Assembly (NCBI GenBank): GCA_026390635.1
Contig: JAPLFO010000139.1
Location: forward strand, 1 to 34,332
Source of the DNA: Ignavibacteriales bacterium
GTDB taxonomy: Bacteria; Bacteroidota; Ignavibacteria; UBA10030; UBA8401
Reading direction: 5' to 3'
Length of the DNA: 34,332 nt
Within the stretch, counting starts at the first letter, position 1. Every line of letters begins with the position of its first letter. Position numbers and translations under genes: made by a program. This document shows, one piece after another, positions 1 to 34,332 of the stretch. Below the pieces are notes generated by a model. The model did not search any database, was not told the DNA's origin, and worked only from the letters and a program-made list of their open reading frames with translations.

Positions 1-2602
1 CAAGGCTGAGCGCAACGGCCATGTCGCTGAACATGTCACGCATGTTTTCCGCATCGCCGCCGTAGAACACTGAGATTCCCGGAGGGATGCCGGCTTTCTT
101 CACGGCCGCCTCAACTGCTCCCGTCACTTCTCCAAGAGCCACGGATCCGGAGAGATTGGTTGAAACGGTGACAAGCCTCATACGGTCTTTGCGTTGAATT
201 TCTGACGGACCCTTTCCATACCTCACAGCCGCTACCTGGCTCAACTGCACCGGTTGGCCGAAATGATTAAGCAGCATAATCCTGCCGACGTCTTCGGCGC
301 GCACGCGGCTCTTCTTGTCCAGCACAACGCGTGTATCAAATTCTGTGTCGCCGTCCTGAAATTTTGTCGAGACGTCGCCTTCCACCGCCGTCCGCACGGC
401 AAGTCCTATTTCCGCCACGGTGAGTCCCATCTTCGACGCTTTCTCGCGGCTTACTTCAATCTGCACTTCCGGCTTTCCCTCTTCCCAGGAGGAGACGGCA
501 TCTGCGGTTCCCTTGGTGGATGCAACGATCTCAGAAACTTTGTCGGAGAATTTCACTACGTCGTTCAGATCCGGTCCGAGTATTTCAATCTGCAGCGGCA
601 TCGCATTGGCAGATCCCCACATGCTCATCGTGCTGAAATTGGTCTTCAATCCCGGTATGACACTCAGTTTCTTCTGCAGATCAGAAATTACTTCTTTCGT
701 CGATTTCTTTCTTGCTCTTCGTTCCACCAGTTTTACCTGCACCTGGCCGAGGTTTGATTGTTCCGCGTTCTTCCATTGTGTCTGCTGCTTGCCGATGGTG
801 GACAAATAGCGAACAATACCCGGTTCTGCTGCAATAATCTGCTCAGCTTTTCTGATGGCCTCGTCTGTCTTCTCGATGGTGGTGCCGAGCGGCATGTCGA
901 GATTGACTGCAAATTCACCACGATCTGATTCCGTCATAAACTCTGAACCGATCAATCCAAGCGGCACCAACGATAGACTCAGGACCAACAATGCAGCGCT
1001 CACTGCAACAATGGTCTTTCGATGGTTGAGTGCCCAACCCAACGCGAACCGGTATCCGACTCCGAGACGATTCTGCCAGGATTCCAGAGCGTCAATTATT
1101 TTCCCGACAAAAGAACCGTGAACATGCTCCACCAATCGCATCCATCGCGATGCCAGCATCGGCGTTAACGTAAACGACACAAAGAGCGAGAGGAGCGTTG
1201 AGACGACAATCGTGATACCGAATTCACTGAAGATGCGTCCCACCATGCCGCCGATGAGAGAAATCGGCAGGAACACCACGACGTCCACCAGTGTGATGGC
1301 AACTGCGGCAAATCCGATCTCGCTCCGGCCATTGACTGCAGCTGTGCGGGGATCTTCTCCCTTCTCCTGATGGCGGTGGATGTTTTCCAGCACAACGATA
1401 GAATCGTCCACCAGAATTCCTATCACCAGTGCCAGCGCCATCAGTGATAACAGATTCAGTGTATAGCCGAAAACATACATGAAGAAAAATGTTGCGATCA
1501 GCGACGTCGGAATCGACAGAAGCACAATCAACGAGTTTCTGAAACTGTGCAGAAACAGAAAGAGCACTGCCGCGACCATGAGAATTGAGAGAAACAAATC
1601 CCGCTGTACTTCATTCAACGAATTCTTTGTGAACTCTGTAATATCTTGGGCGACGGTAAAGTGGATATTCCCGCCGTTTTCTTTTTCCAATTGCTTCATG
1701 CGCTCGCGCAGACGTTCGCTCGTTCTGACGGAGTTGGCATCGGATTGTTTCTGCACTGTGAGTGCAATCGAAGATTCGTTATTCAATCTGCTGAATGTAT
1801 AATTCTCTTTGTAGGTATCCTTGATGGCCGCAATGTCTTTCAAGAACACGGTGCTCGTGGGAGTCGAAGAGATCACGACATTGCGTAACTCATCGAGAGT
1901 CTTAAATTTCCCAGCAAGCCGGACGATGTACTGGTTGATCTTCTCGTTCACCTTTCCCGCCGGGAAGTCGAGATTCTCCGTCTTTAATGCCTGGGATACC
2001 TGCATGATGGATAATCTGTATGACTGCAGTTTCTCGTTGTCCACTTCAACACGTATTTCCCGCTCCTGGCCGCCCACAATGTTGACGGTGGAAACTCCTT
2101 CCACCTGTTCGAATGCCGGTTTGATTCTGTCTTTGGTGAACTGATAGAGTTCTCTCGACGACATGGTGCCGACAAGGGAAATCCGCAGAATTGGAAATGC
2201 GTTCATATCCGCTTTGGCGATGCGGGGCGCCTGAGCATCCTCCGGGAGTTTGTTGCGCACCATTTCCACACGCCGCTGCACGTCGTTCGTTACTTCGTCC
2301 ACGCCGGCGGAGAATTTGAACTGTGCAAGCACCAGCGAGTATCCTTCGAACGAGTATGATCGGACATTATCGAGTTTTTCGACTGAACTCACTGCTTCTT
2401 CCAGCGGTTTGGACACCAGTGATTCAATTTCTTTCGGACCGGCACCGGGATAGACGGTGACAACAGAGACGATGGGCCAGTCCATTTTCGGAAGAAGATC
2501 CACTCCCATCCGTGAATAGCCATAGATGCCCAGCACGGCGAGTGCGACGAAGATCATGGTGAGAAACGCAGGCCGCCTGATTGATATTTCGGTTATCGTC
2601 AT
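1..2602 (-). CDS. RND-family efflux permease (AcrB/HAE1-like), partial
   Basis: Inner-membrane proton-driven pump of a tripartite efflux system. The 867 codons in the window run from the ATG at 2602 to the window edge, so the C-terminal part of this family (usually about 1,000-1,050 residues) is missing. The start is typical for the family: MTITEISIRRPAFLTMIFVA, with TM1 right after the RRP turn. The TM4 motif GILVDDSIVVLENIHR carries the Asp pair of the proton relay. A GAGGAC ribosome binding site precedes the ATG. The gene is last of four in an operon with a TetR regulator, a TolC-like channel and a membrane fusion protein, 97 bases after the fusion protein. The presence of an adaptor and a channel supports drug or lipophile efflux rather than the single-component HAE2 type. 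Substrate cannot be read from sequence. Confidence 0.95.
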   Translation of the reverse strand, partial: MTITEISIRRPAFLTMIFVALAVLGIYGYSRMGVDLLPKMDWPIVSVVTVYPGAGPKEIESLVSKPLEEAVSSVEKLDNVRSYSFEGYSLVLAQFKFSAGVDEVTNDVQRRVEMVRNKLPEDAQAPRIAKADMNAFPILRISLVGTMSSRELYQFTKDRIKPAFEQVEGVSTVNIVGGQEREIRVEVDNEKLQSYRLSIMQVSQALKTENLDFPAGKVNEKINQYIVRLAGKFKTLDELRNVVISSTPTSTVFLKDIAAIKDTYKENYTFSRLNNESSIALTVQKQSDANSVRTSERLRERMKQLEKENGGNIHFTVAQDITEFTKNSLNEVQRDLFLSILMVAAVLFLFLHSFRNSLIVLLSIPTSLIATFFFMYVFGYTLNLLSLMALALVIGILVDDSIVVLENIHRHQEKGEDPRTAAVNGRSEIGFAAVAITLVDVVVFLPISLIGGMVGRIFSEFGITIVVSTLLSLFVSFTLTPMLASRWMRLVEHVHGSFVGKIIDALESWQNRLGVGYRFALGWALNHRKTIVAVSAALLVLSLSLVPLGLIGSEFMTESDRGEFAVNLDMPLGTTIEKTDEAIRKAEQIIAAEPGIVRYLSTIGKQQTQWKNAEQSNLGQVQVKLVERRARKKSTKEVISDLQKKLSVIPGLKTNFSTMSMWGSANAMPLQIEILGPDLNDVVKFSDKVSEIVASTKGTADAVSSWEEGKPEVQIEVSREKASKMGLTVAEIGLAVRTAVEGDVSTKFQDGDTEFDTRVVLDKKSRVRAEDVGRIMLLNHFGQPVQLSQVAAVRYGKGPSEIQRKDRMRLVTVSTNLSGSVALGEVTGAVEAAVKKAGIPPGISVFYGGDAENMRDMFSDMAVALSL

Positions 2603-2699
2603 AGAGTCCTCAAAAAACCGTGGATGATACTGAACACTGATTCTCCTTTGACTTCCGTGTGTGCGAATCATTACTCGCCGACGTGTTATCCGGCTTCAT

Positions 2700-3806
2700 T
2701 TATTTTGCAGAAACCGCAACACGGGTTCCATCTTTGACATTCTTTAGTCCAAACGAAATCAACTGCTCGCCTCTTTGTACGCCGCCGATGATCTGGTACC
2801 GATCCGTCGATCGGATGCCAAGCGTTACGGAACGCAGGTGCACAATTCCGTTTTCCACAACATAAACGCTGGGCGACTCTGCATCCGGAACGAGCTGTTC
2901 CTTCGATATGGACAGCGCGTGCTGAATCGTCTGCACCGTGATCACAGAGCGAACAAACATTCCGGCTTTCAGCGACCGTCCTTCGGTGCCATCGATCGCA
3001 ACTTCAACGGGATACGAATGACCCGTTTGTGTCTCGGATTTTGTTCCAACGGTATAGACTATTCCGGAGATTTCTTTTAATGCATCGGCATCGGCGCGAA
3101 CAACGGCTTTCTGTCCGGGACGAAGCCGCACAATCTCCTCCTCGGGAATGCTCAGTCTTATTTTGACTCTGTTCATATCGACAATATTAGCGATAGCTTT
3201 TCCGGGGCCCACCATTTCCCCCACCTCCACCAGTCTGGAGGCGATAATTCCGGACACCGGTGCTTTGATCTGGGAATCGTCCAATTGCTTCTGCGCATAT
3301 TTCAGTCCGACCTGTGCGGATTTATATTGGGCCTCTGCTGCACGCAGACCCAGACGATTTCCATCGAGTTCGACATCGGCAATATCTTTGCTTGCATAGA
3401 GTTTTTCGGCTCTTTGAAAGTCTTTTTCGGCTTTGTTCAGATTCACCTCCGCTGCCAGCAGTTGTGCTTTCGACTGTTCGACACCTATGGTCTTCAGTTC
3501 GTCATCCACGCGTACCAGCACCTGGCCAAATTTCACGGCATCACCGACTTTTACCAGTGTGCCGGTGACACGACCGGATGTTTCCGAGCTTACAATGACA
3601 TCGCGCCATGCAGAGACGGTACCGGTCGCGGCAACGATTTCACTCATTGATGATTCCGCCAATGGCGCCACTTCGACCGCCACAACAGCAACGCCGATGC
3701 TGCCTGTGTCTGTATTTTTTTCTTTCGTTCGCGCAAGAATTGCGATGACGATAATCACAACTGCCGCGATTCCTACGACCAGGAGTGTTCGTGAATTCTT
3801 TTTCAT
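2700..3806 (-). CDS. RND efflux periplasmic adaptor (HlyD/AcrA-like membrane fusion protein)
   Basis: 368-residue periplasmic adaptor that links the RND permease to the outer-membrane channel. An N-terminal hydrophobic anchor (about residues 7-25) has no obvious lipobox. It is followed by the lipoyl/barrel-sandwich halves: GTVSAWRDVIVSSETSGRV near residue 60 and DSQIKAPVSGIIASRLVEVG near residue 160 flank a coiled-coil hairpin (about residues 100-155). Beta-barrel and membrane-proximal domains follow. AAGGAT lies a few bases before the ATG. It sits 61 bases downstream of the TolC-like gene and 97 bases upstream of the permease, so it belongs to the same operon. Length is normal for the family. 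Confidence 0.93.
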   Translation of the reverse strand: MKKNSRTLLVVGIAAVVIIVIAILARTKEKNTDTGSIGVAVVAVEVAPLAESSMSEIVAATGTVSAWRDVIVSSETSGRVTGTLVKVGDAVKFGQVLVRVDDELKTIGVEQSKAQLLAAEVNLNKAEKDFQRAEKLYASKDIADVELDGNRLGLRAAEAQYKSAQVGLKYAQKQLDDSQIKAPVSGIIASRLVEVGEMVGPGKAIANIVDMNRVKIRLSIPEEEIVRLRPGQKAVVRADADALKEISGIVYTVGTKSETQTGHSYPVEVAIDGTEGRSLKAGMFVRSVITVQTIQHALSISKEQLVPDAESPSVYVVENGIVHLRSVTLGIRSTDRYQIIGGVQRGEQLISFGLKNVKDGTRVAVSAK

Positions 3807-3867
3807 GTATTTATCCTTGGTGTTGTATCTGAAATCTTTTTCAATTGCAGTCCCTCAGACACACTGT

Positions 3868-5235
3868 TCATTGAATCTGCTTCACCGTTCCCAGTGCGCG
3901 CGCCAGTTGTGCTTCTGCTGTCAGATAGTCATAGACGGCACCGACATAACTCGTTCGCGCCGCCGTATATGCTGTGGTCACATCCAGGACATCGATACTT
4001 GAGGCTCCTCCCATTTCGTACCGCCGTGTGACTGCGGTCAGCACCTCCTGCGCAACATGCAATCCTTTGTATGCCGCTTCTCCCCGTTTTCTCGCCGTTG
4101 CCACAGCCCATCGCGCGCTGGTTGCCTGCAGTACCAGGCCTGATTTGAAAAGGAGAACTTTTTCTTGTGTGCTTTCAAATTCGGCTTGAGCTTTTTGGAG
4201 ATTCGTATAGTCGCCAAAACTGTTGAAAACCGGAATGCTCACCTGCAGCGAAAATGCCCAGGGACGAATGCCGTCGAGCGAAAGAGTGTTATTCTTTTCC
4301 CAACCGTACTGAAATGCAAGATTAACGCGCGGCTGAAAATTGATATATGATTGTGAGACATTGAGATCGGCAAGTCGCAGATTCGACTCCATCACTTGCA
4401 TGGACGGATGCAACGTAAGCATGCTGAATGGAATACGCCCTCCTGGCGCATTTTCCGGCAAGAAGACGAATGAAGAATCTGACACAATGGTTTTTTCCAG
4501 GGAATACTCGGCCGGCATTTCCACACCCAGAACATCATTCAACTGCAATCGCGCCATGGCCTCATAGTTTTGTGCAGCGATCAGATTTCCTTCGTCGGCA
4601 GCGCGCTGTACTTCCCACCGGAGAATATCTGTTTCCGTGCGGCTTCCCAGACCGGCACGTCTTTTTGTTGTTTCCAGATAGCGGACGGTTCTCTCAAGCG
4701 ATTCTTTTGCAAGAGCAGCTACTTCTTCCGCTTTCAACACCGCATAGTACGCCGTCTTTGCGCGCGTAATCACATCCTGCTCCACGTCCTGATACGATGC
4801 GTTGTTTTTATCCAATAATGCGCCGGCGGCCTTGAAGCCGACGATCTCTGCTCCGCCATTGTACAGCGGCTGAATAATCGTCACATCGGTTGCGTACTGC
4901 TCTTTATAGACAAACGGCTTGATATTCGACAACAGCGCCGGCGGAATTCCCAGTGAGCCCGCAGCAGCCCTGATAAAGTCAATCGACGCGTTCGCACGAT
5001 CGTACGTCTGTTGATCAACCTGTGTATAGCTGGCAGTGACCTCCGCCTTCGGCAGAAAATTTGTATAGGAATTCAATCTTCCCCATCGCGCCGCTTCCAC
5101 GGAGTACGCTGCACTGCGGATTGAATGGTTGCGTTCCAATGCCATCGCAACAGATTTGTCTATTGTGAGGGATTCTCCCGCAAGGACAACGGACGAGACG
5201 AGAAAGAGAGCCGCTGCAATTTCTGTTTTTGCCAT
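3868..5235 (-). CDS. TolC-family outer-membrane efflux channel
   Basis: 455-residue outer-membrane factor, the exit duct of the efflux complex. The ATG at 5235 is preferred over an in-frame GTG at 5256 because AAGAGGAA lies directly upstream of the ATG and the protein then begins with a normal signal peptide (MAKTEIAAALFLVSSVVLAG). Two repeated alpha-helical halves typical of the family can be seen: an N-terminal one with a SVAMALERNHSIRSAAYSVE segment and a C-terminal one with LQKAQAEFESTQEK and a terminal SSIDVLDVTTAYTAARTSYV region. The start lies 28 bases after the tetR stop, so the two are probably co-transcribed. Having the channel gene inside the operon means the pump need not borrow a housekeeping TolC. 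Confidence 0.93.
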   Translation of the reverse strand: MAKTEIAAALFLVSSVVLAGESLTIDKSVAMALERNHSIRSAAYSVEAARWGRLNSYTNFLPKAEVTASYTQVDQQTYDRANASIDFIRAAAGSLGIPPALLSNIKPFVYKEQYATDVTIIQPLYNGGAEIVGFKAAGALLDKNNASYQDVEQDVITRAKTAYYAVLKAEEVAALAKESLERTVRYLETTKRRAGLGSRTETDILRWEVQRAADEGNLIAAQNYEAMARLQLNDVLGVEMPAEYSLEKTIVSDSSFVFLPENAPGGRIPFSMLTLHPSMQVMESNLRLADLNVSQSYINFQPRVNLAFQYGWEKNNTLSLDGIRPWAFSLQVSIPVFNSFGDYTNLQKAQAEFESTQEKVLLFKSGLVLQATSARWAVATARKRGEAAYKGLHVAQEVLTAVTRRYEMGGASSIDVLDVTTAYTAARTSYVGAVYDYLTAEAQLARALGTVKQIQ

Positions 5236-5263
5236 TGTTTCCTCTTGTTTTGTCACACTTTTG

Positions 5264-5941
5264 TCATTGCAGACGAAGCAGCCCCTTGTATTCTTCTTTT
5301 GCGGTGTCTGTCATCATTGATTCAAGTAACAGTGAATAGGAGAGTCTCAACGTCTCTTCGAGGTTGATGCCCATGACCTTATGCCAGTACTCACTGTTTG
5401 TATCCATCTGTCGATAGATCCCTGTCGCTGTTGCCCACACGATGATCCCGAACTGTTTGGGATCAATGTGCGAATGGAGGATACCTTCGCGAACGCCCTG
5501 GCTGATCAGATTCACAACGATCGACCATGTTTTCTCGTCGGCAGCCACACACTGATTTAACATCTCTTCTGATACCTGCTTGTGGAACTGCGGTGTTTCA
5601 AAAAAGGAGAACATCCGGAAATAATTTCGCTGTTCTTTGAAGAATGCATAGTATGCTTCTGCGATGTTGAGTATGAGCTTGACAGTGCTTTCTCCGGTGG
5701 AGATTGCTTTTTCGAACATGTTGCGCATGACCGCTTCACCGCGGAGGATGACGGCAAGGTACATATCTTCTTTGCTCCTATAATAGAGATAGATAGTGCC
5801 CTTGCTCAACTCGGCAAGATCAGCGATTTCGTCAACCGTGGCTGTCGAAAGACCCTTTTCGAAGAAGACCTTCTGAGCGGCATCCAATATAGCTTCCCGT
5901 CGGGACTCTCTTTCTCTTTCTTTTCTCTCAGTAATTCCCAT
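5264..5941 (-). CDS. TetR/AcrR-family transcriptional regulator, likely repressor of the efflux operon
   Basis: 225-residue regulator. The N-terminal TetR DNA-binding domain is clear: REAILDAAQKVFFEKG (about residues 15-30), TVDEIADLAELSKGTIYLYY (about 35-54) as the helix-turn-helix, then the SKEDMYLAV segment. The C-terminal helical ligand/dimer domain has no recognisable ligand motif. GAGGAAAAC precedes the ATG. It is the first gene of the operon, so it probably controls its own synthesis along with the pump. A candidate promoter and two candidate ATGACT-type operators lie just upstream. Ligand and substrate are unknown. Confidence 0.92.
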   Translation of the reverse strand: MGITERKERERESRREAILDAAQKVFFEKGLSTATVDEIADLAELSKGTIYLYYRSKEDMYLAVILRGEAVMRNMFEKAISTGESTVKLILNIAEAYYAFFKEQRNYFRMFSFFETPQFHKQVSEEMLNQCVAADEKTWSIVVNLISQGVREGILHSHIDPKQFGIIVWATATGIYRQMDTNSEYWHKVMGINLEETLRLSYSLLLESMMTDTAKEEYKGLLRLQ

Positions 5942-5954
5942 GTTTTCCTCAAAA

Positions 5955-5969
5955 ATGACTGAAATTCAT
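5955..5969. promoter_or_regulatory. Candidate TetR operator, downstream copy
   Basis: A 15-base imperfect inverted repeat, ATGAC-TGAAA-TTCAT, in the 5' leader of tetR between its candidate -10 box and the ATG. It shares ATGACT and the closing TCAT with the better palindrome at 6036-6050. A repressor here would block the tetR-efflux transcript. Assignment rests on position and similarity only. Confidence 0.35.
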
Positions 5970-5981
5970 TTTATTTACGAT

Positions 5982-6010
5982 AATATAGTAATTGGGTTGC
6001 GACCAAACAA
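5982..6010 (-). promoter_or_regulatory. Candidate promoter of the tetR-efflux operon
   Basis: On the minus strand a -35-like TTGTTT (6005-6010) and a -10 TATATT (5982-5987) are separated by 17 bases. This places the start of transcription about 30-40 bases before the tetR ATG, inside an A/T-rich gap. The same TTGTTT-N17-TATATT arrangement precedes the TPR lipoprotein operon at 10745-10773. Confidence 0.5.
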
Positions 6011-6035
6011 TAGATATTTATCTTAAACATATTTA

Positions 6036-6050
6036 ATGACTAATGGTCAT
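6036..6050. promoter_or_regulatory. Candidate TetR operator, upstream copy
   Basis: Palindrome ATGAC-TAATG-GTCAT with perfect 5-base arms. It sits between the minus-strand promoter of tetR and the plus-strand promoter candidate of the GxxExxY gene. The half TTGACTAATG recurs at 6071-6080, overlapping the plus-strand -35. Size and TGAC/GTCA arms resemble operators of TetR-family repressors. The divergent layout would let one repressor touch both genes. Confidence 0.45.
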
Positions 6051-6070
6051 CAAATAATTACAATGGCCGC

Positions 6071-6098
6071 TTGACTAATGTTATTATATTCGTATATT
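6071..6098 (+). promoter_or_regulatory. Candidate promoter of the GxxExxY gene
   Basis: TTGACT (6071-6076), a 16-base spacer and TATATT (6093-6098), about 30 bases before the ATG at 6128. The -35 overlaps a TTGACTAATG half-site shared with the palindrome at 6036-6050. Confidence 0.45.
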
Positions 6099-6127
6099 AT
6101 TGCGATAACGAAAACCAGGGGGGAACA

Positions 6128-6577
6128 ATGATCATCTACAAAGAAGAAAGTAATGCGCTCATCCGGGCATGTCGTGAAATCGATGACGAAATGGGATGCG
6201 GCTTTCAGGAGTATGTGTACCGGGAATGTCTCGCGATTGAATTCACGCTGCAATCAATCGCGTTCGAGTGTGACCGTTTGATCACATTTCGTTATGGAGA
6301 TGATATTCGGAAGAAAGAGGATGTTACCGGTTTTGTCTGCTTCGGAAAAATTCTTTTGGAGATCAGGGCGGTCTCCGCCCTTACCGATTCACATCGATCG
6401 CAGGCCATCATTGATCTTCATGCAGCGGGATTTGAACTCGGATTGCTTGTCAACTTCGGAACATATCCGCGATTGGAATACGAGCGATATCTACTGAACA
6501 CGGCGAAACGCTATTGTCGGGATTCATCATCGCCGCCCGATGAGAAGTCTCCTCGAAAAGTGTCGCCGGGCAATTAA
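6128..6577 (+). CDS. GxxExxY protein (PD-(D/E)XK-like fold) with degenerate catalytic residues
   Basis: 149 residues. The ATG at 6128 is chosen because a strong purine box (AGGGGGGAA) lies just before it; an in-frame ATG at 6071 overlaps the promoter candidate. The family signature is present as G25-F-Q-E28-Y-V-Y31, followed by ECLAIEF, and the conserved ending FELGLLVNFG is near residues 92-101. In usual members a DllV...E-x-K stretch supplies PD-(D/E)XK residues. Here the Asp position appears to be Gly68 and the E-x-K is E78-I-R80, so nuclease activity is doubtful. The family's biological role is unknown. It is divergent from tetR and converges with the EnvC-like gene. The tail from about residue 132 is polar and probably disordered. 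Confidence 0.82.
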   Translation: MIIYKEESNALIRACREIDDEMGCGFQEYVYRECLAIEFTLQSIAFECDRLITFRYGDDIRKKEDVTGFVCFGKILLEIRAVSALTDSHRSQAIIDLHAAGFELGLLVNFGTYPRLEYERYLLNTAKRYCRDSSSPPDEKSPRKVSPGN

Positions 6578-6616
6578 CGGTCCGGATCTCTACAATGTGT
6601 TCTTCACGCACCCGTA

Positions 6617-7864
6617 TTAGCGGCGCCTGTGGGCAAGCCAGTCTTCGGGGTCCTGTTTCTCTTTCTCTTTCCACAATTCGAAGTGGAGAAGATTGCCCGC
6701 CACGGAGTCTCCGCTCCGCGCAATGACACTTCCTTCCTTTACGCGCTGCCCTTCTATGACCGCGATATCGGACAGATGGGCGTAGACGGTTCTATAACCG
6801 CCGAAATGATTGAGGATGATAAGGTTGCCGTATGACGGAAGCCAGCGGATCATCGCCACTTCTGCTTCTGCGACGGCTTTGATGGGTGTACCGTGAGGCA
6901 CAGAAATATCGACACCGGTATTCTGTGTGACTGTTTTCAACTGAGGATGTACGTGGTCGCCAAATTGTGCGACAATATTTCCCAATGAAACCGGCCAGGG
7001 GAGCGCGCCGCGCTTTCCTCCGAAATCACTTGCAGGCGGTGCTTCTGTCGAGAGCTCTGCATACTTGGCTCCTTTTTGCCGTTCCCGCTCTAATGCGCGT
7101 TCACGTGCAAGGCGGGCTTCGCGTTCCTTGCGAATTCGCTCCTGCTCGATCAGGTCTGCAATCAATGTTGTCAGCTGCTCCGCCGCTTTTGTTTTCCGAA
7201 CCAACTCTTTTCGAAAAACGGATTTGTCTTTTCGAATATCCAATAGCGCCTGCCTGCGTTTGCTCGCATTCTCATGGACAGAGACTTGCTCCCGTTGTTT
7301 CTCGGTAATCACTGCTCTCTCTTTCGCCAACGACACCTGCAGATAGTGCTGCTGATGTTCGAGAAGCACTTTGCGATCCGTGATTTTACTTAGATCGTGC
7401 TGACGCTGCTCGGAAAATCTCCGCAAATACTGGATCCTGATGTAGAGCTGATTGACGGAATTGGAGGAAAGGAGCGTTTCGAAATCGTAGACGCGTCCGT
7501 ACTTGTACACAGAGCAAACATATTTTGCGTAGTGGTCTTTCAGCAACACCAATTGACGTTCGAGCGAATCGATGTTCGCACTGGTCGCCTCTATGGTCGA
7601 GCGTAAGTTCGTCTCCTCATCCGCCAGTTGCCCGAGAAGCGACTTCAGCAGATTCATTTGCCGCTCGTAGTCGTCGATGCGCTCGAGGGTCACCTTCTCT
7701 TTCTGCTCGCTGTCGCGGATGCGCTCTTCGTACTGTTCGATCTCCTGGCGGAGGCTTTCCAGCGCTTTTTCTTTCTTCTTGATATCGTCCCGGGCACCGT
7801 TGACGGACATCGCAACAGCCGCGACGAGTATTCCAATCAACAGGATGCGGGGGATGGATTTCAT
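6617..7864 (-). CDS. EnvC-like murein hydrolase activator (coiled coil + degenerate LytM/M23 domain)
   Basis: 415 residues: signal peptide (about 1-23), a long charged coiled coil (about 25-260), and a C-terminal LytM/M23 domain (about 295-405). Active LytM enzymes use HxxxD and HxH zinc ligands. Here the first motif is N315-T-G-V-D319 and the last is L392-L-H394-F-E-L, so two expected His residues are replaced while D319, H363 (YAHL) and H394 remain. That pattern matches EnvC-type non-catalytic activators of N-acetylmuramyl-L-alanine amidases in cell separation. The start overlaps the preceding stop by 4 bases (ATGA), implying translational coupling with the DUF4292-like lipoprotein. No amidase is encoded in this window. 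Confidence 0.88.
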   Translation of the reverse strand: MKSIPRILLIGILVAAVAMSVNGARDDIKKKEKALESLRQEIEQYEERIRDSEQKEKVTLERIDDYERQMNLLKSLLGQLADEETNLRSTIEATSANIDSLERQLVLLKDHYAKYVCSVYKYGRVYDFETLLSSNSVNQLYIRIQYLRRFSEQRQHDLSKITDRKVLLEHQQHYLQVSLAKERAVITEKQREQVSVHENASKRRQALLDIRKDKSVFRKELVRKTKAAEQLTTLIADLIEQERIRKEREARLARERALERERQKGAKYAELSTEAPPASDFGGKRGALPWPVSLGNIVAQFGDHVHPQLKTVTQNTGVDISVPHGTPIKAVAEAEVAMIRWLPSYGNLIILNHFGGYRTVYAHLSDIAVIEGQRVKEGSVIARSGDSVAGNLLHFELWKEKEKQDPEDWLAHRRR

Positions 7865-8670
7865 TGGGGTGTGGACGCTCCGCCGGCTTGCACACGAACG
7901 ACATCGTCGGGAATTGAAAGAGTCAGACGCCCGACCGGTTCGTTCAGGGTGACGGAATCGTAAAAGAGGGACATGGCAGAATTCATCCGGTGATTGACGA
8001 AACGGATGGATTGAGGCCGCGTTGCGCCGTCATCCAGCTGTTCGTAGTCATAAAACTCCTCGGTGAGCGCCTCCCCTGCGGCATCCAGCGCGGTCATCTG
8101 GACGATGCGCGCACTTCGCCGGTCGACAATGTACCGGCGGATTGTTTCACCCTGATGGAAATAGAGCATCGACATTTCATCCGCGTTGCCGATACTGTCG
8201 GGTATTGTTTCGCCGGCTCCGAACGTTCGCGTACCGCAAAACGCATTGATCACGTCTTCAGGCCGAAGCGAGAGATTCATCATCGCCGGCAACTTTTCCG
8301 GAGAGACATCCCCTTCCATTACTTCGTTTTTGAAATTATTGTAGAAGACGAATCTCTTCCCGGCGAACAATAGTGACGCAATGCGAATGCCGAACGGACC
8401 GGTGATCTGTATGCGCACGGAGTCGGGACGATGCAGCGTGAGATCCACCGTGGCAGAATTGGAGAAATCCGGAGACTCAATGGCAGCCGTGCCTCGTGCG
8501 TGCAATGTGGTTATCTCATCCACGCGATGATTGACGCGATCAATAATCTCCCGTGCGGAAGTACCGGCGGCAATCCCGGACTTTGAAAGATCGCGCGATG
8601 CGCTGCAGCCAACCAACAATAAGAGCAGTAGAAAGAAAGTGGTTTCCTGTGCGAAGGGGCGTCGGCTCAT
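7861..8670 (-). CDS. DUF4292-like outer-membrane lipoprotein
   Basis: 269 residues with a lipoprotein signal peptide ending in LLVGC (Cys22). The mature part has long amphipathic strands such as FSNSATVDLTLHRPDSVRIQ followed by GPFGIRIASLLFAGKRFVFY, consistent with a LolA/LolB-like half-barrel described for DUF4292. The family function is not established; a role in handling lipoproteins or lipid at the envelope is inferred from the fold. It overlaps the TPR gene upstream and the EnvC-like gene downstream by 4 bases each. The TPR / DUF4292 / M23 order is, from memory, conserved in Bacteroidota relatives, which supports the family call more than any single motif. Confidence 0.75.
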   Translation of the reverse strand: MSRRPFAQETTFFLLLLLLVGCSASRDLSKSGIAAGTSAREIIDRVNHRVDEITTLHARGTAAIESPDFSNSATVDLTLHRPDSVRIQITGPFGIRIASLLFAGKRFVFYNNFKNEVMEGDVSPEKLPAMMNLSLRPEDVINAFCGTRTFGAGETIPDSIGNADEMSMLYFHQGETIRRYIVDRRSARIVQMTALDAAGEALTEEFYDYEQLDDGATRPQSIRFVNHRMNSAMSLFYDSVTLNEPVGRLTLSIPDDVVRVQAGGASTPQ

Positions 8671-10616
8671 AGCGTTCCGCGATCCAATTTCTTCCGGAGT
8701 GCTTCATTGGCCGGATCGAGCTCCAGCGCTTTGCGCCAGAAGCTTTTGGCCTCATCGGTGCGGTCCAGTTTTGAAAGCACGTCGCCAAGATGTTCGTACA
8801 CCACCGGATTTACTTCCCCGCCGGTGATTGCGCGTTGAATGTACGGAAGCGCTTCGGCGTACCGTCCAAGCCTGTACAGAATCCACCCAAATGTGTCGAG
8901 ATACGATCCATTGGCGGTATCTTTTTCAAGAGACTCCCGGGACATGTGATACGCACGTTCCAATTGCAGACCGCGCTCCGACAGACTGTATGCATAATTG
9001 TTCAAGACCAGCGGATAGTGCGGATCGAGACGGAGTGCATGCTCATAGGTGCTGTCGGATTCCTTAAAACGCTTCATCGCGTCATATGTCATTCCCAGCG
9101 TGGAAAGAGTGTTGATGTCTTTCGGATCAAGCTCGGCCGATTTTTCCAGCGAGTGAATCGCGTCGTCGTTTTGATTGAGACGGGTGAGGCCGAGTCCGCG
9201 GAGAAAATGAAGGCGCGCATCCTTTGGTACAATTTCAATTGCCTTCTCCATAAGTTCCACCATCTCTTCGTAGCGTTTCTGATCAAAACAGAGTGACCCG
9301 AGGTACCACCACGCATCTGCGTTCTTTTTTTCCAACGCAATGACTTTCTCGAAATAGGAACGGGCCGAATCCGTTTCCCGCGCCACCAGCCTCAGAATGC
9401 CGCAGTAAAAATAGCCGCGCCAGTCTTTCGGGTGAAGCTGCGAAAATCGTTCGAACTGCATTCGCGCTTCCGCAACCAGCCCGGAGTCTTTTCGGGTCTG
9501 CATGAAATAGGCAAATGCTATGCGGAAATGGATGTCTGCCGGCAGTGTATCGCCTTTCGCGATGACTTCAAATTGTTCGCGGGCTTTGTTCCAGTTCCCC
9601 TGTTCAAGGTACAATTCAGCGAGTGCACCCCGCAATTCCATACCGTTGGTGCGCGAATCGCCGGGAAATTCTTTCAAGAATTTTTCGAACTGCTCTGTCG
9701 TGCTCCCGAGCAATGTCGAATCTTTTTGCAGCTGAATGAAGTACGTTATCGCAATCCGGAAGCGTGCGTCAGGAGAAAGCGAGTCGCTTTGGAGAATGGT
9801 GTCGAATTGCCGGCGTGCCAGATTCCAGTCTCCCCGCTGAAGGTAGGTGCCGGCAAGCGCGCCGCGAATTTCAAGATTGGTCGAATCTCGCTCCAACAAA
9901 TCCGTGAAAACCGGAACGGCCTTGTCGTATTTCTCGGCACGGACGTACATTTCGCCCAGGCTTTTGCGAAGAGCAAGATTGGCCGGATCAATTTTCAGCA
10001 TTTGTTCGAAGGCAACAGCGGCACGATCATAGCGGCGAAGGGCGATGTTCAATTCTGCCATTTGAAAGAGCGTTTCCCATTCCGGACCGCTGCGCTGGAT
10101 CAGTTTGTCGTACATTTCCAGCGCCCGTAATGGCTGTGTGGACTGGGTCAGCCGGGCAATGTTGAACATTGAAGAAATATTGTTGGAATCCAGGATAAGC
10201 ACTTTATTGAATTCCGCGAGCGCCAGGTCGTATTGAAAGGCTTTGGTATAGATTTCCGCCAGAGACTGGCGGTAGGTAATGTTCGTAGAATCCAAGCGCG
10301 CGGCCTCACGCCCCATCTCCGCCGCAAGAGCCAACTTGTTCAACATTGCATAATTTTTTGCGACGGCATAGTAGATGGCCGGATCTTTGTCGAACCGCAA
10401 AGCGTCCTGGTACTCGATGATTGCCTTTGCATACTCCCCTTTTGTTTCAAACACCGAGCCATCGATGAAGTGTTGGAGCGCCTCGTCTTTTGCCCGTTCT
10501 TGCCGGAGTTGTTCCACTTTACCTGGTTCCGGAGCGCTTTGCACTGTTTTTTGGAAAGAACAACCGCTTAGAATAAGAACAAACGCAAATAGCGATATAA
10601 TAGAGAAACCGTGCAT
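8667..10616 (-). CDS. Tetratricopeptide-repeat lipoprotein
   Basis: 649 residues. The start at 10616 (MHGFSIISLFAFVLILSGC, Cys19 lipobox) is preferred over an in-frame ATG at 10703, because AAGGAA precedes it and the longer form would bury the signal peptide behind 29 residues. Nearly the whole mature protein is TPR units of about 34 residues, for example AKAIIEYQDALRFDKDPAIY, ALAEFNKVLILDSNN and a final YAEALPYIQRAITGG. Residues about 249-317 and 327-398 are two copies of a longer unit (GALAGTYLQRGDWNLARRQF versus GALAELYLEQGNWNKAREQF). It is probably an outer-membrane scaffold working with its two coupled neighbours; the partner is unknown. Confidence 0.88.
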   Translation of the reverse strand: MHGFSIISLFAFVLILSGCSFQKTVQSAPEPGKVEQLRQERAKDEALQHFIDGSVFETKGEYAKAIIEYQDALRFDKDPAIYYAVAKNYAMLNKLALAAEMGREAARLDSTNITYRQSLAEIYTKAFQYDLALAEFNKVLILDSNNISSMFNIARLTQSTQPLRALEMYDKLIQRSGPEWETLFQMAELNIALRRYDRAAVAFEQMLKIDPANLALRKSLGEMYVRAEKYDKAVPVFTDLLERDSTNLEIRGALAGTYLQRGDWNLARRQFDTILQSDSLSPDARFRIAITYFIQLQKDSTLLGSTTEQFEKFLKEFPGDSRTNGMELRGALAELYLEQGNWNKAREQFEVIAKGDTLPADIHFRIAFAYFMQTRKDSGLVAEARMQFERFSQLHPKDWRGYFYCGILRLVARETDSARSYFEKVIALEKKNADAWWYLGSLCFDQKRYEEMVELMEKAIEIVPKDARLHFLRGLGLTRLNQNDDAIHSLEKSAELDPKDINTLSTLGMTYDAMKRFKESDSTYEHALRLDPHYPLVLNNYAYSLSERGLQLERAYHMSRESLEKDTANGSYLDTFGWILYRLGRYAEALPYIQRAITGGEVNPVVYEHLGDVLSKLDRTDEAKSFWRKALELDPANEALRKKLDRGTL

Positions 10617-10744
10617 GATAATTCCTTTTTGTAGCAGTTGTTTTGGAGTCTTTTCTTGTTGGATGTCGATCATACCGTCGTAGAAGTCGACCGCTTTTGC
10701 CATTTTAGACGATTCCGGTCCTCAAAACGACCTGCCCTATGAAA

Positions 10745-10773
10745 AATATATCATTTTAGCGAGTGACAAACAA
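10745..10773 (-). promoter_or_regulatory. Candidate promoter of the TPR-DUF4292-EnvC operon
   Basis: Minus-strand TTGTTT (10768-10773), a 17-base spacer and TATATT (10745-10750). Transcription would begin near 10738, giving a leader of about 120 bases before the chosen ATG at 10616. Confidence 0.5.
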
Positions 10774-10774
10774 C

Positions 10775-10803
10775 TTGCTTTTCGAACCGGAGATTTGTAT
10801 TTT
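10775..10803 (+). promoter_or_regulatory. Candidate promoter of the cold-shock gene pair
   Basis: TTGCTT (10775-10780), a 17-base spacer and TATTTT (10798-10803). Transcription would begin near 10810, leaving a long 5' leader of about 180 bases. Long structured leaders are typical of cspA-type genes. Confidence 0.45.
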
Positions 10804-10846
10804 ATCTGTGCAGATATTTGTACACCGTTTTTTGCGCTTTGATCTA

Positions 10847-10886
10847 CCGCATCGGATGGTGATTCTATCCTCCATGCGGCTTTTTT
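10847..10886 (+). terminator. Terminator-like hairpin inside the csp leader
   Basis: CCGCAT (10847-10852) pairs with ATGCGG (10874-10879), with an inner GGAT/ATCC pairing, and is followed by TTTTTT (10881-10886). It reads as an intrinsic terminator on the plus strand, yet no plus-strand gene lies upstream. It may attenuate the csp transcript or end a small leader RNA of about 75 bases. Confidence 0.55.
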
Positions 10887-10990
10887 GTTTGCCGTGGGCG
10901 GATTCATCAGAAGCAAACAACCGCGATGTACAACCGCAGCGAGTGATCAATGCGGGTTTTTGAAAACTTTTTTAGAAAGGGTACGGTCCC

Positions 10991-11194
10991 ATGGAAAAAG
11001 GCACCGTCAAGTGGTTCAATAAAACAAAAGGTTTCGGCTTCATTTCGCGGGAGTCGGGTGAGGATGTATTCGTCCATTACCGTTCAATCGCCGGCGACGG
11101 ATTCAAGAATTTGAATGACGGCGAAAAGGTGCAATTCGAGGTCGAAAAGGGCCCGAAAGGTTACCAAGCCGTGAACGTTGAGAAGATTCAGTGA
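10991..11194 (+). CDS. Cold-shock domain protein (CspA family), first copy
   Basis: 67-residue single cold-shock domain, which binds single-stranded RNA/DNA and melts RNA structure in the cytoplasm. It starts [21 protein letters not shown]1 is KGFGFI and RNP2 is [10 protein letters not shown], where Tyr replaces the more usual Phe after His. AGAAAGGGTACG precedes the ATG. The stop overlaps the start of the second csp gene by one base (TGATG). Whether it is cold-induced cannot be told, but the long leader is suggestive. Confidence 0.95.
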
Positions 11195-11412
11195 TGAAAG
11201 GATCGGTCAAATTCTTCAATTCCACAAAGGGATTTGGGTTTTTGACATCTGCGGAAGGAGAAGACATCTTCTTTCATAAAAGCAACGTGAAAGATACCGG
11301 TTTCCGCTCCGAGCTTCTTCAGGGTGATGCCGTTGTTTTCGAGATACGTAACGAGCAAAAAGGAAAGCGCGCTTATAATATCAGCCGCGTCTCCAACGGT
11401 TCCGAAATCTGA
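11194..11412 (+). CDS. Cold-shock domain protein (CspA family), second copy
   Basis: 72 residues when started at the ATG at 11194 ([17 protein letters not shown]); a GTG three bases earlier is in frame but less likely. RNP1 is KGFGFL and RNP2 is EDIFFHKSNV, so this copy has diverged from its neighbour, mainly around the second motif and in an FRSELLQGDAVVFE insertion-like turn. GAGAAG lies about 12 bases before the start. The TGATG junction implies translational coupling with the first copy. A strong terminator follows 18 bases after the stop. Confidence 0.93.
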   Translation: MKGSVKFFNSTKGFGFLTSAEGEDIFFHKSNVKDTGFRSELLQGDAVVFEIRNEQKGKRAYNISRVSNGSEI

Positions 11413-11430
11413 ATGAAACCAGAAATCATC

Positions 11431-11463
11431 AAGGACTGATCGAAAGATCAGTCCTTTTTTTTT
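11431..11463 (+). terminator. Rho-independent terminator of the csp pair
   Basis: A perfect 11-base stem, AAGGACTGATC (11431-11441) with GATCAGTCCTT (11446-11456), closed by a GAAA tetraloop and followed by a run of T to 11463. This ends the csp transcript before the S9 peptidase promoter region. Confidence 0.93.
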
Positions 11464-11495
11464 GCACCTCTGTCTCCACTTTGCCGGACGCTTGT

Positions 11496-11523
11496 TTGAT
11501 TCTGATACAAAAACCGCTAATTT
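11496..11523 (+). promoter_or_regulatory. Candidate promoter of the S9 peptidase gene
   Basis: TTGATT (11496-11501), a 16-base spacer and TAATTT (11518-11523). If used, the inverted repeat at 11529-11639 lies wholly in the untranslated leader. Confidence 0.35.
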
Positions 11524-11528
11524 ATGAA

Positions 11529-11639
11529 CGCAGATTAGACTGATTACTCAGATTGCGCAGATAAAGCTGAGAAAAACCAGCGACCTGTGATAGATCGAGG
11601 CCTTGTCTGCGAAATCCGTGAATCTGCGTAATCTGCGAT
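11529..11639. repeat. CGCAGATT-type intergenic inverted repeat
   Basis: The left arm (about 11529-11564) begins CGCAGATTA and ends GCGCAGATAA. The right arm (about 11603-11639), read on the other strand, begins CGCAGATTACGCAGATT and ends TTTCGCAGACAAGG. The arms are imperfect inverted copies built from short CAGATT/CGCAGATT units about 38 bases apart. Similar CGCAGATT strings recur as intergenic repeats in some genomes of this part of the tree (from memory, not checked). No ORF spans it convincingly. Confidence 0.6.
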
Positions 11640-11656
11640 CAATGAAAGGTTTTGTT

Positions 11657-13720
11657 ATGAAAAAAATGCAATTTCTCCTCCTTCTTCTGGCACTCACCGC
11701 TGCCGTGTTCGGCCAGGTCAAACGTGCACTGACGTTTGACGACATGATTGGCTGGGGACGCGTCGCGGATCCACAGATATCTCCCGATGGACAATGGGTC
11801 GCTTATACCGTCACCAAAGTCGACAAGAGCGCCAACAAGAGCAACGCCGACATCTGGATCGTTCCGATGAACGGCGGTGAGCCCAAGCAACTGACAACAC
11901 ATTCGAAATCCGACAATTCTCCCCGCTGGCTGCCGGACAGCAAGACGATTCTCTTTGTCTCCACACGGGAAGGCAGCGCCCAGGTCTATGCGCTGTCCAT
12001 CAATGGAGGAGAGCCGAAGAAAGTCACAACGATCTCCACTGGTGTTTCCGGACTTGTCGTTTCTCCGAATGGACAGAGCATCGCTTTTGCGTCGGACGTC
12101 TATCCGGATTGCCCGAACGATGATTGCAACAAACAACGATCGATGGCAGCCGATGAGAGCAAGGTGAAAGCAAAAATCTTCACGCACTTGCCGTACCGCG
12201 TGTGGGATCACTACAGGGATGGAACGCGAAGCCATGTTTTTGTGATGCCGCTGACAATACCAAAGGCGGTTCCGTTCGACGTCACACCCGGCGATTTCGA
12301 CACACCCCCAATTGATGTCGGCGGCAGCGTGGATTATGCCTTCTCCCCGGATGGCACCGAGCTTGCCTTTGTACGCAACACAGATCCGATGGTCGCGGTG
12401 TCCACGAACAACGACATCTTCATTGTGCCGCTGAAGAACGGAAAAGCTACGGGTGAGGCAAAGCAGATCACCGCGAACAAAGCAAATGACAATCAGCCGA
12501 TCTATTCGCCGGACGGAAAGTACATCGCATACCGCCTGATGAAACGTCCCGGCTTTGAGGCCGACAAATATGTTCTCACGCTTTTTGACCGAAGCAATGG
12601 CCGTTTGATTCCGTTGACGGAATCCTTCGATCGCTCGGTTGGTGAAGTAGCATGGGCGCGCGATGGACAATCGCTGTTCTTTACAACAGACAACGAAGGA
12701 TACCGGACACTGTACGGTGTCACACTTCCGTCGGGAAAAACTCCGCCGATGGTAAAGCAGATATCCCAGAAACTTTATGTTACGGAGTTTGACCTCGCAT
12801 CATCCGGAACACAGTTCGTGCTATGCAAAACCAACATCCGACAGCCGGCAGAACTCTGGCGGATCGAAAGTGACGGCAGAAATTTAGTGCAGTTGACGCA
12901 CATGAACGACGCTTCGCTTGCGCAGTTGGAGATGAACGCATTGGAGGAATTCCGATTCAAGGGAGCGGGCGGCACACCTGTGCACGGATTTCTTCTGAAG
13001 CCTCCCTTCTTCGATCCGTCAAAAAAATATCCGATGATTTATTTGATACATGGCGGACCGCAGGGCGAATGGGGCGACATGAATCACTATCGATGGAATG
13101 TGCAGATGTTTGCTTCGCGCGGCTATGTTGTTGTCACCGTCAACCCGCGTGGAAGTACTGGTTACGGACAGAAATTTACCGATGAAATTTCACAAGATTG
13201 GGGTGGTAAGGTGTATAATGATTTGATGAACGGAGTGGACTATGTAACCAAGACCTATTCCTTCATCGATCGCAACAAAATTGGCGCCGCCGGTGCATCC
13301 TATGGCGGCTATATGATCAACTGGATAGAGGGGCATAATGACAAGGGGATTTTCAAAGTTCTGGTGAGTCACGACGGAATGTTCAATCCTGTGAGCGCCT
13401 ACGGTTCGACGGAAGAGCTCTGGTTTAATGAGTGGGAATTCGGCGGCACGCCCTGGGGCAATCCGGCCCTGTATGATAAATATGCACCGTGCAAATTTGT
13501 GAAGAATTTCAAGACACCGATGCTGGTGGTGCATGGACAGCTTGATTACCGGTTGGACGTGAGCGAGGGATTCCAGTTGTTTACGGCGCTTCAAAAGATG
13601 AATGTTCCTTCGAAGTTCCTATATTTTCCGGATGAGGGACATTGGGTGCAAAAACCACAAAATTCCGAACTATGGTATAGAACGGTGCTTGATTGGATGG
13701 ATGCATATCTAAAGAAATAA
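11657..13720 (+). CDS. Secreted S9-family serine peptidase (DPP5/acylaminoacyl-peptidase-like)
   Basis: 687 residues from the ATG at 11657, preceded by AAAGG and starting with the signal peptide MKKMQFLLLLLALTAAVFG. The N-terminal two-thirds is a beta-propeller of PD40-like blades (for example SPRWLPDSKTILFVST and QPIYSPDGKYIAYR). The C-terminal alpha/beta hydrolase domain carries the triad Ser548 (GASYGGYM), Asp630 (HGQLDYRLD) and His662 (FPDEGHW), with S9 order and spacing. Length and architecture match periplasmic dipeptidyl peptidase 5 of Bacteroidota, which removes dipeptides from oligopeptides; exact specificity is not readable. It appears to be a single-gene unit. Confidence 0.92.
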   Translation: MKKMQFLLLLLALTAAVFGQVKRALTFDDMIGWGRVADPQISPDGQWVAYTVTKVDKSANKSNADIWIVPMNGGEPKQLTTHSKSDNSPRWLPDSKTILFVSTREGSAQVYALSINGGEPKKVTTISTGVSGLVVSPNGQSIAFASDVYPDCPNDDCNKQRSMAADESKVKAKIFTHLPYRVWDHYRDGTRSHVFVMPLTIPKAVPFDVTPGDFDTPPIDVGGSVDYAFSPDGTELAFVRNTDPMVAVSTNNDIFIVPLKNGKATGEAKQITANKANDNQPIYSPDGKYIAYRLMKRPGFEADKYVLTLFDRSNGRLIPLTESFDRSVGEVAWARDGQSLFFTTDNEGYRTLYGVTLPSGKTPPMVKQISQKLYVTEFDLASSGTQFVLCKTNIRQPAELWRIESDGRNLVQLTHMNDASLAQLEMNALEEFRFKGAGGTPVHGFLLKPPFFDPSKKYPMIYLIHGGPQGEWGDMNHYRWNVQMFASRGYVVVTVNPRGSTGYGQKFTDEISQDWGGKVYNDLMNGVDYVTKTYSFIDRNKIGAAGASYGGYMINWIEGHNDKGIFKVLVSHDGMFNPVSAYGSTEELWFNEWEFGGTPWGNPALYDKYAPCKFVKNFKTPMLVVHGQLDYRLDVSEGFQLFTALQKMNVPSKFLYFPDEGHWVQKPQNSELWYRTVLDWMDAYLKK

Positions 13721-13771
13721 CAATATTCTTCTTGACGGTTTTAGATGTGTTGTGCAACGGATTGCCAAGCA

Positions 13772-13815
13772 CTCAAGGGAACCGGTCACCGAGCAGAGCC
13801 GAGGCGACCATTGAG
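13772..13815. repeat. REP-like intergenic hairpin, copy 1
   Basis: GGTCACC (13784-13790) and GGCGACC (13803-13809) pair around a GAGCAGAGCCGAG loop, with outer arms CTCAA (13772-13776) and TTGAG (13811-13815). The GAGC(N)CCGAG loop recurs in the gap at 29071-29134. It may be a repetitive extragenic palindrome; it lies between the S9 gene and pyrF. Confidence 0.4.
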
Positions 13816-13853
13816 AACACCCAAAGCATTTTTCAGAAGGAAGCAGGTACCGC

Positions 13854-14663
13854 ATGACATTCCTTGAAAAAATTCTCTCCGCCCAGCGGAGCCGCAACAG
13901 TTTACTGTGCATCGGCCTCGATACCGATATGAATAAGTTGCCCGAGCATATGCGCGCAATGAATGACGCGCTTCTCTCTTTTAACAAAGCGATTATCGAA
14001 GCGACAAGCGATCTGGTTTGTGCATACAAAATAAACGCCGCGTTCTATGAATGTGCCGGCGAATCAGGTTGGCGCACCATGCGCGAAACTGTCAAAAGTA
14101 TCCCGTCGGGAGTTTTTACAATCGGAGATGCGAAGCGGGGTGACATCGGAAATTCCTCTTCATACTATGCGAGAGCGTTGTATGACGACCTGGGGTTCGA
14201 TGCGGCGACGGTCGCTCCCTACATGGGACGCGATTCCGTGGAACCATTTCTAACTTCTCCCGAACATGGAATATTTCTTCTCGCGTTGACTTCCAATCCG
14301 GGTGCACGCGATTTTCAATATCTCGACACAGGCGGAGTTCCGCTCTACCGCCGGGTGATCGAAACGGCAATGACATGGAATACGAAGGGCAATATCGGAT
14401 TTGTCGCCGGAGCAACGCGCGGAAGCGAGCTGCAGACTGTACGAAATGCCGCGGGCGATGCGCCGTTGTTGATCCCGGGAGTTGGTGCGCAAGGAGGCAG
14501 TCTTGAAGAAGCGGTGCGGTTCGGTGCAGACGCCAGAGGCGAGCGCGCCGTCATCAATGCAAGCAGAAGCGTTCTGTATGCCTCCGCGGACAAGGATTTT
14601 TCCGAGGCTGCGCGCGGCGAAGCATTGCGCTTGCGCGATGAAATGAACCGATATCGTCCGTAG
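13854..14663 (+). CDS. pyrF: Orotidine 5'-phosphate decarboxylase
   Basis: 269 residues; catalyses OMP to UMP, the last step of de novo pyrimidine synthesis. Active-site Lys59 (AYKIN) and the D92-A-K94-R-G-D97 motif (family DxKxxD) are intact, and IPGVGAQGG supplies the phosphate-binding loop. Length fits the longer type-2 class (about 270 residues) seen in Bacteroidota and Actinobacteria. AGGAAGCAGG precedes the ATG. It is the first gene of a co-directional plus-strand run, with DUF2851 31 bases downstream; no other pyr gene is nearby. Confidence 0.96.
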   Translation: MTFLEKILSAQRSRNSLLCIGLDTDMNKLPEHMRAMNDALLSFNKAIIEATSDLVCAYKINAAFYECAGESGWRTMRETVKSIPSGVFTIGDAKRGDIGNSSSYYARALYDDLGFDAATVAPYMGRDSVEPFLTSPEHGIFLLALTSNPGARDFQYLDTGGVPLYRRVIETAMTWNTKGNIGFVAGATRGSELQTVRNAAGDAPLLIPGVGAQGGSLEEAVRFGADARGERAVINASRSVLYASADKDFSEAARGEALRLRDEMNRYRP

Positions 14664-14694
14664 ATGCTCAACCAAAGGAGCCGCCCTTACTCAA

Positions 14695-16311
14695 ATGAAT
14701 TTGTCCGGCTCAATCGACAGACGTGGTCCGGCTATTCTGCGCGGAACAATCAAGACACCTCGTTCTTTGTCTTCGGCACCCGGCAATAATCCACACGCGC
14801 ACGTTCCCGAAGCGGTGCTCCGCCACATCTGGAGCCGGCAGTTCCTGCGCAGTGAATCGCTTGCGACCTCAGAGGGAAGGGCGGTACAGGTTCTTCGTCC
14901 GGGCATACTGAACCATGATTGCGGACCGGATTTTCGGGATGCGGTAATCGTCATCGGAGGAACGCGCTTCCGGGGGGACATTGAGTTTCACCGGACACCG
15001 GAGGATTGGATTGCTCACGGACATAGCCGTGATCCTCACTATAATACAATCATTCTCCACGTTGTCCTGGAGTCGAAAAAGCGATGCACACCAACACGCG
15101 TCGAAACCGGCCGGATAGTACCGTTGATTGCATTGAGGCCATTTTTGTCCGCACCGTTGGAAAAAATCATCGAACACATGGAACGCGAAGAGAACGAAAT
15201 CCGTCGCTCGCCTCTTGCTTGTTTTTCTCTCAATGACTGCATTCCTGCCGCTGTGCTCGGCCGCATTCTCGTCGATTGCGGCATGGATCGGTTGTCAGGA
15301 AAGACGAATCAGATGGCCAATCGTCTCGCGGAAATCTATCGCAATGGGGACCGGACCACACAAGAACCCGCCGCGCCGTTTGACATTCCGGAATCCAGGC
15401 TGAGTGTTCCGGACGCTTGTTTGCAGCGCGGGATGCTAAACAATGCAGAAGCGTGGGAGCAGCTGCTCGCCGAAGGAATCATGGACGGCCTTGGTTATTC
15501 CAGAAACAGAAAGCCGTTTCGACGATTGTCTCAGATTCTCTCCATTGCAGAAATTCGCCGATTGCAGATGACATCGGTAATAGAAATCGAATCTGTCTTG
15601 TTTCACATTGCGGGATTGATGCCGTCCGCCGGGGCGCTTGTCCATCCAACAGAGAAAGCGTATGTCCACCTGCTGTCCGGAATCTGGAAAGACATGGCCG
15701 GTGAATTTAGTGATCGTATTCACGCGACAGAATGGATCCTTTCACCGGCACGATCTTCAAATCTTCCAACGCTTCGGATTGCTGCCGCAGCGAGGCTGTT
15801 GTTCGCCATCGTTTATGACCGCCTTTTTGAACGATTGGTCCATGTTTGCAGCGAAACGGGGTTGGCGGACACCGATCGCGTTGCAGCAATGGAATCGCTT
15901 CTGCAGGTAAAGGACGATACCTTTTGGAGTCGGCACTTCACGTTTGCAGAACCCACTCGAGCGCTTCACTCGTTGCTTGGACTATTCCGGCGCCGGGATA
16001 TCGTCATGAATACCTGCATACCGTTAATGCTCCTGTATGCGGACATATTTCAAAAAGATAAGAGCGTGGTGATGGCCGCCGCACTTGCTGCCGGTGCAAT
16101 GGAAGAGAATTCTGTCACTCGGAGAATGGGACGTCAGCTCATTAAAGAACGGTATCGGGTCTCCCGCGGCATCGAGCAACAGGGACTTTTGCATCTCTAT
16201 CGCACCCTCTGCACAAATAATGGATGCGGTAAGTGCCGGATTCATCAGGCCATCGGCAACGTGCATCACAAATCCGAAACAATTGGCCACGAAGCGAAAA
16301 TAGTATTGTGA
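14695..16311 (+). CDS. DUF2851 family protein
   Basis: 538 residues of unknown function. DUF2851 features are plain. The block VPEAVLRHIWSRQFL starts near residue 37. It is followed by PGILNHDCGPDFRDA, then GDIEFHRTPEDWIAHGHSRD and NTIILHVVLE. A Cys-rich C-terminus (CTNNGCGKCRIHQAIGN) may bind a metal. The first 36 residues extend beyond the usual start, but no later start with a good ribosome site was seen; AAAGGAG lies about 14 bases upstream of the ATG. The family is almost confined to Bacteroidota and relatives, so it is a taxonomic marker here. It overlaps the next gene by 4 bases (GTGA). Confidence 0.88.
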   Translation: MNLSGSIDRRGPAILRGTIKTPRSLSSAPGNNPHAHVPEAVLRHIWSRQFLRSESLATSEGRAVQVLRPGILNHDCGPDFRDAVIVIGGTRFRGDIEFHRTPEDWIAHGHSRDPHYNTIILHVVLESKKRCTPTRVETGRIVPLIALRPFLSAPLEKIIEHMEREENEIRRSPLACFSLNDCIPAAVLGRILVDCGMDRLSGKTNQMANRLAEIYRNGDRTTQEPAAPFDIPESRLSVPDACLQRGMLNNAEAWEQLLAEGIMDGLGYSRNRKPFRRLSQILSIAEIRRLQMTSVIEIESVLFHIAGLMPSAGALVHPTEKAYVHLLSGIWKDMAGEFSDRIHATEWILSPARSSNLPTLRIAAAARLLFAIVYDRLFERLVHVCSETGLADTDRVAAMESLLQVKDDTFWSRHFTFAEPTRALHSLLGLFRRRDIVMNTCIPLMLLYADIFQKDKSVVMAAALAAGAMEENSVTRRMGRQLIKERYRVSRGIEQQGLLHLYRTLCTNNGCGKCRIHQAIGNVHHKSETIGHEAKIVL

Positions 16312-16634
16312 TTGCACAACCATCATCCTGGAACGACGATATTGCGGTGGAACTTGCTCGCGCCAGACAAGCGGAGCAGGAGAACAACGCAGGACGTGTT
16401 CGCACGTGTGCACGGAGGATGGCCGGCATAGCCTTGATGTACTACTTTTCTCGTTCTGGTGACGTCATGGGGCTGCTGCGCGCGGCAATGACGACTGAGC
16501 GCTTGCCGGAAGCTGTGCGCGCTGCCGCCGAACGGCTGCAGGAGCGAATACACTCAGATTTTTCAACGATCCTGACAGATCCTCTTGGTGATGCCATGAC
16601 AATTATAAATTTTGTTGCAGAAAAAAAATCCTGA
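16308..16634 (+). CDS. Small helical protein of unknown function
   Basis: 108 residues from a GTG at 16308 that overlaps the DUF2851 stop (GTGA). I do not recognise the family. The protein is all-helical by eye, with a charged ELARARQAEQENNAGRVRTC segment (about residues 14-33) and an Arg-Arg pair before MAGIALMYYF. This reminded me of four-helix HEPN-like bundles, but no R-x4-6-H motif is present. A longer reading from an ATG at 16233 would overlap DUF2851 deeply and is unlikely. Its tight position suggests co-translation with DUF2851. Confidence 0.65.
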   Translation: MIAQPSSWNDDIAVELARARQAEQENNAGRVRTCARRMAGIALMYYFSRSGDVMGLLRAAMTTERLPEAVRAAAERLQERIHSDFSTILTDPLGDAMTIINFVAEKKS

Positions 16635-16636
16635 TC

Positions 16637-17404
16637 ATGCGACCCTGCCCAAATTGCGAGAGCAGCCGATCTTCTCTCTTCTGCCTGGAACAGAATTTCC
16701 GGGTCGTAACCTGTTCGTCGTGTGGCTTGACCTATCTTCAGAATCCGCCGGCCGAGCAGACGCTGTATGAATCATACTATGAGACAGTACCGCAGCAGAT
16801 GCCTGCAGAACTCTCATCAATTATCGCTCAAAGACTCGCCGTCATGAAGGTACGCAGCCCCGCAGGAAGGGTGCTGGACGTCGGTTGCGGTCCCGGATTC
16901 TTCCTCGCCGAAGCACGTGCTGCCGGATATGATGTCCATGGAATCGACGTGTCGGCGCTGGCTGTTCGATTTGCAGCGGAATCGCTCCACCTTCCGGCAG
17001 AAGTGGCTTCGCTTGAAGACGTCGCGGCCCGGGATGCATCCTTCGACATCATCACGCTGTGGCACGTGTTGGAGCATTTCCTGAATCCTGTGGCCGAGCT
17101 TCAGAAGATTAGAAAACTGATGGCACCCGGCGCATACCTCTATCTCGAAGTTCCGAATCTTCACAGCATTAAGTTCCGGCTTTCGGGGAGAAAATGGGTT
17201 GGCGGAAATCATCCCCTCTACCATAGAACATTCTTTACAAAAACGACGTTAGAGAAGACGATTGCTCTGGCAGGATTTCAGCAGAGTGAGCGACTCCTTC
17301 TTTCGTATCGCGTGCCGGGACATTCCGGCCTGTATTCGAGTGTAAAAAAAATCTCCAATCTCGTTGCGATGGATGCGTTTCTCACATACATGATCAGAGC
17401 ATAA
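16637..17404 (+). CDS. Class I SAM-dependent methyltransferase with N-terminal zinc ribbon
   Basis: 255 residues. Cys4, Cys7, Cys26 and Cys29 (CPNC...CSSC) form a likely zinc ribbon. The Rossmann methyltransferase follows, with motif I VLDVGCGPGFF (residues 79-89), an acidic turn GIDVSALAV and post-motif IITLWHVLEHFLNP. This layout is common among methyltransferases of surface-sugar and lipid pathways (Methyltransf_23 type); the substrate is not readable. It starts 2 bases after the small helical gene and ends 46 bases before the aminotransferase, so it may feed the headgroup cassette downstream. Confidence 0.88.
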   Translation: MRPCPNCESSRSSLFCLEQNFRVVTCSSCGLTYLQNPPAEQTLYESYYETVPQQMPAELSSIIAQRLAVMKVRSPAGRVLDVGCGPGFFLAEARAAGYDVHGIDVSALAVRFAAESLHLPAEVASLEDVAARDASFDIITLWHVLEHFLNPVAELQKIRKLMAPGAYLYLEVPNLHSIKFRLSGRKWVGGNHPLYHRTFFTKTTLEKTIALAGFQQSERLLLSYRVPGHSGLYSSVKKISNLVAMDAFLTYMIRA

Positions 17405-17450
17405 TACCGCGTTCGTCGACGGACGGCGCGACCGCCACCCATGGAGCGTG

Positions 17451-18473
17451 ATGATCTATCTCGATAGAAATGAGAATCAATTCGGACCGACACCCCGTGC
17501 TCTGGAAATACTTCGGTCATTCCCAATTGCTGAATTGAGCAACTATTCCCGCGACTTTGTCCGAGGTGTGAAAAGTGTTTTGTCCGAGCAGCTTGCCATC
17601 CGGCATGGAATCCGGGAAACAGACATTCTTCTTTCTTACGGCAGCGAAGGCATGTTGAAGCAGATTGTGCATTGCTATCTGCGCACCGGAGAGACAATGC
17701 TCATCCCACGCTATTCGTGGTGGTACTATGCCGCGGTGGCACAGGAGGTGAATGGAATCACGAAGCAATACCCGCTTCAACAGAACGAGTACACCTTTCT
17801 CTACGACCCGGGCACCATTGATACACTCATCGCGCTGCATCAACCCCGGATCGTTCTCATCGCATCCCCCAACAATCCTACAGGAAACTCGATGCCGCGT
17901 GAAGATGTTGCTGCGCTTTTGCGCCGGCATCCGGAAGTAATGTTTGTGCTGGACGAGGCGTATCAGGGATTCGCTTCTCAGTCAGACGATAGCGTGCCGC
18001 GACTGGTGTTGGAGTACCCGAATCTCATAATCCTCCGAACATTCTCCAAGCTCTATGGACTTGCGGCCATGCGCATCGGGTATGCTTTTGCCGGTGCCAA
18101 TTACAAAATGCTTTCCACCTATTCCGCGCGCTATCTGGGATATCATGCTCTCTCGGAAAAACTCGCTCTCGCAGCGCTGGATGATAGAGAGTATTATGGC
18201 TCTCTTCATGATGTCTTCGAACAAGAGTGCCGCCGGTACTATAAGGTGCTGAATTCCATCGATGGGATTTCTGCTTATGAATCCTCCGCCAACTTCATCC
18301 TGGTCCGTCTGCCGGAAGAATCTCTTCCGCAGTTCCGTGCGTTTCTGAAAACGAGGGGAATTGCAATTAAGTTTTTCGACGATGCAGATCTGCGCTCATT
18401 TGCACGCATCACCATCGGGACACCGGAACAGAACGCGTATCTCCTTGCGGCCTTTCGGGAGTATTTTGCATGA
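17451..18473 (+). CDS. HisC-like class I/II PLP aminotransferase (or decarboxylase)
   Basis: 340 residues from the ATG at 17451 (GGAG just upstream; a GTG three bases earlier is also open). Fold-type I PLP residues are visible: SPNNPTG (about 139-145), the VLDEAYQGF Asp168 with Tyr171, and Lys200 in TFSKLYGLAAMRIG with Arg208. The sequence opens with YLDRNENQFGPTP, as in histidinol-phosphate aminotransferase and CobD-type enzymes, which act on phosphorylated amino compounds. No his gene is nearby. It overlaps a nucleotidyltransferase by 4 bases, so the substrate is more likely a phospho- or phosphono-amino alcohol precursor than histidinol phosphate (inference). Confidence 0.88.
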   Translation: MIYLDRNENQFGPTPRALEILRSFPIAELSNYSRDFVRGVKSVLSEQLAIRHGIRETDILLSYGSEGMLKQIVHCYLRTGETMLIPRYSWWYYAAVAQEVNGITKQYPLQQNEYTFLYDPGTIDTLIALHQPRIVLIASPNNPTGNSMPREDVAALLRRHPEVMFVLDEAYQGFASQSDDSVPRLVLEYPNLIILRTFSKLYGLAAMRIGYAFAGANYKMLSTYSARYLGYHALSEKLALAALDDREYYGSLHDVFEQECRRYYKVLNSIDGISAYESSANFILVRLPEESLPQFRAFLKTRGIAIKFFDDADLRSFARITIGTPEQNAYLLAAFREYFA

Positions 18474-19207
18474 CCGCCGTCATTCTCGCTGCGGGGCGTT
18501 CCACACGGCTCTATCCCCTGACCGCCGCGCTTCCCAAATGCCTGCTGAACGTGGGCCCGGACACCATACTTGACCGGATTGTGTGCAGTGTCCTGTCCGC
18601 CGACGTCGATTCGATTGTGCTTGTAAGCGGTTTTCAACATACGGTTCTCGAAGAACATGTGCGGCGCACATGGCCGTCCGCCCCCGTCGTGTTTGTCCAT
18701 AATGCGGATTTTGCATCGACAAATAATGCCGCATCACTTCTCTGTGCCCGAGATTACGCGATATGGGAAGACATGCTGCTTCTGGACAGCGACATTGTTT
18801 TTGACGATGCACTGCTGCAGAAGCTCCTCGACGCTCCAATTCCTTCCTGCTGCATTGTGCGGACAGCAGGTTTGATTTCCGGTGAAGACGTGAAAGTGGC
18901 AACCGATAATGATAAGCGGATTCTTCAAATCGGCAAAGATGTTCCTCTTCATAAGGCTGCCGGGGAATCCATCGGCATCCAGAGGCTTTCTCCGGCGGCA
19001 ACACAGGTTCTTTTTCAAACACTGCAGCGGCGAATTGTGGACGAGCGGCGTGTTAATGAATTTTATGAGGCGTCGTTTCAGGAAATGATTTGCGCTGGAA
19101 TCCCATACTATGCCGTCGATGCGGGTGAACTCCACTGCATCGAAATTGACACCGCGGATGATCTCGCGGAAGCGCAGAAAATCTTTTATCCTTATAACCG
19201 ACGATGA
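18470..19207 (+). CDS. Sugar-phosphate-type nucleotidyltransferase (LicC/PntC-like, probably CTP-using)
   Basis: 245 residues. The GT-A nucleotidyltransferase signature is intact: ILAAGRSTRLYPLT (residues 5-18), Lys23 in ALPKCLL, and the metal-binding pair Asp106/Asp108 in LLLDSDIVFD. The C-terminal CIEIDTADDLAEAQ resembles choline-phosphate or 2-aminoethylphosphonate cytidylyltransferases more than hexose-phosphate enzymes. It would activate a phosphorylated or phosphono headgroup as its CDP form. ATGA overlaps join it to the aminotransferase before and the CDP-alcohol phosphotransferase after, which supports CDP chemistry. Exact substrate unknown. Confidence 0.87.
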   Translation: MTAVILAAGRSTRLYPLTAALPKCLLNVGPDTILDRIVCSVLSADVDSIVLVSGFQHTVLEEHVRRTWPSAPVVFVHNADFASTNNAASLLCARDYAIWEDMLLLDSDIVFDDALLQKLLDAPIPSCCIVRTAGLISGEDVKVATDNDKRILQIGKDVPLHKAAGESIGIQRLSPAATQVLFQTLQRRIVDERRVNEFYEASFQEMICAGIPYYAVDAGELHCIEIDTADDLAEAQKIFYPYNRR

Positions 19208-20061
19208 CTGTATCGAAAACGTACTCTTACACCGCCTCGATCAAATCCTCCGTATCCGATGAGATTGTCAACATCTATCTCCAGCGTCCCGTTGCCGGAG
19301 TGGTTACGCGCGTGCTTTTTCCCACGCGCATTTCCCCGAATCAGGTGACGCTCCTCTCAACGCTCTGCGGTGTTGCCGGCGGAATGGTGCTGGCACTTCC
19401 CGCCCCGTCATTTGTTGTCGCGGCCTTTCTTTTCTATGCAAAAGACATTCTCGACTCGGCCGACGGACAACTCGCCCGCGCCCGAGAACAATACAGCCGC
19501 CGGGGACGCTTCTATGATTCGATCGGTGATTTTGTTGTCAATGCTTTTCTCTTTTTCGGAATTTCTGTCTGGCTATTGCACAACGGCATTTCTATTTTTC
19601 CTTCGGTGTTGTTGGGTGCAACAGGTTTTCTGGGAGTGAATCTGCGTGTCTCCTATCATGTGTTCTATCAATCATCTTTTCTTCACACGCAATCGCAATA
19701 CTCCGTCAACCGGGTTTCTGAAGAACTGGCGGCATCGGATGAAGGCGGCGAAGATGCATGGACTCGTCTGCTGCATCGGATATTTCTTTTTCTGTACGGC
19801 TGGCAGGATCGTTTGATCGCCGCAATTGATCTGGCCAGTCATCATCGAAGAAGCAACCAAATTCCCAATGATCAATGGTACTGCAATGCGGCCGCTCTGC
19901 GATTGAACGGCTTGTTTGGGTTAGGTACAGAGTACGTTGCACTCACCGGCTGTCTTCTGGCAGGAAGCATTTCTGCATACCTGTGTTGGTCACTGCTGCT
20001 CGAAAATATTCTGTGGGGAGCGGCAGTGGTCTATCGATGGATTTGGGTGAAAATCGGTTAG
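19204..20061 (+). CDS. CDP-alcohol phosphotransferase family membrane enzyme
   Basis: 285 residues. The family motif is perfect: D84-x2-D87-G88-x2-A91-R92-x8-G101-x3-D105-x3-D109. Several membrane segments are visible: about residues 48-78, 110-150 and the C-terminal 240-275. Such enzymes move a phospho-alcohol from a CDP carrier to an acceptor alcohol, usually making phospholipids or phosphodiester solutes. A polar segment (about 165-230) between membrane parts is longer than in PgsA or PssA. It is the last gene of the plus-strand run, overlapping the nucleotidyltransferase (ATGA) and converging with the next gene 19 bases away. Confidence 0.9.
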   Translation: MTVSKTYSYTASIKSSVSDEIVNIYLQRPVAGVVTRVLFPTRISPNQVTLLSTLCGVAGGMVLALPAPSFVVAAFLFYAKDILDSADGQLARAREQYSRRGRFYDSIGDFVVNAFLFFGISVWLLHNGISIFPSVLLGATGFLGVNLRVSYHVFYQSSFLHTQSQYSVNRVSEELAASDEGGEDAWTRLLHRIFLFLYGWQDRLIAAIDLASHHRRSNQIPNDQWYCNAAALRLNGLFGLGTEYVALTGCLLAGSISAYLCWSLLLENILWGAAVVYRWIWVKIG

Positions 20062-20080
20062 GAGGAAAGGAGGGTGGAGA

Positions 20081-21034
20081 CTACTGCTTTTTTGCTGCCG
20101 ACTCTTTTCTGATTTGTGATTCCAGTTTCAGGTGCTCGTCGCCGGTTACATTCAAGGCTTTGCGGAGCTGTTCCAGGTGCTCGGCCTCTTCCGGGGTGAC
20201 GACACCGTCCTTCCACACTTCGCGCAACGCCGCCAAATACGACGAGGAGCGGGTGCTCGACTCCAGTGCTGAAAAATCAGCATCACTCATTTTCAGGATC
20301 GATTGAGCCGTCTGCAGCAATGAGCGCTCGTCTGGTGAAATGGCTCCATCCTCCCATGCCTTTTCGAAAAGAACCCGCAGAATCTCCGCCGCTGCGGGCA
20401 ATGAAGAGGCTGCGGAATGAGATTGCTCGGAGCGTATGGTCTGGATTTCTTTCATCTGTTCTGTAATCGTGTGCTCCAGCTTCGTCCTCGCCTCGACCGC
20501 GTCCTTTGCCTGTGAAGCAAACAACACGACATCTTCCTCCAACTTGCGGCGTGCGGATTCGAATTCTTTCTTCAGCAAGTCCAGGCGCTCGTCCGCTTTC
20601 TTATCTGCAGTCTCAGTGGCTTCTTTTTTTATCTTCGCCACCATATCATCCGCGGTAATCTGCGGTATGGGAGCGGCAACGGGTGCGGGAGCCGCTGCCG
20701 GAGGGGCGGAAACCGGAAGCGGCTTGGCATCCGGCATACTCGGTGCACGGGGGGGTTCTGCAGGCTTGGGCGGCAACGCCGCTTTCTTCTGATCCTCGAC
20801 AAGCTTTTTCAGCTTGTCTTCCTCTTCTTTCTTCTTTGCCGCTTCGATCGCCACCTTGATGCGCTCATTATACGCAAGCGCGTACATATTATTAGACTCC
20901 ACTCCCAACGCCTTCGTTACTTCTTCAAGCGCCTTGGGAAATTCGGATGCCTTGATGAACCTGTCTGCAGCTTTCAGGTGTTCACCAATCATTTTTTTCT
21001 GTGCATCTCTATCTTGTTGAATTACAGGCGGCAT
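20081..21034 (-). CDS. Coiled-coil protein with N-terminal TPR-like and duplicated C-terminal helical domain
   Basis: 317 residues from the ATG at 21034; a TTG two codons earlier is open but falls between the -10 box and the ATG. Order of parts: a TPR-like helical hairpin (about 10-60), a Lys/Glu-rich helix, a Pro/Ala-rich linker (about 87-126), a coiled coil (about 130-200), and two tandem C-terminal units (about 217-259 and 267-307). Each unit has the pattern W-(E/K)-DG-x-(I/V)-(S/T)-P-(D/E)-E, seen as AWEDGAISPDERSLLQ and VWKDGVVTPEEAEHLE. These units resemble TerB-like helical modules. No signal peptide, so cytoplasmic. Function unknown. A strong promoter lies immediately upstream. Confidence 0.8.
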   Translation of the reverse strand: MPPVIQQDRDAQKKMIGEHLKAADRFIKASEFPKALEEVTKALGVESNNMYALAYNERIKVAIEAAKKKEEEDKLKKLVEDQKKAALPPKPAEPPRAPSMPDAKPLPVSAPPAAAPAPVAAPIPQITADDMVAKIKKEATETADKKADERLDLLKKEFESARRKLEEDVVLFASQAKDAVEARTKLEHTITEQMKEIQTIRSEQSHSAASSLPAAAEILRVLFEKAWEDGAISPDERSLLQTAQSILKMSDADFSALESSTRSSSYLAALREVWKDGVVTPEEAEHLEQLRKALNVTGDEHLKLESQIRKESAAKKQ

Positions 21035-21039
21035 GGACA

Positions 21040-21068
21040 AATATATCCAACGATTGTTAGAATGTCAA
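21040..21068 (-). promoter_or_regulatory. Consensus-like promoter giving a probable leaderless mRNA
   Basis: Minus strand: perfect -35 TTGACA (21063-21068), exactly 17 bases, then TATATT (21040-21045). Only five bases (TGTCC) separate the -10 from the ATG at 21034-21032, so transcription should begin at or next to the A of the ATG. No Shine-Dalgarno sequence fits, unlike most genes in this window. Confidence 0.75.
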
Positions 21069-21194
21069 TGAAACCGCTGCAGGCGTGCCATTGCTCAGAA
21101 AATAGGGGTTCCCAGAATAGTTCTTTCCTTTTTCCAACACTGCACGGTGTTTGGCAGAAACCTCCCTCCATTTTGCTGGATTTTCTCCTCTGGA

Positions 21195-21206
21195 TAGTGT
21201 ACACTA
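21195..21206. promoter_or_regulatory. 12-base perfect palindrome upstream of the Sel1-glnD-murI run
   Basis: TAGTGT-ACACTA is a perfect palindrome 66 bases before the Sel1 start. A TTGCTG box lies about 20 bases upstream of it. It could be an operator or overlap the -10 region; no regulator can be named. Confidence 0.3.
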
Positions 21207-21272
21207 CATAACGACATCGTCTACGATTGAAATGCGTCAACGCGCGAAGCCACACGCCCTGAAGGATTCACC

Positions 21273-22814
21273 ATGCCGAAATTGTTTTATCCTGCCGTGA
21301 TCATACTGATCATGGCTTTTCTTTTTTCCCTTCAGGCACAGGAACGCCCGAATAGCCCCGTTTTCAAAAAATACCGCACCGGTGAACCAACCACCATCAT
21401 CAAAACATCCGACCTGACATACCAGCTGTGGGAGGGATTTATGTTGATGAAGAACGCGAATGCCGGTGAGGCCGCTTCCCAGCACGAACTTGCGCTCCGC
21501 TATTTTTTAGGCAAGGGCTTCCCGGCGGACACCGTTCGGGCTGCTTTCTGGCTGAAAAAGGCGGCGGCACAGGATTTTATGCTCGCTCGATACAATCTCG
21601 GCATCTTCCTTTACAATGGCTATGGCGTGGATTGGAATCCATTTCTCGCCTTTTTTGAATTCCGCGCTGCCGCAGAGTCCGGCATGCCCGACGGCCAATA
21701 TGTCTTCGGGTTGATCTTCACCGATAACCTTGTCGTCCATCAGGACTTTGCAGAGGCACAACTCTGGATACAGCGCGCCGCCGACGGCGGATATGAACCG
21801 GCAAAAGACCTGCTGGAAGAATTGAAACGCAAGGGATTGTTCGCCGATCGCCCCGCCGGGCATCATGAATCGTCACCCGGCACAAAACGGTCTGCGTCTC
21901 CGGCAGAACCACTGCTGCTTGATTTTTCCGTCGACACCAGCCGGCACGTCGATGATCAGACTATTCTACAGGATGTTTTTCGTAACGGGAACGAAGAAAT
22001 TCAGAAGCTCCTCGGCATCTCCAAGCTTCTGATTGATTCCACCGCGTCGGACACGGCGCTCTTCCGCGTCCTTCAGCAAGCCGCTGCCATCGGCAACCCG
22101 GACGCCAGCACCGTTATTGGCCGATGCTACGAGCGGGGCATCGGCGTACGCGCCGATCCGGTTGCTGCCGCTGAAAATTATGTCCACGCCATTAGTCTCG
22201 GATCGCGGCACGCATATCCACTTATGACGGATATTCTGCATTCCACATCCTTTGTCCAGGAACTCGATACCCGGTTGAAACGCAAAGATCCGGCAGCGGA
22301 ATTTGTCTGGGCAAGCCTCGCCGCTCTGCATCTCGATACTCAGATTCCTGAACGTGAGGCATTCCGCCTGCTGGAGGATGCTGCATCGAAAAATCATCTT
22401 CTTGCTCTTATCGAATTGGGTGTTTGCTATAACTCCGGACGCTGGACAACGATGAATAAAAAGCGAGCGTATGATTTCTGGCAGTATGCAGAGGTGCACG
22501 GCAGCAAAGAAGCCGGATTGCGCCTGGCATCCGCCAGAGTTGTTGCCGACACAACGGCCACCAACGCCGACATTCAATTCCTGCTTGATGCGGCTCAGGA
22601 CGGTTCGCTGCTGGCCCAGTTGACGCTTGCCTATTGCTATGAAGAGGGAATACGCGTTCCCCGTAATCCGTCGCGTGCCGTTCACTTCTATCGCCTGTGT
22701 GCCCGCCGTGGAAGCGACGGCGCTTATCTCGCCTTGAAGCGAATGCATGATACCCTCCGGCCGGTGGAGCAGGAGTTCTCCCTGGATAAGACAGAGAAGA
22801 ACCGGAAACGCTGA
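21273..22814 (+). CDS. Secreted Sel1-like repeat protein
   Basis: 513 residues with a signal peptide (MPKLFYPAVIILIMAFLFSLQAQ). Sel1 repeats of about 36 residues are recognisable in two blocks: about 65-190, for example ARYNLGIFLYNGYGVDWNP followed by AFFEFRAAAESGMPDGQYVF, and about 255-500, including STVIGRCYERGIGVRADPVA and LTLAYCYEEGIRVPRNPSRA. The blocks are joined by a polar linker (about 195-230). Sel1 proteins act as protein-protein scaffolds; the partner is unknown. GAAGGA precedes the ATG by 6 bases. glnD starts 4 bases after the stop, so the two are co-transcribed, although a functional link is not obvious. Confidence 0.88.
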   Translation: MPKLFYPAVIILIMAFLFSLQAQERPNSPVFKKYRTGEPTTIIKTSDLTYQLWEGFMLMKNANAGEAASQHELALRYFLGKGFPADTVRAAFWLKKAAAQDFMLARYNLGIFLYNGYGVDWNPFLAFFEFRAAAESGMPDGQYVFGLIFTDNLVVHQDFAEAQLWIQRAADGGYEPAKDLLEELKRKGLFADRPAGHHESSPGTKRSASPAEPLLLDFSVDTSRHVDDQTILQDVFRNGNEEIQKLLGISKLLIDSTASDTALFRVLQQAAAIGNPDASTVIGRCYERGIGVRADPVAAAENYVHAISLGSRHAYPLMTDILHSTSFVQELDTRLKRKDPAAEFVWASLAALHLDTQIPEREAFRLLEDAASKNHLLALIELGVCYNSGRWTTMNKKRAYDFWQYAEVHGSKEAGLRLASARVVADTTATNADIQFLLDAAQDGSLLAQLTLAYCYEEGIRVPRNPSRAVHFYRLCARRGSDGAYLALKRMHDTLRPVEQEFSLDKTEKNRKR

Positions 22815-22818
22815 GCCC

Positions 22819-25467
22819 ATGTCTTCACCAAAAGAAATATTCTCCCGGCATTTTGAGCGCATTCTTGCACTCCACCGCAGCGGCAGCAGCGGCTTCGATG
22901 TCACCGCACATTTGTCAGCCGCGTTGGATGATGTTATTCAATCGCTGTGGACATCCACGGCGTTGGAACTTGATCGCACCTGTGTCGTTATGGCTCTGGG
23001 CGGGTACGGGCGCTATGAACTGTGTCCCCGTTCCGACATTGACCTCATGTTGTTGTTTCCGGATGAAAAAACAAAGCAGCGCGCCGCGCCGGAAGCCCAA
23101 CGCTTTCTTCATGCGCTCTGGGACGCAGGCTTCGATCTGGGACACAGTGTGCGCACAACCAAAGACTGCATTGCGCTCTCCCGGAGCGATATTGATTCGT
23201 GGGCATCTGTTCTCGAGAGCCGTTTCATCTGCGGCGGCAAGGAAGTGTTCGCCGATTTCGTCTCCTCGGTGACAACGGAAATTCGCAAGCGGCCCAATCC
23301 CGATTTTGTTGCAGCAGTATTGAATGGCGTTCGCGACCGGCACGATAAATACGGTAACGCCGTTAAACTGCTCGAACCGAACATGAAAAAAAGCGCGGGC
23401 GGATTGCGGGATGTACATGCTCTACTCTGGATGTTTCGTTCCACCAACTTTGAGTTTCTTTCTCCCGATCCCTTTCGATCACCGGAGTCCGCCTGCCGGT
23501 TGTTGATTTCCCGCTTGCAGGAAAATGATCTCGCCGATCCGGAGGAATGCGCAGCGGTGAACCGTGCGATGGATTTCCTGCTCCGTGCACGCAATGAGAC
23601 TCATTACTATGCCAACACAAATCACGACACGCTCGATTTTTCAATTCAGCGTCACATTGCTGCTGGCCTCGGGTATGGAGACGATCCTCAATTTGAATTT
23701 GTCGAACGATTCATGAGGGACTATTACCTTCATGCACGCAATATTTACCGCCTGAACCGTCGTCTGTTGCGAATTCACGTGAAGCAACTCCGCCGGTCTG
23801 TGAAGGAGAAGCAGGAAGAGCGTGTGCTGGACGATGTTTTTGTTCTGCGCGGCCCGGCGTTGTCTTTCCATGACCGCTCGTTCGAATTTGCATCCCGCGC
23901 TCAGATAGTGCATGCGTGTGCGCTGTGCGGCCGTCACGGCATCGATCCCGGACAGTCGCTCCAATTGAAGTTCATCCAAAGTACGCAGTCGCGCGGAATC
24001 TTTGCTGCTTCCGAACCCATGAATCCCGATACAGCGGCCGCGTTCCGCGACATTCTTCGCATGGATAAAGGGATTGCGGCAACGCTGATGGTGATGAATG
24101 ACTTCGATTTGCTCGGCGCGCTTCTTCCGGAGTGGCGGCGCCTCGTCGCCTTCTTTCAACACAGCCAGTATCATTACTACACGGCAGACGCACACACGCT
24201 CATCGCCCTGGAACACGCCGAGCAGCTGCGAAACCAGAAGGACTTGCTGGGTGATGTTTTTCGATCGCTTCCACGGAAAGATGTTCTCTTCCTCACGATC
24301 CTTCTTCACGATATCGAAAAGCCAAACGGCGTTGAGCAGCATGAAATCCGCGGCGCAGACACCGCACAGCAAATTATGGCGCGTATCGGATTTGAAGACG
24401 ACGGCACGATTCCCTTCCTTATCCGCCATCATCTCACCATGGAACAGGTTGCATTTCGCCGGAACATCAATGATCCAAAGACCATTGCCGAATTTGCCGG
24501 GCTCTTCACTTCCCCGGAACAGCTTGACTATCTTTTTGTTGTCACATACAGCGATCTCTCAGCTGTTAATAAAAGCGTGTGGACTTCGTGGAAGGAGATG
24601 TTGCTGCAGGAATTATACCGGCGCACGCGTGCAGTATTGGAACGCCGCCTGCCTTTTGCCGAAGCGGTGTCCTTTCAGCAATCTGAACACAGGCAATCTG
24701 TCCGAACGATGCTGGACGGTTTTGCAGATGCGTCGCTTCGCTCCGCTGTTGAACAGCATCTGTCTTTACTGCACAACGAAGCCTATATCGCCATTTTCTC
24801 CGAGCAGGAAATAGCCGGCCATGTCCATGCGGCGGCATCCGTTGAAACGATTACCGTGTTGGTGGATCACGAAGTATCTTACACAACATTGACCGCAGTC
24901 ACGCATGACGCACCGCAGCTGCTTTCTCATCTCTGCGGTGTCTTGTCCGCCAACGATGCAAACATTTTTGATGCGCACATTTTTACCCGCACGGACAGCA
25001 TGGTCATCGATCAATTCCGCGTTACAGATATCGCAACGGGAAAGCGTTTGTCAGAGCATCAGGCTGAAAAAATCATTACGGACTTCGAACACGTCCTCCG
25101 CGGAACAGAAACGATTGATGCGCTTTTTGAACGCCACCAGCGCCGGTGGAAACGCCGCCCGCGCCCGATGCTCCACCCCAATATCAAGCGGGATGTTGAG
25201 TTCGAGGAATCTGCGGACTACACAATTATTGATGTCTCTGCACCGGATACGACGGGATTCCTTTATCGTGTGACAGAGACAATATCAGGGTTGGGTCTCG
25301 CCATCTATTTTGCAAAGATTGCAACCAGGGTTGACGGAATTGTGGATTCTTTTTATGTTTTGGAGTCCGATGGAACTCCTGTCCGCGCCGGGAATCGGAA
25401 AGAAGAAATCCGCGCCGTCATTCTCGATACTATTCGTCAGTTGGAAGAAGTTCAGTTATCCATATGA
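22819..25467 (+). CDS. glnD: [Protein-PII] uridylyltransferase / uridylyl-removing enzyme
   Basis: 882 residues from the ATG at 22819; an earlier ATG at 22747 lies deep inside the Sel1 gene and is rejected. Domains in order: nucleotidyltransferase with GGYGRYELCP and SDIDL (residues 61-76), a helical middle with NMKKSAGGLRDVHALLWMFR, an HD hydrolase domain with His497-Asp498 (LLHDIEK) plus HHLTMEQVAFRRNI, and two ACT domains (about 675-755 and 795-880) that sense glutamine. The enzyme adds UMP to, or removes it from, PII when nitrogen status changes. All signature residues look intact. No PII gene or glutamine synthetase is in the window. murI follows 10 bases after the stop. Confidence 0.95.
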   Translation: MSSPKEIFSRHFERILALHRSGSSGFDVTAHLSAALDDVIQSLWTSTALELDRTCVVMALGGYGRYELCPRSDIDLMLLFPDEKTKQRAAPEAQRFLHALWDAGFDLGHSVRTTKDCIALSRSDIDSWASVLESRFICGGKEVFADFVSSVTTEIRKRPNPDFVAAVLNGVRDRHDKYGNAVKLLEPNMKKSAGGLRDVHALLWMFRSTNFEFLSPDPFRSPESACRLLISRLQENDLADPEECAAVNRAMDFLLRARNETHYYANTNHDTLDFSIQRHIAAGLGYGDDPQFEFVERFMRDYYLHARNIYRLNRRLLRIHVKQLRRSVKEKQEERVLDDVFVLRGPALSFHDRSFEFASRAQIVHACALCGRHGIDPGQSLQLKFIQSTQSRGIFAASEPMNPDTAAAFRDILRMDKGIAATLMVMNDFDLLGALLPEWRRLVAFFQHSQYHYYTADAHTLIALEHAEQLRNQKDLLGDVFRSLPRKDVLFLTILLHDIEKPNGVEQHEIRGADTAQQIMARIGFEDDGTIPFLIRHHLTMEQVAFRRNINDPKTIAEFAGLFTSPEQLDYLFVVTYSDLSAVNKSVWTSWKEMLLQELYRRTRAVLERRLPFAEAVSFQQSEHRQSVRTMLDGFADASLRSAVEQHLSLLHNEAYIAIFSEQEIAGHVHAAASVETITVLVDHEVSYTTLTAVTHDAPQLLSHLCGVLSANDANIFDAHIFTRTDSMVIDQFRVTDIATGKRLSEHQAEKIITDFEHVLRGTETIDALFERHQRRWKRRPRPMLHPNIKRDVEFEESADYTIIDVSAPDTTGFLYRVTETISGLGLAIYFAKIATRVDGIVDSFYVLESDGTPVRAGNRKEEIRAVILDTIRQLEEVQLSI

Positions 25468-25477
25468 GAACACTGGA

Positions 25478-26281
25478 ATGATCAAAAACAAACCGATTGG
25501 TGTCTTCGATTCCGGCATTGGCGGGCTGACCGTTGTCCGCGCCATGCTGAAGCGTCTTCCACACGAGAACATTGTGTACTTTGGAGATACCGCACGCGTT
25601 CCGTACGGCTCCAAATCTCCGCAGGTCGTGCGGGAGTATGCGGAAGATATTACGAAGTTCTTGATCTCAAAGGACGTGAAGATGATCGTCATTGCATGCA
25701 ATACGGTCTCTGCCGTAGCGCTTGATGTTGTGCAGAAGCTCACCCGCGTTCCGGTGGTGGGTGTGATTATTCCCGGCGCAGAAGCCGCTGCGGCGGCAAC
25801 AAAGAAGAAGCGTATTGGTGTCATCGGGACAGCCGGCACGATTGCAAGTAACGCATACAGCAATGCTTTGAAGATGATAGATCCGGAGCTCCAAGTACAC
25901 AGCCGGGCGTGTCCGCTTCTTGTTCCGCTGGTAGAAGAAGGGTGGCTCAATCACGCCGCCACCGAAATGATTGCGAAAGAATATCTCTTTCCGCTCATGA
26001 CAGAAAAAATTGACACACTCGTTCTGGGTTGCACCCACTATCCCCTTCTGAAGGATGTCATTACAAGGGTCACAAGAGGAATGGCGACGCTGATCGATTC
26101 CGGTGAAGCAACCGCGGGCCGTGTCGCGGATGTGCTGCAGGAACACGACATTGTTAATCCAAGCAGAGAACATCCGAATGTCCAATTTTTTGTCAGCGAC
26201 ACACCAAGCAAGTTCACGGAAATTGGCGAGCGTTTTCTGGGGAGAAAACTCGGAGTGGTGAAGAGGGTGATGGTGGGATAG
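25478..26281 (+). CDS. murI: Glutamate racemase
   Basis: 267 residues; converts L-glutamate to D-glutamate for peptidoglycan. The start at 25478 gives the usual N-terminus (PIGVFDSGIGGLTVV); the open frame extends upstream inside glnD but lacks similarity. Catalytic Cys74 (VIACNT) and Cys185 (VLGCTHYP), together with Asp11-Ser12 and His187, are present. It sits 10 bases after glnD with only a weak ribosome site, so translation may be coupled. Pairing of a glutamine sensor and a glutamate-using wall enzyme may be coincidental. It converges with the serine hydrolase gene. Confidence 0.96.
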   Translation: MIKNKPIGVFDSGIGGLTVVRAMLKRLPHENIVYFGDTARVPYGSKSPQVVREYAEDITKFLISKDVKMIVIACNTVSAVALDVVQKLTRVPVVGVIIPGAEAAAAATKKKRIGVIGTAGTIASNAYSNALKMIDPELQVHSRACPLLVPLVEEGWLNHAATEMIAKEYLFPLMTEKIDTLVLGCTHYPLLKDVITRVTRGMATLIDSGEATAGRVADVLQEHDIVNPSREHPNVQFFVSDTPSKFTEIGERFLGRKLGVVKRVMVG

Positions 26282-26314
26282 GCCACCGCAAATATGCCGC
26301 CGTTGCACCTCTTC

Positions 26315-27421
26315 CTATTGTGCAAACAGAAGCATCTCTGCAATTCGTTCAACCATCGCCTTCGGATTCGCATTGTCTCTGTTTGTTAATACAATGATTG
26401 TTGTCCGTTTGTCGGGGAATCGCTGAATCTCATTCCTGAATCCGATTGTGCTGCCGGAATGATGAATGCGTTTCACTCCTTTGTAGTCGCTGATTCTCCA
26501 CCCAAATCCGTACTCTGAGTTGGTTCCATCGGGAAGAATGTTCGGCACGAATGCTATTTGCTGTGTCTTTTTTCTCACCAGTGGAGAATTGTAGAGAGCT
26601 TTGTCCCACTTTGCCAGATCCATGACGGATGAATAGATGCCTCCGTCTCCCAACACCGCACTCGTCATACTCTGATCCGTTTGTCTAAACAGATCCGGAT
26701 GCAGGCTGTCCACAGGCGAATAGCCATAGGCGCGGTTTTTAACCGCCGAAATGCCGTTTTCATATGCGACAGTGTTATTCATTTTCAGCGGTCTGAAAAT
26801 ACTTTTCTGCAGGAATTTCGCGAATGTCATACCCGATCGTTTCTCGACAATCAGCGCCAGTAGTGCATAGCCGGAATTACTGTAGAGATATCTTGTGCCC
26901 GGTTCAAAGTACGTGCTGTCCTGTTTTTTCATGAGCGAAAGCACATCTTTGTCCAGCAATTGCACCGTCGTTGTGTCCGGCATCACGGACTCATAGTCGA
27001 TCAAACCCGAAGTGTGCTGCAATAGATTCTTCACGGTGATCTTTTTGCCGTACGCGGGGAAATCCGGAAAGAAGTCTGTGAGCACATTGTCGTAGCGAAG
27101 CTTCTTGCGATCCGCAAGAATCGTGACAGCGGTTGCGGTAAACTGCTTGGTCACCGATGCAAGCCGGTAATTTGTCGATGGTGTGGCGGATCGCCTTGCT
27201 TCCACATACGCCATTCCGTACCCTTTCGCCAGCAGAGTTCTGCCGTTGCGAATTACCATCACACTCGCACCGGGACCATCGGGACGGTTGAAGGCGGCAA
27301 AGAGCGAATCTATTCGCTTCTCCAATTTTCGCTGTGGAAATGCCGTTGAAGAAAGAAGAATTACAAGAAAAAGGCAAACAAGCGAACGCGGGCTTCGGTG
27401 AGTTCGATGCGGAAAGTTCAC
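26315..27421 (-). CDS. Secreted serine hydrolase, class C beta-lactamase / D-Ala-D-Ala carboxypeptidase family
   Basis: 368 residues from a GTG at 27421, chosen because AAGGAG lies 6 bases before it. An ATG at 27493 would add 24 residues ahead of the signal peptide (SLVCLFLVILLSSTAFPQ). The serine beta-lactamase-fold motifs are all present: S89-V-T-K92 (SxxK), Y180-S-N182 (YxN) and H321-S-G323 (HxG). Members of this family include peptidases, esterases and beta-lactamases; AmpC-type resistance activity cannot be claimed from motifs. It stands alone, convergent with murI and separated from the DEAD-box gene by a terminator. Confidence 0.9.
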   Translation of the reverse strand: MNFPHRTHRSPRSLVCLFLVILLSSTAFPQRKLEKRIDSLFAAFNRPDGPGASVMVIRNGRTLLAKGYGMAYVEARRSATPSTNYRLASVTKQFTATAVTILADRKKLRYDNVLTDFFPDFPAYGKKITVKNLLQHTSGLIDYESVMPDTTTVQLLDKDVLSLMKKQDSTYFEPGTRYLYSNSGYALLALIVEKRSGMTFAKFLQKSIFRPLKMNNTVAYENGISAVKNRAYGYSPVDSLHPDLFRQTDQSMTSAVLGDGGIYSSVMDLAKWDKALYNSPLVRKKTQQIAFVPNILPDGTNSEYGFGWRISDYKGVKRIHHSGSTIGFRNEIQRFPDKRTTIIVLTNRDNANPKAMVERIAEMLLFAQ

Positions 27422-27454
27422 ACAGTACTCCTTTCTATGAAAATACAAAAACGA

Positions 27455-27490
27455 CGAATCAGAATTATCAAGTCCCATAATTCTGATTCG
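27455..27490 (-). terminator. Probable terminator downstream of the DEAD-box gene
   Basis: A perfect 14-base inverted repeat, CGAATCAGAATTAT (27455-27468) and its complement (27477-27490), with an 8-base loop. On the minus strand it is followed by TCGTTTTTGT. It starts 19 bases after the helicase stop and ends 33 bases before the serine hydrolase GTG. The stem is A/T-rich, so efficiency is uncertain. Confidence 0.65.
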
Positions 27491-27508
27491 CAATTCATAC
27501 GGGCAAAT

Positions 27509-29002
27509 TCATCTATTGGATCTGCGGCGGGGTGGACGGCGCGACGACGAAGATGATGATGACCGCCGCCGGGGGACGGCATGTTCTGTACTTTTTTCAT
27601 GCGGCCCGGGTTTTGGCAGCGGGGCAAGCCACTCTTCCTTCGGATAGGTGAAGCTCATCTTCTGGCCGAGAAACTCTTCCAGTTTCGGAATCTCGTGCGC
27701 GTCATCCTCACTCGCAAAGCTGACGGAGGTTCCGCTGGCACCGGCACGGCCTGTACGTCCGATGCGATGAACGTAGTCTTCCGGATCCTGGGAAAGATTG
27801 TAGTTGATGACGTGGCTCACGCCTTCGATATGCAGTCCGCGCGCAGCGACGTCGGTGGCAACGAGCACGCGGAATTTTCCCCCGCGGAAATCCTCCAGCC
27901 GCTTTATCCGCTGATCCTGCGTGACGTCGCCGGAGAGCAGCGCGCTGGTGATTCCATACCGGGTCAGCTTGTCCTTCAGGTCACGCGTCTCATCGCGGCG
28001 ATTGCCGAATACAATGACGCGCTCCAGATTGTTTTGTGTAATGTAGTTGTACAGCAGTTTGAATTTTTCAGCATTTGTCGTGATATAGACCATCTGATCG
28101 ACCGTATCGACAGCAACCTGTTCCGGCTCTATTTCCACCGCAATCGCGTTGCGCGTCCATGAATCTCCCAGCCGCTTCACTGTTGATGTTAGCGTCGCGC
28201 TGAAGAACATCGTCTGACGTTCGGACTTCGGCGGCGTGCTTTCAACAATTTTCCGCACATCGGGAATAAATCCCATGTCGAGCATTCGGTCGGCCTCATC
28301 AATCACCAGAATCTCGACGCTCTTTAGGAAAATCTTCCCCTTCGACTTGAAGTCCAGCAAACGTCCCGGTGTTGCGATAACAATGTCGACTTCGCGTTCC
28401 GTCAGCGCCTTCATTTGTTTTTGATAATCCATGCCCCCGATCAGCGCCACGATCTTGCAGCGCATATGCGGTGAGAGCAGGCGTGCGTCTTTCTCGATTT
28501 GGAGTACGAGCTCGCGCGTTGGGGCGAGAATAAGTGCGCGCGGGGTTGCAGCCGGACGTTTTCCCTGTTTCGGATTCCTTATAAAATGCGTCAGGATGGT
28601 AAGCAGAAATGCTGCAGTCTTTCCTGTTCCGGTTTGAGCTTTGCCCGTCGCATCGTCACCTTTAAGCGTCGTCGGAAGAATCTCGGCCTGAATCGGTGTG
28701 CAATAGGTGAAGCCAAGATCTGATATTGCGTGCATCAAAGCATCCGGCAGGCCCAGATCATGAAAGCGGGTGCGTCCTTCGACGACGGGGACATCGAAGA
28801 GGGAAAGCTTCCATTCCTCTGTCGGCTTTACGACTGGTTTTGCGGGAGGCTCAGGCTTTCGCTGGCTGACGTGTGGTTCTACCCTTTTTGCCCCGGATGG
28901 AGTGCGTCGTTTTGGAGCAGGTGTCGGCTGCGAAGACGTAGTGATGCGCTGTGACGGGGTACCCAGCCACTGTTTGATTTTTGAAACGATTTGTGAAAAC
29001 AA
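27509..29002 (-). CDS. DEAD-box ATP-dependent RNA helicase (RhlB-like)
   Basis: About 497 residues if started at TTG 29002. There is no ATG in frame before the conserved core, and the frame stays open to a TTG at 29056. All core motifs are visible: Q motif F-x-x-x-TPIQAEILP, motif I AQTGTGKT (about 122-129), PTREL, DEAD (about 235-238), SAT (about 268-270), ATDVAARGLHI and HRIGRTGRAG. The core, including VNYNL-type DPEDYVHRIGR, resembles RhlB. A Pro/Lys-rich linker (about 15-70) precedes the core and an Arg/Ser tail (SSSSSSSRRPPRRRSNR) follows, probably for RNA binding. Roles in RNA decay or ribosome assembly are likely. No other degradosome gene is near. Confidence 0.93.
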   Translation of the reverse strand: MFSQIVSKIKQWLGTPSQRITTSSQPTPAPKRRTPSGAKRVEPHVSQRKPEPPAKPVVKPTEEWKLSLFDVPVVEGRTRFHDLGLPDALMHAISDLGFTYCTPIQAEILPTTLKGDDATGKAQTGTGKTAAFLLTILTHFIRNPKQGKRPAATPRALILAPTRELVLQIEKDARLLSPHMRCKIVALIGGMDYQKQMKALTEREVDIVIATPGRLLDFKSKGKIFLKSVEILVIDEADRMLDMGFIPDVRKIVESTPPKSERQTMFFSATLTSTVKRLGDSWTRNAIAVEIEPEQVAVDTVDQMVYITTNAEKFKLLYNYITQNNLERVIVFGNRRDETRDLKDKLTRYGITSALLSGDVTQDQRIKRLEDFRGGKFRVLVATDVAARGLHIEGVSHVINYNLSQDPEDYVHRIGRTGRAGASGTSVSFASEDDAHEIPKLEEFLGQKMSFTYPKEEWLAPLPKPGPHEKSTEHAVPRRRSSSSSSSRRPPRRRSNR

Positions 29003-29027
29003 GGATATGCCTGTATTGTGGTATACT

Positions 29028-29056
29028 AAAATACTCAAAATCCGCCCAAACTTCAA
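29028..29056 (-). promoter_or_regulatory. Candidate promoter of the DEAD-box helicase gene
   Basis: Minus strand TTGAAG (29051-29056), 17 bases, TATTTT (29028-29033). Transcription would start near 29021, just before the TTG at 29002. This favours that start over the more upstream TTG, which would lie inside the -35 box. Confidence 0.35.
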
Positions 29057-29134
29057 CCAACCAGGGAGATTTGGTCACCTCGGCGTTGGTTGGCGAGCAC
29101 AGTCGAGTCAGGGTTCCCGAGCGAAACCGAGGGA
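29054..29134. repeat. REP-like intergenic element, copy 2
   Basis: Contains an 8-base inverted repeat CAACCAAC (29054-29061) / GTTGGTTG (29085-29092), a GGTCACCTCGG box and a GAGCGAAACCGAGGGA motif (29119-29134). CCTCGG and CCGAGG can also pair. GGTCACC and GAGC(N)CCGAG are shared with the hairpin at 13772-13815, suggesting a dispersed family. Confidence 0.4.
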
Positions 29135-29154
29135 TGTTCGGCGATCGCAGAGCC

Positions 29155-30474
29155 TCACCTCCCCGCCAACGTGATCCACTGCGCGATATCATCGATCACC
29201 TTTTCGGAGACATGTCCCGTCTGCTGGTATTCTTCCGGCCTGCTTTTTCCTTCTCCGGCAATGAAGAGATGATTCAATGAGGGATAGAGTATGCACCGCA
29301 CATCATTGCGTGCGGCCAATCCATTTTTCCAGCCATCAAAATCCGCTTTCGTTACCTGATAATCCCGTCCACCTTGCAAGATCAACAGCGGGCGCTTTAT
29401 CTGCAGCGCCGTTTTTACCGGATCATAACGGCGCAGATCAAGCCAATACTTTGCGGGGAGAGAAAGCGGCAGCAGATTCGCAGCGGTCGACGGAGATAAT
29501 GTTCGATCTTTTACCCGCGCAACTTGTTCCTTTAGTTCCACAATGTCATAGGTCGTGTCTTTTTCAAGTGATGTGAGATAAATCATCTGATCCAGGATCA
29601 ATTCTTCCAATGGCCGCGTGGCTCCGGCGAGAACAACTCCGCCGGCAACTCCGCTTGCTTCATGCATGATGCGCGGCACGAGCATCCCGCCAAGACTATG
29701 CCCCACTATAAAGATCTTTTTCCCATCGATCTTTTCTGAGAAAGACAAGACTTCGACGGCGGCAATTGCATCGTCCACCGTCTCTTCCTTCACCGTCAAA
29801 CTATCTTTGATCGCAGCCATCGCGGCAGCATGCGCGCGCGTACGTTTCTCGTATCGCAGAACAGCAATCCCCTTTGAGGCAAGGCCCAGCGCCAGATCGC
29901 GGAACGGTTTGTTCGCTCCAATGCTTTCGTCCCGATCATTCGGGCCCGATCCATGGACAAGCACGACTGCCGGAAACGGGCCGTCTCCTACCGGAAGAGT
30001 AAGTGTTCCCGGCAAAGCCGTTCTTCCTTTTCCGATGAAGATATTCTTCTCGGAATATTTCTCTGACCTCGCATATTCGGGCTGCGCATAAGGCACAACG
30101 GATTCTGCGGGCACAAAATGAAGTCCGGCGATTTCGCCTGACGCATTGATCGCAATTTCGGCTGCAAGGGTTGTGCGTTCAAAAACACACGTAACGAAAC
30201 AAATGTCGAGTCCATCCTTCTTCTCTGTCCGCACACCTGTCTGTTTCTTAAACTGTCCGACTTGCTGCAAAAGTCCCGTCCAGATTTTTTCCAACGTGGC
30301 CGGTGGGCATGCAGTCTTCATTGTCGCATCGAACAACGGAGGTGCGTCGGAGAATTTTCCGGCGGCAAGAAGATCGACAAACTCGCGAGCCCGTTGTTCC
30401 GGCTCAATGGTTTTTTCCTGTGCATTTAAAAGTGTTCCGAAGAACACGATCAGGATTCCAATGCCATGTTTCAT
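29155..30474 (-). CDS. Secreted alpha/beta hydrolase with N-terminal DUF3887-like domain
   Basis: 439 residues with a signal peptide (MKHGIGILIVFFGTLLNAQ). An N-terminal domain (about 25-125) with AREFVDLLAAGKFSDAPPLF and KIWTGLLQQVGQFK matches the DUF3887 pattern often found before such hydrolases. The hydrolase domain has the oxyanion-type LVHGSGPNDRD, nucleophile Ser260 in GHSLGG, an acidic QGGRDYQV loop and a catalytic His in SLNHLF. The combination is typical of extracytoplasmic dienelactone-hydrolase-like esterases; substrate unknown. GGGAG precedes the ATG. It lies 80 bases after the 150-residue membrane protein gene on the same strand and may be read from the SPFH promoter or its own. 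Confidence 0.88.
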   Translation of the reverse strand: MKHGIGILIVFFGTLLNAQEKTIEPEQRAREFVDLLAAGKFSDAPPLFDATMKTACPPATLEKIWTGLLQQVGQFKKQTGVRTEKKDGLDICFVTCVFERTTLAAEIAINASGEIAGLHFVPAESVVPYAQPEYARSEKYSEKNIFIGKGRTALPGTLTLPVGDGPFPAVVLVHGSGPNDRDESIGANKPFRDLALGLASKGIAVLRYEKRTRAHAAAMAAIKDSLTVKEETVDDAIAAVEVLSFSEKIDGKKIFIVGHSLGGMLVPRIMHEASGVAGGVVLAGATRPLEELILDQMIYLTSLEKDTTYDIVELKEQVARVKDRTLSPSTAANLLPLSLPAKYWLDLRRYDPVKTALQIKRPLLILQGGRDYQVTKADFDGWKNGLAARNDVRCILYPSLNHLFIAGEGKSRPEEYQQTGHVSEKVIDDIAQWITLAGR

Positions 30475-30554
30475 ATGGCTCTCCCGCCGGTCGTTGTTGG
30501 GGTGCGTCGATGCAATATTGGCACAGCGGATGATAAATGTTCTGCTTCTATCAT

Positions 30555-31007
30555 CTATGCTTTTTCCTCACGCGCTATACCTGCATCCCATAACGCCTTG
30601 GAGAGTTCTTCGGGTCTGTCGGTGCCGACAAGAATGCGCCTCCCGCTCCTCATCCGGAGTTCCACCGCCTTGAATCCTGATACATTATACACCCATGTAT
30701 TTGGCAGGATCCAATGAATTCCCCATCCGTACCACGCCTTTGTGCGACACGGTACCGCACAGGCGATATTAGATAATTTGATAGTCCTTCGGATCAATCC
30801 TGCGCCGAATTTGATCAGCATGGAACTATCCGTGACCACAACGGTCAATGCGGCAAAGAGAAAGAGAATCGCTCCCGCTGCAATAGGCAGAAGCCAGAAT
30901 GGAAACGGCGCGCGTCCAAGCAACACAATCACAAGCGCGGCAGTTGTTGCTGCAAGTATTATATATGTGAGAAGATATCCCGTCTGTGTATGCCTATATC
31001 GTTCCAT
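30555..31007 (-). CDS. Two-TM protein with PH-like C-terminal domain
   Basis: 150 residues from the ATG at 31007, preceded by AAGGAG with a 6-base gap; a longer frame to 31181 runs antiparallel to sense in the RHH gene and is not used. Two membrane helices (about 12-32 and 36-58) are followed by a soluble beta-rich region with the aromatic stretch KAWYGWGIHWILPNTWVYNV and a final RPEELSKAL helix. The helix-pair plus beta-domain layout resembles bacterial PH-like (bPH) membrane proteins. Function unknown. It overlaps the ribbon-helix-helix gene by 14 bases and shares the SPFH transcript. Confidence 0.75.
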   Translation of the reverse strand: MERYRHTQTGYLLTYIILAATTAALVIVLLGRAPFPFWLLPIAAGAILFLFAALTVVVTDSSMLIKFGAGLIRRTIKLSNIACAVPCRTKAWYGWGIHWILPNTWVYNVSGFKAVELRMRSGRRILVGTDRPEELSKALWDAGIAREEKA

Positions 31008-31215
31008 CGCTCTCTCCTTCCGGAGCGGATTGAATCTGCTCCGGTGTGCCCGTGTTCGATGCGGAGATCTTTGGTCGTTTCGCTTTCTTGACGGCATCGG
31101 TGAGCAGAAATTCGATTTGCGCATTGATGCTGCGCAGATCGTCCGCCGCCCATTTTTCAAGTGATGCGAAGACGTCTCCATCGACGCGGAGCAGAAATTT
31201 CTTCTTTTCAGCCAT
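30994..31215 (-). CDS. Arc-like ribbon-helix-helix DNA-binding protein
   Basis: 73 residues. The N-terminal half reads as an RHH fold: strand KKKFLLRVD, helix DVFASLEKWAADDL, turn, helix RSINAQIEFLLTDAVKKAKR. The RSxNxxI core is the Arc/MetJ-type signature. The tail (about 50-73) is polar and probably disordered. RHH proteins bind DNA as dimers on tandem half-sites about one helical turn apart. The three GATATC boxes at 11-base spacing in the promoter of this operon fit that habit, so autoregulation is likely (inference). No toxin-like gene is adjacent, so a toxin-antitoxin role is not supported. Confidence 0.82.
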   Translation of the reverse strand: MAEKKKFLLRVDGDVFASLEKWAADDLRSINAQIEFLLTDAVKKAKRPKISASNTGTPEQIQSAPEGESDGTI

Positions 31216-31319
31216 ACTTCTTTGGTTTAACAGCTTTCATCGGACCCAGACTGCGCCCTTCTTGCTGTGTTTAGTTACGAACGAGCACCGCCGCACCAAT
31301 AATTCTCTTAATCCTTAAT

Positions 31320-32195
31320 TTACTGATAGAGCGTTCCTGTGTTGACCACCGGCTGTACTTCGCGGTCCGACACCAACGCCACCATCAGATTATTAACCAT
31401 GGTTGCCTTTTTGTCTTCATCAAGCGTTACGATCTTCTGATCCGCAAGAGCCTGTAATGCGCCCTGTACCATGCCCACGGCACCTTCGACAATCAGTTTT
31501 CGTGCGGAGATTATGGCTTGAGCCTGTTGTCGGCGCAACATGGCTTGAGCAATTTCCTGTGCATAGGCCAAATGGCTGATGCGGGACTCGTTGATCACGA
31601 CACCGGCCACTTCAAGCCTCGCCTGCACTTGTGTGCGGAGATTTTCTGCAACCCGCTGCGGAGCGCCGCGAAGTGAATCACCTTCATGGTCCTGGATATC
31701 GTACGGATATTCGGATGCAAGTGCACGGATAGCTGTTTCGCTCTGTATGGCTACAAACTGTTCGTAGTTCTCAACGTCGAACAGGGCCCGTGACGAATCA
31801 GCAACTCTCCAGACGATTACCGCTGCAATTTCAATTGGATTTCCGTGCAGATCATTTACCTTCAACCGCTCACTGTTGAAATTTCTGATCCGGAGAGAAA
31901 CATGCCGCTTCACTGCAAACGGGTTTGCCCACCAGAATCCGTCCTCGCGAACGGAACCGATGTACTTTCCAAAAAGTACAAGTACGCGCGCTTCATTTGG
32001 CTGGACAATGAAGAATCCGGCTGAAAAAATTCCGGTGAAAACAACCAGGGGGACGAAACCCCATAGCATAATCGGGGCATCATTGATAACCATCAGATAC
32101 AGTAATACGACATCGAGAATTGTCAGCAGAAGCAGTATGCCAAGACCAACAAATCCGTTTGTCCGTTTTGCTACTTTTTCGGTAATGGGTTGCAT
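31320..32195 (-). CDS. SPFH/Band-7 (stomatin/prohibitin-like) membrane protein
   Basis: 291 residues. Two N-terminal hydrophobic segments (about 15-37 and 41-65) are followed by the SPFH domain, with [34 protein letters not shown] and [20 protein letters not shown]. An Ala/Gln-rich helix follows ([21 protein letters not shown]), typical of oligomerising SPFH proteins. Such proteins form ring assemblies at the inner membrane and organise proteases or lipid domains. AAAGGAGAT precedes the ATG. It is the first gene of an operon with the RHH protein and the two-TM protein; the RHH start lies 104 bases downstream. Confidence 0.92.
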
Positions 32196-32219
32196 GCAAA
32201 ATCTCCTTTCTCTCGTTGT

Positions 32220-32247
32220 GATATCGTAATGATATCATATTGATATC
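32220..32247. promoter_or_regulatory. Operator-like array: three GATATC boxes at 11-base intervals
   Basis: GATATC occurs at 32220-32225, 32231-32236 and 32242-32247, each preceded by T, at exactly 11-base steps. The flanks TTGTGATATC and GATATCACAA also make the whole array an inverted repeat. It covers the expected transcription start, the -10 and part of the spacer of the SPFH promoter, the classic place for a repressor. The RHH protein of the same operon is the natural candidate. Confidence 0.75.
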
Positions 32248-32257
32248 ACAATGTCAA
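32229..32257 (-). promoter_or_regulatory. Promoter of the SPFH-RHH operon
   Basis: Minus strand TTGACA (32252-32257), 17 bases, TATCAT (32229-32234). Transcription would begin near 32222, about 27 bases before the SPFH ATG, leaving room for its AAAGGAG site. Confidence 0.7.
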
Positions 32258-32292
32258 GAAGAAAATGGAGAATTTTGTGGCCTGATTGCTGG

Positions 32293-33144
32293 CTATTTGG
32301 GCTTTCCGCCAAATTCGCGGTCTAGTTGGGTGGGTATTTTTATTCCTGGCCTGCTTGCAGCTTTTCTGGACGCGGCTCTCCTGGCAGTCTTTATCAACTC
32401 CAATGACTTCATATACGCTGAATCATATGACACCCCCCGCGACATCAGATTTCTCTCGCAAAGTTCCCCCGTGACAGAGAACTCTGTTTCCTCACAGGAC
32501 ACCTGTCCATCAATCCAGATTTCTTTTTCCGGAATGAATTGATATGCAAGATCGTTTCCTGAAAATCCAAAGTCCGGGAAAATCTCTCTTCGTACTATGG
32601 CTCCATCCACAATCCAAATCTGTATTCCTTCGCGCTCATCATAGAATCGGCGGTACACATTGCGCAAAACGATGGAGTCCGGCAATGTTATAATTTCCCG
32701 CTGACCATCACAGTCGACGGGGCGCACTTTTCTTATGGAGTGTTCGTGGAATTGCGTATTCTCAAAATCTCTTATCCGCATTCGCCGCTCGACAGCAAGC
32801 GCGCTATCGTGAGCATCGGCATATGACATCCGGTATGCGGCCATCAATGCACGCTCGTAGATCTCGTGTTCCATTGTGTAATTGTACTCTTCTGACGAAA
32901 TTGATTGATCAATCCAGATTTCCTTTTCCGGAATAAAGAGATACCGCTGATCGTTCCCACCGTAGAGAAATTCCGGATAAATGTCTCTGCGCACGCTATT
33001 GCCGTCGACGATCCAGACATTGAATCCCCGGGTGATTCCACAGGGAATTCTATATACACGATTTGCCGACGCGGATTGTGCCGACGCAGACACTGCTGCA
33101 AGAATCCATGAGAGAGAAAATATTATGACTTTGTATGTCTTCAT
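32293..33144 (-). CDS. Secreted protein with a tandemly duplicated HExxER-type domain
   Basis: 283 residues with a signal peptide (about 1-23). Two copies of a domain of about 75 residues are clear: about 41-117 and 173-250. Each opens VWIVDG or IWIVDG, then VRR-(D/E)-I-(Y/F)-P, a GND turn, FIPEKEIWID and a (Y/E)-(E)RxLM helix. Copy 1 has H93-E-I-Y-E97-R98; copy 2 has G226-E-L-C-E230-R231, so its His is lost. The HExxE pattern resembles a minimal metal-binding or peptidase-like motif, but no third ligand is assured and activity is not claimed. I do not recognise a named family. The ATG overlaps the preceding stop by 4 bases. Confidence 0.78.
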   Translation of the reverse strand: MKTYKVIIFSLSWILAAVSASAQSASANRVYRIPCGITRGFNVWIVDGNSVRRDIYPEFLYGGNDQRYLFIPEKEIWIDQSISSEEYNYTMEHEIYERALMAAYRMSYADAHDSALAVERRMRIRDFENTQFHEHSIRKVRPVDCDGQREIITLPDSIVLRNVYRRFYDEREGIQIWIVDGAIVRREIFPDFGFSGNDLAYQFIPEKEIWIDGQVSCEETEFSVTGELCERNLMSRGVSYDSAYMKSLELIKTARRAASRKAASRPGIKIPTQLDREFGGKPK

Positions 33145-33662
33145 TTATCCACACCATTGTATTCAAGAAGTGTATCAAATTCCCGCCGTCCCGGAAATTG
33201 CGCGCAGAGACGTACCGGTCCCTTGCGAACACGAACAAGCGCGTCGAAAACATTTCCATTTTTCTTGAGATGCGTCCACTTCTGGCCATTGACGATGACA
33301 ACATCTTCAGCGCCGGGTACAGTGATGCAAAAGAACGCGGGGGTGCGGGTTGCTATCTCCGCTTGAAATGGACTTGCAAGGATGGCAGCATGTTCATCAA
33401 ATTCGCTATAGGCTTTCGGATAACCCGTTGAAACCTCCGGAAGAGAACGGGCGCGAACAGCATATTCCGTCGCCGATTCATATGCCCCCTCTTCCTCCCG
33501 GCTTTTTGCGAAGAGCCGGAACACATAATCCCCTCTCCCGGGCGGTTGAATTCGTATGTCGATCGCATCGCCGTTTCGCTGCACAAAAACATAACTCCCG
33601 TGCAGCGCTTTTCCTTTATGTTCCAACGTTCCCGCGCACATCACATTTGGGGGCACCTGCAC
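33141..33662 (-). pseudogene. Probable 5'-truncated transglutaminase-like / kyphoscoliosis-peptidase-type C-terminal region
   Basis: 173 codons from a GTG at 33662. The sequence (LEHKGKALHGSYVF, GDYVFRLFAKSREE, PKAYSEFDEHAAIL, FPGRREFDTLLEY) resembles the Ig-like C-terminal region of bacterial proteins related to kyphoscoliosis peptidase, which normally follows a transglutaminase-like domain. That catalytic domain and any signal peptide are absent. The frame is open for 20 more codons upstream to an in-frame TGA near 33720 but has no ATG and no ribosome site. It may be a decayed gene or a stand-alone module started at GTG. It overlaps the duplicated HExxER gene by 4 bases, which argues that it is still translated. 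Family resemblance is from memory. Confidence 0.5.
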
Positions 33663-33895
33663 ACTGACAATTTCTTCTTCGTTCGCCTCAATAGATTGCG
33701 ACGCGCCTCTGTGGAGTCACGATGATCAGAGCTGTGAGAATTGCGACAATAATGAAGCTGCCTCTCGAGACCGCTGTCCTGATCTGCGGACGGACGTTCT
33801 GACAACGCTTCGATACTGCGGGTGTGCTGTACGGGATGACGAGACGAGTCCAATTCGAATGGTACGATTCTTCCGAGTATTCTTGGTATGCTGAT

Positions 33896-34332
33896 TCAAA
33901 TAATGGACGCTCCCTCATTCTCAATATTCATCACAGCCACCGACGAAGTGAGTCCGGCGCGCAGGAATGCCGCCTGCATCGCGGATCCAATCGCCTCCTC
34001 GTTGTACGTTGCGAAGCAGAAAATCGTCGGCCCGGAACCGCTGATATTGCAGGAAAGTGCGCCGGCTTCCAACGCCGATCGCCGGACGTCGTCAAATCCG
34101 GGGATGAGTGTCGCGCGGTATTGTTCATGAATTCTTTCCGCTGTCACGTACCGTAGCGCCTCCATGTCGCCCGCCATCATCGCAGCCACCAGCGAGGCGA
34201 CGTTCTGAAGATTGACAACCACATCTGAACGGGAGATTGAGGCTGGCAAAATTTTTCGCGCCTCCGAGGTCAACAATTGAAAATGCGGACTGCATGTTAC
34301 CACCAGAAGTGGATATTCTATCATGATGCTGC
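33896..34332 (-). CDS. thrB: Homoserine kinase, C-terminal part (partial)
   Basis: The window holds the last 145 or so codons; the frame runs off the right edge and the start lies outside. The C-terminal GHMP-kinase region is recognisable: PLLVVTCSPHFQLLTSEARK, LPASISRSDVVVNLQNVASL, HEQYRATLIPGFDDV and the glycine motif NISGSGPTIFCF. Together these fit homoserine kinase (L-homoserine to O-phospho-L-homoserine, threonine pathway) better than other GHMP kinases. No thrC or aspartokinase gene follows in the window. 233 bases without a convincing gene separate its stop from the truncated gene downstream. Confidence 0.88.
   Translation of the reverse strand, partial: SIMIEYPLLVVTCSPHFQLLTSEARKILPASISRSDVVVNLQNVASLVAAMMAGDMEALRYVTAERIHEQYRATLIPGFDDVRRSALEAGALSCNISGSGPTIFCFATYNEEAIGSAMQAAFLRAGLTSSVAVMNIENEGASII

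What the first reader, a model, noticed from the sequence alone, without database searches (positions are those of the whole stretch)
32220..32257. Three GATATC boxes at exact 11-base steps over the SPFH-RHH promoter
The boxes start at 32220, 32231 and 32242, one helical turn apart, and overlie the start point, -10 and spacer of a TTGACA-N17-TATCAT promoter. Arc-type ribbon-helix-helix proteins bind half-sites about 11 bases apart, and an Arc-like protein is the second gene of the operon. This is a self-contained autoregulation hypothesis readable from sequence.
Basis: partly seen in the sequence, partly recalled or inferred. Interest (0 to 1): 0.66.

Follow-up and report, generated by a model that had tools for sequence, protein, structure and literature searches.

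The report
Self-control switch of membrane-protein operon
Three evenly spaced copies of a short DNA word sit on the switch-on point of a membrane-protein operon, and the same arrangement is found in front of the same operon across many bacterial phyla but almost never elsewhere, so it is very probably the docking site through which a small DNA-binding protein encoded in that operon turns the operon down.

Summary
In detail: GATATC at 32220, 32231 and 32242 exactly, over a TTGACA-N17-TATCAT promoter.

The operator (consensus TGMTATYA-n3-TGATATCA-n3-YRMTAKCA, 11-bp steps, mirror-symmetric outer boxes) stands upstream of the operon in 64 of 65 genomes of the class that have both SPFH and RHH (the exception has a truncated SPFH gene). 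It also occurs in Acidobacteriota, Actinomycetota, Myxococcota, Deinococcota, Cyanobacteriota, Bacillota and an alphaproteobacterium. The converse holds: 47 of 294 genomes carry the pattern, all 47 have the RHH gene, one site each; none of 228 RHH-less genomes has it. One species that lost RHH but kept SPFH has a decayed operator. In Thermus and Calidithermus, where other genes come first, the operator sits before the first gene.

Best explanation: the Arc-type RHH protein is a dedicated local repressor of its own operon, three dimers side by side occluding RNA polymerase. Binding and repression are inferred. The kind (RHH autorepressor) is known; this three-box operator on SPFH operons was not found described in the searched library.

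The parts
32242..32247 (-). operator box 1 (GATATC), in the spacer between -35 and -10
   Evidence: conserved as GMTATY in relatives
32231..32236 (-). operator box 2, central (TGATATCA core), overlaps the -10; the most conserved box
   Evidence: 1.6-2.0 bits per position; 94% mean pairwise identity over 55 loci
32220..32225 (-). operator box 3, at the predicted transcription start
   Evidence: conserved as RMTAKC, the mirror image of box 1
32216..32251 (.). whole operator: 36-bp near-palindrome (30/36) holding the three boxes
   Evidence: best 36-bp palindrome in the window
32252..32257 (-). -35 element TTGACA
   Evidence: sequence; conserved in most relatives
32229..32234 (-). -10 element TATCAT, 17 bases from the -35
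   Evidence: sequence
31320..32195 (-). SPFH / Band 7 membrane protein, 291 aa, first gene of the operon
   Evidence: Pfam PF01145 E=1.8e-22; ribosome-binding site AGGAGA 32202-32207
30994..31215 (-). Arc-type ribbon-helix-helix protein, 73 aa, proposed repressor
   Evidence: family profile matches P22 Arc without gaps, best E=4e-5; 24 of 31 homologues match Pfam Arc
30555..31007 (-). third gene: 150-aa membrane protein of unknown family, start overlaps the RHH end
   Evidence: homologue in the same position in L036/L091
29155..30474 (-). secreted DUF3887 + alpha/beta hydrolase, next gene on the same strand; operon membership possible, not shown
   Evidence: Pfam DUF3887 E=4e-17 plus hydrolase families; related hydrolases lie beside the operon in 12 of 80 loci

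Best explanation
The three boxes are the operator of a self-contained autoregulatory loop. The 73-aa Arc-type RHH protein from the second gene forms dimers; one dimer sits on each 6-bp box, and three dimers line up on one face of the DNA at one helical turn (11 bp) from each other with 5-bp linkers, the mirror-symmetric array being centred on the middle box. Bound there they cover the spacer, the -10 and the start point, so RNA polymerase cannot start, and the SPFH-RHH operon shuts itself down when enough RHH has accumulated. The operator is specific to this operon: essentially one site per genome. Shown: boxes, phasing, conservation, exclusive link to RHH, loss with RHH, relocation to the first gene of rearranged operons. 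Inferred: binding by RHH, three dimers, cooperativity, repression, and that an unknown signal (perhaps at the membrane, through SPFH or the variable RHH tail) relieves it.
For: Forward test: the triplet lies at about -48 from the SPFH start in all 18 of 19 close relatives whose upstream sequence is present. In the cross-phylum set 69 of 80 loci have it; 8 of the other 11 are contigs that end before the promoter, and 2 are Calidithermus operons with the site before an added first gene. Spacing: 63 of 73 upstream regions have a triplet with 3 or fewer mismatches at 11-bp steps and none at any other step from 7 to 20; 0 of 1,460 shuffles. Conservation: mean pairwise identity 0.71 in the operator against 0.28 and 0.30 in the flanks. 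Reverse test: 47 of 294 class genomes have the pattern, all carry RHH, one place each; 0 of 228 without RHH (Fisher p=2e-39 on raw counts, not corrected for kinship). A second phylum (Deinococcota) agrees: sites with an intact core mostly lie 1-4 kb upstream of RHH, and the one good site without RHH (G335) is on a contig that ends inside SPFH. Natural loss: G261 keeps SPFH (61% identity), lacks RHH genome-wide, and its operator scores 3 against 37-40 in congeners. One site even in a 13.2 Mb genome. Protein: gap-free match to Arc.
Against: No binding or expression data. AlphaFold2 of the monomer was uninformative (pLDDT 65, helix only), as expected for an obligate dimer. The window RHH alone scores below Pfam cut-offs. 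One locus with both genes (L118) has no site, though its upstream sequence looks like foreign coding DNA. The Thermus plasmid RHH (L194) has no SPFH neighbour and no site. The RHH-loss case is a single event. Part of the middle-box conservation is the -10 itself.
Confidence: 0.88

Rival explanations
1. The boxes are the site of a different, unlinked regulator that happens to control only this operon.
For: No binding data assign the site to RHH (no call tests binding). RHH could act elsewhere or in another role.
Against: The site occurs only in genomes with RHH (0 of 228 without), disappears where RHH is lost although SPFH stays, and occurs once per genome. An unlinked regulator with one target would have to track RHH across many phyla.
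Confidence: 0.06
2. The repeats are only an unusually conserved promoter (extended spacer, -10 and start), not a protein operator.
For: The middle box overlaps the -10 TATCAT and TTGACA is conserved with fixed spacing in most relatives.
Against: Boxes 1 and 3 are conserved outside the -10 and -35 (0.72 and 0.71 pairwise identity) and are mirror images. The boxes keep their 11-bp steps in loci without a TTGACA at the usual place (L068, L113, L119, L122) and, often in weaker or two-box form, in Bacteroidales and Clostridia. G261 still needs a promoter but lost the boxes.
Confidence: 0.03
3. RHH binds here but activates rather than represses, or acts mainly as a structural DNA-bending protein.
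For: AmrZ, an RHH protein, both activates and represses (PMC3325190); CdbA binds 569 ChIP peaks with a one-turn repeat and organises the nucleoid (PMC7156744).
Against: The site covers spacer, -10 and start point, a repressing position, and there is only about one site per genome.
Confidence: 0.06
4. Chance repeats with no function.
For: GATATC is frequent in the window (17 against 7.9 expected).
Against: 0 of 20,000 shuffles give the triplet; conservation across phyla.
Confidence: 0.001

Closest known systems
P22 Arc repressor and its operator
   Same: Gap-free protein match over the RHH core, including the F-x-L-R strand and the RSVN turn; short dimeric repressor; two half-sites with a 5-bp linker (linker sequence given in PMC3325190), i.e. 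the 11-bp step seen here.
   Different: Three boxes rather than two half-sites; GATATC-type boxes; bacterial chromosome; the operon encodes an SPFH membrane protein; strand residues K-x-L-x-R in place of Arc's Q-x-N-x-R.
AmrZ of Pseudomonas aeruginosa
   Same: Arc-type RHH, represses its own gene, two half-sites separated by 5 bp bound by two dimers (PMC3325190).
   Different: AmrZ is a regulator of several genes with far-upstream sites; here one site per genome lying on the core promoter.
CdbA of Myxococcus xanthus
   Same: Small RHH protein reading direct repeats one helical turn apart (PMC7156744).
   Different: CdbA has hundreds of sites, binds c-di-GMP and is a nucleoid protein; no SPFH link in that paper (term absent).
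Omega (pSM19035) and RelB RHH autorepressors
   Same: Dimers bind cooperatively to repeated boxes over their own promoter (heptads for omega, PMC4803016; hexads for RelB, PMC2812701).
   Different: Box sequence and spacing differ; no toxin in this operon.
SPFH subfamilies of Hinderhofer et al. 2009
   Same: SPFH protein in a conserved operon (PMC2636767).
   Different: The operon partners described there are NfeD-type; no Arc or DNA-binding partner is mentioned.

Membership tests
Arc-type ribbon-helix-helix regulators | sequence match to the Arc/RHH domain | tested here: met
   Family profile hits P22 Arc chains, best E=4.1e-5 (single-chain pArc), without gaps; 24 of 31 homologues match Pfam Arc at E<0.01. 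The window protein alone is below the Pfam cut-offs.
Arc-type ribbon-helix-helix regulators | intertwined RHH dimer fold | tested here: inconclusive
   AlphaFold2 monomer pLDDT 64.7, one long helix; dimer could not be modelled.
Arc-type ribbon-helix-helix regulators | short boxes one helical turn apart at the target promoter (6-bp boxes, 5-bp linkers) | tested here: met
   11-bp step only, out of steps 7-20; conserved across phyla.
Arc-type ribbon-helix-helix regulators | sequence-specific binding and transcriptional control | not testable with these tools
   Needs gel shift, footprint and reporter.
SPFH / Band 7 proteins | Band 7 domain with N-terminal membrane segment | tested here: met
   PF01145 80.7 bits against cut-off 23.6; hydrophobic N-terminus in the sequence.
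Type II toxin-antitoxin module with RHH antitoxin | small toxin gene paired with the RHH gene | tested here: not met
   The constant neighbour is a 291-aa SPFH membrane protein; none of the operon proteins scanned in Pfam and NCBIfam matched a toxin family.

The most novel reading that the evidence does not exclude
A pan-bacterial regulatory module: a small RHH protein and a three-dimer, mirror-symmetric operator have stayed locked together across at least eight phyla as a private sensor switch for an SPFH membrane operon (with hydrolase, ABC or other membrane partners), the RHH being released by a membrane-state signal relayed through the SPFH protein.
Probability: 0.35. Interest if true: 0.72.

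Novelty: new variant of a known kind. Interest (0 to 1): 0.55.

Why it matters
To my knowledge most studied RHH regulators come from toxin-antitoxin, phage, plasmid or metal systems. Here an Arc-type protein and its operator have been kept together over very long evolutionary distances as a private circuit for a flotillin-like membrane protein whose role is unknown. The regulator gives a handle on that role: find what derepresses the operator and one learns what the SPFH protein responds to. It also offers a natural series of three-box operators and matching proteins for studying recognition by the RHH ribbon. The RHH gene carries inconsistent names in public records, including an ascorbate transporter subunit, which this link corrects.

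Tried and rejected
Chance repeats: rejected by shuffles and conservation. Promoter-only reading: rejected by boxes 1 and 3, mirror symmetry and lineages with other -35 arrangements. Toxin-antitoxin: no toxin partner. Global regulon: a whole-genome pattern search with up to 3 mismatches in the own genome gave no second convincing site. Monomer structure prediction: uninformative. Literature searches for the motif together with RHH, SPFH or repressor gave no description; the library holds open-licence papers only. Left-right covariation of the outer boxes is significant by permutation (p=0.0008) but kinship was not removed, so it is supporting only.

Full report
Observation. On the - strand they lie in the spacer, on the -10 and at the expected start of a TTGACA-N17-TATCAT promoter 5' of the SPFH gene. 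The pair GATATC-N5-GATATC occurs nowhere else in the genome. No exact triplet arose in 20,000 dinucleotide shuffles of the upstream region.

Proteins. The first gene is an SPFH/Band 7 protein (PF01145). The second is a 73-aa protein below Pfam cut-offs on its own, but the profile of its close relatives matches P22 Arc without gaps (best E=4.1e-5) and 24 of 31 wider relatives match the Pfam Arc family. The third, overlapping gene is a membrane protein without a family. A DUF3887 alpha/beta hydrolase follows on the same strand.

Forward test. In the 41 nearest genomes SPFH and RHH occur in exactly the same 20. Upstream of SPFH all 18 relatives with the sequence present have three boxes at 11-bp steps (in the 19th, L027, the contig ends inside SPFH). 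Of 80 loci drawn from genome assemblies across phyla, 69 have the triplet in the 130 bp upstream of SPFH. Eight of the remainder are contigs that end before the promoter, and two (Calidithermus) have it in front of an added first gene. The last, L118, shows unrelated coding sequence upstream. Only the 11-bp step gives triplets: 63 of 73 regions at 3 or fewer mismatches, against none for steps 7-10 and 12-20. A weight matrix trained without the other phyla still puts its best score at the SPFH promoter in them; the Solirubrobacteraceae site L113 is the weakest.

Anatomy. Over 55 non-redundant loci the information is confined to the -35 and to the three boxes. The middle box is TGATATCA with up to 2 bits per position. 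The outer boxes are mirror images of each other: TGMTATYA on the left and YRMTAKCA on the right. Pairwise identity is 0.94 for the middle box, 0.72 and 0.71 for the outer ones, 0.55-0.60 for the linkers and about 0.3 for the flanks.

Reverse test. The pattern KMTATYNNNNTGATATCAYNNNRMTAKC (1 mismatch allowed) was sought in 294 genomes of the class. It occurs in 47, at one place in each. All 47 are among the 66 genomes with an RHH match, and none of the 228 RHH-less genomes has it; the backwards control gave one hit. Of the 65 genomes with both SPFH and RHH, 17 that the strict pattern missed have a degenerate triplet by weight matrix or by eye. The one failure, G144, has an SPFH gene cut at its 5' end. 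The weight matrix was trained on overlapping material, so the strict-pattern count is the cleaner figure. In two genomes (G008, G216) the operator and the RHH gene are on different contigs, with a contig break at or near the SPFH gene.

Natural loss. G261 belongs to the same genus as G075, G216 and G294. It retains SPFH at 61% identity, has no RHH match in its genome and carries a decayed operator, GATTAT-N5-AATATT-N5-ATTCTT, scoring 3 where congeners score 37 (G294) and 40 (G216). This is one event, but it is what the hypothesis predicts.

Second phylum. In 111 Deinococcota genomes, sites with an intact TGATATCA core lie 1-4 kb upstream of RHH in nearly every case. In two (G368, G380) the site is on another contig than RHH. 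The good site in an RHH-less genome (G335) is on a contig that ends inside the SPFH gene. At 3 mismatches the background is visible in both pattern and control, so only core-intact sites were counted. In Thermus the operon runs ABC ATPase, ABC permease, SPFH, RHH, membrane protein, and the operator has moved to the front of the first gene; in Calidithermus it precedes a hydrolase gene. The operator therefore belongs to the operon, not to SPFH as such.

Mechanism. AmrZ binds two half-sites separated by 5 bp as a dimer of dimers, and the Arc and CopG complexes likewise have 5-base linker sequences between half-sites (PMC3325190). Here 6-bp boxes with 5-bp linkers occur three times, so three dimers on one face of the helix are the natural reading, blocking the core promoter. 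One site per genome, even in a 13.2 Mb genome, makes the RHH a private autorepressor. Binding, stoichiometry, repression and the inducing signal are inferred. The AlphaFold2 monomer was uninformative.

Novelty. RHH autorepression is well known; this operator layout and its link to SPFH operons were not found in the searched literature. The study of prokaryotic SPFH operons found here, PMC2636767, mentions no Arc or DNA-binding partner. The library excludes most subscription papers, so absence there is not proof.

Noticed in passing
29155-30474 (-) and 30555-31007 (-): A DUF3887 alpha/beta hydrolase and a familyless membrane protein follow the RHH gene; related hydrolases lie beside the operon in 12 of 80 loci, as first gene in Calidithermus (L108, L114) and between SPFH and RHH in L097.
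   Followed up: partly
L024-L032, L045:3458-3967, L173:2769-3266: Many Ignavibacteria have an extra gene between SPFH and RHH; in L045 and L173 it encodes a protein of about 165-169 aa, without a Pfam match in L045.
   Followed up: partly
L173 (G261): A species that kept SPFH and the middle gene but lost RHH; its operator has decayed.
   Followed up: yes
L033:3968-4105 and L171: Second RHH copies about 1 kb downstream of the first in two genomes (G031, G297); no separate operator found.
   Followed up: partly
L192:3995-4192, L196:3995-4186: The RHH gene is annotated as 'PTS ascorbate transporter subunit IIC' in a Deinococcus plasmid and as 'HicB family antitoxin' in Qipengyuania.
   Followed up: no
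L194 (Thermus thermophilus plasmid): An RHH relative next to ABC-transporter genes without SPFH and without a recognisable operator.
   Followed up: partly
L193, L197, L198, L199: Prevotella, Parabacteroides, Phocaeicola and Acetoanaerobium versions have weaker or two-box forms at 11-bp steps, suggesting the box number varies.
   Followed up: partly
window, whole: GATATC occurs 17 times against 7.9 expected in shuffles (0 of 100 shuffles reach it); 14 are outside the operator.
   Followed up: no
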